Source of the DNA: Alphaproteobacteria bacterium
Lineage (GTDB): Bacteria > Pseudomonadota > Alphaproteobacteria > Sphingomonadales > Kordiimonadaceae
Length of the DNA: 64,000 bases
Direction: 5' to 3'
Assembly: GCA_006226495.1 (NCBI GenBank)
Contig: SBGU01000047.1
Location: 62,001-126,000 of the forward strand
In this document: positions 1-64,000 of the stretch, in pieces
Position numbering within the stretch: the first letter of the stretch is position 1
Layout: the number at the start of each line of letters is the position of its first letter
Position numbers and translations under genes: made by a program
Notes under the pieces: generated by a model
What the model was told of the DNA's origin: nothing
Seen by the model: the letters and a program-made list of their open reading frames with translations, nothing else
Databases searched by the model: none

Positions 1-243
1 GAAACCGTCCTTGTCGGTATCCAGCAGCCGGAACAGGCGGCTGCGCTGCAGCGCCATGTCGTCGCACGACGCAACACCGTCTTCGTTATAGTCCCAGCGC
101 GCGACGAACTCATAATACATCTGTTCCATCTTGGCGGGGTCGACGGGCGCGGGCTCGCGCCGTTCGGGGCCGCGGTGGCCCCCACAGGCCGCTACAAGGG
201 AAGAGGCAAGCAACAGGGTCGCAAGCGGTAGGCAAATACGCAT
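1..243 (-). CDS. EF-hand lipoprotein, partial (C-terminus outside window)
   Basis: Only the first 81 codons are present; the gene runs off the left edge. The protein starts with a short positively charged, hydrophobic leader ending in a lipobox (V-A-A-C, cysteine about residue 20), so it is probably a lipid-anchored periplasmic or outer-membrane protein. Two EF-hand-type calcium loops follow: one of the form D-Y-N-E-D-G with S and D at the later ligand positions (about residues 51-62), and a second beginning D-T-D-K-D-G, cut by the window edge. A calcium-binding role is inferred from these loops; no specific function can be named. It is divergent from the sulfotransferase-like gene at 369. 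Confidence 0.75.
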   Translation of the reverse strand, partial: MRICLPLATLLLASSLVAACGGHRGPERREPAPVDPAKMEQMYYEFVARWDYNEDGVASCDDMALQRSRLFRLLDTDKDGF

Positions 244-368
244 TGAAAAACTTTCTTGTGGCTGTTTGACGTCAGCAGATGTCTTCATATACGGTCCCCG
301 AATGGGGTGCCCTTCGGGGCAGTTGGTCTTGCACCAGCAAGGCGTGGTGCGCGGGGGATGTCAAGACA

Positions 369-1166
369 ATGGTGGCAAGTGCGGCAAAACCGGCCTTCCT
401 GTTCGCGCGGCAACGCTCGGGCACCGGCGCGCTGGCCGGGCTGTTGAACCGGCACGCCGATTGCCGCTATCCGGGTGAGGTGATGGGCGACGCGGTTGCC
501 GGCAACCCGTTCCATTATTTTCACTGGCTGCCCGGTGCGGTGGCGGCCGAGCCCAGCCTTGTGTTGCCCGACCGCGCGGCCGACCGGCTGGCAGCCTATG
601 TCGCGCATGTGCGCACACTTGCCGGGCAGGGGGCGGTGGTGCTGGATGTCAAATTCAGCCAGACCCATCATTTTGAAGCCTACGAGCGCGGGCCTGACAC
701 GGTGCCGGCCCTGTTCACCCATATACGCGCCCTTGGCCTGCCGGTCATTTTCCTGCGCCGCCGCAACCTGTTGCGCGCGCACTTGTCGCACCTGTCGGCG
801 GAAGCCACCGGTGTGTGGCACACGGCGGGGGACAGGGCGAAGCTGCCAAAGCTGCAGGTCGAGCCGGCCAACCTGCTGCGCGCCCTTCAGGGCCGCGCCC
901 GGCAGGAACGCCGCTTCGACCGCATCCAGACCCTGTTCCCCGCCGCTACGCTGCTTGACTATGAAACCCTGTTCAGCCCGGACGGCGGCCTGACCCCGGA
1001 TGCCGCGGGCAAGCTCGAAGCCACCCTCGGCCTCACCGGCCTCGCCGCCCTCCGCACCGACCAGAAAAAACTCCGCCCCGGCCCCATTGCTGACGGCGTC
1101 GAGAATTACGCGGCGCTCCAGAAGGCGCTCAAGGGCACGGTGTTCGAATGGATGCTGGAAGGGTGA
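369..1166 (+). CDS. Sulfotransferase-like protein (Stf0/NodH type)
   Basis: About 265 residues. The N-terminus carries an F-L-F-A-R-Q-R-S-G-T-G loop, the pattern used by PAPS-dependent sulfotransferases to bind the 5'-phosphosulfate, and the middle has V-I-F-L-R-R-R-N-L-L-R (about residues 123-133), like the 3'-phosphate-binding strand of Stf0/NodH proteins. Such enzymes move a sulfo group from PAPS to a carbohydrate or lipid acceptor; the acceptor here is unknown. The ATG at 369 is preferred over an in-frame codon at 279 because the glycine-rich loop should lie near the N-terminus and a G-rich ribosome binding site precedes it. Single-gene unit. Family call is from motifs only. Confidence 0.65.
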   Translation: MVASAAKPAFLFARQRSGTGALAGLLNRHADCRYPGEVMGDAVAGNPFHYFHWLPGAVAAEPSLVLPDRAADRLAAYVAHVRTLAGQGAVVLDVKFSQTHHFEAYERGPDTVPALFTHIRALGLPVIFLRRRNLLRAHLSHLSAEATGVWHTAGDRAKLPKLQVEPANLLRALQGRARQERRFDRIQTLFPAATLLDYETLFSPDGGLTPDAAGKLEATLGLTGLAALRTDQKKLRPGPIADGVENYAALQKALKGTVFEWMLEG

Positions 1167-1206
1167 AGGGGCAGAGCATGCGTCTGGCGACAAAGCCCTG
1201 CATCCT

Positions 1207-1329
1207 GCCCTTCGACAGGCTCAGGGCGAACGGTTGGTCAGGGACATAAGGGCCAGTGACTTCAGCGCAATCCCGAATTGGTCCGGTTCTTACTGCAAAT
1301 CACCGCTCGCCCTGAGCCTGTCGAAGGGC
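1207..1329. repeat. Perfect 23-bp inverted repeat, 77-bp spacer
   Basis: The arms at 1207-1229 and 1307-1329 are exact reverse complements, built on the core CTTCGACAGGCTCAGGG. I recognise this core as a repeat widely scattered between genes in alphaproteobacteria, especially sphingomonads, usually as facing pairs. It sits in the gap between two convergent genes, where it could act as a bidirectional transcription stop or be a remnant of a REP/MITE-like element. I found no other copy in this window. Confidence 0.8.
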
Positions 1330-1410
1330 ATTGATGCGCTCGCAGACGTTTGCCATGAATTGGTTATTGTGTCCGGGAAACTCGCTTCCATGGAACTGAA
1401 TATGCCCTTT

Positions 1411-2013
1411 TTAGGTAGGCTCAGCATCGCCTACCAAAGTAGTGTGCCCAGGTTCATGCTTGGGGCTTGAATCTGCTTTTTCAAATAGCTCGACAGACCA
1501 ACTAACTATCTGCAGGCGAACAAGGCTGATATCTCTGGCCAACTCAGCGACGGTGGAGAGGATACTTAATTGTTCGGTCGAGGAAAGTGGGATCGATTTG
1601 TCTGACAATCCCTGTTTGGCCACTCGATTGTAGAACAGAAGTACAGGGCCGCCATGTTTGGCGATTGTATAGTCATAAATGCCATGCACCAGTTGATTGC
1701 GTGTTGCTGCTTCGTCAGCAGTCCGTCTCATCACGTTATTAAAAGACACTAGCCATTCGAGCCTGAATTTATCTTTGGTGTCTGCAAGCGCATCGTTGAT
1801 TATGGAGCGGACACAACTGATTTTTGAGCGATTGCTAAGTTCAGCAAACACTATTCTTGAATACCGCCAATTCTGAAACCCGAGCGCCAATTGCAGTATC
1901 TGATTGAGCTGGCTTTCGATAAACTGAAATGAGGTGATGTAGTTGCCTAAAAAGCGAGAGACTTCATCTGAAATGGCGATCTCTTCACTGATCTCATCTT
2001 CGGGGCGGTGCAT
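1411..2013 (-). CDS. Hypothetical protein with HEPN-like R-N-x3-H motif
   Basis: A 200-residue, mostly helical, soluble-looking protein. Its codons are clearly more AT-rich than the surrounding genes, suggesting recent acquisition. Around residues 104-109 it has R-N-Q-L-V-H, which fits the R-(N/D/H)-x3-H signature of HEPN-domain RNases; upstream helices are rich in charged and hydrophobic residues as in that fold. No antitoxin or nucleotidyltransferase partner lies beside it, so a toxin-antitoxin pair is not evident. It could also be an unrelated helical protein with a chance motif. The coding call is solid from length and codon pattern; the function is open. Confidence 0.7.
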   Translation of the reverse strand: MHRPEDEISEEIAISDEVSRFLGNYITSFQFIESQLNQILQLALGFQNWRYSRIVFAELSNRSKISCVRSIINDALADTKDKFRLEWLVSFNNVMRRTADEAATRNQLVHGIYDYTIAKHGGPVLLFYNRVAKQGLSDKSIPLSSTEQLSILSTVAELARDISLVRLQIVSWSVELFEKADSSPKHEPGHTTLVGDAEPT

Positions 2014-2390
2014 CTATGATTCAGCCTTTGATAGAGTTTGATTGCGTCTTTTTTTACCATGACTCACACCTCTCAGGCGATATGCAGTACGTGTTCGTCC
2101 AATTGTAGCTGACGATAAATTTCAGAACCTGTCTGGCCCGCAAGTGCTGGAGCGGCTACCTTGAATTATCTAGTTCTGCAATATCAAGCGGTAAAGAATC
2201 CCGCGAACAGCGCATAATTCAAATTACCTGCAGATCTAGGGCGTATCGTCGACCATAGTTTGCAGGAGGGCCCCACTGCCCAAACATTTCCGCCCAAAAG
2301 CTTTCCCCACCCGCGCAACATCGTTACAAAAATTTCGCGTTCCCAACAAAAATATTTCATTGACTCATGGCCCACTTCCGGTAGTTTCCG
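2014..2390. other. Intergenic stretch with no visible gene
   Basis: About 380 bases between the HEPN-like gene and the serC leader. Base composition is mixed, with AT-rich patches near 2040-2240 that resemble the acquired gene beside it. I see no convincing reading frame, tRNA or repeat. The serC promoter probably lies in its right half, but no clear -35/-10 pair stands out. Confidence 0.5.
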
Positions 2391-2480
2391 TCCCCGGTAC
2401 GTCCCCCAACCGGGATGCGGTCGTCTGCGAGGTCGGCACACACATTTGGGACACGCCTCCCCAACGAGGCGCTAGCTATC
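2391..2480 (+). promoter_or_regulatory. Candidate serC leader RNA (two hairpins)
   Basis: Two hairpins lie in the 5' leader of serC. The first pairs 2393-2398 with 2409-2414 (CCCGGT/ACCGGG, 10-nt loop). The second pairs 2454-2459 with 2466-2471 (CGCCTC/GAGGCG, 6-nt loop) and ends about 10 nt before the ribosome binding site. Both loops contain CCCCA or CCCAAC. A conserved 'serC' RNA motif has been described upstream of serC in alphaproteobacteria; position and shape fit, but I cannot verify the consensus here. Plausible role: control of translation start or attenuation of the serine operon. Confidence 0.5.
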
Positions 2481-2494
2481 TGGAAGGATAGGAC

Positions 2495-3652
2495 ATGACG
2501 AAGCCTGCTCTGCAGCCGCGGCGTCCGGAATTTAGCTCCGGCCCGTGTGCAAAGCGTCCCGGTTGGGCCGTGGACGCACTCAAGAACGCCCTTGTTGGCC
2601 GTTCGCATCGCTCGAAGCCTGGTAAGGCCAAGCTTCAGTATGCCATCAACAAAACCCGTGAAATTCTGAACGTACCGGCGGATTACCGCATCGGTATCGT
2701 TGCCGCCTCGGACACCGGCGCCGTCGAAATGGCGCTGTGGTCCTTGCTCGGCGCCCGTGGTGTCGACATGCTTTCCTGGGAAAGCTTTGGCGCCGGCTGG
2801 GTGACCGACGTGGTCAAACAGTTGAAGCTGAAGGACGTGCGCACCTTCGACGCACCCTACGGCGCGCTGCCCGACCTGTCGCAGGTGGACACCGACCGCG
2901 ATGTGGTCTTCACCTGGAACGGCACCACGTCCGGCGTGAAGGTTCCGAACGCCGACTGGATCAAGGACGACCGCGCGGGCCTGACCATCTGTGATGCCAC
3001 TTCGGCCGCGTTCGCCATGGACCTGCCGTGGCAGAAGCTCGATGTTGTCACCTATAGCTGGCAGAAGGTGCTGGGCGGCGAGGCCGCGCACGGTGTGCTG
3101 ATCCTGAGCCCGCGCGCCGTTGAACGCCTTGAAAGCTACACGCCCCAATGGCCGCTGCCGAAAATCTTCCGCATGACCAAAGGCGGTAAGCTGATTGAAG
3201 GCATCTTCCAGGGTGAAACCATCAACACCCCCTCGATGCTGTGTGTCGAAGACTATATCGACGCGCTTGAGTGGGCTGACGGCCTGGGTGGCCTGTCTGC
3301 CCTCGTGGCCAAATCCGAAGGCAACCTGAAGGTGCTGGAGGACTGGGCGGCCACATCCGATTGGGTTGGCTTCCTTGCGGAAGACAAGGCCATCCGCTCG
3401 AACACGTCCGTGTGCCTGAAGGTGGTGGACCCCTGGTTCCAGGGCCTTGACGCCGAAGCCCAGGCCGCCGTGCCCAAGAAGCTGGCAGCCATGCTGGACG
3501 CCGAAGGCGTGGCCTATGACATCGGTGCCTACCGCGATGCGCCTGCCGGCCTTCGTATCTGGGCCGGTGCCACGGTGGAAGCCGAGGACCTTGAGGCCCT
3601 GACCGCATGGCTTGACTGGGCCTATGCCACCGTCAAGGCGGACTTCGCCTGA
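2495..3652 (+). CDS. serC: Phosphoserine aminotransferase
   Basis: 385 residues. It converts 3-phosphohydroxypyruvate and glutamate to phosphoserine and 2-oxoglutarate in the cytosolic serine pathway. The PLP lysine lies in the S-W-Q-K-V-L-G-G-E motif (about residues 189-197), and the N-terminal [12 protein letters not shown] is typical of the alphaproteobacterial/archaeal SerC subgroup. The ATG at 2495 has a GGAAGGATAGG ribosome binding site. serA follows 71 nt later and consumes the preceding step of the same pathway, so the two form an operon. The hairpin leader directly upstream suggests leader-level control. Confidence 0.95.
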
Positions 3653-3723
3653 TTTAGATGCAAACGGTCGGGGCAGGGCCCCGGCCATTCCCCCGCATTC
3701 AGAATATTTCGAAAGGATACATC

Positions 3724-5301
3724 ATGCCCAAGGTGCTGATTTCCGACAAGATGAGCCCGCTTGCAGAACAGATCTTCAAGGACCGCGGCGTTGACGTTGA
3801 CTATATCCCCGGCCTCGACAAGGACGAACTGGCCAAGATCATCGGCAAATATGATGGCCTTGCCATCCGCTCGTCCACCAAGGTAACACCGACCATCCTG
3901 GCCGCCGCCACCAACCTGAAGGTGATCGGCCGCGCCGGTATCGGTGTCGACAACGTCGATGTGCCCGCCGCCACCAACGCCGGTGTGGTGGTGATGAACA
4001 CGCCGTTCGGCAACTCGATCACCACGGCAGAGCATGCCATTGCCATGATGATGGCGCTGGCGCGCGACATTCCGCAGGCCAATGCCTCGACCCACGCCGG
4101 CAAATGGGAAAAATCCAAATTCATGGGTGTGGAACTGACCGGCAAGACCCTTGGTCTTATCGGTTGCGGCAACATCGGTTCGGTGGTGGCAGACCGTGCC
4201 CAGGGCCTGAAGATGAAGGTTATTGCCTTCGATCCGTTCCTGGCGGTTGAACGCGCGGCGGACCTGGGTGTCACCAAGGTCGAACTGGACGAGCTGTTCG
4301 CCAAGGCCGATTTCATCACCCTTCATACGCCGCTCACCGACAATACTCGCGGTATCGTTGGCAAGGCCGCGTTCGAGAAGATGAAAAAAGGCGTGCGCAT
4401 CATCAACTGTGCCCGGGGTGGCCTGATCGATGAAGCCGCGCTTCTGGATGCCCTGAATGCCGGCAAGGTGGCTGGTGCGGCGCTTGACGTGTTCGCCGCC
4501 GAACCCGCGACCGAAAACCCGCTGTTCGGCCATGAAAAAGTGATCTGCACCCCGCACCTTGGCGCGTCGACGAACGAAGCCCAGGTGAATGTGGCCCTGC
4601 AGGTTGCAGAGCAGATGGCCGATTACCTGCTGACGGGGGGTGTGACCAACGCGCTCAACATGCCGTCGGTGAGTGCCGAAGACGCGCCGCGCCTGAAGCC
4701 CTACATGAAGCTTGCCGAACAGATCGGTGGTTTTGCGGGCCAGCTTACCGAACATGGCCTCAAGCGTGTGGTCATCGAATATGAAGGCCATGTGGCGGAA
4801 CTGAACACCAAGCCCCTGACCGCCGTTGTGCTCGAGGGCCTTCTGTCGCCCTTGATGGACACGGTGAACATGGTCAACGCGCCGGTCATCGCCAAGGAAC
4901 GCAACATCCAGGTGACCGAGGTCAAACACGACCGCGAAGGCGACTACCAGACCCTGATTCGCCTGACGGTCGAAACCGAAAAGCGTGCCCGCACGGTATC
5001 CGGCACCCTGTTTGCCAACCAGGCACCCCGGATTGTCGAGGTCAATGGTGTACGGCTTGAGGCCGAGCTTGCGCATCACATGCTCTATGTGGTGAACGAC
5101 GACAAGCCGGGCTTTATCGGCGCCCTGGGCTCGCTCCTTGGTTTCAACGGTGTCAACATCGCCACCTTTGCGCTCGGTCGCCGGATCGAAGGCGAAGAAG
5201 CGGTGGCCCTGGTGGCCGTTGACGGTGAAATCAAGGATATTGTGCTTGACCAGGTGGCCGCGCTCGCCCATGTACGACAGGCGAAAAAACTGTCGTTCTA
5301 A
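3724..5301 (+). CDS. serA: D-3-phosphoglycerate dehydrogenase
   Basis: 525 residues, the long form of the enzyme with a C-terminal ACT domain. It oxidises 3-phosphoglycerate with NAD, the first step of serine synthesis. Visible: the Rossmann G-L-I-G-C-G-N-I-G-S motif (about residues 145-154), the C-A-R-G-G-L-I-D-E active-site segment, a T-P-H-L-G-A-S-T segment with the catalytic His, an intervening domain, and an ACT-like end (M-L-Y-V-V-N-D-D-K-P-G-F-I-G) that in this family can sense serine. The ATG at 3724 with GAAAGGA upstream is chosen over an in-frame codon at 3658 because the conserved M-P-K-V-L-I-S-D start follows it. Confidence 0.96.
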   Translation: MPKVLISDKMSPLAEQIFKDRGVDVDYIPGLDKDELAKIIGKYDGLAIRSSTKVTPTILAAATNLKVIGRAGIGVDNVDVPAATNAGVVVMNTPFGNSITTAEHAIAMMMALARDIPQANASTHAGKWEKSKFMGVELTGKTLGLIGCGNIGSVVADRAQGLKMKVIAFDPFLAVERAADLGVTKVELDELFAKADFITLHTPLTDNTRGIVGKAAFEKMKKGVRIINCARGGLIDEAALLDALNAGKVAGAALDVFAAEPATENPLFGHEKVICTPHLGASTNEAQVNVALQVAEQMADYLLTGGVTNALNMPSVSAEDAPRLKPYMKLAEQIGGFAGQLTEHGLKRVVIEYEGHVAELNTKPLTAVVLEGLLSPLMDTVNMVNAPVIAKERNIQVTEVKHDREGDYQTLIRLTVETEKRARTVSGTLFANQAPRIVEVNGVRLEAELAHHMLYVVNDDKPGFIGALGSLLGFNGVNIATFALGRRIEGEEAVALVAVDGEIKDIVLDQVAALAHVRQAKKLSF

Positions 5302-5323
5302 CTGACGCGGGAGAGGGACCCCG

Positions 5324-6499
5324 ATGAACGGTCCTAAAAAAGAATTGGCGGGTGGTGCATACGCCCGCCAGGCCCTGTTGCCGGAAGGTTTCCGTGACCA
5401 GCTCGCGCCTTATGCCGAGCAGGAAGCTGCGCTTGTGCGCACGCTGGTGGACACCTTCCTGAGCCACGGCTACGACCGCGTCAATCCGCCGCTGGTGGAA
5501 TATGAGGACAGCCTCCTGGTGGGCGCTGGCGCCACCCGCGCCAAGCAGATGTTCCGCCTCATGGACGTGGATACCCAGCGCATGATGGCCGTGCGCGCCG
5601 ACATGACCATGCAGATGTCGCGCCTTGCGGCCACGCGCCTGTCGGACGCCGCGCGCCCCTTGCGCCTTGCCTACACGGGCAATGTGCTGCGCACCAAGGG
5701 CAGCCAGCTTCGCCCGACCCGCCAGTTCATCCAGGCGGGCGTCGAACTGGTGGGCAGCCAGTCGCTGGAAGGCGAACTGGAAGTGATCCTGATCGCGGTC
5801 GAAAGCCTGCAGGCCGTGGGCATCGGCGCCCTGTCTGTGGACCTGACCCTCGCGCCGCTTGTCGGCCTGATGTGCGACAGCGCCAAACTGTCGGGCGACC
5901 TGCGCCAGACCGTGCTTGAAGCCATGGAAGCCAAGGACGCGGGCGCGCTGACCATCCTGCCCGCCGATATCCGCGCGCCGTTCGCGCGGGTTCTGGATGC
6001 CGCCGGTCCCGCGGGCCGCGCCATGGACCTTTTGCGCCTGCTGGAACTGAAGGGTGCCGCCGGCAAGCTGATCGCGCGCCTGGGCCGCCTTGTCGACATG
6101 ATCAGCACACGCCTTCCGGATGTGGCGGTGACCATCGACCCGTGCGAATGCCACGGATTCGAATATAAAACCGGCATCGGATTCGCGCTGTTTGCGCGCG
6201 GTGCCAAGGGTGAACTGGGCCGGGGCGGCCGTTATGTGGTCACGCATCCCGACGGGCATGAAGAAGATGCGACCGGCTTTTCGGTCTATCTTGATACCCT
6301 GATGAAAGCGCTGCCGGCGCCGGCGCCTGTGCAGAAGCTTTATGTGCCTGCAGGCACTTCGCCGGACGCCGCCAAACAGGCGCGCGCCGATGGCTGGCGC
6401 ACAATCCAGGGTCTTGGCGAAACCGCCGACCCGGCAAAAGAGGCGCGTCTTTTGGGCTGCAGCCATATCTTGCTTGATGATACGGTCCGGGCCGTATAA
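5324..6499 (+). CDS. hisZ: ATP phosphoribosyltransferase regulatory subunit
   Basis: 391 residues, a histidyl-tRNA synthetase-like protein without tRNA-charging function. In species with the short HisG, HisZ forms the hetero-octameric first enzyme of histidine synthesis and gives feedback by histidine. The class II core is seen in L-L-P-E-G-F-R-D-Q and in the motif 2 region around R-L-A-Y-T-G-N-V-L-R. It has the HisZ length and lacks a clear anticodon-binding domain. A GGGAGAGGG ribosome binding site precedes the ATG, 22 nt after serA. hisG is not in the window; the serA-hisZ-purA order is common in alphaproteobacteria. Confidence 0.92.
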   Translation: MNGPKKELAGGAYARQALLPEGFRDQLAPYAEQEAALVRTLVDTFLSHGYDRVNPPLVEYEDSLLVGAGATRAKQMFRLMDVDTQRMMAVRADMTMQMSRLAATRLSDAARPLRLAYTGNVLRTKGSQLRPTRQFIQAGVELVGSQSLEGELEVILIAVESLQAVGIGALSVDLTLAPLVGLMCDSAKLSGDLRQTVLEAMEAKDAGALTILPADIRAPFARVLDAAGPAGRAMDLLRLLELKGAAGKLIARLGRLVDMISTRLPDVAVTIDPCECHGFEYKTGIGFALFARGAKGELGRGGRYVVTHPDGHEEDATGFSVYLDTLMKALPAPAPVQKLYVPAGTSPDAAKQARADGWRTIQGLGETADPAKEARLLGCSHILLDDTVRAV

Positions 6500-6538
6500 A
6501 AGCCCACTTTTACGGGCATCCAGATAAGGGGATATTCC

Positions 6539-7831
6539 ATGGGCAACGTTGTTGTTGTCGGCTCGCAATGGGGCGACGAGGGCAAAGGCAAAATCGTTGA
6601 TTGGCTTTCCGAACGCGCAGACGTGGTTGTGCGGTTCCAGGGCGGCCACAACGCGGGCCACACCCTGGTCGTTGATGGCAAGGTCTACAAGCTGTCCCTG
6701 ATGCCTTCGGGTGTTGTGCGCGGCGGCAAGGTCAGTGTCATCGGCAACGGTGTCGTGATCGACCCGTGGGCGCTTCTGAGCGAAATGGACAAGCTGCGCG
6801 GGCAGGGTGTGGATATCACCCCGGATTCGCTGCAGATCGCCGCCAATGCGACCCTGATCATGCCCTATCATCGCGAACTGGATGCGCTGCGCGAAGACGC
6901 CACCAAAGGCGTGAAGATCGGCACCACGCGCCGTGGCATCGGCCCGGCCTATGAAGACAAGGTCGGCCGCCGGGCGATCCGTGTCTGCGACCTGCAGTCG
7001 CGCGACACCATCGAAGCCCGGCTTGAAGTCGCGCTGACGCACCATAATGCCGTGCGCCGTGGCCTCGACCAGCCGGAAGTGGACGGCAAGGAAATCGCCG
7101 ACCAGTTGATGGAACTGGCGCCGCAGATCCTGCCCTATATGCACAATGTCTGGCGCACGCTGGACGACGCGCAGAAAAGCGGCAAGAAAATCCTGTTCGA
7201 AGGCGCCCAAGGCTCGCTGCTTGATGTCGACCATGGCACCTATCCGTTCGTGACCAGCTCGAACACCATCGCCGGCCAGGCCGCCGGTGGCTCGGGCATG
7301 GGCCCGCGTGCGCTTGATTATGTGCTCGGCATCACCAAGGCCTATACCACCCGCGTGGGGTCTGGCCCGTTCCCGACCGAGCAGGAAAATGAAGTCGGCC
7401 AGTATCTGGGCGAAAAAGGCCATGAGTTTGGTGTGGTCACCGGCCGCAAGCGCCGCTGTGGCTGGTTCGATGCCGTTCTGGTGCGCCAGAGCCTGACCAT
7501 CGGCGGTGTCGACGGCATCGCGCTCACCAAGCTTGACGTGCTGGACGGCCTTGACGAACTGAAGGTCTGTGTCGGCTACAAGCACAAGGGCGAAATTGTC
7601 GATTACCTGCCTTACGGCATGGAAGACCAGGCCGCGATCGAACCGGTGTATGAAACCCTCGAAGGCTGGCAGGACAGCACCTTTGGTGCCCGCAGTTGGG
7701 CCGACCTGCCGGCGACCGCCATCAAATATATCCGCCGCATCGAAGAACTGATCGGCGTGCCCGTGGCGCTGTTGTCGACCAGCCCGGAACGCGACGACAC
7801 CATTCTGGTGCGCGATCCCTTCCAGGACTAG
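6539..7831 (+). CDS. purA: Adenylosuccinate synthetase
   Basis: 430 residues, full length. It joins IMP and aspartate using GTP to make adenylosuccinate, the first committed step to AMP. Diagnostic segments: [11 protein letters not shown] near residues 8-18 (GTP loop and catalytic Asp), [10 protein letters not shown] (about 35-44), the G-T-T-x-x-G-I-G-P-A segment, and [10 protein letters not shown]. It lies 39 nt behind hisZ with an AAGGGG ribosome binding site and closes the cluster, since a strong terminator follows at 7874. Confidence 0.97.
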
Positions 7832-7873
7832 GGCCCGGCGGAATACAGGCATCCTGCAATATCAAATTCACGG

Positions 7874-7909
7874 AACACCGCTAACTATAGACGTTAGCGG
7901 TGTTTTTTT
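7874..7909 (+). terminator. Rho-independent terminator after purA
   Basis: A 12-bp perfect stem pairs 7874-7885 (AACACCGCTAAC) with 7893-7904 (GTTAGCGGTGTT) around a 7-nt loop, followed by a run of seven T at 7903-7909. It ends the serC-serA-hisZ-purA transcription unit. Confidence 0.93.
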
Positions 7910-8031
7910 GTAAGTATTTATAGTCAGTCACGTTATGATTCAGAATTGTTAACCAATTCCGGGGACACTGGCTTGCACGTATGAATTGACGTGCACAGCA
8001 TGCGTGTCGGTGGGTGAAGGGGGTAAACGGC

Positions 8032-10059
8032 TTGAGCGGGGAGACTGCACCAGTCCCTGCCGGGCAGAGCGCTTTCGGGGAACGCTACGTCGTCAATACG
8101 GCGGCATCCCTGCCTGAGTTCAGCACGGAAGGCGGCCATGCCTTTAAGGTCAGCGACCAGGATCAGCCTGGCCGCGAGCTTTATGCGCTTGTGCATCACC
8201 ATACCGTGCCGCTTCGCAACGAAGTTTACCGCAGCCTGAAGGGCCGTGCCGTCCCCAATATGGTCAACCCGGTCGACCGGGGTCTCATGACCCTTGATGT
8301 CGGCGGGCAAAAGCAGCGGCTGGTGACCATTTTCGAACGTCCGCTTGGCGGCCCGCTGATGGGGCCTGACGGCAAGGTCAATCCGCGCATCAATACCAAC
8401 CGGCTCAGGCAGCATGTGGTGTTGTCGGTGCTGAAGGCCCTGGCGGCTTTGCACAAGCGCGGCATCGTGCATCGCAACCTGATGCCCACGAACCTGTATT
8501 TCGCCACCAAGGACGGCGAAGAGGTCTGGATCGGTGAATGTTACAGCACACCGCCCGGCTTTCGGCAGCCCTTCTGCATGGAACCGATCGACCATGCGCT
8601 GGCGGACGATACGGCCCGTGGCCTTGGCACCCTGGACGACGACTTTTTCCAGTTTGGCGCCACCCTGCAGTGCCTGTTTTTTGGTGAACAGCTATGGCAG
8701 GGCCGCAAGCGCGACGCCACGATCATGGCGCGCATCAACCAGGGTTCCTATTGGGCGCTCAGCGGTGGCCGCGATATCCCCGGTGCCCTGGGTGGCCTGA
8801 TCAAGGGCCTGATGGCCGACGAGCCTGAGGAGCGCTGGGGGGCGGAAGACGTGCTCGACTGGTTCGAGGGTGTCGGCAAACCCAAGCGCATGACCCTGAA
8901 GGCCTGGACCATGAACCGGCCGACCAATTTCAAGGGCGTGGCCTATGTGGACCGGCGCCTGCTGGCGGACGCTTTCGCGCGCGACCCGCGTGAGGCGGCG
9001 TCCTTCCTCAAGAACCTGGATTTCCCGGCCTGGGCCCAGCTTTCGTTTCGCGACGAGATCCTGACCGAACGGCTGGAGGCCGTGATCAATGTACGGCCGG
9101 CGGAAGGCTATAGCGGCGCCCGCGCAGACGACTACAAGATGGTGGCCCGTGTCTGCATGTTCCTGCATCCGACCGGCCCCCTGCATTTCCGGGGGCATTC
9201 GGTGTTCCTGGACGGCATCGGCCCGATGATCGCAGATGCCTTCGCCCGCGACGACCGCGACCTGATCGCCATCATCACCGACCTGATGGACCAGAAATTC
9301 CTCAATTCCCTGACCGAAATCTGTGGTCCGCGCAACCCGGGTTTTGCGCCGCGCATGGCCGAATTCAAGCAGGCCATCGACCATGGCACCAGCAAGTCGC
9401 TGGGCCGGGGCATGGAACGGGTCCTGTATCAGATGAACCCGATCCTGCCCTGCCTCAGCCAGCGTTTCGACAATGTCTGGATCGGGTCGATCAAGCAGCT
9501 CATGCGCGCGCTTGACCGCCTGTCCGCGACCGGGGGCGGGCGCAACATCCTCCTGGACCGGCATGTGGCAGCCTTCTGCAACACCCACGGCCCCGACCTG
9601 ACCCGCGAGTTCAACCGCCTGGCGGCAGCCCAGAACGACCCGGCCCGGTTTGCCAGCCTGTCGGCAGAGTTTTTTGGCGTCCTGCAGCGCCGTTTTCAGT
9701 TGGAGCCGCTGCCGGCGCTGACGGAAAAGCTGGTCGACGGCCTGGCGCCTGCCATCAAGGGGCTGAAGAACAAGAAACGCCGCGAGCTGGTACAAACGCT
9801 TCTGGACAAGATCAAGAAGGGTGGCGACATCTCGAAGCTGGGCAATGAAGTGAACCTTTTGCAGGTTCAATCGGAAGATGCCCGCGAATTCGCCAGCGCC
9901 CGCACCCTTTTGACCCGGATCGAACGGGAACGTGTTCGCCTTGGCCGCAAGGTCATGCCGACCGACACGGAAGCCCAGGAACGTGGTATAAAAGGCAGCC
10001 GAACCTTCGCATTTGTTGTTATGCTGATCGTCGGTTTCCTGACGATGTATTCGGGATGA
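8032..10059 (+). CDS. Tail-anchored protein-kinase-like protein (pseudokinase)
   Basis: About 675 residues. The first ~290 residues follow a Ser/Thr kinase fold: an H-R-N-L-M-P-T-N-L segment stands where active kinases have H-R-D-L-K-P-x-N, then a D-D-F-F-Q-F-G-A-T-L-Q helix and an end like D-E-P-E-E-R-W. The catalytic Asp is Asn, the following Lys is Met, no DFG is visible (I-G-E at that place), and no clear VAIK lysine is seen, so it is probably catalytically dead. A long helical middle follows, and the C-terminus ends in one hydrophobic helix, predicting a tail anchor with the bulk in the cytoplasm. The TTG at 8032 is chosen for its AAGGGGG site 8 nt upstream; a GTG at 8014 is the alternative. 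The next gene starts 4 nt after its stop. Confidence 0.8.
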   Translation: MSGETAPVPAGQSAFGERYVVNTAASLPEFSTEGGHAFKVSDQDQPGRELYALVHHHTVPLRNEVYRSLKGRAVPNMVNPVDRGLMTLDVGGQKQRLVTIFERPLGGPLMGPDGKVNPRINTNRLRQHVVLSVLKALAALHKRGIVHRNLMPTNLYFATKDGEEVWIGECYSTPPGFRQPFCMEPIDHALADDTARGLGTLDDDFFQFGATLQCLFFGEQLWQGRKRDATIMARINQGSYWALSGGRDIPGALGGLIKGLMADEPEERWGAEDVLDWFEGVGKPKRMTLKAWTMNRPTNFKGVAYVDRRLLADAFARDPREAASFLKNLDFPAWAQLSFRDEILTERLEAVINVRPAEGYSGARADDYKMVARVCMFLHPTGPLHFRGHSVFLDGIGPMIADAFARDDRDLIAIITDLMDQKFLNSLTEICGPRNPGFAPRMAEFKQAIDHGTSKSLGRGMERVLYQMNPILPCLSQRFDNVWIGSIKQLMRALDRLSATGGGRNILLDRHVAAFCNTHGPDLTREFNRLAAAQNDPARFASLSAEFFGVLQRRFQLEPLPALTEKLVDGLAPAIKGLKNKKRRELVQTLLDKIKKGGDISKLGNEVNLLQVQSEDAREFASARTLLTRIERERVRLGRKVMPTDTEAQERGIKGSRTFAFVVMLIVGFLTMYSG

Positions 10060-10063
10060 AACC

Positions 10064-10606
10064 ATGACACAGAACAAGAAACCTCCGATGAGAATAAGGC
10101 GCCGCCGGACACGCGGCCCCGAAATCAGTGGTTTCGGGCCGTTGCTCAGCATCGCGCTCGTGGGTGTTTCGCTGTTCCATTGGCAGGTTGCCGTGTTGTT
10201 CGTGGTCGGCCTGTTGCCCAGCATCGTGTTGGCGTTTACCGGGCGTGGTGCCTATAAAAGCTACAAGCTTCAATGTGTTACCTGTGCCAACCTGGCCGGA
10301 ATCATGCCCTTTGCAGCCATGGTATGGGCGCAGCCTCGCGCCATGTATGACGTGCTCCTGAACCCCCTGAACCTCCTGATGATGATCGGGTCTGCCGCCA
10401 TCGGCTATGCGCTGGTCTACATCGGCCCCATGGTCGCAGCCGTTGTGCTGCAAAGCATGGCGCAGGACAAGATCAAGGCCCTGAACCAGCAGCGTGTGGC
10501 GCTTCTGGAAGCCTGGGGCCCGGAAGTGCTGGGTGATACAGAAGCCAAAGGCGAGGACCCGGCCTGGGCCAACAAGCCACGCCGGGGTGGTGAAGACTCC
10601 AACTGA
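10064..10606 (+). CDS. Small membrane protein paired with the pseudokinase
   Basis: 180 residues. A basic N-terminal stretch (R-R-R-R-T-R) precedes about four hydrophobic segments: roughly residues 23-45, 46-58, 76-92 and 98-126. The remaining tail is polar and charged. No family motif is recognised. It starts 4 nt after the stop of the pseudokinase, so both are surely made from one message, and both are membrane proteins with large or charged cytoplasmic parts; a physical complex is an inference from that. A palindromic terminator follows. Confidence 0.78.
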   Translation: MTQNKKPPMRIRRRRTRGPEISGFGPLLSIALVGVSLFHWQVAVLFVVGLLPSIVLAFTGRGAYKSYKLQCVTCANLAGIMPFAAMVWAQPRAMYDVLLNPLNLLMMIGSAAIGYALVYIGPMVAAVVLQSMAQDKIKALNQQRVALLEAWGPEVLGDTEAKGEDPAWANKPRRGGEDSN

Positions 10607-10629
10607 AAAGGGCCCGCAATTGCGGGCCC
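10606..10629 (-). terminator. Terminator hairpin, probably bidirectional
   Basis: A 20-bp perfect palindrome at 10610-10629 (GGGCCCGCAATTGCGGGCCC) lies between the convergent membrane protein gene and rpoH. Four A at 10606-10609 become a U tract for minus-strand transcripts, so it mainly fits rpoH termination. Confidence 0.75.
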
Positions 10630-10683
10630 CGATCTGTTTCATGCCGGTTTCAGGGCCAACAGGCCCGGGGGCGGTATGGCCGG

Positions 10684-11580
10684 TCAGTCGTGCTGATGGG
10701 CGCCGACACCGGCTTCAAGCGCCGCCTGCCGCATGGCTTTCTGGACCTTTTCAAAGGCGCGCACCTCAATCTGGCGCACACGTTCGCGGCTGACACCATA
10801 ATGCTGGGACAGATCCTCGAGCGTGGTGGCCGGTTCGGTCAGGCGCCGTTCGGTCAGGATGTGTTTTTCCCGGTCGTTCAGGTCTTCCATGGCCTTGGCC
10901 AGCAACTGCATGCGCAGGTCACGTTCTTCGTTTTCGGCAACGGTGGTTTCCTGGTCCGGCGTATCGTCGACCAGCCAGTCCTGCCACTCGCCTTCGGCGT
11001 CTGCTTTCAGGGGCGCGTTCAGGCTGTGGTCCATGGCCGACATGCGCCGGTTCATGCTGACAACATCACCCTCCGAAACGTCCAGTTTTTCGGCAATCTT
11101 GGTCACGTTTTCCGGGGTCAGGTCGCCGTCCTCGATGGCTTCGATCTGGCCTTTCACCCGGCGCAGGTTGAAGAACAGCTTCTTCTGCGCGGCGGTGGTG
11201 CCGATTTTGACCAGCGACCAGCTACGCAGGATATATTCCTGGATCGCTGCCCTGATCCACCACATGGCATAGGTCGCCAGCCGGAAGCCTTTTTCCGGGT
11301 CGAACCGTTTCACCGCCTGCATCATGCCGACGTTGCCTTCGGAAATCAGGTCGGCGACCGGCAGGCCGTAGCCGCGATAGCCCATGGCGATCTTGGCCAC
11401 AAGACGCAGGTGGCTGGTCACCAGTTGGTGCGCGGCATGGCGGTCGCCATGCTCGGTCCAGGCCTTGGCCAGCATATATTCCTGGTCGGCCTCAAGCATC
11501 GGAAACTTGCGGATTTCCTGCAGATACTGGCTCAGGCTGCCTTCAGGGGACAGGGTCGGCAGGTTGGAGAGATTGCTCAT
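10684..11580 (-). CDS. rpoH: RNA polymerase heat-shock sigma factor (sigma-32 type)
   Basis: 298 residues. It directs RNA polymerase to heat-shock promoters. Region 2 is clear: D-L-I-S-E-G-N-V-G-M-M-Q-A-V-K-R-F-D followed by F-R-L-A-T-Y-A-M-W-W-I-R-A-A-I-Q-E-Y. The RpoH box is Q-K-K-L-F-F-N-L-R-R (about residues 130-139), which distinguishes RpoH from RpoD. Region 4 ends with a helix-turn-helix, Y-G-V-S-R-E-R-V-R-Q-I-E. The start at 11580 (M-S-N-L-S-N-L-P) is preferred over an in-frame upstream codon at 11619 because of its AGGA site and family length. Alphaproteobacteria often carry more than one RpoH; whether this is the main one cannot be told here. Confidence 0.95.
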   Translation of the reverse strand: MSNLSNLPTLSPEGSLSQYLQEIRKFPMLEADQEYMLAKAWTEHGDRHAAHQLVTSHLRLVAKIAMGYRGYGLPVADLISEGNVGMMQAVKRFDPEKGFRLATYAMWWIRAAIQEYILRSWSLVKIGTTAAQKKLFFNLRRVKGQIEAIEDGDLTPENVTKIAEKLDVSEGDVVSMNRRMSAMDHSLNAPLKADAEGEWQDWLVDDTPDQETTVAENEERDLRMQLLAKAMEDLNDREKHILTERRLTEPATTLEDLSQHYGVSRERVRQIEVRAFEKVQKAMRQAALEAGVGAHQHD

Positions 11581-11695
11581 GATTGATCCTCGCCCTTCCG
11601 TGGCGCGGGGCGGCTCCATGCCCCAGGTCCGGAATTATCATCTATCTGGAAAATAACGCCCAACAATAACCCAAGTCAAACAGACGCGAAAAGGC

Positions 11696-12688
11696 CTACA
11701 CCCGGAAGGGTGCAAGCGCGTCCAGAAGCCCGGCCATATCATATGGGAGCTCACTTTCGAATTTTAAGGTCTCGCCGCTGATTGGATGAATAAAACCCAG
11801 AACGCGGGCATGCAGCGCCTGCCGGTTGAAGGCCTGCAGGGCGGCGCGCGCCGGTCCTTGCAGGCTGTTGGGCAGTTTCATGCTGCGGCCATAGACCGGG
11901 TCACCGACCAAAGGATGGCCGATATGCGCCATATGCACCCGCACCTGGTGGGTGCGACCGGTTTCCAGCCGGCATTCGATCAGGCTGGCGAGCGCAGCAC
12001 CGCCGGCCTGGAAATGCGCTTCGGTCACATAATGGGTGGCGGCCCATTTGCCGCCCCGGTCGGTTACGGCCATACGCTTGCGGTCGACCGGGTGGCGGGC
12101 GATATCGCGTTCGATACGGCCCGCAGGCGGCACGGGATGGCCCTTGCACACGGCGCTGTAGCGGCGCTCGATGGTATGGTCGGCAAACTGCACGGCAAGG
12201 CCATTGTGGGCCTTGTCATGTTTGGCCATCACCAGAAGGCCGCTGGTTTCCTTGTCGATACGGTGCACGATGCCGGGGCGTTTTACCCCGCCGATGCCGC
12301 TCAGGCTGTCGCCGCAGTGATGCAACAGCGCGTTCACTAGGGTGCCTGTGGGGCTGCCGGGGGCCGGATGCACCACCATGCCTGCGGGTTTGTTCACCAC
12401 AATCAGGTGTTCGTCCTCAAAAACCACATCCAGCGGAATGTCCTCCGGCTGCGGGTCGGGCTCCTCCGGCATGGGAATGTTGACCGTGTAACATTCTCCC
12501 GGTTTGACGGCCTGTGACGGACTCTTTATGGTGCCGGGGTTGCCGGCGACCGAAAGCGACACCTCACCGTCCTTGATCAGGGCCTTGAGGCGCGAACGCG
12601 ACAGGTCGGGCAGGGCATCGGCCAGGATCTTGTCCAGCCGTTCTCCTGCCATCGGTGCAGTGATGGTGATTTCGAACATATCGGTCAT
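11696..12688 (-). CDS. rluD: Ribosomal large subunit pseudouridine synthase, RluA/RluD family
   Basis: 330 residues. An S4 RNA-binding domain lies at about residues 12-75 (R-L-D-K-I-L-A-D-A-L...S-R-S-R-L-K-A-L-I-K-D-G), followed by the RluA catalytic domain with the H-R-I-D-K-E-T-S-G-L-L-V motif containing the catalytic Asp (about residue 144). RluD makes pseudouridines in helix 69 of 23S rRNA. The rpoH-RluD neighbourhood is common in alphaproteobacteria. Its start codon lies only 11 nt from that of the divergent gene at 12700, so its promoter must overlap that gene. The assignment to RluD rather than RluC is by domain layout and context. Confidence 0.88.
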   Translation of the reverse strand: MTDMFEITITAPMAGERLDKILADALPDLSRSRLKALIKDGEVSLSVAGNPGTIKSPSQAVKPGECYTVNIPMPEEPDPQPEDIPLDVVFEDEHLIVVNKPAGMVVHPAPGSPTGTLVNALLHHCGDSLSGIGGVKRPGIVHRIDKETSGLLVMAKHDKAHNGLAVQFADHTIERRYSAVCKGHPVPPAGRIERDIARHPVDRKRMAVTDRGGKWAATHYVTEAHFQAGGAALASLIECRLETGRTHQVRVHMAHIGHPLVGDPVYGRSMKLPNSLQGPARAALQAFNRQALHARVLGFIHPISGETLKFESELPYDMAGLLDALAPFRV

Positions 12689-12699
12689 GGAGACACCTT

Positions 12700-13110
12700 A
12701 TGACGGCAGCCGATCAAAATGTCACGCGCGACCTGCGGGGGCAGGAAGACGACGCAGAAGCAGGCGCCCCGCGCTGGCTGGTGGCCATTGTCGTGGTGCT
12801 GGGGGTGGCGTTCCTGGCCATGCTGGCGCTGATTATCGTCAAGCTGATCGCCGGCGACGGCCCGTCGTCGACCACCGCGCAGGAACCGGCGCCTGTCGCC
12901 GTGGCCACCAATGCCGAAATGGACACGGCGTCCGCCGCAGTCGCCATGCGCGATTTCAATATCCAGCGCCCGGAAGGCGCGGCACTTGTGCGTGCCGAAC
13001 TGGCGGGCCGGGAACTGCTGTTGCATTTCCGTGGCGCCGACGGTTCCGACATCCTGATCGTGCTCAACCGCATGACCGGGCAGGAAAACCGGGTCGTGGT
13101 CGCACCATGA
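12700..13110 (+). CDS. DUF6476-like single-pass membrane protein
   Basis: 136 residues: an acidic cytoplasmic start, one membrane helix (about residues 26-49, W-L-V-A-I-V-V-V-L-G-V-A-F), then a periplasmic part with an Ala/Pro-rich linker and a compact C-terminal domain ending in D-I-L-I-V-L-N-R-M-T-G-Q. This architecture beside an RluA-family gene matches the alphaproteobacterial DUF6476 family as I remember it. The function is unknown. The stop overlaps the start of the JAMM peptidase gene (ATGA), so the two are translationally coupled. Confidence 0.75.
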   Translation: MTAADQNVTRDLRGQEDDAEAGAPRWLVAIVVVLGVAFLAMLALIIVKLIAGDGPSSTTAQEPAPVAVATNAEMDTASAAVAMRDFNIQRPEGAALVRAELAGRELLLHFRGADGSDILIVLNRMTGQENRVVVAP

Positions 13111-13535
13111 GGGTGCGACTGCCGGCCGACCTTCTGGACCGGCTGGAAACCGAGGCACGCAAAGCATTTCCGAACGAAGCCTGCGCCCTGCTCTTGGGCG
13201 AAATCAAACCGTCCGGTGTCGATATCCTTGATTGCAAGCTCAGCCGCAATGTCACGGCGGGTGACGCGAAAACCAGCTTTGAAATCGAACCCGAACTGCA
13301 TCTGGCGCTGCAGAAGCGTGCCCGTGAAGGTGCGCTGGATGTGGTCGGCGTCTGGCACAGCCACCCGCACGGCGCCGCCAGACCGTCCGCCGAAGATGCC
13401 CGCCGGTCGCTGATGCCGCGCTGGTGCTGGCTGATCACCGGTTTCGGGCCGGGCCGGAACGCCGAAAGCGCGGCGTTTGTCGCCCTGGACGGTGCTCCCC
13501 ACATCCTGGAACCGGTGCCGATGGTGCTTCGGTAA
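13107..13535 (+). CDS. JAB/MPN (JAMM) metallopeptidase
   Basis: 142 residues, a stand-alone MPN domain. The zinc motif is complete: a Glu in N-E-A-C-A-L-L-L-G (about residues 22-30), then W-H-S-H-P-H-G-A-A-R-P-S-A-E-D, which matches the H-S-H-x7-S-x2-D signature. Proteins of this group cleave ubiquitin-like or sulfur-carrier tails or C-terminal peptides. No ThiS/MoaD-like partner or E1-like enzyme is nearby, so the substrate is unknown. The start overlaps the stop of the DUF6476-like gene by 4 nt. Confidence 0.88.
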   Translation: MRVRLPADLLDRLETEARKAFPNEACALLLGEIKPSGVDILDCKLSRNVTAGDAKTSFEIEPELHLALQKRAREGALDVVGVWHSHPHGAARPSAEDARRSLMPRWCWLITGFGPGRNAESAAFVALDGAPHILEPVPMVLR

Positions 13536-13618
13536 CTGACCTGCCGATCGCCATTTGAAATTGCGCCAGCGGGACCTATAGTCTATTGGGCCAGAACAGT
13601 TTTATGGGGAGGTAAGCG

Positions 13619-15244
13619 TTGCTTGGTCAAATGCAGAATTGGTCGCTGCTGGTATCCAAATTCCTGGAACATGCGGAAATAAACCATCCACGGCGGGAAA
13701 TCGTCAGCATGCTGCCGGAAGGCGGGCAGTTCCGCTATGATTTTGCGGCCCATGCGCAGCGGGCGCGCCAGTGCGCGCAGGCCCTGAAGCGGCTGGGCGT
13801 CACCGATGGCGACCGGGTCGCCACCCTGGCCTGGAATACCCACCGGCATATGGAGCTGTGGTTCGCCGCCGCTGGCATGGGCGCCGTGTGCCACACGGTG
13901 AACCCGCGCCTGTTCCCGGAACAGCTCGTCTATATCATGAACCATGCCGAAGACCGGGTTTTGTGCCTGGATGTCACCTTCGTGCCGCTGATTGAAAAGC
14001 TGGCGCCCGAGCTGAAGACCATCGAACATTATGTGATCATGGTCGGGCGCGAACATATGCCCGAAACCAGTCTGCCAAATGCGCTCAGCTATGAAGAGCT
14101 GCTGGCCGCCGAAGACGGCAAATATGCCTGGCCGGAAATGGACGAAAACACCGCCTGCGGCCTTTGTTACACATCCGGAACGACTGGTCACCCGAAAGGT
14201 GTTCTTTATTCGCACCGGTCTAATTTCCTGCACACCCTCCTGGCCCTGCAGGGCGATACCCTGTCGATTACCGCCAAGTCGGTCATCCTGCCGGTGGTGC
14301 CCATGTTCCATGCCAACGCCTGGGGCATCCCGTATGCCGCCGCGGCATCGGGCGCCAAGCTGGTGCTCAATGGCCCGCACCACGACCCGGAAACCCTGCA
14401 CAAGCTGGTGATGGACGAAGGCATCACGGTTACCGCCGCCGTGCCCACGGTCTGGATGGGCATGCTCAAGTATCTCGAAGCCACCGGCAAGGACATGGGC
14501 AAGCTGAAGACCGTCACCATCGGCGGTTCGGCCGTGCCGCGGGTGATGATCGACACGTTCCAGCGCAAATATGGCGTGCGGGTGAACCATGCCTGGGGCA
14601 TGACCGAAACCAGCCCGCTTGGCAGCCTGGGCAGCGAAAATGGCGCCATCGAAAACCTGTCGGATGTTGAAAAACTGGACGTGCAGTGCAAACAGGGCCG
14701 GTCGGTCCTGGGTGTCGAGATGACGGTCATGGACGATGATGGCAACCGCCTGCCGCGCGACGGCAAATCGTCGGGCCACCTGATGGTACGCGGGCCGTGG
14801 GTCATCGACAGCTATTATAAATCCGACAAACCGGCGGTGGGCGAAGACAACTGGTTCGACACCGGCGATGTCGCCTGTATCGACCAGTATGGTTATATGC
14901 AGATCACCGACCGCGCCAAGGATGTCATCAAATCGGGCGGCGAATGGATCAGCTCCATCGATCTCGAGAACGCCGCGGTCGCGCATCCGCAGGTGGCCGA
15001 AGCCGCGGTTATCGGCATCTATCATCCCAAGTGGGACGAACGCCCGCTGATGGTGATCGTGCCCGAAGACGGCGCAACCATCACCACCGAGGATATGCAT
15101 GCTTTCCTCGACGACAAGGTCGCCAAATGGTGGCTGCCGGACGATGTGGTATCGGTGAAGGATATCCCGCACACGGCCACCGGCAAGATTTCCAAGAAGG
15201 ACCTCAGGGAACAGTTCAAGGATTACAAGCTGCCGACCTACTGA
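13619..15244 (+). CDS. Fatty-acid--CoA ligase (AlkK/DmdB-like)
   Basis: 541 residues, an ANL superfamily enzyme that activates a carboxylic acid with ATP and CoA. The P-loop is [12 protein letters not shown] (about residues 182-193); later motifs include [20 protein letters not shown] and the C-terminal lysine in G-K-I-S-K-K-D-L. The start is TTG at 13619: a strong GGGGAGG site lies 5 nt upstream, and the resulting M-L-G-Q-M beginning is conserved in this AlkK/DmdB-like branch. Substrate could be a medium or long fatty acid or 3-methylthiopropionate; sequence alone does not decide. A terminator follows. Confidence 0.9.
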
Positions 15245-15271
15245 ACCGGTCGCACGGCAAGGACATCACGG

Positions 15272-15300
15272 AACGGGGCTGGCTGTGTTAGCCCCGTTTT
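15272..15300 (+). terminator. Terminator after the acyl-CoA ligase
   Basis: A 9-bp stem (15272-15280 AACGGGGCT with 15290-15298 AGCCCCGTT) with a 9-nt loop and a short T tract. It overlaps the last codons of the convergent DUF2842 gene, so it may stop both strands. Confidence 0.75.
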
Positions 15301-15506
15301 CCTTTGCCGATCCAGCCAAACAGATATTTGACCGGGAAAATCCAGACAATGCCGGCGACCAGGTAATAAAGGGTCTGCACCAGGATCGGCCAGCCGATCA
15401 GCAGGTCACCAAGGGCCGCGGCCGCGAAGGCATAAAGGGTCAGGCCGACAATCAGGATCAGCATGCCGACATAGCTGCGGACAGAGGGCCGTTCGGCACC
15501 GCTCAT
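15288..15506 (-). CDS. DUF2842 family small membrane protein
   Basis: 72 residues with two hydrophobic helices (about 12-33 and 37-57) and a short basic tail (G-K-G-K-R-G). Size, two-helix layout and the W-I-F-P-x-x-Y-L-F-x-W-I motif match the alphaproteobacterial DUF2842 family. Function unknown. Its ATG overlaps the TGA of the upstream Nudix gene by 3 nt within ATGA, so it is co-translated with it. Confidence 0.8.
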   Translation of the reverse strand: MSGAERPSVRSYVGMLILIVGLTLYAFAAAALGDLLIGWPILVQTLYYLVAGIVWIFPVKYLFGWIGKGKRG

Positions 15507-15961
15507 TGGATATCCCCTTCATGTTCCAGCCGCTTGTAGGCGGCGGCCAGGCGGATGATGCGCCGGGTTTCCTCCCATAGCGGAAGCTGAAGGGCTTCTT
15601 CAAGACTGAAAAAACGCGCGTCGCAGGCATCGGTGCCGGCGCCCACGTGGCCCGACACATAATCGGCGACATAATCGACAAGGGTATAATGGAAGCGCAC
15701 GCCGCCCTGGGCGTCCTGTTCAATGAAATTGACGGCATCCAGCAGCGCGCCGATGCGCACGGTGGTGCCCGTTTCCTCGAACACCTCGCGCAGCGCAGTT
15801 TCTTCGATGGTTTCGCCCAGTTCCTGCGCACCGCCCGGCAGGCTCCATTCATCTGCGCGCGGCGGTTTGCCCCGCCGGATCAACAGGATATCGCGGCCTT
15901 TGAACACAACGGCGCCGGCGCCGACAATCGGGCGGGTGGGGTTTTCTCTTGCGTCAGCCAT
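15503..15961 (-). CDS. NUDIX hydrolase
   Basis: 152 residues. The Nudix box is complete: G-G-A-Q-E-L-G-E-T-I-E-E-T-A-L-R-E then V-F-E-E-T-G (about residues 40-62), giving the metal-binding glutamates. The S-L-P-G-G start resembles ADP-ribose or NADH pyrophosphatases, but substrate class cannot be set. The start at 15961 (M-A-D-A-R-E-N-P) is chosen because the domain begins about 12 residues later; the open frame continues far upstream without coding character. It lies divergent from the SRAP gene and coupled to the DUF2842 gene. Confidence 0.9.
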   Translation of the reverse strand: MADARENPTRPIVGAGAVVFKGRDILLIRRGKPPRADEWSLPGGAQELGETIEETALREVFEETGTTVRIGALLDAVNFIEQDAQGGVRFHYTLVDYVADYVSGHVGAGTDACDARFFSLEEALQLPLWEETRRIIRLAAAYKRLEHEGDIQ

Positions 15962-16039
15962 GGGCTTGCTATTTTCTCTGGTGCCTGAATTATTGTTGGC
16001 GCCATAGTGGGCGGCAACGGGACCGGAAGGCAAGTTTTC

Positions 16040-16732
16040 ATGTGCGGCAGATATGCCTTTTACAGTCCGGCTGAAGCCATGCGTCACCTGTTTGGCGTCG
16101 GCGCCGAACACGCGATCCCGCCCAATTATAATATCGGCCCGCGCCAGCCTGTTCTGATCATCCGTCGGGGCGAAAAGGGTGTGCGTGAACTGGTTGCGGT
16201 CGAATGGGGGCTGGTGCCCGAATGGGCCAGGGAAATCGGCACCAAACCGCTGAATAATGCGCGGGTTGAAACCGTGCGGGAAAAGCCGTCCTTCCGGTCC
16301 AGCATCGTGCGCAAGCGCTGCCTGGTGCCGTTCGACGGCTGGTATGAATGGCGCACGGAAGGCGGGCGCAAGCAGCCCTATTATATCCGGCCCGTTGCGG
16401 GTGGCCCCATGGCCTTTGCCGGCATCTGGTCGGTCTGGCATGGCCCGAACGGGGACCACTGGCTTGAAACCATGGCGATCCTGACCGCGCCGACCGTGGG
16501 CCCCATGCGGTCGCTGCATCACAGGCGCCCGCTGGTGGTGCGACCGGAACAGTATGAAGCCTGGCTTCAGCCCCATGACCCGCTGCCGCGCGGTTTTCTG
16601 GACAGTTTCGACTGGGTGCCGGAAACGGCGTTTGAATGGACGCCGGTCAGCACACGGGTGAACAATGTGCGTTTCAACGACCCCGGTTGCCTGGATGCGC
16701 CGGAAGACGATCCGCAACCCTCGTTATTCTGA
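16040..16732 (+). CDS. SRAP domain protein (YedK/HMCES family)
   Basis: 230 residues. Cys2 after the initiator Met (M-C-G-R-Y) is the catalytic residue that forms a thiazolidine crosslink with abasic sites in single-stranded DNA and so shields them. Further family marks: Y-N-I-G-P-R-Q-P-V, W-G-L-V-P-E-W-A, N-A-R-V-E-T-V-x-E-K-P-S-F, and F-D-G-W-Y-E-W. The usual H-x-R-M-P near the C-terminus is H-H-R-R-P here. The ATG at 16040 is fixed by the required Cys2 and a GGAAGG site; an in-frame codon at 16007 would bury it. The crotonase gene follows closely. Confidence 0.93.
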   Translation: MCGRYAFYSPAEAMRHLFGVGAEHAIPPNYNIGPRQPVLIIRRGEKGVRELVAVEWGLVPEWAREIGTKPLNNARVETVREKPSFRSSIVRKRCLVPFDGWYEWRTEGGRKQPYYIRPVAGGPMAFAGIWSVWHGPNGDHWLETMAILTAPTVGPMRSLHHRRPLVVRPEQYEAWLQPHDPLPRGFLDSFDWVPETAFEWTPVSTRVNNVRFNDPGCLDAPEDDPQPSLF

Positions 16733-16741
16733 AGGATGGAC

Positions 16742-17545
16742 ATGATCGATTTTCGTGATAGCCAAAGCCCGGTTTTCATCGAGGGCGGCAAGCCCATCGG
16801 GCGGCTGGTCCTGAACCGGCCCGAAAAACGCAACGCCATGTCCGAAGCCATGTGGACCGTGCTGCCCGCCGCCATCGAAGCGCTGGATACGGACCCCGAT
16901 GTGCGGGTGACTATTGTCACTTCTTCCAGCGACAAGGCTTTTTCCGCCGGCGCCGATATTGCGGAACTGGAACAGATTGCCGCCGACCCCAACCGGCAGG
17001 AAAGCAACCGGCTGGCCATCCGCGCCGCCCAGCGCACCCTGGCGCGCACCAAAAAGGCCACCATTGCCCAGATTTATGGTGCCTGTGTGGGCGGCGGCTG
17101 CGGGCTCGCGTTGCACTGCGACCTGCGCTATGCCGCCAACACTGCGCGCTTCGGCATCACCCCGGCGCGCCTTGGGCTCATTTACCCGCTCAATGACACC
17201 AGACACCTGATCGACCTGGTGGGCCCGGCACATGCCAAATCGATCCTGTTCACCGGTCGCATCCTGGATGCGGATGAGGCACAGGCCATCGGCATGGTGG
17301 ACGCGCTGTTTGCCCCCGACGAGCTTGCTGCCAAAACCGAGGCCTTCGCAAACCAGATTGCGGCCTCGTCCCAATATTCGGTGCAGGGCATCAAGGCGAC
17401 GATCCGGCGTATTCTGGATGGCCAACTGGACGATGACGCCGAAACCGCCGCCATGTTCCGCGATGCCCATGTGGGTGAAGATGCGGCTGAAGGCGTGCGG
17501 GCCTTCCTTGAAAAACGCAGCCCCAAATTCCGCTGGAACGGCTGA
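16742..17545 (+). CDS. Enoyl-CoA hydratase/isomerase family protein (atypical active site)
   Basis: About 267 residues with a crotonase fold: N-R-P-E-K-R-N-A-M, the A-F-S-A-G-A-D-I oxyanion segment, and G-A-C-V-G-G-G-C-G-L-A-L. Where hydratases have the catalytic Glu in P-E-x-x-L-G-x-I-P-G-x-G-G, this protein reads T-P-A-R-L-G-L-I-Y-P-L-N-D-T, so that Glu is Ala and the G-G-T loop is altered. It may be an isomerase, hydrolase or other crotonase rather than a hydratase. ATG 16742 fits the GAAGGA site better than the ATG at 16736. It sits 9 nt behind the SRAP gene, probably by chance of packing. Confidence 0.85.
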   Translation: MIDFRDSQSPVFIEGGKPIGRLVLNRPEKRNAMSEAMWTVLPAAIEALDTDPDVRVTIVTSSSDKAFSAGADIAELEQIAADPNRQESNRLAIRAAQRTLARTKKATIAQIYGACVGGGCGLALHCDLRYAANTARFGITPARLGLIYPLNDTRHLIDLVGPAHAKSILFTGRILDADEAQAIGMVDALFAPDELAAKTEAFANQIAASSQYSVQGIKATIRRILDGQLDDDAETAAMFRDAHVGEDAAEGVRAFLEKRSPKFRWNG

Positions 17546-17549
17546 CCGG

Positions 17550-18386
17550 TCAGATTTCCAGATCGGCCCGCAGGTCGCGAAAATCCGGCACGATATAGAC
17601 ACCCGCCACATGCAGGGCCGATGTCAGGTAAATGAGCGCACCGCCCAGAACCGATGACACGGTTTGTGCCGTGGCCTCCGGCAGCAAGGTGAAAACAAGG
17701 CCGCCCACAATCAGGTTGCCTGTCATTAGGATGAACAGGATCGCGGCCAGCGAACCGGCGATGGCGCGCAGGAACAGCTTGGCCCTGATCCAGGCGGTAT
17801 AAAGGGTTTCCTGCCGGTCCCGCGCTTCGGCGGCGATCGCAAGGTGCGCAGTACCAGTGATCGAAAGGCTGATCCAGACCAGCAGAAGCAGGGCGGCGAT
17901 ATTGATGAGGCCTGCGAGCGCCCCCAGAAGCCCGGCCAGGGTCGCGGCCACCGGCAGCACCAGCAGGGTCAACAGCACGGTAATGCCGTTGGCGGCCACC
18001 ATATGCAGGAACGAGCGCACACCCCGGCGCAGGAAGGCGACCATGCCACCTGCCGCCGGCACCAGACCGCCCGGCGCCGCCGCGCGCGCCCAGGGCACCA
18101 GAAGCATGGTGGCAACAAGCGTGACCAGCAGATGCCCGACCAGCAGCGCACCGCCGCCCCGGCTCAGCGCCTCGGCTGCCGCCGCGACATGCTCTTCGGT
18201 GATGGCATCGCCGCCGCTTTCAAGCGCGGCCAGCACCTCATTGATCACAGCGGTCGCCGGCCTGTACAGGATGCTGGACACGATGCCGGACAAGAGCGCC
18301 AGCAACATCAGAAGCTGCCAGCGCTTGCGGGACACCAGCCAGGCCTGGCCCAGGATATTGGCGACGGTCGGTGTTACGAAGGTCAT
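17550..18386 (-). CDS. Multi-pass membrane protein of unknown function
   Basis: 278 residues with about six hydrophobic segments (around 25-45, 98-118, 152-175, 177-197, 225-250, 258-270). A soluble Ala/Glu-rich loop lies between the first two (about residues 55-90). Short amphipathic stretches such as W-L-V-S-R-K-R-W-Q-L at the start are typical of DUF-type helical membrane proteins, but I do not recognise a transport or enzyme motif. It converges on the crotonase gene with only 4 nt between the stops. Confidence 0.72.
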   Translation of the reverse strand: MTFVTPTVANILGQAWLVSRKRWQLLMLLALLSGIVSSILYRPATAVINEVLAALESGGDAITEEHVAAAAEALSRGGGALLVGHLLVTLVATMLLVPWARAAAPGGLVPAAGGMVAFLRRGVRSFLHMVAANGITVLLTLLVLPVAATLAGLLGALAGLINIAALLLLVWISLSITGTAHLAIAAEARDRQETLYTAWIRAKLFLRAIAGSLAAILFILMTGNLIVGGLVFTLLPEATAQTVSSVLGGALIYLTSALHVAGVYIVPDFRDLRADLEI

Positions 18387-18520
18387 GGCGCTGGCTCCCT
18401 GTTGGTCGCCATACTAAGCGCCGCGCCGCCAATTGCAACGCTTGCCGCCAATTTGATCGGCTGCGCGGCCGCCCTTGTGCATTGAAGGTGGCATCAAACA
18501 CACTATGCTTAATCGAACAG

Positions 18521-18547
18521 GTGCAAATGCATGGGGTGCATTGGCAC
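18521..18547 (+). promoter_or_regulatory. Imperfect inverted repeat upstream of the SDR gene
   Basis: Arms at 18521-18531 (GTGCAAATGCA) and 18537-18547 (TGCATTGGCAC) are reverse complements with one mismatch over 11 bp, separated by 5 nt. It lies 36 nt before the SDR start and could be a repressor or activator site. No regulator gene is adjacent to assign it to. Confidence 0.4.
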
Positions 18548-18582
18548 AATTTTTTGCATGGCGCACGGCAGGGGAGGCACAC

Positions 18583-19380
18583 ATGGACAAGGGCAAAGTG
18601 ATCTGGATTACCGGCGCATCGTCGGGCATCGGCGAAGCGGTGGCCTATGAATTTGCGGCGCGGGGCGCTGCGCTGATCCTGTCGGCCCGGCGGCCGGACG
18701 AACTGGCGCGCGTCAAGGATGCCTGTGTCGCCAAAGGCGCCGCCGCTGAAGACGTGCTGGTGCTGCCGCTGGACGTGACCGACGAAGCCGCCATGCCGGC
18801 CCGGGTGGCCGAAGCGCAGGCCTTCAAGGGGCGCATCGACATGCTGTTCAACAATGCCGGCATTTCCCAGCGGTCCCTGTGCATCGACACAGATATGGCG
18901 ACCTACCGCCGCCTGTTTGAAGTGGATGTGTTCGGCCAGATCGCGCTGACAAAACTGGTGCTGCCGATCATGATCGCGCAGAAAAGCGGGCATCTGGCGG
19001 TCACGGCGTCCGTGGCCGGCAAGATCGGGGTCGGCAAGCGCACCGGATATTGTGCCGCCAAACATGCCATGATGGGTTTCTTCGATGCCCTCCGCGCCGA
19101 AGTGTCGAAGGACGGCATTCGCGTGACCACCATTACCCCCGGTTTCATCCGCACCAATATTTCGGTCAATGCGCTCAAGGGCGACGGCAGCGAATTTGGC
19201 GAGACCGACAAGAATATTGCCGGCGGCATGGATGTGACCGAATGCGCCAGGGTGATCATGAAAGGCTTCGACAAGGGCAAGCGCGAAATTGCGGTCGGCG
19301 ACGGCGCCGAAATGAAAGCCCTGTGGGTGAAGCGCTTTTTCCCCAACCTGATTTTCAAGATGGTCGAAAAAATAGGCTGA
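18583..19380 (+). CDS. Short-chain dehydrogenase/reductase
   Basis: 265 residues, classical SDR fold. The cofactor loop is T-G-A-S-S-G-I-G (about residues 9-16), then N-N-A-G-I-S, a catalytic Ser in T-A-S-V-A-G, and Y-C-A-A-K (Y-x-x-x-K). The R-x-x-D pattern in S-A-R-R-P-D after the second strand suggests NADP. The C-terminus (F-F-P-N-L-I-F-K-M-V-E-K) resembles the DHRS7-like group that may bind membranes. The ATG at 18583 has a GGGGAGG site; an earlier in-frame codon at 18475 lacks one. Substrate unknown. Confidence 0.9.
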   Translation: MDKGKVIWITGASSGIGEAVAYEFAARGAALILSARRPDELARVKDACVAKGAAAEDVLVLPLDVTDEAAMPARVAEAQAFKGRIDMLFNNAGISQRSLCIDTDMATYRRLFEVDVFGQIALTKLVLPIMIAQKSGHLAVTASVAGKIGVGKRTGYCAAKHAMMGFFDALRAEVSKDGIRVTTITPGFIRTNISVNALKGDGSEFGETDKNIAGGMDVTECARVIMKGFDKGKREIAVGDGAEMKALWVKRFFPNLIFKMVEKIG

Positions 19381-19449
19381 GGGGCGGTCCCTCAGCCTCA
19401 AAGTACCTGAACGGCCTGCCGGCTGGCCAATTCACAGCCGGCCGCGCTT

Positions 19450-20088
19450 TCAGGCATCCAGCCACGTGCCGGGGGTCGGGCGCGGCCTGACGGGCATGAA
19501 ACGTTCCCACCAGCGTTGGTCGGCCCTGGGGGAAGGGCGCGGGGCGGGACGTTCAAATTGAATATGCGGGGTTCCGGACCCGATATCGATGAATTCGATG
19601 CTGGAAACGCGCTGATGGTCCGGCAGCAGCCGGTCGTTGATGCGTTCGTATTTCGACCGGTGTTCATAGGCCGAACAGCAGACAATATAGCTCGGGTATC
19701 CAAGCTCGTCCGCCAGCGGTAGATACAGGGTCGACAGTTCGGCATTCTTGCCACCGCGGCGCCTGACCGTTTCGCGCATCACCACACCGGTCGGCTGGTC
19801 CAGGATCGCCGAATACAGCATCGAGGTATTTTCCCGCAAGGTGGGGGACGTCAGGTCAAAGGCATTCATGCCGACAAAGGGCGCATGCCACAACTGGTCG
19901 GCGCTGGTACCGATCATGGACACGACCATATCGTACCGGTCCAGCCGTTTCATCAGCGCCAGGCGTGGCAGATGTTCATGAAGTTCGCTTGGCCTGAGGG
20001 CCGTGCGCGCGGGGATCACCGCGCCACTTTCCCTTGGCAGGGATTGCCAGTACTCCAGCAACCGTTCCAATACACCGGACACAGGCAT
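19450..20088 (-). CDS. PAS_5-type (PF07310-like) PAS domain protein
   Basis: 212 residues. The pattern L-L-E-Y-W-Q-S-L-P...I-P-A-R-T-A-L-R-P-S-E-L-H-E-H-L-P-R-L-A-L-M is typical of the PAS_5 family that is abundant in alphaproteobacteria and usually stands alone without an output domain. The rest (about residues 50-160) is the PAS-like sheet region, and the C-terminal 40 residues are Pro/Arg-rich and probably disordered. Ligand and role are unknown. GAGGAGG lies 5 nt before the start. Confidence 0.8.
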   Translation of the reverse strand: MPVSGVLERLLEYWQSLPRESGAVIPARTALRPSELHEHLPRLALMKRLDRYDMVVSMIGTSADQLWHAPFVGMNAFDLTSPTLRENTSMLYSAILDQPTGVVMRETVRRRGGKNAELSTLYLPLADELGYPSYIVCCSAYEHRSKYERINDRLLPDHQRVSSIEFIDIGSGTPHIQFERPAPRPSPRADQRWWERFMPVRPRPTPGTWLDA

Positions 20089-20171
20089 ATGCGCCTCCTC
20101 TCGCCACGATACGGAACCCAGACAAGTAGGATGCGGGGGATTGATGAAGGTTTCAAGACAAGGCTGCTGAC

Positions 20172-20660
20172 CTATTGTTGGCCCGCTTTTTGCCGTTCTT
20201 CAAATACCTGAATCTCTTGCGTGATTCCGTCAGCGATATCGTTGGGGATCGGAAATGTCAGATGATATTGCGCGATCTGCCAGCCGGATTCCGTGCGAAT
20301 CAGTATGCCGGTGCCGCGGCTGGTGCCATATTTCGCGTTATGGAGTATCTCATCAAACCATGCCGAGTGTTTATCGGGCGTCAGGTTGATGTGCCGTTCC
20401 ACAAGCGTATAGACCCAGCCCTTGGTCGGGCGGGCATAGGCCATGAAGGTCGGTTTGTCCCAGCGTTCGCGATTGTCGGTACCCAGGAAGATGCTGTCAT
20501 CGGTCATCAGGCCGAAATAGGTATCCCAGTCTGCGGCTGCGGCGGCATGGTGGAACCGGTCCAGGGTCCGGGCCACGGCGGTGGTGTCGTCGTCGCTTGC
20601 GTGCGCCGTGGGTGCCGACAGCACGGCCAGGAACATCATCAGGGCAAAACGCAGTTTCAT
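20172..20660 (-). CDS. Secreted SnoaL/NTF2-like protein
   Basis: 162 residues. A signal peptide with cleavage near A-H-A-S (about residue 22) sends it to the periplasm. The mature part follows the NTF2-like plan: a first helix T-L-D-R-F-H-H-A-A-A-A-A-D-W-D-T-Y-F, L-M-T-D-D-S-I-F-L-G-T-D, and late strands around G-T-G-I-L-I-R-T-E-S-G-W-Q-I-A-Q-Y-H-L-T-F. This is the layout of SnoaL_3/DUF4440 proteins, which bind small ligands or act as cryptic enzymes. No partner can be named. It sits 36 nt upstream of the AGCS gene on the same strand, so the two may be co-transcribed after a separate promoter upstream of the symporter. Confidence 0.8.
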   Translation of the reverse strand: MKLRFALMMFLAVLSAPTAHASDDDTTAVARTLDRFHHAAAAADWDTYFGLMTDDSIFLGTDNRERWDKPTFMAYARPTKGWVYTLVERHINLTPDKHSAWFDEILHNAKYGTSRGTGILIRTESGWQIAQYHLTFPIPNDIADGITQEIQVFEERQKAGQQ

Positions 20661-20696
20661 GGCGTGGGCCTTTCCTTGTCTTCTATCAGGTGCGCG

Positions 20697-22202
20697 TTAG
20701 TTGGTCGGTTTGATCGCGCCCGATTTCAGGCGCGCAAGATAGCTTTTGAGGTCGCGCCTGAGCTCCGGCGCCATCAGGTAGATGCCGATGATGTTGGGCA
20801 CCGCCATCAGGAAAAACAGGCTGCTCATCAGGCTATAGACCTCATCGAGCGTAAACACCGCCCCCGGGATCAGGGCTGCGCAGAAGACAATCTTGTAGGT
20901 GGTCATCGACCGGTTCGAGCCGCCGAAAATGAATTCCCAGATCTTGGCGGCATAATAGCCCCAACTGATGATGGTCGAAAAACCGAACAGGAACGCTGCC
21001 AGCGCCAGCACCGCCGGGAACCAGCTTATCACGCTCGCGAAGGCCGATGCGGTCATGGACACGCCGGCAATGCCGTCGGCCCCTTCATACACACCGGTGA
21101 TCACGATCACCAGCGCGGTCATGGTGCAGATAACTACCGTGTCGATGAAGGGTTCCATCAGCGCCACCATGCCTTCGGACATGGGTTCGCGTGTTTTGGC
21201 GGCGGCATGCGCGATGGTGGCGGAGCCAAGGCCCGCTTCGGTGGAATAGACCGCGCGCTGCATGCCGATCACGATCACGCCCAGCACACCGCCTGCCACG
21301 CCCTTCGGGGTGAAGGCGCCGTCCAGGATGGTGGCGAACGCCGCCGGGACCTCGGTGATGTTGCCCAGGATGATCACCAGCGCCGCCGAGATATAGATGA
21401 AGGCCATCAGGGGCACGAGGCGCGAGGTGACCTTGGCAATCGACTTGATGCCACCGATGATCACCACGGCGGTCAGCGCCGCCAGCGCAATGCCGAACAA
21501 CCACTGGTACAGCGCGCTGTCGACGCCGGTGACCAGGGTCAGCGATTCATAGATCTGGTTTACGGTCGCGATCTGCAACAGGGACGGCAAGGCCAGCAGC
21601 GCATAGGTCCAGCCGAGGAACAGGCCGACCGCTTTCCAGCCGCGCGCCGCCAGGCCGTTTTTAAGATAATGCATAGGACCGCCCGACACCGTGCCGTCCT
21701 TGTGCACGACCCGGTATTTCACGCCCAGGGTACATTCGGCAAATTTCAGCGACATGGCGCAGAAACCGATGATGATCATCCAGAAAGTGGCCCCCGGCCC
21801 GCCGGTCGAGATGGCGGCGGCGACACCGGCGATATTGCCAAGGCCCACGGTACCCGAAAGGGCGGTCGACAGGGCCTGGAACTGGGTCACCTCGCCGTCG
21901 GCGGTGGGGTCATGATATTTGCCGCGGCCCACATTCCAGGCACGGCGGAAACTGGTCAGGTTCACAAAGCCGAAATAGACGGTCAGGAACAGCATCGGCG
22001 CACCCATCCAGATGACGATGGGTTTGATGCTGGCGCCGAACATGTCGACCGACATGAACACCACCGCATCCAGCCAGTGGATGATGTCGACCAGGAAGCT
22101 GATGATGCCGCCGCGGGCGGCCTCGCCATCCTGCGCATAAGCCGTGGCGCTGGCCGCAACAATACAGGTGGCAAGCAGCATGAAACGTGTGAACCGGTGC
22201 AC
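20697..22202 (-). CDS. Sodium:alanine symporter, AGCS family
   Basis: About 501 residues. An N-terminal cleavable-looking signal (T-C-I-V-A-A-S-A-T-A-Y-A) is followed by about ten membrane helices. The AGCS signature G-T-V-G-L-G-N-I-A-G-V-A-A-A-I-S-T-G-G-P lies at about residues 112-131, followed by K-F-A-E-C-T-L-G-V-K-Y. These carriers bring in alanine or glycine with sodium. The GTG at 22202 is chosen: a GGGGGA site lies 6 nt upstream and the signal peptide begins there; the longer frame to 22385 looks non-coding. Confidence 0.92.
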   Translation of the reverse strand: MHRFTRFMLLATCIVAASATAYAQDGEAARGGIISFLVDIIHWLDAVVFMSVDMFGASIKPIVIWMGAPMLFLTVYFGFVNLTSFRRAWNVGRGKYHDPTADGEVTQFQALSTALSGTVGLGNIAGVAAAISTGGPGATFWMIIIGFCAMSLKFAECTLGVKYRVVHKDGTVSGGPMHYLKNGLAARGWKAVGLFLGWTYALLALPSLLQIATVNQIYESLTLVTGVDSALYQWLFGIALAALTAVVIIGGIKSIAKVTSRLVPLMAFIYISAALVIILGNITEVPAAFATILDGAFTPKGVAGGVLGVIVIGMQRAVYSTEAGLGSATIAHAAAKTREPMSEGMVALMEPFIDTVVICTMTALVIVITGVYEGADGIAGVSMTASAFASVISWFPAVLALAAFLFGFSTIISWGYYAAKIWEFIFGGSNRSMTTYKIVFCAALIPGAVFTLDEVYSLMSSLFFLMAVPNIIGIYLMAPELRRDLKSYLARLKSGAIKPTN

Positions 22203-22401
22203 GAAAATTCCCCCGAAGTTTCTTGTTCCGGGCAGGCCCGGCTTTTCCTCGCCCGAGCTTAGGGGAGGGGGCATGCAAGGGGAAGGGCAAATGTTACAGG
22301 CTTGACTGTGGCCACCAATATGCGAGGGTGCGGGCCAACCAGAATATGTCATCCCCAATAGACGACCAACCCGATCGCGCCCCATAAAGGAGTCGTTTGC
22401 G

Positions 22402-23127
22402 ATGACCCACGCCTATGCCGACGCGGCCCTGTCGCGGCTTTCCGACATTGTCTGTAACCAATCAGTTGCCTTTGACGCCGCTGTCACGCTTTTCTCAGAC
22501 GCCATCATGGCCGACCGCATCATCTGGGCCTTCGGGGCCGGCCATTCGCAGATCCCGGTCATGGAGCTGTTCGCGCGCGCCGGTGGTCTTGCGAACGTCG
22601 GCCCCATGCTGGACGGCAGCGTCAGCATGCATCAGGGCGCACGCCGCGCCAGCGCGTTTGAACGCGCGCCGGGCATCGCGAAACTGGTGTGGGACCGCTA
22701 CAGGGCCACCGCCGGCGACCTGATGATCATCGTCTCCAACTCCGGCATCAACGCAAGCGCGGTCGAGATGGCGATGCTGGCGCAGGAAGCCGGGCTGAAG
22801 GTGATTGCGGTCACGTCTGTGGCGCAATCGTCCGCCACCGAGGCGCGCCACGAAAGTGGCCATAAGCTGATGGACCTCGCCGACGTGGTGCTCGATAACG
22901 GCGCGCCATACGGGGACAATCTTCTGGAAACGGACGGTTATGCCTACGGCGGCTTCTCCAGCCTGTCGGGCCTGTTCCTGTTGCAGGCGGTGCAGGCGGA
23001 AGCCATCGCGCGCTGCCTTGCATCGGGCCACGCCGTGCCCCTGTTCCAGAACCAGAACTCAGGCGGCCGCGAAAACCCGAACGCGGCGCTGTTCGCAAAA
23101 TACGAAAGCCGGGTCGGGCACCTTTAG
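22402..23127 (+). CDS. SIS-domain sugar isomerase-like protein (UPF0309 type)
   Basis: 241 residues. The SIS fold shows in A-F-G-A-G-H-S-Q-I-P (phosphosugar loop, about residues 43-52) and I-I-V-S-N-S-G-I-N-A (about 108-117), the S-G-x-x-x core. UPF0309 proteins of this length bind phosphosugars, probably N-acetylated amino sugars, and often stand with sugar kinases or PTS genes; none is adjacent here. AAAGGAG lies 9 nt before the ATG. It is divergent from the AGCS gene. Confidence 0.85.
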   Translation: MTHAYADAALSRLSDIVCNQSVAFDAAVTLFSDAIMADRIIWAFGAGHSQIPVMELFARAGGLANVGPMLDGSVSMHQGARRASAFERAPGIAKLVWDRYRATAGDLMIIVSNSGINASAVEMAMLAQEAGLKVIAVTSVAQSSATEARHESGHKLMDLADVVLDNGAPYGDNLLETDGYAYGGFSSLSGLFLLQAVQAEAIARCLASGHAVPLFQNQNSGGRENPNAALFAKYESRVGHL

Positions 23128-23187
23128 GGCGCTTTGCGCACTCGAGCATGGGATACTGCAGGTCCTGTCGCGGCAACCGTCAGGCGG

Positions 23188-24078
23188 TTACCTGAGCGTG
23201 CAGACACTGGTTTCCTTTTTCTGTTGGGGCTTGAAGTGGCTGGAAGTGCCTTTTCCGACGACTTCGGCCAGCGGCCAATCCAGCAGATAGGTGATATTGT
23301 CGACCACAACCGGATAGCCGTTTTCCATTTTGGGGAGGTACCGCATCGCTGCTGCAGCTTCCGTCGCGCGTGTTGCAAAATAGGACGGACCCTGCAGGCC
23401 AATTACGCTAATGTTTCTGACATGGCCGTCGGTCGAAACCAGAAATGATACTTTTGCGCAGCCGGCGGTCGTCGACGTGGCAAAGGCCATTTGGCCGCCT
23501 CCTTCATCCCCGTTCATTGACGAGCCTGCACCCCAGGCTGCCGTGCGTTTGGGTGCTTTGAGTGAGGGTACATAGACGAGCAGCGGGGCGTCTGCATTGG
23601 CGGCATTCAGTATTGACGCTTCCTTCACGAACGGCGTTGCCAGTTTTGACCGCGAGCTGCCTTCCAAGGTCTGAATAACCCCTTTCAGAACTTCCAGGCG
23701 CAACAGTGTATCCTGTGCAATGTCCGCCCAGCCTGCCGCCTGCATGAGCTTCAGGTAGGCCTGGTCCAGCCTTCCTTTGCGTTCGACGGTGCGAAGTCCG
23801 CTTGCTGCCAGGCTGCGGGCCGTCTTCTCTTTGAGTGTCCGGCCATAGGCACGCGCAGCGATGCCGGTTTCAGTCGCCCACGGCCCCAGCGATTTTGCCG
23901 CTGACTGGAAATAGCGTTTGGCAGCTTTCTCCAGTTTTTTGGCATCCGGCGCCTGTAATGCTGCTTCATAGTCTGCTTTCGCGCGATTGAGCGCATCATC
24001 AACATCCTTGGCGGATGCGGGCGAGGATAGAAATGTTAGCGTAGCAGCAAGAAGAAAAACCAGTCTGATCATAGACAT
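23188..24078 (-). CDS. Periplasmic protein with C-terminal TonB-like domain
   Basis: 296 residues. The signal peptide ends near S-P-A-S-A-K (about residue 24). The middle (residues ~25-180) is helical and rich in Ala/Lys, resembling TPR-type repeats without a clear motif. The C-terminal ~80 residues look like a TonB_C domain: C-A-K-V-S-F-L-V-S-T-D-G-H-V-R-N-I-S-V then A-T-E-A-A-A-A-M-R-Y-L-P. It lacks an N-terminal membrane anchor of true TonB, so it is not an energy transducer in the usual way. Start at 24078 is chosen for the G-G-G-A site and signal peptide fit; earlier in-frame ATGs exist. It may be co-transcribed with moaB upstream (67-nt gap). Confidence 0.8.
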   Translation of the reverse strand: MSMIRLVFLLAATLTFLSSPASAKDVDDALNRAKADYEAALQAPDAKKLEKAAKRYFQSAAKSLGPWATETGIAARAYGRTLKEKTARSLAASGLRTVERKGRLDQAYLKLMQAAGWADIAQDTLLRLEVLKGVIQTLEGSSRSKLATPFVKEASILNAANADAPLLVYVPSLKAPKRTAAWGAGSSMNGDEGGGQMAFATSTTAGCAKVSFLVSTDGHVRNISVIGLQGPSYFATRATEAAAAMRYLPKMENGYPVVVDNITYLLDWPLAEVVGKGTSSHFKPQQKKETSVCTLR

Positions 24079-24145
24079 AAAAGCATCCCGCATGAAGAAT
24101 GCAGGAACGATAGCCACAGGCTTGTGCAATTGCAATTTTTAGCGG

Positions 24146-24676
24146 TCAGCGCTCGCTGAAGCGGGGCATCAGTTCGATGAAGTTGCAGGGGCGGTAGCGG
24201 TTGTCGAGCTGGGTGACCAGGATCTTGTCCCAGGCGTCCCTGCAGGCGCCGGTCGAGCCCGGCAGGGCGAACACCAGCGTCGTTCCCACCAGCCCGCCGG
24301 TGGCGCGGCTCTGGATCGTGCTGGTGCCGATGGTCTCATACGACAGCATGCGGAACAGTTCGCCAAAGCCCGGGATCGCCTTGGTATAAAGCGCTTCGAC
24401 CACCTCGGGCGTGACATCGCGGCCCGTTATGCCGGTGCCGCCGGTGGTGAGGATCACCTGCACATCGTCGGATGCGACCCAGGTTTCGACCTGCGCGCGG
24501 ATCGAAGGCTTGTCGTCCTTCACAATGGCGCGGTCGACGAGGATATGGCCAGCGGCTGTCAGGCGTTCGACCAGCGTGTCGCCGGACTTGTCATCCGCCA
24601 GGCTGCGAGTGTCGGAGATGGTCATCACCGCGATGCGGGCGGCGATGAAGGGGCGGGTTTCATCAATCTTCGGCAA
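24146..24676 (-). CDS. moaB: Molybdenum cofactor biosynthesis protein B
   Basis: About 176 residues, a MogA/MoaB-type protein that adenylylates molybdopterin or assists that step. The [15 protein letters not shown] motif (about residues 77-91) is the family signature, followed by [12 protein letters not shown]. The start is taken as TTG at 24676: it has AAAGGA 9 nt upstream, and in-frame ATGs further upstream would extend it into the transglycosylase gene without homology. It overlaps the stop of that gene by 14 nt, so it is coupled to it, though the functions are unrelated. Confidence 0.88.
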
Positions 24677-26501
24677 TGCTGCGGTTCCTTTGCGCCGTGT
24701 GGGTAAGGGCGCGGCGCACGGCCTCGTCCGTTTGTGCGGTATCCATGGCCTCGAGGGTCGGCCAGGCGCCGGAGGCGATGGCATCCAGGCTCGGCGTTTC
24801 CTGCCCCAGCCGCATGCGGTAAAGCCACAGGTTGGCCATCACATGCTCCACATAGGCGCGGGTTTCATAGAAACCGATGGATTCGATGAACAGCAGCGGG
24901 TCCTGGTGGTAGGACACTTCCTGTTTCCAGCCCTTCAGGCTACCCGGGCCACCGTTATAGGCCGCGAGCGCCATGAACAGGTTGCCATCGGCATACTCGA
25001 GGTCCAGGAGATACTGGATATAGTTCTGGCCAAGCGCGATGTTGAATTCGGGCTCATAGAGCCGGTGTTTGTTCTTTTTCAGGATCGAGCGGTCGCGGCT
25101 GATGTAGCGCGCCGTGGCGGGCATCACCTGCATCAGACCGCCAGCACCCACGCGGCTTTTGGCACGGATGCGGAAATCGCTTTCCTGTTTCACCATGGCG
25201 AATATCAGTGCCCTGTCGACCGTGAAGCCGCCTGCGGGTTCCCAGTCGGGCAGCGGATAACGCACGGCGGTGGACGACGGACGCCCAGTGCCGCCGGCGC
25301 GGCCAAGCCTGATCTGGATCGCGGGCAGGTTCAGGTGCGCGGCAAGGGCCAGAAGGTCGTCCTGCACGGTGGTGCCTTCGCGGCCCCACAAGAGGCGCAA
25401 TTCTTCGTCCGCGATATCGTTGCGGCCCACTTCGGTGAGCGCGATCGCGCGCCGGACGGCAGGATGCCTGAGAAGGTTCGACACCCCTTCGACATCAAGG
25501 CCGGGCACGGTCCAGTCGATATCCGGCCTTATGCCCAACTGGCGGCAGGCAATCAGGCCATAGAAGGTTTCGGTATAACCGCAGGCTTCGGCCAGATGGT
25601 CGTTCGAGCTTTCGGGCGAGCCAAGGCGCAAGGCGGCGCGTGCGGCCCAGAAATGGCCGGCCGCGGTCAGCCAGTTGCTGGCGCGTTCCGACATCGCCAC
25701 ATGGCGGAAATGCTCGTAGGCCGCGCGGGTTTCACCGTGGCGCCAGGCGGCAAGGCCGGCGATCCAGTCGTTGCCGGGTTCCACTTCGCGCGCCAGGTCG
25801 GCACCCATGGTGCTGAGGATGGCAGCCTTGTCGTCGTCGCCCTTGTAATAATAGCTGGCGGCAATGCGCTCCAGCGCTTCTGCCTTTTCGTAGGGCACCA
25901 GAAGGCCGCGGGCATCCATGGCCCAATAGCGTTTTTCGGCCCGGTCGGGTTCACCCTTGCGCACATAATAACGCACTTTGGCAAAAAAGCGGGAAACCGC
26001 ATGGGTTTCATCGGTTGTGCGCGATGGCAGCGGCGGTTTGGGGTCGGCTGACTGGCCGGTGACACCGGGGTAGCGCGTATCTTCGGGCCGGACCGGCGCG
26101 TGGGCCTTGCCTTGCCTGCGGCGCGCCAGGTTATAGACCTGCCAGGCCCCCGGATGGTCCGAATAGCTTTTCATCCAGTCGGACAGTTCCTTGAAGCTGC
26201 TGCGGTACCCGGTCGGATGCATATAACGCTGGAACTGTACATGGCCGGCCAGGACCTTGTCGTCCAGTTGGCCAATCAATTTGTCAGCCTGTTTCCAGCG
26301 CGCCTGGTCCTGCAACTCGAATATGCGGCGGTAGCGTTCGATATCCCTGGGGCCAAGGATGCCGGGCAGCACGTCGCGGTTCGAGACCGTTTCCGGTGTG
26401 CTGGCGGCGGCAAGGACGGGGCTGAAGGATTGTACCGGCGTGGCAAGGCCGGCTGCCAGAAGGCACAGGCCGATTTTGCGGAAAAGGGTACGAAAACTCA
26501 T
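24663..26501 (-). CDS. Soluble lytic murein transglycosylase (Slt70 type)
   Basis: About 612 residues. A signal peptide ends around F-S-P-V-L-A-A-A (residue ~31). A long alpha-helical superhelix (residues ~50-430) precedes the SLT domain: M-V-K-Q-E-S-D-F with catalytic Glu, then G-A-G-G-L-M-Q-V-M-P-A-T-A and A-L-A-A-Y-N-G-G-P-G-S (about 490-580). It cleaves the glycan strands of peptidoglycan with 1,6-anhydro products in the periplasm. The start at 26501 overlaps the UDG stop in ATGA; the frame further upstream is antisense to nothing useful and lacks a leader. Confidence 0.93.
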   Translation of the reverse strand: MSFRTLFRKIGLCLLAAGLATPVQSFSPVLAAASTPETVSNRDVLPGILGPRDIERYRRIFELQDQARWKQADKLIGQLDDKVLAGHVQFQRYMHPTGYRSSFKELSDWMKSYSDHPGAWQVYNLARRRQGKAHAPVRPEDTRYPGVTGQSADPKPPLPSRTTDETHAVSRFFAKVRYYVRKGEPDRAEKRYWAMDARGLLVPYEKAEALERIAASYYYKGDDDKAAILSTMGADLAREVEPGNDWIAGLAAWRHGETRAAYEHFRHVAMSERASNWLTAAGHFWAARAALRLGSPESSNDHLAEACGYTETFYGLIACRQLGIRPDIDWTVPGLDVEGVSNLLRHPAVRRAIALTEVGRNDIADEELRLLWGREGTTVQDDLLALAAHLNLPAIQIRLGRAGGTGRPSSTAVRYPLPDWEPAGGFTVDRALIFAMVKQESDFRIRAKSRVGAGGLMQVMPATARYISRDRSILKKNKHRLYEPEFNIALGQNYIQYLLDLEYADGNLFMALAAYNGGPGSLKGWKQEVSYHQDPLLFIESIGFYETRAYVEHVMANLWLYRMRLGQETPSLDAIASGAWPTLEAMDTAQTDEAVRRALTHTAQRNRSIAED

Positions 26502-27325
26502 GACTGGGACAGCTTTTCTCTGACGGAAAGAAGGTCGCGCCAGGCAAAGCCCTTCAAATGCGGTTGCCTGAGCAGGTAAGCAGGGTGGTACGCTGGCAAT
26601 GCGGCGAAAGTCTGGCCACCGATCTCGATGTTGCGCCAGCGGCCGCGCAGGCGGGTGATGCCGTCTTCGCTGTTCAGCAGCGCCTTGGCCGAAACGCCGC
26701 CCAGCATCAGCACCACTTTGGGCTTCGCCAGTTCGATATGGCGGCGGATGAAGGGCAGGCACATGGTGATGACCGCCTGGTCCGGCGTGCGGTTGCCCAG
26801 GGGGCGCCAGGGCACCACGTTGGAAATATAGGTATTTTCCGTGCGGCTGAAGCCGGCAGCGGCCAGCATGCGGTCCAGAAGCTGGCCGGAAACACCGACA
26901 AACGGTTTGCCCTGGATATCCTCGTCCGCGCCCGGAGCTTCACCCACGATCATCAGGGGCGCGCCGGCGACACCGTCGGCAAAGACCGTGTTTTTGGCAG
27001 ATCGCTTCAGAAGGCCGCCATCAAAGGCTTTCAGGGCGCTTTCCAGGTCTTCAAGGCTGTTGCAGGCGGCGGCCACACTTTCGGCGGCGGCTTGTCCGGC
27101 ACCTTCGGCGGGCTGTACCGGGCGCGCGGCCACAGGCTTCAGCGACGGTGATTGCGGGCGCATCTGCTGGGGGGCGGCTTGGGCCTTGACCGTGCTGGCG
27201 GCAGGCGGTTCGGGGGCGGTGAAACGGTCCAGCGGATCGTCCTGAATGGCTTCGTCTGCGCCCATGGCGACATGCCATGCAAGCAGGGTGCGAGGGTCCA
27301 GGTTTTCCGCGGGCGCCAGGGTCAT
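26498..27325 (-). CDS. Uracil-DNA glycosylase family 4-like protein, iron-sulfur cysteines missing
   Basis: 275 residues. The catalytic core is family 4-like: V-G-E-A-P-G-A-D-E-D (about residues 131-140), G-K-P-F-V-G-x-S-G-Q-L-L-D, Y-I-S-N-V-V-P-W-R-P, and A-Y-H-P-A-Y-L-L-R with a late His. It should remove uracil from DNA. The usual cluster cysteines are absent: the segment before the core reads A-F-D-G-G-L-L-K-R-S-A with no Cys, where related alphaproteobacterial proteins keep at least one. The first ~90 residues are Pro/Ala-rich and likely unstructured. It leads the operon UDG-SLT-moaB. Confidence 0.85.
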   Translation of the reverse strand: MTLAPAENLDPRTLLAWHVAMGADEAIQDDPLDRFTAPEPPAASTVKAQAAPQQMRPQSPSLKPVAARPVQPAEGAGQAAAESVAAACNSLEDLESALKAFDGGLLKRSAKNTVFADGVAGAPLMIVGEAPGADEDIQGKPFVGVSGQLLDRMLAAAGFSRTENTYISNVVPWRPLGNRTPDQAVITMCLPFIRRHIELAKPKVVLMLGGVSAKALLNSEDGITRLRGRWRNIEIGGQTFAALPAYHPAYLLRQPHLKGFAWRDLLSVREKLSQS

Positions 27326-27589
27326 CAACTGCCGTTTTCTTGTTGCTGTTCGGCCCTACTATATAAGGGTGGCGGTAAAAATTGCATTTAATTTTTGGCC
27401 CCCGGCCCAACACATTTTGTCGCGTCCGCCTGCCAATCGGCCCGTGTGCGCCAGTTTGCCCGCCGCAAGCGTTTGACCTTTCGCCCGCGCACAGGCATAA
27501 ACACTTGAAAATGGGCATCTCCGGCCCAGTTTCGGGGGTAAGCCCACCCGAGGGGCAACAAGCAACAGGGAAGTTTGAAGGAGTGGTAC

Positions 27590-29239
27590 ATGGAACGTGA
27601 ATCCATGGAATTTGACGTAGTGATCGTCGGCGGCGGCCCGTCCGGCCTGTCGGCGGCCATCCGCTTGATGCAGCTTGCGCAGGAAAAAGACCAGGAACTG
27701 ATGGTCTGCGTGATCGAGAAGGGCTCGGAAATCGGTGCACACATCCTTTCGGGTGCCGTCGTGGACCCGATTGCGCTGAATGAGCTGATCCCCGACTGGA
27801 AAGAAAAGGGTGCGCCCCTGAATGTGCCGGTTGTCGACAACCAGCACTGGGTGCTGTCGGAAACCGGCAAAACGGCGCTGCCGCATTTCATGATGCCGCC
27901 TTTGCTGTCGAACGATGGCATGTATACCCTGTCGCTGGGCAACTTCACGCGCTGGCTGGCCGAACAGGCCGAAGCCATGGGCGTGGAAATCTATCCGGGC
28001 TTCGCCGGTTCCGAAGTGCTGTACCATGAAGATGGCCGTGTCAAAGGTGTCGCGACCGGCGACATGGGCGTTGCCCGCGACGGCAGCCATAAATCGGGCT
28101 ACACCCCCGGCATGGAACTGCACGCCAAATATACCCTGTTCGCCGAAGGCTGCCGTGGCTCGCTGTCAAAACAGCTTGAAGCCCAGTTCGGTCTGCGGTC
28201 GGGCAGCGAACACCAGACTTACGGCATCGGCATCAAGGAACTGTGGGACATTCCGGCAGAAAAACATGTGCCGGGCCGCGTGATCCACACCCAGGGCTGG
28301 CCGCTTGGCAACACCGCGGGCGGCGGTTTCATCTATCACCAGGAAAACAACCAGGTTGCCATCGGCTTTGTTGTGACCCTGGATTATGAAAACCCCTATC
28401 TGTCGCCGTTCGACGAAATGCAGCGCTTCAAGACCCACCCCGAGGTTCGCAAGATCCTGGAAGGTGGCCGCCGGGTGGCTTACGGCGCCCGCGCCATCAA
28501 CGAAGGTGGCCTGCAGTCGGTGCCGCAACTGCACTTCCCGGGGGGCGCGCTGATTGGCTGTGCTGCGGGCTTTGTGAACGTGCCGCGCATCAAGGGCACC
28601 CACAATGCGATGAAATCGGCCATGCTGGCCGCTGAAGCCGCGTTCGACGCGCTGGCCGGTGGTTCGGAAGGCGAGGTCGAACTGACGTCCTACCAGGATG
28701 CTTTCAAGGCAAGCTGGATCTACAAGGACCTCTACAAGGTGCGCAACGCGCGCCCGGCCCTGGCCAAGTTTGGCGCCAAATGGGGCACCATCTATGCCGG
28801 TTTCGACATGTGGATGAACACCCTTGGCCTCGGTTTCCTGATGCCGACCCTCAGCCACGGCCACAAGGACAACGAAGCCACGAAAAAGGCGAAGGACTGC
28901 AAGCCGATCGATTATCCGAAACCGGATGGTGTGATCAGCTTTGACAAACTTTCGTCGGTTTTCCTCTCTAATACCAACCATGAGGAAGACCAGCCGTGCC
29001 ACCTGACCCTGAAGGACGAAACGGTGCCGGTCAGGATCAACCTCGCGGACTATGCCGGCCCCGAGCAGCGTTTCTGCCCGGCCGGTGTCTATGAATTCGT
29101 GGGTGACGGTGAAAAGCGGCTGCAGATCAACGCGCAGAACTGTGTTCACTGCAAAACCTGTGATATCAAGGACATCACGCAGAATATCAATTGGGTGGTA
29201 CCGGAAGGCGGCGGCGGGCCGAACTACCCGAACATGTAA
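27590..29239 (+). CDS. Electron transfer flavoprotein-ubiquinone oxidoreductase
   Basis: 549 residues. It passes electrons from ETF, filled by acyl-CoA dehydrogenases, to ubiquinone at the inner membrane. The N-terminal FAD motif is [13 protein letters not shown] (about residues 8-20). The C-terminus holds four cysteines for a 4Fe-4S cluster: C-P-A-G-V-Y-E-F and [11 protein letters not shown]. Length matches bacterial ETF-QO. ATG 27590 has AAGGAG 6 nt upstream. Supports beta-oxidation together with the acyl-CoA ligases and crotonases elsewhere in the window. Confidence 0.96.
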
Positions 29240-29260
29240 AGAGTTAGGCAACAGGCTGGA

Positions 29261-30985
29261 ATGACGCATTCAATCAAGATGGTATTGGCGGCCCTGGCCG
29301 TCGGGGCGTGTGCTGCCGGCGGTGGTTCTGGAGGACCGTCACCCGTCACGACACCGCTCTATAGCGAATTCCGGCAAGCCGATGGCGGCGAGAGCACCTA
29401 TGGTCCGTTTCTCGCCGCAACACTCGCCCAGCAGGGCGACGAACATGCCCGTGCCGCGCACTATTACCTCGAGGCCCTGAAAGCCGACCCCGACAGCCAG
29501 TTTGTGGCCGACCGGGCGTTTTTCCAGTTGTTGTTCGCGGGGCGCATGGATGAAGCCGCAGCACTTTCCAACAAGCTCCTGACCTCGGCTGACCTGGGCC
29601 CGGATGACCTGATCCGGCTCACCAACGTGCTCGAAGCCTTCAAGCGCAAGGACTGGCCCGAAGTGCGGGTGCGGATCGACCGGCACAAGGGCACGAGCTT
29701 CAGTTTCCTCGTCGCCCCGATCCTGAAAGCCTGGAGCTTCGCCGCCGAAGGCAACGAGCAGGGAGCACGCGAGGCCCTGGCACCGCTTCTGGATGATGAA
29801 CGCCTGCGTCCGATTGGCGAAGAACAGCTTGCCTATATACTTGATAACCTGAACCGGTTCGACGAAGCCAAAAAAGTCTATCTCGACCTGGCCGACAGCG
29901 ACCACCCCACCTCGCTGCAGGTGCTGGTGGCCTATGCCTACATGCTGTACCGCGAAGGCGACAAGGAAGGCGCGCGCCAGTTCCTGGGCGACAAGACCAA
30001 ACAATATGCCGACAACCGCTTCCTGCTTCGGGAAGGCATGCGCATTGTTGCCGGTGAAACGCCGACCCAGCAATCCGCAACCCCCAGCGGGGCCGCAAGC
30101 GCGGTTTTCCACCGGCTGGGCAGCGAATTTGCGCAAGGGCGGTCGACCCAGGCGGCGATCATTTATCTGCGCCTGGCTTCCTATCTGGCCCCGGATGTGG
30201 CGGAAATCTATTATATGCTCGGCAATCTGCTGATGCAGTCGGAGAACGCGCCAGAGGCAGTGACAGCCTATGCCTCCGTGCCGCGCATGAGCCCGCTGCG
30301 GGCCATGGCCGATATCCGGCGGGTCGAGGCACTTCGGGCCGCGGGCCGCACGAACGAGGCCGAGGACAATATACGCAACATGCTGCGCGACCGGCCGCAG
30401 GATATCCTGCTGCTGACCACCCTGGCCGACATGTTGCGTGAACGTGAAGCTTTTGCGGAAGCGGCAGCGCGCTACAGCCAGGCCATCGACCTGACCCGCG
30501 TGCCCGAACCTTCTGACTGGTTCAAATATTTCGCGCGCGGCATCTGTTACGAACGCACCGGCGAATGGGAAAAGGCTGAACGCGACATGCTGATGGCGCT
30601 CAGGCTGAACCCGGGCGAAGCCAGCGTGCTCAATTACCTTGGTTATAGCTGGATCGACCGGGGCACCAATATCGAGGAAGCCAAGAAGCTGATCGAAAAG
30701 GCGGCGGAGGCCAGCCCGGACGACGGTTTCATCATCGACAGTTTCGGTTGGGTCCATTATCTGACCGGCGATTATGACCGCGCGGTCGACCTTCTTGAAA
30801 AAGCCGTGCGGCTGGTGCCGGACGACGCCACCATCAACGACCATCTGGGCGATGCCTACTGGCGTGTGGGCCGCAAGATCGAGGCCCGCTTCCAGTGGCG
30901 CCATGCGCTTGCCAGTGACCCTGCGCAAGGCCTCAGCCGCACGCTTCGGCAGAAGCTGGAAGACGGCCTGCCGGATATTTCCTGA
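29261..30985 (+). CDS. TPR-repeat lipoprotein
   Basis: 574 residues. A lipoprotein signal ends at V-G-A-C (Cys about residue 17), placing it on a membrane, probably the outer one. The rest is tandem helical repeats; clear TPR units are near residues 45-75, 300-345, 390-430 and 435-540 (for example F-A-E-A-A-A-R-Y-S-Q-A-I-D-L and Y-D-R-A-V-D-L-L-E-K-A-V-R-L-V). A scaffold role is likely. It lies between ETF-QO and ispE, an order often seen in alphaproteobacteria; ispE begins on the base after its stop. Confidence 0.88.
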   Translation: MTHSIKMVLAALAVGACAAGGGSGGPSPVTTPLYSEFRQADGGESTYGPFLAATLAQQGDEHARAAHYYLEALKADPDSQFVADRAFFQLLFAGRMDEAAALSNKLLTSADLGPDDLIRLTNVLEAFKRKDWPEVRVRIDRHKGTSFSFLVAPILKAWSFAAEGNEQGAREALAPLLDDERLRPIGEEQLAYILDNLNRFDEAKKVYLDLADSDHPTSLQVLVAYAYMLYREGDKEGARQFLGDKTKQYADNRFLLREGMRIVAGETPTQQSATPSGAASAVFHRLGSEFAQGRSTQAAIIYLRLASYLAPDVAEIYYMLGNLLMQSENAPEAVTAYASVPRMSPLRAMADIRRVEALRAAGRTNEAEDNIRNMLRDRPQDILLLTTLADMLREREAFAEAAARYSQAIDLTRVPEPSDWFKYFARGICYERTGEWEKAERDMLMALRLNPGEASVLNYLGYSWIDRGTNIEEAKKLIEKAAEASPDDGFIIDSFGWVHYLTGDYDRAVDLLEKAVRLVPDDATINDHLGDAYWRVGRKIEARFQWRHALASDPAQGLSRTLRQKLEDGLPDIS

Positions 30986-31882
30986 ATGGCCGGGCTGCCG
31001 GACGATGGGGCCGTGCGCATTACCGCGCCCGCCAAGGTGAACCTGTTCCTGCATGTCACCGGCCGGCGCGACAACGGTTTCCACCTGCTGGAAAGCCTGT
31101 TTGTTTTTACCGAAAAAGGCGACCAGATCACCGTTCGGCCCGCGGATGCCTTGAGCTTCGAGCTTACGGGGCCGTTTGCGGACCGGCTGATATCGCTGGG
31201 CGGGGGCGGGCAGGGCAATCTGGTTGTCCGGGCCGCGCAGGCATTGGCCGCAGCGGCGGGCAGAAGGCCGGATGTTGCCCTTACCCTCGACAAACGCCTG
31301 CCCATCGAAGCCGGCATCGGTGGTGGTTCGGCGGACGCAGCGGCGGTGTTGCTGGCGCTCAACGGCCTGTGGCGCCTTGGCTGGCCGCTTGACCGGCTTG
31401 CCGATATCGCGCTTGGCCTCGGTGCTGATGTGCCGCCCTGCCTGTATGGCCGCCCGCTGCATGTCACGGGGGTAGGGGAAATCATCCGGCCGGTGGTTTT
31501 GCCGTTCGCGGGTGCGCTGCTGCTCGCGCACCCCGGCACAGGCAGCGCCACGCCGGCGGTGTTCCGGGCCTACAAGGCGGCGGATACGGCATTCGACAGC
31601 AAGCTGGATGCGCCGGACACGGCCTGGCAGGACATGGACAGCCTTGCCACCCGGACCCGCAACAGCCTCGAGTCACCCGCCATCAGCCTCAACCCGGATA
31701 TTGCCGACGTGCTCGAAGCACTGCGCGCCCTGCCGAAGGCGCGGCTCGTGCGCATGTCGGGCAGCGGCAGCACCTGTTTTGCGCTTTTTGATACATTTGA
31801 AGAAGCAACGCAGGCGGAAGCGGTGTTGCGCGCGGCACACCCCGGCTGGTGGCTGATGGCCGACCGGGTCAGGCCCGCCTAG
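30986..31882 (+). CDS. ispE: 4-diphosphocytidyl-2-C-methyl-D-erythritol kinase
   Basis: 298 residues, GHMP kinase family. It phosphorylates CDP-methylerythritol in the MEP pathway of isoprenoid precursor synthesis. Motifs: A-P-A-K-V-N-L-F-L-H-V (substrate Lys, about residues 13-23), P-I-E-A-G-I-G-G-G-S-A-D-A-A-A (ATP loop, about 102-116), and a C-terminal S-G-S-G-S-T-C-F-A. The ATG starts directly after the TGA of the TPR gene, so translation is coupled. The last 4 nt overlap the convergent epimerase gene. Confidence 0.95.
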   Translation: MAGLPDDGAVRITAPAKVNLFLHVTGRRDNGFHLLESLFVFTEKGDQITVRPADALSFELTGPFADRLISLGGGGQGNLVVRAAQALAAAAGRRPDVALTLDKRLPIEAGIGGGSADAAAVLLALNGLWRLGWPLDRLADIALGLGADVPPCLYGRPLHVTGVGEIIRPVVLPFAGALLLAHPGTGSATPAVFRAYKAADTAFDSKLDAPDTAWQDMDSLATRTRNSLESPAISLNPDIADVLEALRALPKARLVRMSGSGSTCFALFDTFEEATQAEAVLRAAHPGWWLMADRVRPA

Positions 31883-32874
31883 ACCTTGAAATAATCCCGG
31901 TACCAGTCCACGAAGCGCGGCAGGCCGGCTGACAGTGGTGTTGACGGCTGGAAGCCGAGGTCACGCGAAATCGCGCTAATGTCGGCATAGGTTTCCTTCA
32001 CGTCGCCGGCCTGCATGGGTTCGAACTGCTTGATGGCCTTCTTGCCCAGCGCATCCTCCAGGATCGCGATCATGTCCAGAAGCGGTTCCGGCTGGTGGTT
32101 GCCGATATTATAGACCCGGTGCGGCGCCGTGCTGCCGAACGTGTGTTGGCTGCCGTCGTCCGTGGGCGGCCTGTCGATTGCGGCCAGCACCCCGGCCACC
32201 ACATCATCAATATAGGTAAAGTCCCGCGCCATGTCGCCACCATTGAACACCCGGATCGGGCGTCCGGCCAGAATGGCGTCGGTGAACAGCCAATAGGCCA
32301 TGTCGGGCCGGCCCCAGGGACCATAGACGGTGAAGAATCGGAAGCCGGTCTGCGGCAGGCGGTAGAGGTGCGCATAACTCTGGCTCAGAAGCTCGTCGGC
32401 GCGTTTGGTGGCGGCATACAGGGACACCGGCGTGTCCGTGCGGTCCTCCAGCGCGAAGGGCAGCTTGCTGTTGCCGCCATAGACGCTGCTGGAACTGGCA
32501 TACATCAGGTGGTCGAGGCTGTCGTTGTGGCGGCAATATTCCAGAATGTTGGTATGGCCAACGATGTTCGACTGGATATAGGCCATGGGGTTATCCAGCG
32601 AATAGCGCACCCCCGCCTGCGCGCCCAGATGGATCACCGCCCTGATCCGGTAGGCGGCCAGGGCGTCCCTGAGCGCAGCAAAATCGGCAAAATCCAGTTC
32701 GTGGAAATGGAATCGACCCTTGCCCGCGAGCGCGGCCAGCCGGGCCTTCTTGAGCGCAGGATCATAATAGGCATTCAGATTGTCGATGCCGACAACCTCC
32801 TGCCCAAGCGCCAGAAGCGCAGCGCTTGTATGGAAGCCGATGAAGCCGGCGGCGCCCGTTACCAGAATCGCCAT
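31879..32874 (-). CDS. NAD-dependent epimerase (UDP-glucuronate 4-epimerase-like)
   Basis: 331 residues, extended SDR. The NAD loop is V-T-G-A-A-G-F-I-G-F-H (about residues 5-15), followed by G-I-D-N-L-N-A-Y-Y-D-P-A-L-K, a strong mark of UDP-glucuronate epimerases; the catalytic Tyr and Lys are in Y-A-A-T-K-R-A (about 148-154), with S-S-S-V-Y-G before it. It would make UDP-galacturonate for surface polysaccharide. No other polysaccharide gene is adjacent; the nearest is the glycosyltransferase at 60529. It could accept another nucleotide sugar. Confidence 0.88.
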   Translation of the reverse strand: MAILVTGAAGFIGFHTSAALLALGQEVVGIDNLNAYYDPALKKARLAALAGKGRFHFHELDFADFAALRDALAAYRIRAVIHLGAQAGVRYSLDNPMAYIQSNIVGHTNILEYCRHNDSLDHLMYASSSSVYGGNSKLPFALEDRTDTPVSLYAATKRADELLSQSYAHLYRLPQTGFRFFTVYGPWGRPDMAYWLFTDAILAGRPIRVFNGGDMARDFTYIDDVVAGVLAAIDRPPTDDGSQHTFGSTAPHRVYNIGNHQPEPLLDMIAILEDALGKKAIKQFEPMQAGDVKETYADISAISRDLGFQPSTPLSAGLPRFVDWYRDYFKV

Positions 32875-33042
32875 GTCAGTCTCCTGCGTTTGCGGGCAAT
32901 TTTAGCTCCAAGTCGAGCGTCAGCAAGGTTTTTGTCAGTGGCTTGAAGGATTTATGACGTCCCGCGCAAAAACCGACATGCTGCATCAAAAAAGGGCTTT
33001 ACTTGCTGCATCGCTTTTACTAAAACCGCGCCACACGCCAGT

Positions 33043-33117
33043 TGGGGCGTCGCCAAGCGGTAAGGCATCGGTTTTTGGTACCGACATTCGGAGGTTCGAT
33101 CCCTCCCGCCCCAGCCA
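33043..33117 (+). tRNA. tRNA-Gln (anticodon TTG)
   Basis: A complete cloverleaf of 75 nt. The acceptor arms are TGGGGCG and CGCCCCA, the anticodon stem is TCGGT/ACCGA with loop TTTTGGT giving anticodon TTG (codon CAA), the T arm is GGAGG-TTCGATC-CCTCC, and the 3' end GCCA is encoded. It is isolated, with no other tRNA near. Confidence 0.96.
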
Positions 33118-33284
33118 CCTTCCTTTCCCTGAAATCAGAACGGCCCATACCCTGTCTTGCGCAGGGCATTTTGCATTGCGCCGCCGCCATGTGGCCATGG
33201 GCCACGGGCCATCTCGGACAGGCAAAAAAACGCCGGCGCCCGCGTGGGGCAACCGGCGTTTCCTGCTTCTGCGCCCGCAAGGGC

Positions 33285-35150
33285 CTATTTCAGGCTGCGA
33301 TACATATCGAGGCCGGTCTGGGCTTTTTTCTGCGACAGGACCATTTTCTGGGACAGGTCATTGAGGCCGCTGTTGATTTCCGCCACAGCGCCAGCCGCGG
33401 TTTGCATGCTCGAAGAAATCTCCTGCGTCACCGCACTCTGTTCCTCGACCGCGCCGGCGATGCCGGTCACACTGCCCTGCAGGTTCTCGACCGCCGAATT
33501 GATGGCGCCAAGGCGGGTGATCACGTCGGACGATACATCCTGCATGCGTGCGATTTCGCCGGAAATCTGGTTGGTGGCATGGGCGACCTGGTTGGCCAGG
33601 TTCTTGACCTCGCTGGCCACAACGGCGAAGCCCTTGCCGGCTTCACCCGCGCGTGCGCTTTCAATGGTGGCATTGAGGGCCAGAAGGTTGATCTGCGCCG
33701 CGATATCGTCGATCAGCACGACAATCCGGTTCATGGCCTCGGCGGCTTCGCTCAGCGCAGCGGTCGAGGTTTCGGCAGACTGGGTTTCGGTGAAGGTCTG
33801 GTCCACGGCCGTGCGCGCGCTTGCCACGCTCGACGCAATTTCGTGCGACGATGCATGCAGTTCCTCGGCCGCCGCCGCGACAGACTGGACCATGGCTTCG
33901 GCCTGGCTTGAGGCGCTGGCTGCTGCCCCCGCCATATGGTTGGCGTCCGACACATTGTTCAGGATGTCTTCGAGGCTTTCATCCACGATGGCGGCGACCC
34001 GTTCGCGTTCGCGCCGGGCCAGCACCAGTTCCGTGACATCGGTGGCGAACTTCACCACCTTGAACGGCCGGCCTTCCATATCCAGGATCGGGTTATAGGT
34101 TGCCTGCAGCCACAGTTCCCTGCCACCCTTGGCGACACGCTGATACTCGCCGCCCTGGAATTCACCCCGGGCCAGCGACTGCCAGAAGGCCTTGTACCGG
34201 GCGCTGGTCTTTTCAGCCGCGTTTACGAATGTCGCGTGGTGCTTGCCCTTGATCTCGTCGAGGCGGTAGCCGACCGCAGCCAGGAAGTTTTCATTGGCTG
34301 TGCGGATGGTGCCGTCCAGGTCGAACTCGATAATGGCCTGCGCCTTGTTGAGCGCATTGATCTTGCCGTCGGCATCGGCACTTTTCAGGCGCTGCTCGGT
34401 GACATCCGTTGCGAATTTGACCACCTTGTAGACACTGCCGTCGTCATCCAGCACAGGGTTATAGGTCGCGCTGAGCCAGATATCGCGCCCGTCGCGGGCC
34501 TTGCGCTTGAAAATGGCATTCTGGAATGTGCCGGCGGCCAGCGATTTCCAGAAACCCCGGTATTCGGCACTGTCCCGGGTTGCGGCATCTACAAACATGC
34601 TGTGGTGTTTGCCGCGAATTTCCTCGATCGGGTATCCCATGGTCTTCAGAAAGTTGCCGTTGGCGGTCAGGACCGTGCCGTCGGGCGCAAATTCGATCAC
34701 CGCCTGCGCACGGTCCAGCGCGGCAATTTTTCCACCTATGTCCATATTGTGCCGGTGTGTTTCCGTGAAGTCGGTGGCGAACTTGATGATCTTGCGCACC
34801 CTGCCGTCGTCTTCCTTCACCGGCACATAACTGGCCTGCAGCCACAGCGCACTGCCATCCTTGCGGCGACGGCGAAATACGCCTGTCTGGTGCTTGCCGG
34901 CCTGCAACATCTTCCAGAAATTCCTGTAGGCATCGGACGTGCGGTCGCGGTCTTCCACGAACAGGCGGTGATGCTGACCCCGGACTTCATCCAGGCTGTA
35001 GCCCACGGCCTGCAGGAACAGTCCGTTCGCGGTCAGGATTGTCCCGTCCGGATTGAATTCTATGATGGCGTGGGAAAATGAAAGAGCTTCCAGAACGGCC
35101 TTGCTGTCGCGCTGGCCGGTCCCGGTGATCCTGCGGATGGTATCAAACAT
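33285..35150 (-). CDS. Cytoplasmic methyl-accepting chemotaxis protein, three PAS domains
   Basis: 621 residues with no membrane helix. Three consecutive PAS units of about 122 residues each (roughly 19-131, 142-253, 264-375) share the pattern A-x-I-E-F-x-x-D-G-T-I/V-L-T-A-N and G-K-H-H-x-x-F-V, so the protein arose by internal tripling. The chemoreceptor output coil (about 400-610) has the tip [20 protein letters not shown], which contacts CheA and CheW. The input is probably a cytoplasmic small molecule or redox signal. It lies downstream of a close paralog at 35582-37447 in the same direction. No che genes are in the window. Confidence 0.93.
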
Positions 35151-35581
35151 ATGTGTCGACGCTTCCTGTTACGAAACAAGTATCGCAAATCAAACCTGAC
35201 CGGTTTGGCACTGCATTACGTCTCAACCCCTGTGCCGTTTGGTAACGGCCCTTTCGTCACTTGCAAAGTCATTCCTGACAAAACCGGTATGAAATCGGTT
35301 TCACGATTATCTGGTGATGTATTCTTGTCGTGAAGGTTGCTGTTTCGCCGCGTGTCGCGCGCGGTGCGGCGGGCCGGGGCGCCGCCGCTGAAAATTGATT
35401 GGCCGGATTCGCTGGTTGGTCCGCCCGGCATGGTACCACGAGCCGTCAGTTATCGGGGCAGGCAATAGGGGCGGCTCCCGTTCGAGCCGCTGTCGGGCGA
35501 CAGAGAGTGTCGCCCGAAGTGTTGATGTTTGCCGTCTTCCGCGTCCGGGGCATATCTGTTGATAGAAACAGCGGGGCCGCC
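35151..35581. other. Gap between the tandem chemoreceptor genes
   Basis: 430 bases with no convincing gene. It holds two adjacent hairpins near 35471-35517 (listed separately) and should contain the promoter of the downstream chemoreceptor, but no clear -35/-10 pair is visible. The gap and hairpins suggest the two receptors are expressed separately. Confidence 0.55.
35471..35517 (-). terminator. Two adjacent hairpins after the upstream chemoreceptor gene
   Basis: Hairpin one pairs 35471-35477 with 35484-35490 (GCGGCTC/GAGCCGC). Hairpin two pairs 35493-35502 with 35508-35517 (TCGGGCGACA/TGTCGCCCGA). They sit 65 nt past the stop of the gene at 35582-37447. Neither has a T run, so they could be a Rho-type or mRNA-stabilising structure rather than a classic terminator. 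Confidence 0.5.
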
Positions 35582-37447
35582 TCATGCAAGTTGGCGATAC
35601 AGGTCTATGCCCTCCTGTGCATAGTCGTTGGCAATGCCAATCCTGTCTGACAGGTCTGCGAGATTGTGGTTGATATCGGCGACCGCGCCGGCGGCAGTTT
35701 GCATGTTGGCCGATATTTCGCGCGTCACCGTGCTTTGTTCTTCGATCGCACCGGCGATACCGGTTACTGTGCCTTGCAATTGTCCAACCGCCGTGTTGAT
35801 GGCACCAAGGCGGGTCACAACGTCGCCGGACACATCCTGCATCCGCCCGATTTCACCGGAAATCTGATTTGTTGCATGGGCAACCTGGCTGGCGAGGTTC
35901 TTGACCTCGCTGGCCACGACGGCGAAACCCTTGCCCGCTTCGCCGGCACGCGCGCTTTCGATGGTGGCATTGAGCGCAAGCAGGTTGATCTGGGCTGCGA
36001 TATCGTCAATCAGCACGACAATCTTGTTCATCGCTTCCGCTGCGGCGCTCAGCGCTTCGGTCGAATTGCCTGCCTGCTGCGTTTCCTCGAAGGTCTGGTC
36101 AACGGCAGTCCGTGCCTTGGATACACTCTCGGCAATTTCATGAAAGGACGCATTCAACTCTTCCGAAGCTGCTGCCACGGTCTGCACCATGGCCTCTGTT
36201 TCCGTAGAGGCACTGGCAGCGGAGCTGGATTTGCTGTTGGCGTCGGTGATGCTGCTGACGATCAGTTCGAGGTTCTTGTCCACAAGGGCGCCGACGCGCT
36301 CACGTTCCTGCCGCGCAATCACCATCGCCGTGATATCGGTCGCGAACTTTACAACCTTGAAAGGGCGGCCTTCCGGGTCCAGAATTGGATTATAGGTTGC
36401 CTGCAGCCAAACGGGATTGCCGTTTTTTCCGACGCGGCGGAATTCGCCACCCTGGAACGTGCCTTGCCCCAACGCTTGCCAGAAGGCTTTGTAGGTTTCG
36501 CTGTTTCGTTCGTCAGAATCGACAAACATCCTGTGGTGCTGGCCCGTGATTTCGTCCAACGAATAGCCAACCGCATCCAGAAAATTCTTGTTGGCTGTCG
36601 TGATCGTGCCATCCAGATCAAACTCGATAATGGCCTGCGCTTTACCCAGCGCTGACACTTTGCCGCGGTGGTCAGCGTTCTCAAGCTCCTGGCGCGTGAC
36701 ATCGGTGGCGAATTTCACCACCTTCACCGGCACACCCTTGTCATCCAAAATGGGATTATAGGTCGCGCGCAGCCATACGTCGCGGCCACCCTTTGCAACG
36801 CGCCTGTAGCGAGCGCTCCGGAACTGCCCGTCGCGCAGGGATTGCCAGAATTTTTCATATTCGTCGCCGGCGCGGTCCTTCGCGCTGACAAACAGGCTAT
36901 GGTGTTTGCCGGCAATTTCCGCCAGATCATAGCCCATCACCTTCAGGAAGTTTTCGTTGGCGGTCAGGATGGTGCCGTCCATGGCAAATTCGATCATGGC
37001 CTGGGCGCGGTCCAGCGCATCGATTTTGCCGCGCACATCGACATTGTTGCGTTGTTCGTTCGTATAATCGGTAGCCAGCTTGACCACCTTGCACACCTTG
37101 CCACCGGTTTCCAGTACAGGGAAATAGGTGGCCTGCAGCCACAGCAGCCGCCCGTCCTTTGCCACCCGCCGGAAAATCGCCGTGCGTGATTCCCCGCGCG
37201 TAAGGGCCTGCCAGTGGTTGGTATAGGCTTCGTCCTTCGCGGTGCCTGCTTCCACGAACATACTATGGTGCTTGCCCTGTATTTCGCCGAGGCTGTAGCC
37301 AAACGTATCCAGGAAGCGCTTGTTCGCCGACAGGATGGTGCCGTCCGGCGCAAATTCGATCATGGCCTGGGAGCGGGAGAGCGCGTCAACCAATGGCGCT
37401 GCGCCGCCATTTGAACCCGGTACAAGCTTCTTGATAATGTCGAACAT
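35582..37447 (-). CDS. Cytoplasmic methyl-accepting chemotaxis protein, three PAS domains (paralog)
   Basis: 621 residues, the same length and domain order as the gene at 33285-35150: three PAS units (about residues 18-130, 140-252, 263-375) then the methyl-accepting coil with tip [15 protein letters not shown]. The two proteins are alike over their whole length, most of all in the third PAS and the signalling coil, and differ more in the first PAS, which fits duplication followed by ligand divergence. No membrane helix is present. Both lack an obvious C-terminal CheR-binding pentapeptide. Confidence 0.93.
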
Positions 37448-37756
37448 GAGGCGCCTCCACGATTGGCAGCGCCCGTCGTTGTCGAGCGCTGTGTTATGTT
37501 CCAGTGTCCCCAGTGTGCCCTATTTTGATAATGCGTGCGTATTAATGACCGGTTAATGCCGAGGGTCCGGGCATTCGGACCGAAACAGTTGTTGACGGCG
37601 GTCGGCGACGTCTGCGCTTGGTCTGGTCGCGAAAGCAAGCGGCTGACCGGTTTTTTGCTCGCGGGTTGCCAGCACTGCCGGCTTCCTGTATCCAGCAAGG
37701 GCAACCGGAATTGCATCTACAGCCACTGCGACAGACAGGAAAGACGTCCGCGAACC
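37448..37756. other. Divergent promoter region, chemoreceptor and MFS genes
   Basis: About 310 bases between two divergent genes. It should hold both promoters. An AT-richer part around 37510-37556 is the most likely core region. I see no repeat, tRNA or convincing small gene. Confidence 0.45.
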
Positions 37757-39043
37757 ATGTCCTTGCGCGCCACCTTGATCAGCATTTTTGCCCTTCTGCT
37801 CGGGGCCGGGGCCCTGAACCTCGGCATGGGGCTGCAGGCATCGCTTCTGGGCGTGCGCGCCGGTATGGAATCGTTCCCGACCGTGCTGATCGGTCTTGTG
37901 ATGTCCAGCTATTATGCCGGTTTTGTTGCCGGCAGCCTGACCGCCGCCAAGGTGGTGAACCGGGTCGGGCATATCCGGACCTTCTCGGCCTTCGCATCGC
38001 TGACCTCCGCTGCAGTGATATTGCACGCGGTCTTTGTGAACCCCTGGAGCTGGATACTGTTCCGTTCGCTGACCGGCTTTTGTGTCGCGTCCCTGTCGCT
38101 GGTGACCGAAAGCTGGCTCAATGAACGCGCCAGCAACCTGAACCGCGGCACCGTGATTTCAATCTATTTTGTTGTCACCCTGGGGGCAACGGCGCTGGGC
38201 CAGACCCTCTTGATCGTGGCGCCGCCATCGGGCTACGACCTGTTTGTGCTGGTGTCCGTGGTGATCTCGGTGGCGCTGGTGCCGGTGGCCCTGACCTCGA
38301 CACCGATGCCGGCCATCAGCCCGGCCCGGCGCATGGCGCTCAGGGACCTGTATGCCATCTCGCCGGTGGGCCTTGTGGGCTGCCTGGGTGCAGGGCTGGT
38401 AACCGGCGCTTTCTGGGGTGTGGGCGCGGTCTATGCCCAGAGCATCGGCCTGCACACCTCACAGATCGCCTTGTTCATGACCCTGGTCATCGGCGGCGGT
38501 GTTGTCACCCAGTGGCCGCTTGGCCGACTGTCGGACCTGATGGACCGGCGTTATGTCATCGCCGGTGTCACCCTTGGCATCACGGCGATTTCGCTCCTGT
38601 TTTTCACCGGGATTGTCGGCTCAACCGGTCCCGATACGCTGTTTTTTGCGCTCGCCGCCCTTCTGGGGGGGCTGGTCCTGCCGCTTTACGGCCTGACCAT
38701 TTCGCACGCCAACGATTTCATGAAGCCGCAGGATTTTGTGCCCGCCAGCGCGTCCCTCTTGCTGAGCTATGGCGTCGGTGCCGCCATCGGTCCGCTGGCC
38801 GCAACGCTGGTCATGAGCCTGATGGGATCGCACGGGCTGTTCCTGCATCTCAGTGTCGCGGCATCCCTGGTGGCGCTCTTCACCCTGTACCGCATGTCGC
38901 GGCGCCCGGGCCCGGCCCCGCAGGCGGAGACGGCGGAACCCGCACCGGCGGTCGTGCCTGTGCCGGGCACCACCGGCCTTGTATATGAAATCGACCCGCG
39001 GGCAGAAGACGAGGGCGCGGCCAAAGGCGAACTCAGCAAATAG
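37757..39043 (+). CDS. Major facilitator superfamily transporter
   Basis: 428 residues with about 12 membrane helices. Between helices 2 and 3 it has G-S-L-T-A-A-K-V-V-N-R-V-G-H-I-R, a variant of the MFS loop motif, and V-T-E-S-W-L-N-E-R-A in the fourth-helix region, typical of the YcaD/UMF-like group. Substrate unknown. The ATG at 37757 starts a helix directly, which suits the family; the longer frame from 37535 would add 74 residues without transmembrane character. The C-terminal ~40 residues are Pro/Ala-rich and cytoplasmic. Confidence 0.88.
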   Translation: MSLRATLISIFALLLGAGALNLGMGLQASLLGVRAGMESFPTVLIGLVMSSYYAGFVAGSLTAAKVVNRVGHIRTFSAFASLTSAAVILHAVFVNPWSWILFRSLTGFCVASLSLVTESWLNERASNLNRGTVISIYFVVTLGATALGQTLLIVAPPSGYDLFVLVSVVISVALVPVALTSTPMPAISPARRMALRDLYAISPVGLVGCLGAGLVTGAFWGVGAVYAQSIGLHTSQIALFMTLVIGGGVVTQWPLGRLSDLMDRRYVIAGVTLGITAISLLFFTGIVGSTGPDTLFFALAALLGGLVLPLYGLTISHANDFMKPQDFVPASASLLLSYGVGAAIGPLAATLVMSLMGSHGLFLHLSVAASLVALFTLYRMSRRPGPAPQAETAEPAPAVVPVPGTTGLVYEIDPRAEDEGAAKGELSK

Positions 39044-39059
39044 GCGCGGGGGGCGCCAG

Positions 39060-39794
39060 TCAGTTGCCTGAATTTTCCGCCTGCTGGCGCGTGAACCAGT
39101 CGTTGAAACGGTCCCGCAGGGCGGCCTGGTCCTTGTGGAACAGGAACACTTTCTCAACCCTTGTGAAGGGCTGGTCGGCATTCACGGCGCACAGGCCGGT
39201 CTTTTGCGCCTCAAGATAACGGGCTTCGATACTGTCGGTGAACATGACATCGGCCCGACCCGCTTTCAGCCAGTCGAAGGGTTCATGATTGTCCGCCAGA
39301 ATGCTCAGTTTCGCGGCACGTATGTGGCCGCGCGCAAAACGTTCGTTGGTGCCGCCCGGGTTTTCCACCACCTGCACACCGGCCCGGTCGATGGCGGCAA
39401 GGCTGCTATAGCTTTCCTGCTCGCCGCACCGCACCAGGGCAACCTTGCCCGTAATCTCCAGCGGCAGGGACATGAGGGCGACGGCCTCCCGGTCCGCTGT
39501 GCGTGAAATACCGCCAACCGCCAGCGCGAATTTGCCGGTCAGCAGGTCATCCATCAGGGTCGGCCAGCTTGTGCGGGAAAAGTCGAGCACCAGCCCATTG
39601 TCGCGGGCGAACCGCTGGATCAGGTCGATGTCCGTGCCTTCGAAGGTGCCGGTCTCGGTGTTGAGCCAGGTCACGGGGCGATAGTCGCCCGTGGTGCCCA
39701 CCATAATATGCTCGCCATCGGCCTGCAGGGCGGCGGGGGCGAACAAAAGCCACAGGCAGGCCGCGACAGAAAAGGACAAACGGCCTAGCGGCAC
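39060..39794 (-). CDS. Periplasmic PheC-like cyclohexadienyl/arogenate dehydratase or solute-binding protein
   Basis: 244 residues. A signal peptide ends near A-A-L-Q-A-D. The mature protein has the type-3 solute-binding fold with marks seen in periplasmic cyclohexadienyl dehydratase: G-T-T-G-D-Y-R-P-V, F-E-G-T-D-I-D-L-I-Q, T-S-W-P-T-L-M-D-D-L and N-P-G-G-T-N-E-R-F-A-R. PheC makes phenylpyruvate from prephenate outside the cytoplasm. A plain amino-acid binding protein is the alternative, but no ABC permease is near. The GTG start at 39794 has GGAG 8 nt upstream and overlaps the GH25 stop by 10 nt. Confidence 0.75.
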   Translation of the reverse strand: MPLGRLSFSVAACLWLLFAPAALQADGEHIMVGTTGDYRPVTWLNTETGTFEGTDIDLIQRFARDNGLVLDFSRTSWPTLMDDLLTGKFALAVGGISRTADREAVALMSLPLEITGKVALVRCGEQESYSSLAAIDRAGVQVVENPGGTNERFARGHIRAAKLSILADNHEPFDWLKAGRADVMFTDSIEARYLEAQKTGLCAVNADQPFTRVEKVFLFHKDQAALRDRFNDWFTRQQAENSGN

Positions 39795-40528
39795 CGCAGG
39801 GTCTCCAGTTCTTCCGGGCCGCCGCCGAACCAGTTTTTGTCCACCGCCGTGGTCACACCTTCGACCTTGCCGCTTTGTGTATGTTGCCAGAACAGCCAGC
39901 GCGACCAGCCGTCGGGCAGGGTGGCCTGGCTGTCATAGTCGGCCAGCCACAGGTCGTAGCCGCGCAGGTGCTGGTGTTCTTCAGTGCGGTCCCAGAAATC
40001 GGGCGCGGTATAGATGATCGGCCGGCAGCCCAGCGCCTTTTCGACATAATCGAGCCAGGCCAGGATATCCTTGTGGTAAGCGGGCGGGCGCACGCCTTCG
40101 GCGGTCTCGATGTCTATGACCGGTGGCAGCGCACCCTTGTAGCTGATGCCGGCCTCCTGCAGCCGGCTGATGAAATGCCGGGCCTGGTCGACCGCGTCCT
40201 CGTCCGGATGGAACAGGTGGTAACCGCCGACCACGATGCCGGTACCGGTCGCGCCAGACCAGTTGGCAATCATGTGCGGGTCGCCGGTGTGCAGGCCTTC
40301 GCTGACCTTGATGTAGGAAAAGCGCGTGCCCGACAGGCGCACGCCCGACCAGTCCACTTCACCCTGGAAGTGGGAAACATCAATGCCGGGCACCCTGCCG
40401 GTTCCGCTGGGTCCGACGGCGGCATCCCCGGCGCTTGTCTCTGCATTGCCCGCTTTTTTCTCGTCAGAACAACTGCAGGCAGTCAACGCCAGAAGCGCGG
40501 CAAACAGGGGCAGCAGACGTGATCGCAT
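39785..40528 (-). CDS. GH25 lysozyme-like lipoprotein
   Basis: About 247 residues. The lipoprotein signal ends L-L-A-L-T-A-C (Cys about residue 17), followed by a flexible linker. The GH25 domain starts G-I-D-V-S-H-F-Q-G-E-V-D-W (first catalytic Asp region) and has P-V-I-D-I-E-T (the Asp/Glu pair) and Y-T-A-P-D-F-W. It hydrolyses peptidoglycan between MurNAc and GlcNAc. Start 40528 has GGAAAGG 6 nt upstream. The next gene overlaps its stop by 10 nt, so both periplasmic proteins are made together. Confidence 0.9.
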   Translation of the reverse strand: MRSRLLPLFAALLALTACSCSDEKKAGNAETSAGDAAVGPSGTGRVPGIDVSHFQGEVDWSGVRLSGTRFSYIKVSEGLHTGDPHMIANWSGATGTGIVVGGYHLFHPDEDAVDQARHFISRLQEAGISYKGALPPVIDIETAEGVRPPAYHKDILAWLDYVEKALGCRPIIYTAPDFWDRTEEHQHLRGYDLWLADYDSQATLPDGWSRWLFWQHTQSGKVEGVTTAVDKNWFGGGPEELETLRCR

Positions 40529-40608
40529 GGCTCGCCTTTCCATCAGTCCGGTTGACGATATATCTAGCATGACGGCCGGCGCCCCTCAATCGTGACGCCA
40601 GACTGTGC

Positions 40609-41538
40609 TTATGCCGTTCCGGTCCGCTGTCCCAGCGCCAGGGTTTCCGCCACCTGTTGCTGTACCCATTTCGACAGGGCCTGGAACTTTTCGGTCGCGG
40701 CAAATTCGTAGGACGCCAACAGCCAGTCGCTCGATTCAACCGGGATTGGCGACCCGATGGGCACCAGAAAGCCGCTTTTGATATCCTCCTCGATCAGGAA
40801 GGTACGGCCAAGCGCGACACCCAGCCCGCTGATGGCGGCCATCAAGGCCAGGTCGGTGCGGTCGAACCGGGTGGCATTGTCGATGGTCTGGCGAAAACGC
40901 GGGTCGCGTTCGGCCAGAACGGCCCAGCCGAAACCGATCATGTCGGCCTCGGCCCTGTGGTCGATCAGGATATCAAGCGGCTGTTGCCAGGGGTCGGCGG
41001 GGTCGATGCCCATGCGTTCGATATAGGCGGGGCTCGCGAGGGCGATCATATACGGCCGGCTCAGCCGGATCGCGCGCAGGCCGGGATAGGGGCCACGCCC
41101 GAAACGGATGGCGACATCGGCCTCGCCGCGCACCAGGTCAACCGGTGCGGTCTGCGCCTGAACCGTGACATCAAGGCCGGCGGCGCGGGCGCCAGCCAGC
41201 TTGGGCACCAGCCATTTCATCGCCATGGACGGCGACACCGACACCCGGATCGACGGGTTGTTGCGCGCGGCCAGAATGTTGCCAAGGGCCGCCGCCAGGT
41301 CGCCCACGCTTTTATAGGCGGCCTCGCACAACACTTCGCCCGCGCGGGTGAATTTCACGCTGCGGGTGGTGCGCTCGCACAGGGTCAGGCCCAGGGTGTC
41401 CTCCAGGGCCCGCACCCGGTGGCTGACTGCGGTCTGATGCACCTGCAGCCGTTCGGCAGCGCGGGTGAAATTGCGCTCGGTATGCAGGGCGGCAAGGTAG
41501 GGGCTGGCCTGTACCAGTTTCAGGATCTTGTCATTCAT
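40609..41538 (-). CDS. LysR-type transcriptional regulator (GcvA-like)
   Basis: 309 residues. The N-terminal winged helix-turn-helix is F-T-R-A-A-E-R-L-Q-V-H-Q-T-A-V-S-H-R-V-R-A-L-E (about residues 24-46); a linker helix and a two-lobed effector domain follow. The layout resembles GcvA-type regulators. Effector and targets are unknown. The TPR gene at 41728 is divergent and is a natural target; the GH25 gene lies 80 nt downstream in the same direction. A CATGA-N7-TCATG palindrome covers its start codon. Confidence 0.92.
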   Translation of the reverse strand: MNDKILKLVQASPYLAALHTERNFTRAAERLQVHQTAVSHRVRALEDTLGLTLCERTTRSVKFTRAGEVLCEAAYKSVGDLAAALGNILAARNNPSIRVSVSPSMAMKWLVPKLAGARAAGLDVTVQAQTAPVDLVRGEADVAIRFGRGPYPGLRAIRLSRPYMIALASPAYIERMGIDPADPWQQPLDILIDHRAEADMIGFGWAVLAERDPRFRQTIDNATRFDRTDLALMAAISGLGVALGRTFLIEEDIKSGFLVPIGSPIPVESSDWLLASYEFAATEKFQALSKWVQQQVAETLALGQRTGTA

Positions 41539-41552
41539 GAATGTAACTCATG
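41536..41552 (-). promoter_or_regulatory. Palindrome at the LysR gene start (candidate autoregulatory site)
   Basis: CATGA at 41536-41540 and TCATG at 41548-41552 form a perfect inverted repeat with a 7-nt centre. LysR proteins often bind T-N11-A palindromes near their own promoter. Its overlap with the start codon suggests repression if it is real. Short palindromes like this also occur by chance. Confidence 0.3.
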
Positions 41553-41727
41553 TATTGAAGAAAAGAACATGGCTTGTTTCCGCGCCGAATAAGGCAAAAA
41601 TAATACCCGTACCACCGTAGTGAGTCTATGCCGCGTTCTCCCCCATGAAAGGAAACTTTCATGAATGGCTCCCCTTTGCCTGACGCGGCCCGATACCCCA
41701 GAGGTGGCGAGGACAAGGAGATGAAAA

Positions 41728-42171
41728 ATGACGAGAACCAAACGCTCTCTCGCGATCCTGCTGGCAGTGGCCGGCATCAGCGGCGCGGTTTCGGCGCAAA
41801 GCCTGACCCTGCATGTGACGCGGGATTATTATCTGGACCATGGCGACCGGGCGCTCGCCGCCGGTGAAACCCTGAAGGCCGCCGACTATTTCCGCAAGGC
41901 GCTGAGGAAAAATCTCAGCGCGGATGAACGGATTGCGGCACAGAATAGCCTGTGCGCGGCCGAATTTATCCTCGGAAACTATGACGCGGCATCCGAGGCC
42001 TGCACCGCCGCCATCCGTGCGGACGGCGGCTACTGGAAGGCCTATGTGAACCGCGGCAATGCCCGCAATGCGCTGGGCGACACCGAAGGTGCCATCGCCG
42101 ACTATTGCGAGGCAAAGGCGCTTGAACCCGGCAAGGTTGACGGCGACTTCGCCAGCTATTGCCCGGCCTGA
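41728..42171 (+). CDS. Secreted TPR protein
   Basis: 147 residues. The signal peptide ends near A-V-S-A-Q (about residue 24). Three helical repeats follow: H-G-D-R-A-L-A-A-G-E-T-L-K-A-A-D-Y-F-R-K-A-L, a middle unit with two cysteines, and Y-V-N-R-G-N-A-R-N-A-L-G-D-T-E-G-A-I-A-D-Y, a canonical TPR. Paired cysteines (C-A-A-E and C-T-A-A, and a later pair) may form disulfides in the periplasm. An AAGGAG site precedes the ATG and a terminator follows. Confidence 0.85.
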   Translation: MTRTKRSLAILLAVAGISGAVSAQSLTLHVTRDYYLDHGDRALAAGETLKAADYFRKALRKNLSADERIAAQNSLCAAEFILGNYDAASEACTAAIRADGGYWKAYVNRGNARNALGDTEGAIADYCEAKALEPGKVDGDFASYCPA

Positions 42172-42193
42172 CGCCTTAAAGCCAGGGATGCAG

Positions 42194-42221
42194 AAACGCT
42201 CGGTTATGGCCGGGCGTTTTT
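42194..42221 (+). terminator. Terminator after the secreted TPR gene
   Basis: Stem 42194-42203 (AAACGCTCGG) pairs with 42210-42219 (one G-T pair), loop of 6 nt, ending in a run of T to 42221. It sits between two convergent genes. Confidence 0.8.
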
Positions 42222-42229
42222 GTTGGCCG

Positions 42230-43996
42230 TTACAGGAAGCTTATCAGCATGTGCCACAGAAGGCCGGCGTTGGCGGCCGTGGCCTTGCGGCTGTCGACCC
42301 GCTGGCCGGCGATCCAGGTGCCCAGAACCGCGATATCCCTGAGGTCCGTGTCCGGCACGGTCAACGGATTGTCGGACAGCAGCACAAGGTCTGCCGCCTT
42401 GCCGGGCTCCAGCGAGCCGCGATCCTTATCGAGCCCCAGTTGCCATGCCGGTTCCGTGGTCATGGCGCGCAGGGCTTCCAGCCGGGTCAGTTGCTGGCCG
42501 TCGCCCACCAGGGTGCCGCTGTCGCGGGTCTTGCGCAAGACGGCGGTCGCAAAACTGCGGAAGGGCCCGATGGGTGTGGCCGGATGGTCGCCATGGATGC
42601 TGACATGATGGCCGGCCTCTATGGCGGTCTTCAGCGGCATGTAGCGCCCCATGGGGTCGGGGCCGATCAGGTCCGGCAGCCGGTCGCCATAATAATAGAT
42701 ATGGTCGATGAAAAAACTGGTGGTGAAACCAAGCGCTTTGGCGCGCCTGAGCTGTGCTTCCGTGATCAGGGCATTATGTTCCAGCCGGTGCCGGTGGTCG
42801 GCGCGCGGGGTTGCAGCCAACACCCGTTCGGCGGTGTCCAGCACCCGGTCGACCGCGCGTTCGCCCTGGGCATGCACGGCAATCTGGAACCCGCGCCGGT
42901 GGAAATCCTCGAACGCCGCCGCAAAATCCTGTTCCGAAATCGCCAGCGCGCCCATATGCCCAGCATGCAGGTGCAGCCGGTCGCGGGTCAGTGCCGTGTC
43001 GGCATAAGGGGCGGCAAAGGCGGCACCGCCGGTGTAGGGCGAGCCGTCCATCCAGAATTTCACGCCGACCACACCACCGGGCACCAGCGGGCTTTCAGGT
43101 GTTGCAGATGCAACAGTTTGGGTGGGCAGGGCGTAGATCACTCCCTGCAGCGGCGCATCGGGCGCAGACAGACGTGCCTTCAGAATCCCGACCGGGTCTT
43201 TGGCCCGGCCAACCGGCCCCGCAACCCCGATGGTTGTGTATCCCGCGCGGGCATAGCCCCCCAGTTGCAGGTTCAGAAGCAGGTCGATGCTGCCTTCGGG
43301 CGGTGGCGGCATGGCAGCAAACAGAAGCCCGATGGCGCCCAGTTCCCTGAGCGTGCCATTCAGGTGGCCGTCGGCATCCCGGCCCAGTTCACCCGCGGGC
43401 GGGTTCGGGCTGCTGTCGTCGATTCCGGCAACCCTGAGCGCCGCGCTGTTGGCATAGGCATCATGCATCATCTGGCTCAGGATCACGAGCGGCCGGTCCG
43501 GCGACAGGGCATCCAGTTCAGCCAATGTGGGCGGGTCGAGGTCCGGCACCAGGACGGGGTCCCAGCCAAAGGCCAGCGACCAGGCGCCCGGCTGCCATTG
43601 GTCCAGCCCTTGCCTGAGTGCGTTCATCACCTCGGCGCGGCTGCCATAGCGGAAACCGCTGACATCAATGGCGCTGCCCAGAAGCGCCGTGGCAAGCGGA
43701 TGGGTGTGGGGCTCGATCAGGCCCGGCATCAGGGTGCGGCCTTCAAGGTCGACCCGGTGGGTGCCATGGCTGGCCTGTGTCTCGACCGCCGCCCGGCTGC
43801 CGACCGCGACAATGCGGCCGTCCCGCACCAGAAGCGCTTCGGCAACGCCGCCCTCTGCCATGGTCAGGATCGTGCCGCCGGTGAACAGGGTTTCCCGTTC
43901 ATGGGCCGGGGGCGCCAGCCAGACATAAAGCGCGGCGGCAACAACCACCAACAGGCCTGCGGCAAAACCCAGGCCGCGCCGGACCGATCGTTTCAT
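42230..43996 (-). CDS. Membrane-anchored amidohydrolase, YtcJ/Amidohydro_3 type
   Basis: 588 residues. An N-terminal hydrophobic helix (about 9-27) anchors it with the enzyme in the periplasm. The domain has the H-x-H metal site in L-I-E-P-H-T-H-P (about residues 94-101), then E-A-L-G/F-G-W-D-P motifs, K-F-W-M-D-G-S-P-Y-T-G and a late H-G-D-H-P. YtcJ-type hydrolases cleave amides or other C-N bonds in small molecules; substrate unknown. A second protein of this type is at 46758. It is divergent from the hydroxy-acid oxidase at 44114. Confidence 0.87.
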   Translation of the reverse strand: MKRSVRRGLGFAAGLLVVVAAALYVWLAPPAHERETLFTGGTILTMAEGGVAEALLVRDGRIVAVGSRAAVETQASHGTHRVDLEGRTLMPGLIEPHTHPLATALLGSAIDVSGFRYGSRAEVMNALRQGLDQWQPGAWSLAFGWDPVLVPDLDPPTLAELDALSPDRPLVILSQMMHDAYANSAALRVAGIDDSSPNPPAGELGRDADGHLNGTLRELGAIGLLFAAMPPPPEGSIDLLLNLQLGGYARAGYTTIGVAGPVGRAKDPVGILKARLSAPDAPLQGVIYALPTQTVASATPESPLVPGGVVGVKFWMDGSPYTGGAAFAAPYADTALTRDRLHLHAGHMGALAISEQDFAAAFEDFHRRGFQIAVHAQGERAVDRVLDTAERVLAATPRADHRHRLEHNALITEAQLRRAKALGFTTSFFIDHIYYYGDRLPDLIGPDPMGRYMPLKTAIEAGHHVSIHGDHPATPIGPFRSFATAVLRKTRDSGTLVGDGQQLTRLEALRAMTTEPAWQLGLDKDRGSLEPGKAADLVLLSDNPLTVPDTDLRDIAVLGTWIAGQRVDSRKATAANAGLLWHMLISFL

Positions 43997-44113
43997 CCTG
44001 TTCCCCCTCTGGTCCCGTTTCCCGTTTTGCCACGCGGACTTGCGCGGTTTCAGCCTGTGCCGTTATAAATGCATATAGGGCCGGTGTCCCGGCCGGCGAG
44101 GGGGAGGGTGTCA

Positions 44114-45259
44114 ATGGGGCTGAAACGGCTTCTGACCTATGAGGACTTCAGGCGCGCGGCCAGGGCTGCGCTGCCCGCGCCCATGTTCCACTATATCGAC
44201 GGCGGCGCCGATGATGAATGGACCCTCGCCAACAACACAACGGCGTTCGACAAATATGAACTGCTGCCCGAATATCTGAAGGATGTGTCCAATATCGACA
44301 CGGGCACCACGGTGCTGGGGGCGCGGCTTGAAAGCCCGATGATCCTGTCGCCCACCGGCATGAACCGGCTGTTCCATCATGAAAAGGAACTGGCGGTCGC
44401 CCGCGCGGCAGAACGGCACGGTCTGATGTACAGCCTGTCGACCCTGGGTACCAGCAGCATCGAAGACGTGGCAGCGGTCAAGCCCGGGCCCAAGATGTTC
44501 CAGATCTATGTGCACAAGGACCGGGGGTTGACCCTCGAATTTGTCGACCGGGCGCGCGCCTGTGGTTACGACGCCCTGTGCCTGACCGTGGACATGACCA
44601 TGGCCGGCAACCGGGAACGCGACATTCGCACCGGTTTCACCATGCCGCCGCGTTTCACGCCCGCCAGTTTTCTGAGCTTCGCCATGCGCCCGCGCTGGGC
44701 CTTCAACCTGTTGCGCGATTCCGATTTCCGGCTCGCGAACGTCGCGCACCGGCAGGATGCTTTGGCGGCAGGCGCCATGGGCGTCATCGCCTATGTGAAC
44801 AGCCAGTTCGACAACAGGGTCACCTGGGACGATGTCGCGCGGGTGATCGAGCATTGGGGCGGGCCCTTCGCGATCAAGGGCATCCTGTCGGCAGCCGACG
44901 CCAAACGCGCGGTCGATGTGGGCGCCAGTGCCGTGATGATCTCGAACCATGGCGGCCGCCAGCTTGACGGTGCGCCCGCGCCCGTGGACTGTGTGGCGCC
45001 CATGCGCGACGCGGTTGGGGATACCCTGGAGTTGATTGTCGATGGTGGTGTCCGGCGCGGCAATCATGTGATCCGGGCCTTGGCCATGGGGGCCAATGCC
45101 GTATCGTTCGGCAGGCCCTACCTGTTTGGCCTGGCCGCGGGCGGCGAAGCCGGGGTCGACCGCGTGCTGAAGCTTCTGAAAACCGAAGTCCGGCGCACCA
45201 TGGCGCTGACCGGCTGCACCAGCCTTGCCGATATCGGCCCGCACTTGTTGCGGACCTGA
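44114..45259 (+). CDS. FMN-dependent alpha-hydroxy-acid dehydrogenase/oxidase
   Basis: 381 residues. The family (lactate dehydrogenase, glycolate oxidase, mandelate dehydrogenase) oxidises 2-hydroxy acids with FMN. Seen: Y-I-D-G-G-A-D-D-E-W near residue 30, S-P-T-G-M-N-R-L-F-H-H, the Q-I-Y-V-H-K-D-R segment, and the active site S-N-H-G-G-R-Q-L-D-G (catalytic His, about residues 278-287) followed by D-G-G-V-R-R-G-N-H-V. The ATG at 44114 has a GGGGAGGG site 6 nt away. No membrane anchor visible. Specific substrate not assignable. Confidence 0.92.
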   Translation: MGLKRLLTYEDFRRAARAALPAPMFHYIDGGADDEWTLANNTTAFDKYELLPEYLKDVSNIDTGTTVLGARLESPMILSPTGMNRLFHHEKELAVARAAERHGLMYSLSTLGTSSIEDVAAVKPGPKMFQIYVHKDRGLTLEFVDRARACGYDALCLTVDMTMAGNRERDIRTGFTMPPRFTPASFLSFAMRPRWAFNLLRDSDFRLANVAHRQDALAAGAMGVIAYVNSQFDNRVTWDDVARVIEHWGGPFAIKGILSAADAKRAVDVGASAVMISNHGGRQLDGAPAPVDCVAPMRDAVGDTLELIVDGGVRRGNHVIRALAMGANAVSFGRPYLFGLAAGGEAGVDRVLKLLKTEVRRTMALTGCTSLADIGPHLLRT

Positions 45260-45377
45260 CATATCTGCGCGCCAACAGACTATTTTGCCTTTGCTGTTTT
45301 TTGCGACTGACCCGTGTTTTTTCCTGTGCTAGCAATTGCAAGCTGGTGCCGTATTTTCAGGCGCCGATGGGGGATTT

Positions 45378-45890
45378 ATGAAAAAATTGATGCTGGCACT
45401 TGTGTGCCTTTTCCTGGCCGTGCCGGCGCAGGCGAAAGACCTGGAAGTGGGCGACATGGCGCCCGACTATGTTGGCCGTGAAGATGGCAAAGCCAAAATC
45501 TATATCAAGGATTTCAAGGGCCAGTATGTGGTGGTGACTTTCTTTGCCACCTGGTGCGCGCCGTGCCGCGCTGAAGTGCCGATTCTGGAGAATATCCAGC
45601 GCCAGGTCAGCCCCGATGTCCTCAAGGTCATTGCCGTCACCTACCATGAAAACCGCGAGACCTTCAAACGCATCAAGCGCGTGTTCGAAGACGCGGATAC
45701 CACCCTCACGTTCGACGGGGATGGCAGGGTCGCCATGACCTACGGGGTGAAGGCGATCCCGAACATGTTCATCATCGACCCCGAAGGCAAGATCGCGAAG
45801 ATCCGCCTGGGGTATGGCCCAGACAGCGCGCAGGAACTTGTGGATGACCTGAATGCCGTACTGGGCTTTGGGGCGCCTGCCGGCCGTTGA
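45378..45890 (+). CDS. TlpA/ResA-like periplasmic thioredoxin
   Basis: 170 residues. A signal peptide ends V-P-A-Q-A-K (about residue 20). The redox site W-C-A-P-C (about residues 59-63) sits in the TlpA/ResA context F-F-A-T-W-C-A-P-C-R-A-E-V-P, and G-V-K-A-I-P-N-M-F-I-I-D carries the cis-Pro. It would reduce or exchange disulfides in the periplasm, for example in cytochrome c maturation or of secreted proteins. No ccm genes are close. GGGGGA lies just before the ATG. Confidence 0.92.
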   Translation: MKKLMLALVCLFLAVPAQAKDLEVGDMAPDYVGREDGKAKIYIKDFKGQYVVVTFFATWCAPCRAEVPILENIQRQVSPDVLKVIAVTYHENRETFKRIKRVFEDADTTLTFDGDGRVAMTYGVKAIPNMFIIDPEGKIAKIRLGYGPDSAQELVDDLNAVLGFGAPAGR

Positions 45891-46072
45891 TGCACGACGG
45901 CGCCGCGGCCAAAGGTGTCCGCATCGCGTGAAAATGGCCCTTTTGCGATGGTTTCCCTTGTTGACGGATGTCCGGATATGACCATCATGGGTGGTCCGGG
46001 CCCTGTGCCCGCTGTCCGGACCGGCCCCCTTTCACACTCCCGGGGGCTGGTCCCAGTCAAAGGAATGTTCCG

Positions 46073-46735
46073 ATGGCCGCCGCCAAAATGCTGCGCGACT
46101 ATTCGCTTGCCGAGGAAATCACCCATGCCATCACGCACGGTATCGGGGCTGTGCTGGCCGTTGTGGCCTTCGTTTTCCTTTTGATGAAAGCCATCGACAC
46201 AGGGGGCGCAGCCGAAATCGTTGCCGTGTCCCTGTATGCCACCTTCATGATTGTCATGTACCTGGCCTCGACCCTGTACCACAGCCTGTTCCGCACGAAG
46301 GCGGCGGGTGTGTTCAAGCTCATTGACCATGCCGCCATCTATTTCAAGATTGCCGGCACCTATACGCCCTTTGCGCTTGTGACCCTGCCGACGGCGGTTG
46401 GTGTGTGGGTGCTGGTGGGGGCCTGGGGTGCGGCGGTGCTGGGCGCCGTCTTGAAGGCGCGCGCCTTTGTGCGCAAGACCGCCAAGAAATTCAGCCCGCT
46501 GTCGCTGGGCCTGTATCTCGCCATGGGCTGGGCCGGGGTCCTGATGCTGGGCCAGTTGGTCGACCTGCTGCCGATGGTCGCCATCTGGTGGATCATTGCA
46601 GGCGGCGTGTGTTTCACCGTGGGCGCCGTCTTCTATGCGCTCAAATCGGTGCCTTATACCCATGCCGTCTGGCATGTGTTTGTCATGGCCGGCAGCGCCT
46701 GCCATTTTGTCGCGATCTATGAATATGTGATCTGA
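46073..46735 (+). CDS. Hemolysin III/PAQR family membrane protein
   Basis: 220 residues with seven hydrophobic helices. Family marks are E-I-T-H-A-I-T-H-G-I-G at the start, S-T-L-Y-H-S (about residues 64-69), D-H-A-A-I-Y-F-K-I-A-G-T-Y-T-P-F, and the C-terminal H-A-V-W-H-V-F-V-M-A-G-S-A-C-H-F; the His residues form a metal site in this superfamily. Related bacterial proteins affect membrane lipid or are called hemolysin III; true haemolysis is not implied. The ATG at 46073 with AAAGGA upstream is chosen; the frame before it codes Pro/Cys-rich text without homology. Confidence 0.9.
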   Translation: MAAAKMLRDYSLAEEITHAITHGIGAVLAVVAFVFLLMKAIDTGGAAEIVAVSLYATFMIVMYLASTLYHSLFRTKAAGVFKLIDHAAIYFKIAGTYTPFALVTLPTAVGVWVLVGAWGAAVLGAVLKARAFVRKTAKKFSPLSLGLYLAMGWAGVLMLGQLVDLLPMVAIWWIIAGGVCFTVGAVFYALKSVPYTHAVWHVFVMAGSACHFVAIYEYVI

Positions 46736-46757
46736 AGGGGTTCAGAAGGGGGTATCT

Positions 46758-48425
46758 ATGGTATTGAAATCGGTGGGCGCCGCGGCGGCGCTTGTGGCTG
46801 GGCTTCTGGTCTCCGGCACCGCATTCGCGGACGCGGACCACGCAGACCGGGTGTTCGTGGGCGGCACGGTCTGGACCGGCGAACAGGGTGAAAAACCGGC
46901 AAGCGCCATCGCCGTCAAGGGCGACCATATCATGGCGGTCGGCAGCAAGGACGATGTCTGGCCCTTTATCGATACCGATACCGAACTTGTCGACCTGAAG
47001 GGTGCCTTCGTGGTGCCGGGCTTCATCGACAACCATGTGCATTTCATCCTGGGCTCCTTCAACCTGACGCAGGTTGACTTGCGCGGCACGCCCACCAAGG
47101 AAGAATTCATCCGCCGCATTGCCGAGCGCGCCAGGACGCACCCCGGTGAATGGATGCTGGGCGGCAGTTGGGACCAGGAATACTGGGGCGGCGAAATGCC
47201 GGACCGGCGCTGGATCGACGATGTGACGGGCGACACGCCTGTGCTGGTATCCCGCTATGACGAACATTCGCTGTTCGCCAACAGCGCGGCCCTGAAGCTG
47301 GTCGGCATTGACGCCGATACGCCGGACCCTGAAGGCGGGGTTATCCTGCGCGATGCCGGCGGCCGCCCGACCGGTGTCTTGAAGGACGCCGCCAAGGAAA
47401 TGGCGCTGGCCAAGGTGCCCGCGCCGTCCGACCAGTTGATGGAGCATACCTTCCGTGCCGGCATGCAGCATGCGGTCGAACATGGGGTGACCCAGGTGCA
47501 TGACATGGGCTGGGACTGGCGTTCCCTGCATACATACGAACGGCTCAGGGACAAGGGTCAGTTGGAGATCCGTTTCTATTCCTTCGTGCCGCTCGCGGAC
47601 TGGGAACAGATGGCGGACTATATTGAAAAGAACGGGCGCGGCGATGATTGGCTGCGCTGGGGTGGCCTGAAGGGCTTTGTCGACGGTTCGCTGGGTTCCA
47701 CCACGGCCTGGTTCCACAAGCCCTATCTTGATGCGCCCAATGATACCGGCCTTACGATGGTGGATATGAAGACCCTCGAAGAACGGGTGATCGGCGCGGT
47801 GTCGAAGGACCTGCACGTGGCGATCCATGCCATTGGCGACCGCGCGAACGACGAGCTTCTGGATATCTACAAGCGTGTGGCGCAGGGCAAGGGCGACCGC
47901 GACCTCCGCTTTCGCATCGAACATGCCCAGCACCTGACCCAGGACGCGATCAAGCGTTTTGGCAAACAGCATGTTATTGCCTCGATGCAGCCCTATCATG
48001 CCATCGACGATGGCCGCTGGGCTGCCAAGCGCCTTGAAGACGAGCGCCTGAAGGGCACCTATGCCTTCCGCTCGATCATGGACAGCAAGGGCAGGGTTAC
48101 CTTCGGGTCGGACTGGCCTGTGGCCCCTTTGGATCCGATCCAGGGCATCTATGCCGCTGTGACACGCCGGACCATCGACGACAAGAACCCGGACGGCTGG
48201 TATCCCGAACAGAAGGTGAGTGTTGAACAGGCACTGGTGGCCTATACCCGCAACAATGCCTATGCCGGTTTCCAGGACGACAGGCTGGGGCTCATTCGCG
48301 CGGGCTATCTGGCTGACTTTGTCGTGCTGTCCCAGAATCTGTTCAAGGTCGATCCGGTCACCATCCCCGACACCAAGGTGCTGCGCACCGTGGTTGGCGG
48401 CAAGGACCGGTTTGTCGCCAACTGA
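46758..48425 (+). CDS. Secreted amidohydrolase, YtcJ/Amidohydro_3 type
   Basis: 555 residues. A signal peptide ends near S-G-T-A-F-A-D (about residue 25), so it works in the periplasm. The metal site is V-P-G-F-I-D-N-H-V-H-F (about residues 85-95); K-G-F-V-D-G-S-L-G-S-T-T-A and H-A-I-G-D-R-A, plus a late G-S-D-W-P-V-A, complete the Amidohydro_3 pattern. Substrate unknown. It is 22 nt behind the PAQR gene with AGAAGGGGG upstream. It resembles the enzyme at 42230 in architecture but not closely in sequence. Confidence 0.9.
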   Translation: MVLKSVGAAAALVAGLLVSGTAFADADHADRVFVGGTVWTGEQGEKPASAIAVKGDHIMAVGSKDDVWPFIDTDTELVDLKGAFVVPGFIDNHVHFILGSFNLTQVDLRGTPTKEEFIRRIAERARTHPGEWMLGGSWDQEYWGGEMPDRRWIDDVTGDTPVLVSRYDEHSLFANSAALKLVGIDADTPDPEGGVILRDAGGRPTGVLKDAAKEMALAKVPAPSDQLMEHTFRAGMQHAVEHGVTQVHDMGWDWRSLHTYERLRDKGQLEIRFYSFVPLADWEQMADYIEKNGRGDDWLRWGGLKGFVDGSLGSTTAWFHKPYLDAPNDTGLTMVDMKTLEERVIGAVSKDLHVAIHAIGDRANDELLDIYKRVAQGKGDRDLRFRIEHAQHLTQDAIKRFGKQHVIASMQPYHAIDDGRWAAKRLEDERLKGTYAFRSIMDSKGRVTFGSDWPVAPLDPIQGIYAAVTRRTIDDKNPDGWYPEQKVSVEQALVAYTRNNAYAGFQDDRLGLIRAGYLADFVVLSQNLFKVDPVTIPDTKVLRTVVGGKDRFVAN

Positions 48426-48446
48426 ACAAGCTGAGGCTTGTGCCGA

Positions 48447-49190
48447 TCAGGCACCGGCGGCCACGTCCTCGGACGTGACGGCCGGTGCCGGTGCGGTTTC
48501 TTCAGCAGTTTCGGTGTCATCAATAAGGTGCGCCGGCTCCGCCGCCACGGTTGCCGGCGCTGGGCTGGCCCTCATGGCGGACGCGGCGCGTTCGTCCGCA
48601 GTCATCCTGTAGGGGCCCAGTTCCTGCCACTTGTCGCTGCCGGCGATTTCGCGCAGACGCCAGTGGTAGGGGAAATTTTTCCAGGAGGCACACTGGCTGT
48701 AGCGAATGTCGCATACCAGGGTGCCATTGTCGGTTTCGATGGTCAGCACAGCATGATACTGGTCGGTTTCCGTATAGGCGGTCGCGATCAGGAAGGCTGC
48801 GCTGAATGCGGGGAACTGTGTGCGCAACTGCTTACGCATGGTCAGCGCAAAATCCTCGCAGTCGCCCGCGCCCGGCGCGCTCAGGCTTTGCCAGACATCG
48901 ACCTCTTCCGAAGTCGGGGTAATCATCATCTGTGCCAGGTGCTGGCTCTCTGCAATGGCGGCTGACAGCTCGGCCGAATGCGGGATCACACATTCTTCGG
49001 GCGTGCGCGCACAATATTCCTGATACTGGCGGGGTGCAGCCACCGCGGGGCCCTTGGGCATGGCGGCAGGTCCCTGCGCGGCGCCGGGCGCCGCCAGTAC
49101 GGCATCAAGCGAGTGCGCGCTCTGGGGATCGGTCCCCATGCAGGCGCTCAGGCACATCAGCGGCACAAGCAGTTTCAGTTTGTCAAACAT
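48447..49190 (-). CDS. BTLCP cysteine protease, LapG-like (peptidase C93)
   Basis: About 247 residues. A lipobox L-S-A-C (Cys about residue 17) makes it a lipoprotein. The transglutaminase-like core has the Cys in G-A-G-D-C-E-D-F-A (about residues 110-118), His in Q-Y-H-A-V-L-T-I and Asp in L-V-C-D-I-R, the C-H-D triad of the bacterial transglutaminase-like cysteine proteinase family (LapG). LapG cuts large adhesins under c-di-GMP control by LapD; neither an adhesin nor a LapD is in the window. An Ala/Glu-rich tail follows. A long, structured upstream region (see 49225-49410) may control it. Confidence 0.87.
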   Translation of the reverse strand: MFDKLKLLVPLMCLSACMGTDPQSAHSLDAVLAAPGAAQGPAAMPKGPAVAAPRQYQEYCARTPEECVIPHSAELSAAIAESQHLAQMMITPTSEEVDVWQSLSAPGAGDCEDFALTMRKQLRTQFPAFSAAFLIATAYTETDQYHAVLTIETDNGTLVCDIRYSQCASWKNFPYHWRLREIAGSDKWQELGPYRMTADERAASAMRASPAPATVAAEPAHLIDDTETAEETAPAPAVTSEDVAAGA

Positions 49191-49224
49191 GGTCAGTCCT
49201 ATCCGGCCCTCAGGCCTTGCAACA

Positions 49225-49410
49225 AGCAGGCGCACCCCATGCGGGGTTTGCCACCAATATTTTTTGCCTGAGAGGGTTGCGACTTACCCCGGGAACGGCT
49301 TTGCCGCCTCTTTTTCCCGGTCGATCCGCCTGGGCTCCGTTCGGAAGCCTCGTTTGCCTGAAAAGCGAATCGTGCGCCAAGGTTTCGCCGACATTGGTGC
49401 TGAGGCAGTT
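49225..49410 (-). promoter_or_regulatory. Structured region upstream of the BTLCP gene
   Basis: Several strong pairings crowd this leader: 49234-49238 with 49243-49247 (ACCCC/GGGGT), 49289-49295 with 49314-49320 (CCGGGAA/TTCCCGG) enclosing 49296-49299 with 49303-49306, and 49347-49351 with 49402-49406 (GCCTC/GAGGC). On the minus strand the 9-mer TCAGGCAAA occurs twice, near 49264-49272 and 49354-49361. It may be a structured 5' leader, a small RNA or a riboswitch. I could not match it to a known riboswitch: parts of the glycine consensus are present but its GGAGAG and CCGAAGG blocks are not. Confidence 0.4.
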
Positions 49411-49640
49411 AACAAAGAATTAAACGTATAAATTGGTTAAAACGGCTGCAGAATTAAAGTAAAACTATAATCTATATTTTATTAAATATTTAAATATTGG
49501 ATAACATATAAGTGTTTGATTGTATTGGTTGTGGCTATATTTCAGACTCCTGCGTCCACAAAGTGACACCGGTCACAGTCCCGGTTTTTGCTTGAATTTT
49601 AGCGAAAATTGTAGGCTTTTAGCGGGCCCGAGGCGGCCCG
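49411..49640. other. AT-rich intergenic block
   Basis: From about 49411 to 49545 the sequence becomes strongly AT-rich, with runs such as TTTTATTAAATATTTAAATATT, in an otherwise GC-rich genome. No gene is visible. It lies between the divergent BTLCP and methyltransferase genes and is a natural place for promoters and for nucleoid proteins such as IHF or MucR/H-NS-like silencers. Confidence 0.6.
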
Positions 49641-49696
49641 GGATACAACCTATGGGTCGCCGATTCGCCGTAACTGGGCCAGATGGGACGAGGAAG

Positions 49697-50356
49697 ATGC
49701 AGTCGCAGTCGAGACAGGTCAGCAGCCAGCAGGAAGGTCTCCATGAAGGCCTTGATAAGGTGGTTCGGCGCCATCTGGGCGCTGCGTTCCGGCGCCCGGT
49801 TGCCGCCCACACGCAGGCGGCATTCGACCGGGTTGCGGCGTGGCTTGCGCTCCATCCGCGCCCCTTCATCCTCGATGCGTGCTGTGGCGTGGGCGACAGC
49901 AGCCGCGCCCTGGCGGAACTGAACCCCGATCATCTGGTGGTTGGTGTCGACAAATCGGCTGACCGGCTGGGCCGCGAGCGCACGAGGCCGGCCCCCGACA
50001 ATCTGTTGCTGGTGCGCGCCGACCTGAATGATTTCTACCGCCTGGCCGAAGCGGCGCGCTGGCGCCCCGCCAAACATTTCATCCTGTATCCAAACCCCTG
50101 GCCCAAGCCCGCACACCTGAAGCGCCGCTGGCACGGCGCGCCGGTATTCCCGTCGATCATCGCGCTCGGCGGCGCGCTGGAGTTGCGGTCCAACTGGGAT
50201 ATCTATCTGCGCGAATTCGCTGCCGCGCTCGCCATCGCCGGCCACGACAGCCGGCTCGAAAGCTTTGAGGCGACCGACCCGATTACGCCGTTCGAGCGTA
50301 AATACCGCGACAGCGGCCACACCCTCTGGCGCCTGACGGCCGATCTGGGCAAATAA
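49697..50356 (+). CDS. TrmB-like SAM-dependent methyltransferase (tRNA m7G type)
   Basis: About 219 residues. The SAM loop is I-L-D-A-C-C-G-V-G-D-S-S-R (about residues 57-69) with V-V-G-V-D-K-S as the acidic strand. A late motif Y-P-N-P-W-P-K-P-A-H-L-K-R-R matches the P-(D/N)-P-W-P-K-x-x-H-x-K-R-R signature of tRNA guanine-N7 methyltransferases. The first 40 residues resemble S-R-x-V-T-S-N-Q-x-G-x-H, typical of the family start. ATG 49697 is chosen for that; the ribosome binding site is weak and an ATG at 49652 is possible. Whether it is the housekeeping TrmB or a paralog is not decidable here. Confidence 0.82.
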   Translation: MQSQSRQVSSQQEGLHEGLDKVVRRHLGAAFRRPVAAHTQAAFDRVAAWLALHPRPFILDACCGVGDSSRALAELNPDHLVVGVDKSADRLGRERTRPAPDNLLLVRADLNDFYRLAEAARWRPAKHFILYPNPWPKPAHLKRRWHGAPVFPSIIALGGALELRSNWDIYLREFAAALAIAGHDSRLESFEATDPITPFERKYRDSGHTLWRLTADLGK

Positions 50357-50386
50357 AAACGCCCGCGCAAGGCTGGCGGGCGTTTT
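50356..50386. terminator. Bidirectional terminator, methyltransferase/tdh
   Basis: An 11-bp perfect stem pairs 50356-50366 (AAAACGCCCGC) with 50376-50386 (GCGGGCGTTTT). A/T ends on both sides let it stop both the methyltransferase gene and the convergent tdh. Confidence 0.9.
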
Positions 50387-50407
50387 CATTTTGATGGTGC
50401 AGGGGCC

Positions 50408-51436
50408 TTACGCCGCCCAGTTCAGGATCACCTTGCCGGACTGGCCTGAACACATGATGTCGAAGCCTTTCTGGAAATCGTCGGCTTCAAAGCGGTGGGT
50501 CAGGATCGGCGACAGGTTCAGGCCACCTTCGATCATGGCGATGGTCTTGTACCAGGTTTCGAACATGCGCCGGCCATAGATACCGCGGATGTCCAGTCCC
50601 TTGAAGATGACATGGTTCCAGTTGATGCCGGTGCCTTCGGGCATGATGCCCAGCATGGCGACCTTGCCGCCGTGGTTGATGGTCTCCAGCATGTTGGCAA
50701 ACGCCTGCGGCACGCCCGACATTTCAAGGCCGACGTCGAAGCCTTCGGTCATCTTCAACTCGGCCATGGTGTCGCGCAGCTTGTCGCGGGTCACGTTCAC
50801 GGCGCGGGTGGCGCCCATTTTCTTGGCGAGGTCGAGCCGGTAATCATTCACATCGGTGATGACGATATGGCGTGCGCCCACACGGCGGGCGATGGCCACG
50901 GCCATGATGCCGATGGGGCCGGCGCCTGTGATCAGCACGTCTTCACCCACCAGGTCGAAGCTGAGCGCGGTGTGCGCGGCATTGCCGAACGGATCGAGGA
51001 TCGCGGCCAGTTCGTCCGAAACCCCGTCGGGCAGCGGGCAGATATTCACGGCGGGCACCGAGATATATTCGGCAAAGGCACCCGGGCGGTTGACCCCGAT
51101 GCCTTCGGTGTTGCGGCACAGGTGACGCTGGCCGGCCCGGCAGTTGCGGCAGTGACCACAGGTGATATGGCCTTCGGCGGATACCCGCTGGCCGATTTCA
51201 AGGCCTTTCACTTCGCTGCCGAGCTCGACAATCTCGCCCGAGAATTCATGGCCGACATGCATGCCGACGGGGATGGTCTGCTGGGCCCACTGGTCCCATT
51301 TATAGATATGGACATCGGTGCCGCAGATGGCGGTTTTCCTGACCTTCACCAGCACGTCATTGTGGCCGACCTCGGGCATCGGCACATCGTCCATCCAGAT
51401 ACCGGTCTCGGCTTTTGCTTTCACAAGTGCTTTCAT
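50408..51436 (-). CDS. tdh: L-threonine 3-dehydrogenase
   Basis: 342 residues, zinc-dependent MDR enzyme. It oxidises threonine to 2-amino-3-ketobutyrate with NAD. Catalytic zinc ligands are in C-G-T-D-V-H and G-H-E-F-S-G-E-I-V; structural zinc Cys are in [15 protein letters not shown]. The Rossmann motif is G-A-G-P-I-G-I-M-A. kbl, the next enzyme, lies 46 nt upstream in the same direction, which fits the two-step threonine degradation route to glycine and acetyl-CoA. Confidence 0.97.
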
Positions 51437-51482
51437 TTTTTGGTCCCTCAGGCGGGTGCCACCCTTGGCACCCGAAATTAGA

Positions 51483-52676
51483 TCAGATGATACCCAGGTC
51501 GCGGCCGATGCGGCCGAAGGCTTCGATGGCGCGGTCGATCTGCTCGGGTGTATGCGCGGCAGACATCTGGGTGCGGATACGGGCCTGCCCCTTGGGGACG
51601 ACCGGGAAGGAGAAGCCGATCACAAAGATGCCTTCGCCCAGCAAGCGGTCCGCCATTTCGGACGCCAGGCGCGCGTCGCCCAGCATCACGGGGATGATGG
51701 GATGGCCGGCGCCCGCGAGGGTGAAACCCTGCTTTTCCATGCCGGCGCGGAACTGGCGGCTGTTGGCATGCACGCGGTCACGCAGCTCGGACCCCTGTCC
51801 CAGAAGCTCAAGCACCTTGATCGAGGTCGCGGCGATGACGGGCGCAAGGGTGTTCGAGAACAGGTAGGGGCGCGAGCGTTGGCGCAGCCAGTCGACAATC
51901 TCAGCCGACGCGGCGGTATAACCGCCGGATGCGCCGCCCAGCGCCTTGCCAAGCGTACCGGTGATGATATGCACCCGGTCCTCAACGCCAAAATGTTCGG
52001 GCGTACCGGCGCCGCTTTCACCGATGAAACCGACCGCGTGGCTGTCGTCCACCATCACCATGGCGTCGTATTTTTCCGCCAGGTCACAGATCGCCGGCAG
52101 GTTCGCGAGGATACCGTCCATCGAGAACACGCCGTCGGTGGCAATCAGGCGGAAGCGCGCGCCCTGGGCGTCCTTCAGGCACTGTTCCAGTTCGTCCATA
52201 TTGTTGTTGGCATACCGGAAGCGCTGGGCCTTGCACAGCCGCACGCCGTCAATGATGCTGGCATGGTTCAGGGCGTCCGAAATGATGGCGTCTTCCGGCC
52301 CCAGAAGGGTTTCGAACAGGCCGGCATTGGCGTCGAAACAGCTTGGGTACAGGATCACATCCTGTTTCTTCAGGAATTTGGCCAGCTTGCCTTCCAGTTC
52401 CTTGTGAACATCCTGCGTGCCGCAGATGAAGCGCACCGACGACATGCCGTAGCCGTGTCTGTCGAGCGCGTCCTTCGCGGTTTCAACGAGCAGATGGTCG
52501 TTCGACAGGCCGAGATAGTTGTTGGCGCAGAAGTTGATGAAGTCGGCATCCCCCGAGCCTTCGACATGCACGGCAGCCTGCTGCGGCGTGGTGATGACCC
52601 GTTCTTTCTTGTAAAGACCGGCTTCCTTCACTTCAGCCAGTTGGTCCTGAAGATAGCGCGTGTAACGATCCGTCAT
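51483..52676 (-). CDS. kbl: Glycine C-acetyltransferase (2-amino-3-ketobutyrate CoA ligase)
   Basis: 397 residues, PLP-dependent alpha-oxoamine synthase. It splits 2-amino-3-ketobutyrate with CoA into glycine and acetyl-CoA. Seen: [22 protein letters not shown], the [10 protein letters not shown] segment, and the PLP lysine in [13 protein letters not shown]. Start 52676 has AGGAGGG 8 nt upstream. tdh follows, and an XRE-cupin regulator gene precedes it; a candidate operator is at 52751. Confidence 0.97.
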
Positions 52677-52750
52677 GCCCAAATCCCTCCTGCGACGATA
52701 GCCATAGGTGCCCAGCCCGAGCACCGAAGTTCGATATCTTAAATACTATG

Positions 52751-52762
52751 TTCAATATATTG
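52751..52762. promoter_or_regulatory. Candidate XRE operator upstream of kbl
   Basis: TTCAATATATTG here, read on the other strand, is CAATATATTGAA. The same element occurs with one change (CACTATATTGAA) upstream of the regulator gene at 53395. It lies 75 nt before kbl, where a regulator of kbl-tdh should bind. Confidence 0.55.
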
Positions 52763-52795
52763 GTCAAGTGCCAATATGTGCGCGATAGTGAACTT

Positions 52796-53368
52796 TCAGG
52801 CGCTGACAACCACCATCAGCGCACGGGCTTCCGATTTGCCCTTGTTCTCGATGAAATGGGGGATATCGGCCTCGTACCGCGCCGTATCCCCGGCTTCGAG
52901 AATCTGTTCATTGTTGCCGTTCCTGACCCCCAGGGTGCCCGACAGCACGGTCAGGTGCTCCATGGTGCCGTCGCCATGGCCTTCCGATTCCAGGATGCCG
53001 CCACCTTCAAGACGCATATCATACCATTCTGTCTTGGAAACCATATCAATGGGCCCAAGGATGCGCAGGGTGCATTTGCCGTCCGCGCTTTGAATCTCTG
53101 GCGTCTGGTAGGATTTTGTCACGGCGACCGTGCGCTCGTCTGGGCCCGCCTGCGGCGCTTCGTTCAACAGACTCGCAATCTCGATGCCCAGGGACTGGGT
53201 CAGGCTCCAGAGTGTGCCGAGGGTCGGGTTCGTTAGCCCCCGCTCGATTTGCGACAGCATGGATTTCGACACGCCCGACGCCTTGGCAAGCTGGTCCAGG
53301 GTCAGCTTGCGCTCGGACCGCAGTGCCTTGATCTTCTGTCCGACATCGGGGGGGGAATTGCGGGTCAT
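52796..53368 (-). CDS. XRE-family regulator with cupin sensor domain
   Basis: 190 residues. The N-terminal helix-turn-helix is L-T-L-D-Q-L-A-K-A-S-G-V-S-K-S-M-L-S-Q-I-E-R (about residues 22-43). The C-terminal ~70 residues form a cupin barrel, with G-H-G-D-G-T-M-E-H-L-T-V-L and G-D-T-A-R-Y-E-A-D-I-P-H. Regulators of this shape often sense small amines or amino acids. It is directly upstream of kbl-tdh in the same direction, so threonine or glycine metabolism is the natural target. A copy of the 12-bp element found before kbl also lies before this gene, suggesting autoregulation. Confidence 0.92.
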   Translation of the reverse strand: MTRNSPPDVGQKIKALRSERKLTLDQLAKASGVSKSMLSQIERGLTNPTLGTLWSLTQSLGIEIASLLNEAPQAGPDERTVAVTKSYQTPEIQSADGKCTLRILGPIDMVSKTEWYDMRLEGGGILESEGHGDGTMEHLTVLSGTLGVRNGNNEQILEAGDTARYEADIPHFIENKGKSEARALMVVVSA

Positions 53369-53394
53369 GAACGGCCTCTGTTGATTACGGCGTT

Positions 53395-53406
53395 CACTAT
53401 ATTGAA
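53395..53406. promoter_or_regulatory. Candidate XRE operator upstream of the regulator gene
   Basis: CACTATATTGAA lies 27 nt before the start of the XRE-cupin gene. It matches the element before kbl (CAATATATTGAA on one strand) in 11 of 12 bases and would be the autoregulatory site. Confidence 0.55.
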
Positions 53407-53428
53407 TTTTTTAGCGCTTGTGTACCGT

Positions 53429-54394
53429 CTATTTCACCACGGCGTCGCGGGCCGGTTTCGGTTTGCGGCGCATGTTGAACAGCACCATGCATACAAGGGT
53501 CAGCGCAACACCGGCCCAGCCAAGTGTGTTGACGGTCGGGAAGGCGATATCGTCCGGCCACAGGCGGTGGGCAAAATAGCTGCAGAAAATGGTAACCAGC
53601 GGGGTCGCGGCCACGACCGAGCTGATGTGGGTCGCGGGCCAGTATTTCAGGCTTTCGCCAAACGAGCCGTAGGCCACGAGGGTGTTGAGTGCACAGAACA
53701 AAAGGATACCCCAGCCGCCCGCAGAAACCCGCGTAAAGCTTTCAAGGTCCGACAGCGGCAACAGGACAACAATGGCCAGAAGATAGATGAACAGGAAGAT
53801 GTTGGTGGACGAAATGCGCGAGGCCAGCAGCTTCTGCAGCATGGCGTAACAGGCCCACAGGAACGAGGCCACGATGGCGATGACGGCGCCGATGATGAAT
53901 TTGTCACGCACCGCAAGGTCGGCGGCCTCGCTGGTCATCTCCACGAGCGCCGAGTTGAAGAACATCAACAGCCCGACAATCAGACCCGCAAAACATAACA
54001 TCTGCAGGCCGCTCAGCCGTTCCCGGAAAAAGATGATGCCGCCCATGGCCATGAAGAAGGGCGTGGCTTGCGCAAAAATCTGGTTCGCGGCGGGCGAGAT
54101 ATAGTTGAGGGCCAGGATATAACCGACATAGTCGGCGATCAGCAGGACACCGGCAATCAGCAGGATGCCCCAGTCCCGACCGGTCAGCGACCGGTATTCG
54201 CCAAGCTTGCCGCGCGCCGCCTGAAAGGCCAGGCAGGCGATAGCCGCCACGACAAACCGGAACCATGTGATGGTTACGCCGTCCTGGGTCTGCAGCGCAA
54301 ACACAAGGGCAATCGACAGCATGCCCCAGAACAGCACTGTGGTGCTGATCAGCACAAGGCCACGGACAAAGGCGCCTGGGGTTTCGCTCGACAT
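53429..54394 (-). CDS. EamA/DMT-family transporter
   Basis: 321 residues with ten membrane helices arranged as two five-helix repeats, the DMT/EamA pattern; the second half begins about residue 165 (F-I-I-G-A-V-I-A-I-V-A-S-F-L-W-A). A short basic tail (R-R-K-P-K-P-A-R) follows. Such carriers export or import metabolites such as amino acids or nucleotides. It lies just upstream of the XRE-cupin gene (61 nt) and might share its regulation, with threonine-related solutes as a guess. Confidence 0.9.
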   Translation of the reverse strand: MSSETPGAFVRGLVLISTTVLFWGMLSIALVFALQTQDGVTITWFRFVVAAIACLAFQAARGKLGEYRSLTGRDWGILLIAGVLLIADYVGYILALNYISPAANQIFAQATPFFMAMGGIIFFRERLSGLQMLCFAGLIVGLLMFFNSALVEMTSEAADLAVRDKFIIGAVIAIVASFLWACYAMLQKLLASRISSTNIFLFIYLLAIVVLLPLSDLESFTRVSAGGWGILLFCALNTLVAYGSFGESLKYWPATHISSVVAATPLVTIFCSYFAHRLWPDDIAFPTVNTLGWAGVALTLVCMVLFNMRRKPKPARDAVVK

Positions 54395-54472
54395 AGGGCT
54401 TCCTCGCGTTTTTTTCAGCGTTTGTATGCACTGATTTTTGGGCGCGGGAAAGTGGATAGTTGAGACCGTTAC

Positions 54473-55138
54473 CTAGAGGGCCTGTACCCAGTTGAAGGCG
54501 GGCAGGACCAGTTCGAACCGGCGCAGGCAATTGTCGAGCCGGATATCCTCTGGCGTGTCGCCAATCGGCATTTCGTGCCAGGCCACCAGGCTCTTGCGCC
54601 GGATCAGGCTCGCGTTCTCAGGCAGGGCCACCATGCCGGCGGGTGGTCGCTTCAATTCGGGTTCCGCGAAGGTGATACCGGACTGTGCAAGCCCGCTCAT
54701 CAGCGCGGCGGCCTCGGTCGCATGTTTGGCGCTGCTGACCCGGGTACGAAAACGGGCCAGTTTTTCGTCACCAAAATGAATGGCGCCGGCCCCGCAGACA
54801 TGGCGCCCGGTCTCGATCGACATATAGAAGGCCGGGCCTGCCACAACTTCTGCCGTGTCTGCGCTTGCCGGCCAGAAGGCGAAACGCAGGTACGTGTTGT
54901 AGGGTGTCTTGTCCTTCGAAAAGCGCACGTCCCGGTGCAGGCGGAAAATCTTGTGGCCGAAACTGGTGCCCAAGCGTTCGCCCAGCCGCACGGCGATGGC
55001 GTCGGCAAGAAAGGCCGCAGGGGCCTTGACGTCGGCATCAAACCGGGCGCGCCGGCTTTCAAACCAGTCGCGCCGGTTGTTCTGTTCCAGTTCCCGCAGG
55101 AAAGTTATGCCTGCTGCCGGGAAATAGACTGTGCTCAT
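54473..55138 (-). CDS. DUF2461 family protein
   Basis: 221 residues. The start T-F-L-R-E-L-E-Q-N-N-R-R-D-W-F-E-S-R-R-A-R-F-D and the middle F-R-L-H-R-D-V-R-F-S-K-D-K-T-P-Y-N-T are the conserved marks of DUF2461 (TIGR02453). The domain occurs across bacteria and fungi with unknown biochemical role. The protein is soluble and lacks a signal. No functional partner is evident beside it. Confidence 0.9.
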   Translation of the reverse strand: MSTVYFPAAGITFLRELEQNNRRDWFESRRARFDADVKAPAAFLADAIAVRLGERLGTSFGHKIFRLHRDVRFSKDKTPYNTYLRFAFWPASADTAEVVAGPAFYMSIETGRHVCGAGAIHFGDEKLARFRTRVSSAKHATEAAALMSGLAQSGITFAEPELKRPPAGMVALPENASLIRRKSLVAWHEMPIGDTPEDIRLDNCLRRFELVLPAFNWVQAL

Positions 55139-55160
55139 GTGGCCTCCCGCCCCATGGGGG

Positions 55161-56144
55161 CTAGTCGGTGCCGGTCATCCAGCCGGCGGCCAGTTGGTCC
55201 GTTGCGTCCTTTTCACCCATGGTGACCAGCTTCTGGATGTCGGCTGTGGTGAAATCCAGTACGTCGATGGGCAAGGCCGCGTTCGGGCGCATTTCGATAA
55301 ACTCGATGATGCGTTTGCCCGCTGTCAGCAAGGACCGGCCCTTGGCCTGTTCCAGATGGATGGCCCGGTTGATCTTGCGGACCTGGTCAAGGTCGTTTGC
55401 CATGATCTCGCTCGTGAGGATGCCCAGGGTGCGTTTCAGCAGCTTCAGGATATTCTGGAATTCCTTCTTGGCATATTCAGGTGTCATCTGTTCGGGTTTC
55501 AGGGCGATCACCGCCATTTTTTCGGCCCCGCGCTCGATGGCCGGCTTCAGGGGTGCGATGTTGCGCACACCGCCATCCGCCAGCGGCATGTTGTTTTTCC
55601 AGAACAAAGGCATGTTCACCGGTTCGCGGGTCGAGGCGACCACATAATCGATGATGTCGTCGCCAAATGTGCCGACATCGGCGCTGAAATAATCGCCGGT
55701 CGCCATGTTGGTGACCCCGCAGGCATAATAGGTCTTGCTGGCGCGCAGGTTGGCGGCGCTGATATTGGCGCGGGCCAGGTTTGCGGCGCCGTCCATGGTG
55801 GTCAGGCCGTCAAATTTGCCGAACAGGATGTCGCCTACCAGCTCAAGGGTCGGCCGTTTTTTGCCGATCGAGGCGAAGCTGGTGATGTTCTTGAGCCAGA
55901 ATTCCTCAAGCTCATGACCAATTTCAGGCCAGTCGGGTTTTTTGCCGGCCAGGGCCGCGCGTCCTGCGCGGTCTGCCAGAAAACCGCCGTTCATCGAGCC
56001 CACGGACACGCCATAAATGCCGTCCGGCTTGAACATGCTGCCGTCCTTGAAGGTGTGGCACAGAAGCGCTTTCACCGCACCGGCCTGATAGGCGCCCTTG
56101 ACGTTGCCGCCCGAAAGAACCAGGGCGTTTCTTGAATAAATCAT
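55161..56144 (-). CDS. Patatin-like phospholipase
   Basis: 327 residues. Patatin catalytic layout is complete: oxyanion loop S-G-G-N-V-K-G-A (about residues 10-17), nucleophile elbow G-V-S-V-G-S (about 44-49), and D-G-G-V-R-N with the second catalytic Asp (about 190-195). It should cleave acyl chains from lipids. No signal peptide is seen, so it is probably cytosolic or exported by another route. Start 56144 has GAGGGGG upstream and lies close to the first motif, as in other patatins; the longer frame adds a Cys-rich leader with no match. Confidence 0.9.
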   Translation of the reverse strand: MIYSRNALVLSGGNVKGAYQAGAVKALLCHTFKDGSMFKPDGIYGVSVGSMNGGFLADRAGRAALAGKKPDWPEIGHELEEFWLKNITSFASIGKKRPTLELVGDILFGKFDGLTTMDGAANLARANISAANLRASKTYYACGVTNMATGDYFSADVGTFGDDIIDYVVASTREPVNMPLFWKNNMPLADGGVRNIAPLKPAIERGAEKMAVIALKPEQMTPEYAKKEFQNILKLLKRTLGILTSEIMANDLDQVRKINRAIHLEQAKGRSLLTAGKRIIEFIEMRPNAALPIDVLDFTTADIQKLVTMGEKDATDQLAAGWMTGTD

Positions 56145-56327
56145 GTTGCATTCCCCCTCTCGATTGCACGGCGCCAGAGTATCGCAAAAAGGGCAGGGAG
56201 TCGCGCATCTGATGAAAACTGCGCGTAAAAACAGCCATTTCCTGTGCGGAGGTACCATAAAGACGGTTGACGTCGCGCAAGCTTCGGTGTGTGAATGAGG
56301 GCGTCAATTCAGGATCAGGGGGTGATC

Positions 56328-56534
56328 GTGGCCACAGGCATCGTCAAATGGTTCAATACCGAAAAGGGCTATGGTTTCATTGCGCCCGATGCCGGCGGCA
56401 ATGACATTTTTGTCCATGTGTCCGCGCTCAAAGCGGCGGGCCTTGCCGACCTGCGGGAAGAACAGCCGGTCTCCTATGAACTGAAAGAGGACCAGCGCGG
56501 CCGTCAGTCGGCAGCCGATCTGAAGCTCCTGTAA
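56328..56534 (+). CDS. Cold-shock-domain protein (CspA type)
   Basis: 68 residues, the standard CSD length. RNP motifs are K-G-Y-G-F-I (RNP1) and D-I-F-V-H-V (RNP2), with W-F-N-x-E-K-G before them. Such proteins bind single-stranded RNA and DNA and melt structure, often in the cold or stationary phase. The GTG at 56328 is preferred over ATG 56295: AGGGGG lies 5 nt upstream and the family begins with x-T-G-I-V-K-W-F. The ~180-nt leader is long, as is common for csp genes. Confidence 0.94.
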   Translation: MATGIVKWFNTEKGYGFIAPDAGGNDIFVHVSALKAAGLADLREEQPVSYELKEDQRGRQSAADLKLL

Positions 56535-56538
56535 GAAA

Positions 56539-56564
56539 GCCGGGCGCCGTTACACCCGCCCGGC
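56539..56564. terminator. Hairpin between cold-shock and acetyltransferase genes
   Basis: Stem 56539-56546 (GCCGGGCG) pairs with 56557-56564 (CGCCCGGC) around a 10-nt loop. The bases to its left read TTTCTT on the minus strand, so it could end the convergent acetyltransferase gene; for the plus strand there is no T run. Confidence 0.55.
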
Positions 56565-56571
56565 GCCGGTC

Positions 56572-57231
56572 TCACATCGTGGCTTCAAGTGCCGCCACAT
56601 CACCCGACATCAGCGCGCGGACATGCGCAGTGATTTTCTCAAGCGGCCAATCCCACCAGGCAATTTCCAGAAGGCGCGCAATCGTTGTGGCGTCAAAGCG
56701 CATGCGCACCACACGCGCCGGGTTGCCGGCGGCAATCGCATAGGGCGGAATATCGCTTGTGACCACCGAGCCGGCGGCGACGATGGCGCCGTGCCCGATT
56801 TTGATACCGGGCATGACCAGGGTGCGGAACCCGAGCCAGACATCATGCCCGACCACCGTGTCGCCCCGGCTGGGCAGGCCCATGAGCAGGTCCATATGAT
56901 CGGCCCATGCGCCGCCCATGATCGGGAAAGGATATGTGGACGGGCCGTCCATCCGGTGGTTGGCGCCATTCATGATGAAACTGGTACCGGTCGCAAATGC
57001 GCAGAAGCGCCCGATATCCAGCCGGTCGCCGACGGCTTCATAATGGTAAAGCACATTGCGGTCCTGGAACCGTTCAGGGCTGTCCGGGTCGTCATAATAG
57101 CTATAGTCACCGGCCGAAATATTGGGGCCGGACAGGACGGATTTCAGATAGACAACACGCTTTGTGGTGCTGAGCGGAAAGCGGATATCGGCGTCAGGCG
57201 CGCCGGGGGCAGTCTGGGAAACAGGCATCAT
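56572..57231 (-). CDS. Hexapeptide-repeat acetyltransferase (Vat/CatB-like)
   Basis: 219 residues. The left-handed beta-helix family of xenobiotic acetyltransferases is recognised by G-D-Y-S-Y-Y-D-D-P, F-I-M-N-G-A-N-H with a catalytic His, S-T-Y-P-F, then V-G-H-D-V-W-L-G and G-A-I-V-A-A-G-S-V-V-T-S-D-I-P-P-Y-A-I-A-A-G-N-P. Chromosomal copies are common and do not prove drug resistance; they may acetylate sugars or other substrates. It starts from ATG 57231 or the next Met (57228) and is divergent from the TetR gene. Confidence 0.9.
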   Translation of the reverse strand: MMPVSQTAPGAPDADIRFPLSTTKRVVYLKSVLSGPNISAGDYSYYDDPDSPERFQDRNVLYHYEAVGDRLDIGRFCAFATGTSFIMNGANHRMDGPSTYPFPIMGGAWADHMDLLMGLPSRGDTVVGHDVWLGFRTLVMPGIKIGHGAIVAAGSVVTSDIPPYAIAAGNPARVVRMRFDATTIARLLEIAWWDWPLEKITAHVRALMSGDVAALEATM

Positions 57232-57450
57232 TGAACCTCATGGTCCGGGGTGTTGCGGGAAAGGGAAGCCGCACTCCGGCCGCGTCGCAGGCGGGAAAGG
57301 CGGGGTTCAGCGTGCTTTGTTCATTGGCAGTGTGCCTCCAGTTGACAGACTTATATAGGGGTGCCTTGCGGATGGCTTCAAGCCCCTGTGTTTGAAAACT
57401 GCAGATCCCATGCTAGACCATATTGGAAATTGGCTTGAGGGCGAAACCCG

Positions 57451-58080
57451 GTGGGCAGTGTTGCAATCAGAAAACGGGCAATCAGCCCGGAACAGAAAGC
57501 GCTTCGGCGCCGGCAGATATTGTTGGCTGCGGCGCACATGTTCGCGACCATGCCCTATGATGCAGTCAATCTGGCGGATATCGCGGCCCATGTGGGTATC
57601 ACCAAGCCGGCGCTGTACCGCTATTTCCGGGGCAAGGAAACCCTGTTTCTGGCGCTGTTCCAGGAAGAACTCAGTGCCTTGGCCGACGATTTCCGCCGTG
57701 CGCCGAAACCCGCGGCTGTCGGGGCAATGTCGGCAGCCCTGTTTGCTGGCCGCCCGCTTTATTGCCACCTCAGCGCCATTTTGCACACCGTGCTGGAACG
57801 CGATCTGACCTTCGATGAAGCGAAGGACTTCAAGCTGGGCATGCTGGCAACCGTGCAGGACACGATTATGGTGATGGGCGACTGGCTTGGCCCGGGCCAT
57901 GGACTTGACCTGGAATTGCTGGCGCTCCAGTTCCAGCAGGCGCTGATCGGTGTCTGGCATACGACTCATCCTACAGGTGCCATGCGCGAAGTGATGGAAA
58001 CCTTGCCGGAACTCAAAAGTCACTGCCGCGACTTCGAGGAAACCCTCGCCGCCCATCTCACCGCCCTTATCGGTCGCTAG
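57451..58080 (+). CDS. TetR-family transcriptional regulator
   Basis: 209 residues. The DNA-binding helix region is M-F-A-T-M-P-Y-D-A-V-N-L-A-D-I-A-A-H-V-G-I-T-K-P-A-L-Y-R-Y-F (about residues 30-60), followed by K-E-T-L-F-L; the remaining helices form the ligand-binding part. GTG start assigned from the family length. Targets are not evident; the divergent acetyltransferase and the MarR gene downstream are candidates. Confidence 0.9.
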   Translation: MGSVAIRKRAISPEQKALRRRQILLAAAHMFATMPYDAVNLADIAAHVGITKPALYRYFRGKETLFLALFQEELSALADDFRRAPKPAAVGAMSAALFAGRPLYCHLSAILHTVLERDLTFDEAKDFKLGMLATVQDTIMVMGDWLGPGHGLDLELLALQFQQALIGVWHTTHPTGAMREVMETLPELKSHCRDFEETLAAHLTALIGR

Positions 58081-58115
58081 CCGTGTGCCCCGCAATTTAG
58101 CTTGCGTCAGCAGTA

Positions 58116-58153
58116 TTGTTCGTATACGACATATTTAATTCGTATACGAACAA
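58116..58153. promoter_or_regulatory. Double palindromic MarR operator
   Basis: A perfect 14-bp inverted repeat (58116-58129 and 58140-58153). Each arm also contains its own 10-bp palindrome TCGTATACGA (58120-58129 and 58140-58149). The two palindromes are exactly 20 bp centre to centre, which is about two helical turns and places both on the same face. It ends 10 nt before the MarR start. Two MarR dimers side by side would block transcription of the MarR/ECH operon. Confidence 0.8.
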
Positions 58154-58163
58154 AGGGCATGGC

Positions 58164-58652
58164 ATGGCCGACCCCAAGATATTTCACCTGCTGCACATGA
58201 GCCACCGGGCGGTGTTCCGCGCGGCGGACCGGGTGCTGGCGGCGCGGTTCGGCATCACGGCGGGGCAACATGGTCTGTTGTTGTACCTGCACAAGAATGC
58301 CGGGGTGGCCCTTGGGGCTGCGGCTGCAGCACTTGGGCTCAGGAATGCTTCGGCATCCGGCCTTGTGGACCGCATGGAAGCCAAGGGTCTTATCCGGCGT
58401 GAAGTCAGTGCCGCCGACCGGCGTGCCTGTGCGCTTTATCTCACCGACGCCGGGGCGGACATTGTCGCTGCCACCGGGCCGTTGATCCGGGAAACCAACG
58501 AACAACTGCTGGCAGGCTATGATGAACAGGCCCGCCACCAGATCGGCGATTTCCTGGAAACCGTTATCAGCCGGGCGGACGATTTTGATGCCACCCGCTT
58601 CACAGACACTGGGCCCGGCTCGGGTTCACGACAAGGAGGATTGGAAAAATGA
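58164..58652 (+). CDS. MarR-family transcriptional regulator
   Basis: 162 residues. The winged helix includes G-I-T-A-G-Q-H-G-L-L-L-Y-L and L-G-L-R-N-A-S-A-S-G-L-V-D-R-M-E (recognition helix, about residues 56-75), then L-I-R-R-E-V-S-A-A-D-R-R-A (wing). It probably represses its own operon through the palindromes just upstream and responds to an acyl-CoA or aromatic ligand, judged by the crotonase it is coupled to. Its ATG at 58164 has AAAGGG 6 nt upstream; the ECH start overlaps its stop in ATGA. Confidence 0.93.
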   Translation: MADPKIFHLLHMSHRAVFRAADRVLAARFGITAGQHGLLLYLHKNAGVALGAAAAALGLRNASASGLVDRMEAKGLIRREVSAADRRACALYLTDAGADIVAATGPLIRETNEQLLAGYDEQARHQIGDFLETVISRADDFDATRFTDTGPGSGSRQGGLEK

Positions 58653-59407
58653 CAGATCTGGTAACCACAGAGATCCGGGACAGGGTGCTGACCATCACCT
58701 TCAATCGGGCGGACAAGAAAAACGCGCTGACCCATGCCATGTATGCCAAGGTGGTCGATGCCATGCGCGCGGCCGAAAGCGACAGCGGCGTGCGCGCGAT
58801 CCTATTCACGGGCGCGGGCGACAGTTTCACCGCCGGCAACGACCTGGCCGATTTCCGCGACACACCACCCCTGGGTGCCGATGCCCCGGTGACCCAGTTC
58901 CTGCAATGCCTCCTGACCGCGCGCAAGCCGCTGGTCATGGCGGTGAACGGCTTGGCGGTGGGGGTCGGCCTGACGATGCTGTTGCATGCCGATATCGTCT
59001 ATGCGTCTGAAAGTGCGACCCTGAGCGCGCCGTTTGTCGACCTGGCATTGGTGCCCGAAGCGGCATCGTCCCTGTTGCTGCCGGCGCGTGTCGGCCATGC
59101 CCGGGCGGCGGAAATCTTCATGCTGGGTAAGCGGGTCAAGGCACAGGAAGCGCTGGCCATGGGGCTGGTGTCCGCCGTGTTCCCGGACGGCGAACTGGCG
59201 GACGCTGCGTTCGCGGCCGCGTTGGCGCTGTCGAAAAAGGCGCCGGAAGCATTGGCGCTGACCAAAAAACTGATGCGCGGCGACCTGGATGTGGTTGGTG
59301 CGCGCATGGCCGAGGAAGGCAAGCTGTTCGGCGAACGTCTGAAGTCGCCGGAACTTCTGGAAGCCATCATGGCCTTCATGCAAAAGCGCCCGCCGAATTT
59401 TGGCTGA
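58649..59407 (+). CDS. Enoyl-CoA hydratase/isomerase family protein
   Basis: 252 residues, crotonase fold. Seen: F-N-R-A-D-K-K-N-A-L, F-T-A-G-N-D-L-A-D-F (oxyanion segment), V-N-G-L-A-V-G-V-G-L-T-M-L, and L-V-P-E-A-A-S-S-L-L-L-P, with a Glu in the position used for catalysis. The spacing resembles enoyl-CoA hydratases or delta-isomerases. It is coupled by a 4-nt overlap to the MarR regulator, which suggests inducible degradation of a fatty or aromatic acyl-CoA. Confidence 0.92.
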   Translation: MTDLVTTEIRDRVLTITFNRADKKNALTHAMYAKVVDAMRAAESDSGVRAILFTGAGDSFTAGNDLADFRDTPPLGADAPVTQFLQCLLTARKPLVMAVNGLAVGVGLTMLLHADIVYASESATLSAPFVDLALVPEAASSLLLPARVGHARAAEIFMLGKRVKAQEALAMGLVSAVFPDGELADAAFAAALALSKKAPEALALTKKLMRGDLDVVGARMAEEGKLFGERLKSPELLEAIMAFMQKRPPNFG

Positions 59408-59527
59408 GCGCGCTGAACGGATTGGGGCTGGCTTTCGCCGGCCCTTTTTCTTTCTGCGGCCCGCCGTTGCCACCCGCCGCGGCACAGGCTATGACAGGCC
59501 TGTAACAGGGGCAGGAGACCAGCCGGA

Positions 59528-60541
59528 ATGACAGACGCCAGCACGCGCAACCGGGCCGAAGAACGGCAGCGTTTCCTGGCGGCGCACGGCTGGGCCGATG
59601 CCACCGTGACCGACCTGCAGCCCGATGCCTCGTTCCGCACCTATGCGCGGCTCGAAAAGGCCGGCGAGCGCCGCATGCTGATGAGCGCGCCGCCCGAGCG
59701 CGAGAATCTGCCGGCCTACCTGAAGGTGAATGCGCACCTGCAGCGCATCGGCCTTCGGGCGCCCAGGATCGATGCGGCGGATACCGGGACGGGTTTCGCG
59801 ATTATCGAGGATTTTGGCGACGATACTTTCACCCGGTTGCTGGCATCAGGCGCTGATGAAATGGCGCTTTATCTACTGGCTGCGGACGTTCTGAAAGTGT
59901 TGCATATGCAACAAAATGTGCAGGGTATCGAGCTGCCGCCCTATGACATGACAGTGCTGTTGCGCGAGACCGATGTTTTTGCCGACTGGTTCATCCCCGC
60001 GGTGCGTGGCCATGACCTGACGGACGCCGAGCGCGACATTTATCGGGGCGCATGGCGCACAGCACTGGCCGACATTGCCGACTGCCGCGCCAGCCTTGTG
60101 TACCGGGATTTCCATGTCGACAATCTGATGATCGTCGGGCAGGGCGGCGGCATCCTTGATTGTGGCCTCCTGGACTATCAGGACGCCCTCATCGGCTCGC
60201 CGGCCTATGACCTGGCGTCCCTGGTCGAAGATGCGCGGCGCGATGTGTCGCCCGCTGTGCGGGATGCCGTGCTGGACCGGTATTTTGACGGTTGGGCCGC
60301 AACCGACCGGGCGCGGCTCGAAACCGATATGGCGCTTCTGGGGGCGCAGCGCCACGCCAAGGTGGCAGGCTTGTTCGTGCGGCTGAGTGTCCGGGACGGC
60401 AAAAACCATTATCTCGGTCATGTGCCACGGGTGATCAGGCTCTTGGATCGCTGCCTGAATGCACCGGAACTTGCGGCGGTCAGGCAGGTGATAGACGACC
60501 TGGTACCGGCTTGGCGCCTGGGACCGCGTCAGCGCGGCTGA
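59528..60541 (+). CDS. Aminoglycoside phosphotransferase-fold kinase (AmgK-like)
   Basis: 337 residues. The start P-D-A-S-F-R-T-Y-A-R-L resembles the N-lobe of AmgK, the kinase of anhydro-MurNAc/MurNAc recycling, and the catalytic segment is Y-R-D-F-H-V-D-N-L-M (about residues 195-204) followed by L-L-D-Y-Q-D-A-L-I-G-S-P-A-Y-D-L. It should phosphorylate a sugar. In many bacteria amgK stands with murU and tsaE; neither is here, so the assignment is by sequence pattern only. Its end overlaps the convergent glycosyltransferase gene by 13 nt. Confidence 0.82.
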   Translation: MTDASTRNRAEERQRFLAAHGWADATVTDLQPDASFRTYARLEKAGERRMLMSAPPERENLPAYLKVNAHLQRIGLRAPRIDAADTGTGFAIIEDFGDDTFTRLLASGADEMALYLLAADVLKVLHMQQNVQGIELPPYDMTVLLRETDVFADWFIPAVRGHDLTDAERDIYRGAWRTALADIADCRASLVYRDFHVDNLMIVGQGGGILDCGLLDYQDALIGSPAYDLASLVEDARRDVSPAVRDAVLDRYFDGWAATDRARLETDMALLGAQRHAKVAGLFVRLSVRDGKNHYLGHVPRVIRLLDRCLNAPELAAVRQVIDDLVPAWRLGPRQRG

Positions 60542-61656
60542 CCGCGCCTGTCGGCCAGGCTGCCATAAAGCCGGTCATAGGCCGCGGCCATCGCAGCAAA
60601 TCCGAACTCCGCACGTGCCTTCGCCTTGTTTGCGGCGCCGATGGCGCGGGCATTGTCCTGATCGCTGAGGAGGGCCGCCAGGCTTTCCGCCAGTTCCGGG
60701 GCTTCCCGGCCCTGGATGAAGGGCCGGTTTTCGTGGGCGACCATGCGGGCGATGTCGCCCACGTCGGTGCTGGCAACCGGCAGGCCGGCGGCCATGGCCT
60801 CGACCACCGACAGCGGCATCTGTTCGGTGTCGGACGACAGCGCGAAAATTTCAAAGGCCGGCAGGATGCGTTCCGGTTCCGGCAGGTTGCCGGTGAATAT
60901 GATGCGCTGCTTGAGCCCGATGCGTTCCGCCAGCATTTTGAGTGCCGACTTGCCAACCCCGTCACCCACGATCACCAGCCGGATATCGGCAAAATCGTTC
61001 AACAGGCTGTGGTAGGCCTCGATCAGCCGACCGATGTTTTTTTCGGGCCTGAGGCCCGCCACGGTGCCGATGATGCGGTCATCGTCCGTCAGGCCGAACT
61101 GGGCCAGGAAATCGCTGTCTCGCTCGCCGCCAAAGCGCATCACATCAATACCGTTCGGGATATATTTCAGGCGGGCCTGCGGGATGCGCCAACTGTTGCG
61201 GGCAATCTGTTCCAGGGTGCGGGACGGCACCACAACGGCGTCGGCGCCCCGGTAGGTAAAGGCCCGAGCAATACGGCGGCTTGCCTTCTCGCGGCCCAGT
61301 TCGTCGCTGCCAAACCCGTCCTGGACATGCACCATGGGGCAGATGGGCGCAAAGCGGTTGGCCAGCGCCCATTCGACGCTACCCCAGTTATAGGTGACCA
61401 GCAGGTCCGGCTGTACCCCTGCGAGAATGGTTCGGCAATGCCTGATGGCCTGCCAGCTTGCGCCTTTGGCAATGGGCGGGGTTTCAAGTTGCGCCACCGT
61501 GTCGCGGTTCATCAGTTTCAGCGCGTCATAACAGCCGTCCATCGCAAAAACGGTATGCCGGAAACCGCCGCCGCCCTGTGCCAGAAGCGCCGCAAAGCGG
61601 CGCTGGGCGCCACCGACTTCAAAGGACGGAAAGATATGCAGAATATGGCGCGGCAA
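60529..61656 (-). CDS. Glycosyltransferase family 4 protein
   Basis: About 375 residues, GT-B fold. The acceptor half starts H-I-F-P-S-F-E-V-G-G-A-Q-R; the donor half shows K-Y-I-P-N-G-I-D-V, T-V-A-G-L-R-P-E-K-N, and L-S-S-D-T-E-Q-M-P-L-S-V-V-E-A-M-A-A-G-L-P-V-A, a GT4 signature binding the nucleotide sugar. It probably builds a surface glycan or glycolipid. The TTG at 61656 is chosen for its AGGAG site; a GTG at 61680 is the alternative and has no clear site. Confidence 0.9.
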   Translation of the reverse strand: MPRHILHIFPSFEVGGAQRRFAALLAQGGGGFRHTVFAMDGCYDALKLMNRDTVAQLETPPIAKGASWQAIRHCRTILAGVQPDLLVTYNWGSVEWALANRFAPICPMVHVQDGFGSDELGREKASRRIARAFTYRGADAVVVPSRTLEQIARNSWRIPQARLKYIPNGIDVMRFGGERDSDFLAQFGLTDDDRIIGTVAGLRPEKNIGRLIEAYHSLLNDFADIRLVIVGDGVGKSALKMLAERIGLKQRIIFTGNLPEPERILPAFEIFALSSDTEQMPLSVVEAMAAGLPVASTDVGDIARMVAHENRPFIQGREAPELAESLAALLSDQDNARAIGAANKAKARAEFGFAAMAAAYDRLYGSLADRRGQPR

Positions 61657-61729
61657 AGAATTGCTCCTGTCGTCAGGCACTTGCTGACGCCCATAGTGCC
61701 CGAACGACAGAAACGATCAAGCCCCCGTG

Positions 61730-62578
61730 TCAGTGGCTCATGAAAATCGGTACCGGGCTTTTGGTCACCAAGTCACGGGTCACGCCGCCCAGGATCATCT
61801 CACGCCAGCGAGAGTGGGAATAGGCGCCGATAACCATCAGGTCGGCCCCGATTTCGCCGGCGATGGTCAGAAGCTGCTCGCCGACCGGGGCGCCGCTGTT
61901 GGCGCGTTTTTCCGGGCTGCATTTCACGCCATGTTCGCCCAGGTAGTGGCAGATTTCGTCAAGCGGCGGGCGTTCTTCATCGATATCGCCGATCTGCACC
62001 ACGCTGACCTTGGCGGCGGCCACCAGAAGCGGCAGCGCGCCACCGACCGCACGGGCGCCTTCGGCACGGCCGTTCCAGGCCACCATCACATGTTTGCCGG
62101 TGGTACCCGTATAGCCTTTTGGCACCATCAGCAGCGACCGCCCAGACCGGAACAGCAGGTCATGAAAAATGTCGCCGGTATCGGGCGCGCTGCTGTCGGG
62201 CTGCAGGCACACGGCAAGGTCGGCTGTGCGGGCGCGCCGGCCCACATGGTCGGTGATTTCACCCACCATCACTTTCCAGGCCGCTTTTGCGCCATCGCCG
62301 CCGCTGCCCAGCGGGATACCGGCTGCTTTCATACGCTCACCAAAGTGTTTTTCGGCCATTTCAGCCTGGCTGCGGCTTTCGCGCTCGGCTGTGTCGCACA
62401 GGGTCTGGATCATTTCTGCTGTCAGGCCTTCGCCCATGAAGGGAATGGCCGATCGCGGGTCAGGGCGCACGAACAGGCCCGTCAGGGTGGCACTGAATTC
62501 CCTGGCGACGCCAGCCGCCACACGGGTCACGGTTTCGCTGGCCATATTGTTCGTAAGCGGCAGAAGAATGGATTTCAT
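61730..62578 (-). CDS. Universal stress protein, two Usp domains
   Basis: 282 residues made of two tandem Usp units (about 1-135 and 150-282). The second shows the nucleotide-binding pattern G-A-D-L-M-V-I-G-A-Y-S-H-S-R-W-R-E-M-I-L-G-G-V-T, while the first lacks an intact G-x-x-G-x9-G loop. Such proteins are made under stress and bind ATP or other ligands; the target is unknown. A clear promoter for the minus strand is not visible. Confidence 0.92.
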   Translation of the reverse strand: MKSILLPLTNNMASETVTRVAAGVAREFSATLTGLFVRPDPRSAIPFMGEGLTAEMIQTLCDTAERESRSQAEMAEKHFGERMKAAGIPLGSGGDGAKAAWKVMVGEITDHVGRRARTADLAVCLQPDSSAPDTGDIFHDLLFRSGRSLLMVPKGYTGTTGKHVMVAWNGRAEGARAVGGALPLLVAAAKVSVVQIGDIDEERPPLDEICHYLGEHGVKCSPEKRANSGAPVGEQLLTIAGEIGADLMVIGAYSHSRWREMILGGVTRDLVTKSPVPIFMSH

Positions 62579-62702
62579 GGCAAAAGCCTCCGGGTCCTGT
62601 TTCTGTTTGCGCTGAAAATAACCTCTTGATTAGTGTTCCGCTTTGATCAGAGTCAAAGATGGTTAATCAGTGGTTCAGCGCCTGCCTGTATGAGTATAGC
62701 CC

Positions 62703-63029
62703 ATGAAGCGTGTTTTTTGGATTCTGCTGTTCTGTTTTCTGGCCGTGCCGGTTCTTGCGCCTGCACCTGCGGCCGAAGCCTTTTTCATGGGCCAGAAAAA
62801 GCAGGATGACCATGACGAGGCGCTCGAGGCCATCAAACGTGGCGATATTCTGCCATATTCCCATATCAAACGTATGGTCGAAGACCGGCTTTCGGGTGTG
62901 ATCGTCGGCCAGAAGCTCAGGCGCACCAACCGGGGCTGGCAGTATGACCTCAGGGTCCGGCGCAAGGATGGCAAGGTGCTGGTCGCGATTGTCGATGCTG
63001 CCTCGGGCCATATCCTGAGCACAAAATAG
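62703..63029 (+). CDS. Secreted PepSY-domain protein
   Basis: 108 residues. A signal peptide ends near A-P-A-A-E-A-F (about residue 26). The rest is a single PepSY domain: E-A-L-E-A-I-K-R-G-D-I-L-P-Y-S-H-I-K, then G-W-Q-Y-D-L-R-V-R-R-K-D-G-K-V-L and V-D-A-A-S-G-H-I-L. PepSY proteins often modulate periplasmic peptidases or the sensors they are encoded with. It leads the two-component operon (21 nt to the response regulator). Confidence 0.9.
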   Translation: MKRVFWILLFCFLAVPVLAPAPAAEAFFMGQKKQDDHDEALEAIKRGDILPYSHIKRMVEDRLSGVIVGQKLRRTNRGWQYDLRVRRKDGKVLVAIVDAASGHILSTK

Positions 63030-63050
63030 GTATCAAAGGGGAGACGGATC

Positions 63051-63722
63051 ATGCGGGTCCTGATTGTGGAAGATGACCAGGCCTTGGCCGAACAGATGCG
63101 GCAAAGCCTTGTGGACGCGGGTTATGCGGTCGATCATGCCGACAATGGCGAGGACGGGCATTTTCTCGGCGATACCGAACCCTACGACGCCGTTGTGCTT
63201 GACCTTGGCCTGCCGATCATGGACGGCGCCAGTGTGCTGAAGAAATGGCGCTCGGACGGCCGGGAAATGCCGGTCCTGATCCTGACCGCGCGCGACGGCT
63301 GGACCGACAAGGTCGAAGGTCTGGACGCCGGTGCCGACGATTACCTGACCAAACCCTTCATATTCGAGGAACTGCTGGCGCGCTTGAGGGCGCTTATCCG
63401 CCGCTCCGCCGGCCAGACCAGCCCGCAGATCAGTTGTGGCCCGGTGCTTCTGGACACCCGCAACGGTCGGGTCAGTGTTGATGGCCGGCCCGTGAAGCTG
63501 ACCGCACAGGAATTCAAGCTGCTGTCGTACCTGATGCACCATGAAGGCAAGGTGATTTCGCGGACCGAACTGACCGAACATATCTATGACCAGGATTTCG
63601 ACCGCGATTCCAATACCATCGAAGTGTTCGTGAACCGCATCCGCAAGAAGCTGGATGTGCCTGTCATCGACACCGTGCGGGGCCTGGGCTACCGGCTTGA
63701 ATGGCAAGAGGGCGCCGAGTGA
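63051..63722 (+). CDS. OmpR/PhoP-family response regulator
   Basis: 223 residues. The receiver has the acidic pair E-D-D (about 7-9), phospho-Asp in V-V-L-D-L-G-L-P (about residue 51) and the Lys in T-K-P-F (about residue 101). The winged-helix output ends R-K-K-L-D-V-P-V-I-D-T-V-R-G-L-G-Y-R-L. The order PepSY-regulator-kinase resembles QseB/PhoP-like systems controlling envelope genes. The kinase start overlaps its stop by 4 nt (GTGA). Confidence 0.95.
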   Translation: MRVLIVEDDQALAEQMRQSLVDAGYAVDHADNGEDGHFLGDTEPYDAVVLDLGLPIMDGASVLKKWRSDGREMPVLILTARDGWTDKVEGLDAGADDYLTKPFIFEELLARLRALIRRSAGQTSPQISCGPVLLDTRNGRVSVDGRPVKLTAQEFKLLSYLMHHEGKVISRTELTEHIYDQDFDRDSNTIEVFVNRIRKKLDVPVIDTVRGLGYRLEWQEGAE

Positions 63723-64000
63723 GCGAGCGGTTGAACCGCTTCTTCCGGTCCCTGACCGGCAGGCTGCTTGTGTCGGCCTTTTTCTGGTCCGCTGCCGCGC
63801 TGACGGTTGGCGGGCTGTCGTTGTCGTTCGCGTTCCGCACCTATGTGCTTTCGGATGTGGACAAGAAGCTTGAAGCCATGATCGACACCATGGTCGGTAT
63901 CAGCGAAGTGTCGCCCGAAGGGGTGTTGCGTTTCAATCGGCCACTGCTCGACCAGGAATTTGCCGCCCCCTATTCGGGCTGGTACTGGCAGATATCTGAA
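63719..64000 (+). CDS. Sensor histidine kinase, partial (N-terminus only)
   Basis: The first ~94 residues run off the right edge. They show a short basic start, one membrane helix (about 16-41, L-L-V-S-A-F-F-W-S-A-A-A-L), and the beginning of a periplasmic sensor loop with Y-V-L-S-D-V-D-K-K-L-E-A-M-I. The rest of the sensor, the HAMP and kinase core lie outside. It pairs with the response regulator through the GTGA overlap. Confidence 0.88.
   Translation, partial: MSERLNRFFRSLTGRLLVSAFFWSAAALTVGGLSLSFAFRTYVLSDVDKKLEAMIDTMVGISEVSPEGVLRFNRPLLDQEFAAPYSGWYWQISE

Follow-up and report, generated by a model that had tools for sequence, protein, structure and literature searches.

The locus described here lies within a stretch of 64,000 nucleotides (the window) from a Kordiimonas-like alphaproteobacterial genome of 4.3 Mb, which is held in 60 contigs and is 96.8% complete. 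The gene order at the locus is serA, hisZ, purA, the two genes that concern us, and then the convergent genes rpoH and rluD. The first gene of the pair (8032..10059, plus strand) encodes PK, a tail-anchored pseudokinase of 675 residues that was characterised from the gene call, Pfam matching, orthologue alignment, an AlphaFold2 (AF2) model and structure alignment. Its start codon is the TTG at 8032. Orthologues align from this region, and a probable ribosome-binding site read from the sequence, AAGGGGG, stands ahead of the start (8017..8023, plus strand). The second gene (10064..10606, plus strand) begins after a spacing of 4 nt and encodes TM, a membrane partner of 180 residues; the two genes form a two-gene unit. 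The PK of Kordiimonas marina is 82% identical to that of the window.

A preliminary description of this DNA had placed the pair in isolation between terminators. This is borne out on the upstream side, where an intrinsic terminator after purA (7872..7909, plus strand; 14-pair hairpin, U7 tail, dG -20.3 kcal/mol, z -5.3) parts the pair from the preceding gene. It is borne out only in part downstream, because the hairpin that lies where TM and rpoH converge (10610..10629, without strand assignment) has a U-tract on the rpoH (minus) strand only. Antisense open reading frames of 549 and 873 residues opposite serA, hisZ and purA (window 3622-7852, minus strand) were set aside as typical codon-use artefacts of high-GC DNA, as were the apparently conserved antisense 'neighbours' of clusters 5, 7, 10 and 11, which are gene-calling artefacts consisting of long reading frames opposite purA or rpoH in such DNA.

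The N-terminal part of PK (residues ~10-281; 8059..8874, plus strand) is a kinase-fold domain, as delimited by the AF2 model with VIA-align, alignment to the kinase MK2 and column counts. The single PK sequence matches Pfam Pkinase with E 2.9e-7 over residues 122-158, just under the cut-off, and a profile built from 74 members of the PK family matches solved kinases at E ~1e-14. The AF2 model of the whole protein has a pLDDT of 92 and a pTM of 0.86, and its structural matches are WNK1, JAK1 and JAK2 JH2, with Z ~22 over ~245 residues within 10-281. The kinase-like fold proposed in the preliminary description is therefore present. Pfam matched no domain in PK besides Pkinase.

The catalytic positions of PK were placed by alignment to MK2 and counted by column over 74 aligned members. 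The position of the beta3 lysine is V54 in the window's PK and is V, I, L, M or A in 73/74 members, with lysine in 1/74. The HRD motif reads HRN at residues 147-149, with N149 at the position of the catalytic aspartate. Across the family this position is occupied by A, S, N, G and others, aspartate being found in a single member (1/74), and the histidine and arginine of the motif are kept in 70/74 and 58/74, respectively. The lysine that follows the HRD aspartate is replaced by M151. Both losses in this loop had been recognised in the preliminary description. The DFG motif, which had also been considered lost, has indeed lost its phenylalanine and glycine, with the region reading G-E-C in the window's PK and G-E/D-C in the family, but an acid is kept at the aspartate position (E169; glutamate in 48 members and aspartate in 21, thus acidic in 69/74). 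Most members have proline in place of the first glycine in the Gly-rich loop. The beta3 lysine and the catalytic aspartate occur together in none of the 74 members, and a search of the aligned model for an intact catalytic triad found none. Judged by its sequence, PK is dead as a kinase, and this applies across the whole family.

The APE glutamate (E184) is kept in 71/74 members, and the alphaF aspartate (D204) and the alphaI arginine (R268) are each kept in 73/74, which argues that selection acts on the fold of PK and not on its chemistry. W269 is also conserved, and the activation segment is short, at 15 residues from E169 to E184. Loss of the ATP-anchoring lysine and of the catalytic aspartate from a fold that is itself retained points to a non-catalytic role. 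Some second copies of PK (L106, L107, L103, L104 and L115) have G-P-P or G-P-C in the DFG region and so have no acid at the aspartate position, a further step of decay.

The catalytic-loop asparagine (N154) is kept in 61/74 members and is retained jointly with the acid at 169, as a metal-site pair, in 56/74, so that a relic metal or nucleotide site in PK is possible on the evidence of these residues. The acid of alphaC is likewise D or E in 51/74. Because these retentions go beyond the needs of a pure scaffold, they favour an alternative in which PK is an atypical enzyme, with Asn154 and Glu169 binding a metal or nucleotide for some other transfer and TM serving as substrate or holder. Known pseudokinases offer precedents in SelO, which carries out AMPylation, and SidJ, which carries out glutamylation (PMC12599244). 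Like PK, these proteins combine a kinase fold lacking the HRD aspartate with a catalytic-loop asparagine region and the DFG acid (HGVMNTDN and DYG in SelO) (PMC12599244). However, SelO and SidJ keep the beta3 lysine (PMC12599244), which is V54 in the window's PK and is lost in all but one member of its family, and the Gly-rich-loop glycine is mostly proline in PK. We consider an atypical enzyme of this kind improbable.

The kinase fold is followed by a helical C-terminal domain (residues 286-643; 8887..9960, plus strand), for which an AF2 model of the domain alone has a pLDDT of 90.9. It carries the motifs GxGxERxLYELNPxLPCxSP and DRHxAAF and the invariant residues Y466, C474 and Q552. A fold search with this domain gave no PDB match (best E 0.43) and a best VIA Z of 5.4, which is not proof of a new fold, and there was no match in a library of viral models (best E 0.97). 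PK ends, as had been noted, in a single membrane helix, the tail anchor (within residues ~646-674; 9967..10053, plus strand; hydropathy and an AF2 helix at 646-673), after which only a residue or two remain. By a hydropathy cut, this helix is found in all aligned members except one.

The multi-helix membrane protein previously reported 4 nt after PK is TM, with four predicted helices (residues ~24-40, 42-59, 70-88 and 101-130). The charge distribution predicts an N-in/C-in topology, being positive at the N-terminus, after helix 4 and in the loop at 61-70, and negative at 91-100. The most conserved motif of TM, (E)xWGxEV, ends the predicted cytoplasmic C-terminal helix. TM has no significant Pfam match and no match to MVIN; matches of TM to Pam17, Gaa1, DUF4791 and other Pfam families were dropped as chance, being scattered over one or two members each. 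Stand-alone extra copies of TM (L158, L159, L160 and L161) are present in both sampled genomes of family f13, at three per genome and away from any PK.

Among 387 alphaproteobacterial genomes, strong matches to PK and TM were found together in 130 and were both missing in 257, and no genome had one without the other (Fisher p ~1e-106, a statistic that ignores shared ancestry). The coupling of PK to a membrane partner is therefore stronger than had been claimed, all 130 carriers having both proteins. By a count of family labels, the carriers represent about 60 of the roughly 150 families sampled, and they make up about a third of the sampled Alphaproteobacteria genomes. TM lies immediately downstream of PK for 136 of 148 PK genes, so that the kinase, far from never adjoining the membrane protein, is nearly always next to it. 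Six of the other 12 PK genes are second copies, their genomes also having an adjacent pair. In two genomes (G287 and G216), PK and TM are truly unlinked and both genes are kept, and the remaining cases are contig breaks or fragments. The pair also behaves as a unit: in Azospirillum ramasamyi it has moved as a whole to another site, and at three loci (L079, L090 and L093) the whole pair is duplicated in tandem.

The six second copies of PK without an adjacent TM (L106, L110, L111, L113, L114 and L117) belong to families f46, f82 and f117, and each of their genomes also has a normal pair. Those of f82 and f117 form one long-stemmed clade. Their occurrence in three families suggests that some relatives of PK may work without a dedicated partner. 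The neighbours of the second copies and of the unlinked partners have no common functional theme.

Pairwise distances of PK and TM remain correlated once purA and rpoH are accounted for, with a partial r of 0.40 that was reached in 1 of 2000 permutations; the corresponding value for PK and rluD is 0.14. When hisZ is substituted for rluD, the partial r is 0.32 for PK and TM, 0.24 for PK and hisZ and 0.30 for TM and hisZ. The closeness of the PK-TM value to those of the hisZ pairs makes the co-evolution signal a modest one. Taken together, the exact co-retention, the linkage, the joint movement and duplication of the two genes and this modest co-evolution argue that PK and TM belong to one complex, in which they would be in direct contact.

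The usual site of the pair is purA-PK-TM-rpoH. In a set of 40 diverse loci, purA lies directly upstream in 23 and a convergent rpoH lies downstream in 25, with at least one of the two in 34. Such conserved gene order could be taken to mean that the pair regulates its neighbours, controlling RpoH and with it the heat-shock response, or PurA. Yet the strong terminator after purA and the convergent orientation of rpoH mean that no transcript is shared, the pair is found intact elsewhere in at least six of the 40 loci, and serC, serA, hisZ and rluD are equally syntenic at the site. The equal synteny of these four genes makes the position of the pair look merely inherited, and we judge a role in regulating the neighbours to be quite unlikely.

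The PK tree follows families, as expected under vertical descent, and shows inheritance of the pair to be mostly vertical. Genomes of 1.4-2.0 Mb still keep it. In the same order as the window's genome, the pair is missing from the Sphingomonadaceae-like family f2 and from most of f161. When the C-terminal domain was used to search the phylum, accepted homologues came from Alphaproteobacteria alone; matches outside the class (E ~1e-5, profile residues 256-342) were too weak to count as homologues. PADLOC matches of PK to MkoA, PD-T4-6 and mad6 cover generic kinase stretches, and a defence role is improbable for a core gene that is passed on vertically.

The preliminary description had likened the pair to the MurJ/FhaA systems. 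MviN (MurJ)/FhaA (ActPs3) does resemble PK in placing a dead kinase domain at the membrane, where it is thought to act as a non-catalytic recruiter of proteins (PMC12599244). By analogy with the mycobacterial MviN (MurJ)-FhaA-PknB system, PK might then bring together an active Hanks kinase and an FHA reader as their scaffold, and of 60 other genomes with the pair, about 25 have a canonical Pkinase elsewhere. However, MviN is phosphorylated by PknB, whereas the window's genome, at 96.8% completeness, has a single PF00069 match, PK itself. Many other pair genomes are in the same position: a clear second Hanks kinase is missing from about 34 of the 60 (as read from the table, with matches other than the PK gene counted when E was below about 1e-9), and a PknB-like phosphorylation scheme therefore cannot be general. 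In addition, MviN/ActPs3 is one fused flippase protein of Actinobacteria, whereas PK and TM are two separate genes of Alphaproteobacteria with no flippase, TM being a four-helix protein of 180 residues and not MurJ. Only one FHA protein turned up in the window's genome, a cNMP-binding/FHA protein that lies unlinked on another contig (L176:779-1549). The likeness to MurJ/FhaA thus does not hold, and a scaffold of the Hanks/FHA type is very improbable. Small genomes of family f38 encode another Pkinase-fold protein of ~490 residues (L173:476-1957 and L174:414-1865). It differs from the PK family and combines a VDLKPSN loop and a DCDGF motif with hydrophobic helices at the C-terminus.

Seven families of bacterial pseudokinases, ActPs1-3, GLW, CP1, DYD and DLHK, are distinguished in a 2025 review (PMC12599244). 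ActPs1 proteins have a PQQ domain and loss of the G-helix and occur in Actinobacteria, and DYD proteins have a DYD motif with a beta3 arginine and occur in Actinobacteria and Firmicutes (PMC12599244). Set against the descriptions in that review, the pair lies outside GLW, ActPs2, ActPs3/MviN, DLHK and CP1, lacking at least one defining feature of each. GLW pseudokinases have G-L-W in place of HRD and L or W at the site of the beta3 lysine, whereas PK keeps the H-R and has V or I there. ActPs2 resembles the window's PK in the change of HRD to HRN and in its C-terminal membrane region, but these actinobacterial proteins have a beta3 arginine and an activation-loop insert of ~250 residues (PMC12599244), compared with V54 and a 15-residue segment in PK, and the PK family shows several other states besides HRN. 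DLHK proteins keep the HRD aspartate and have no membrane region (PMC12599244), in contrast to the N149 and tail helix of PK. CP1 proteins carry a COG3899 ATPase domain and lack a membrane region (PMC12599244), whereas PK has only Pkinase in Pfam and ends in the tail helix. Compared with a canonical Hanks Ser/Thr kinase (PF00069), PK shares the bilobal fold but not the beta3 lysine or the HRD aspartate.

By function, the nearest analogues of PK-TM would appear to be two membrane pseudokinase scaffolds, MviN-FhaA and EssB/YukC. The latter is an assembly scaffold of the type VIIb secretion system (PMC12599244). EssB/YukC of T7SSb resembles PK in several respects: it is a pseudokinase of the membrane, its catalytic motifs are degraded, its activation loop is short, and a single membrane helix follows its kinase domain (PMC12599244). 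PK differs in having a helical domain of ~350 residues between kinase and helix and a dedicated four-helix partner, and the genes around the pair (serC, serA, hisZ, purA, rpoH and rluD) include none for secretion. A literature search on this pair found no study of it, in line with the earlier suggestion that it may be undescribed, although this is weak evidence of absence because the subscription literature was mostly out of reach.

We favour the interpretation, to which we give a probability of about two in three, that PK and TM are, in much of the Alphaproteobacteria, the two components of an obligate complex of the inner membrane, with PK as a non-catalytic docking or allosteric hub. PK would sit on the cytoplasmic face, hung by its C-terminal helix, and would be held by, or signal through, the four-helix TM. 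The dead kinase lobe and the helical C-terminal domain may together offer a cytoplasmic docking surface that TM anchors or gates. PK would work without phosphotransfer, and the complex would accordingly be a scaffold and not an enzyme. The retained asparagine and acid may bind metal or nucleotide, allowing the kinase lobe to act as a switch. A bolder proposal, which we put forward tentatively, is that the pair is an ancient alphaproteobacterial housekeeping machine made of a kinase-dead PK, whose helical domain would have an undescribed fold, and its obligate four-helix partner, in which the asparagine and acid mark either a nucleotide-switched scaffold or a new non-kinase chemistry.

That the pair is conserved in about 60 families, genomes of 1.4-2.0 Mb included, suggests a housekeeping function, one that has been overlooked because database entries are labelled 'serine/threonine protein kinase' and 'hypothetical protein'. 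Membrane-bound pseudokinase scaffolds are already known; the variant with an obligate partner described here is uncharacterised. The only Hanks kinase that Pfam recognises in the window's genome is a dead one with a fixed membrane partner. The pair is probably a conserved, uncharacterised membrane scaffold, and it provides a clean case in which to study the reuse of the kinase fold for this purpose.
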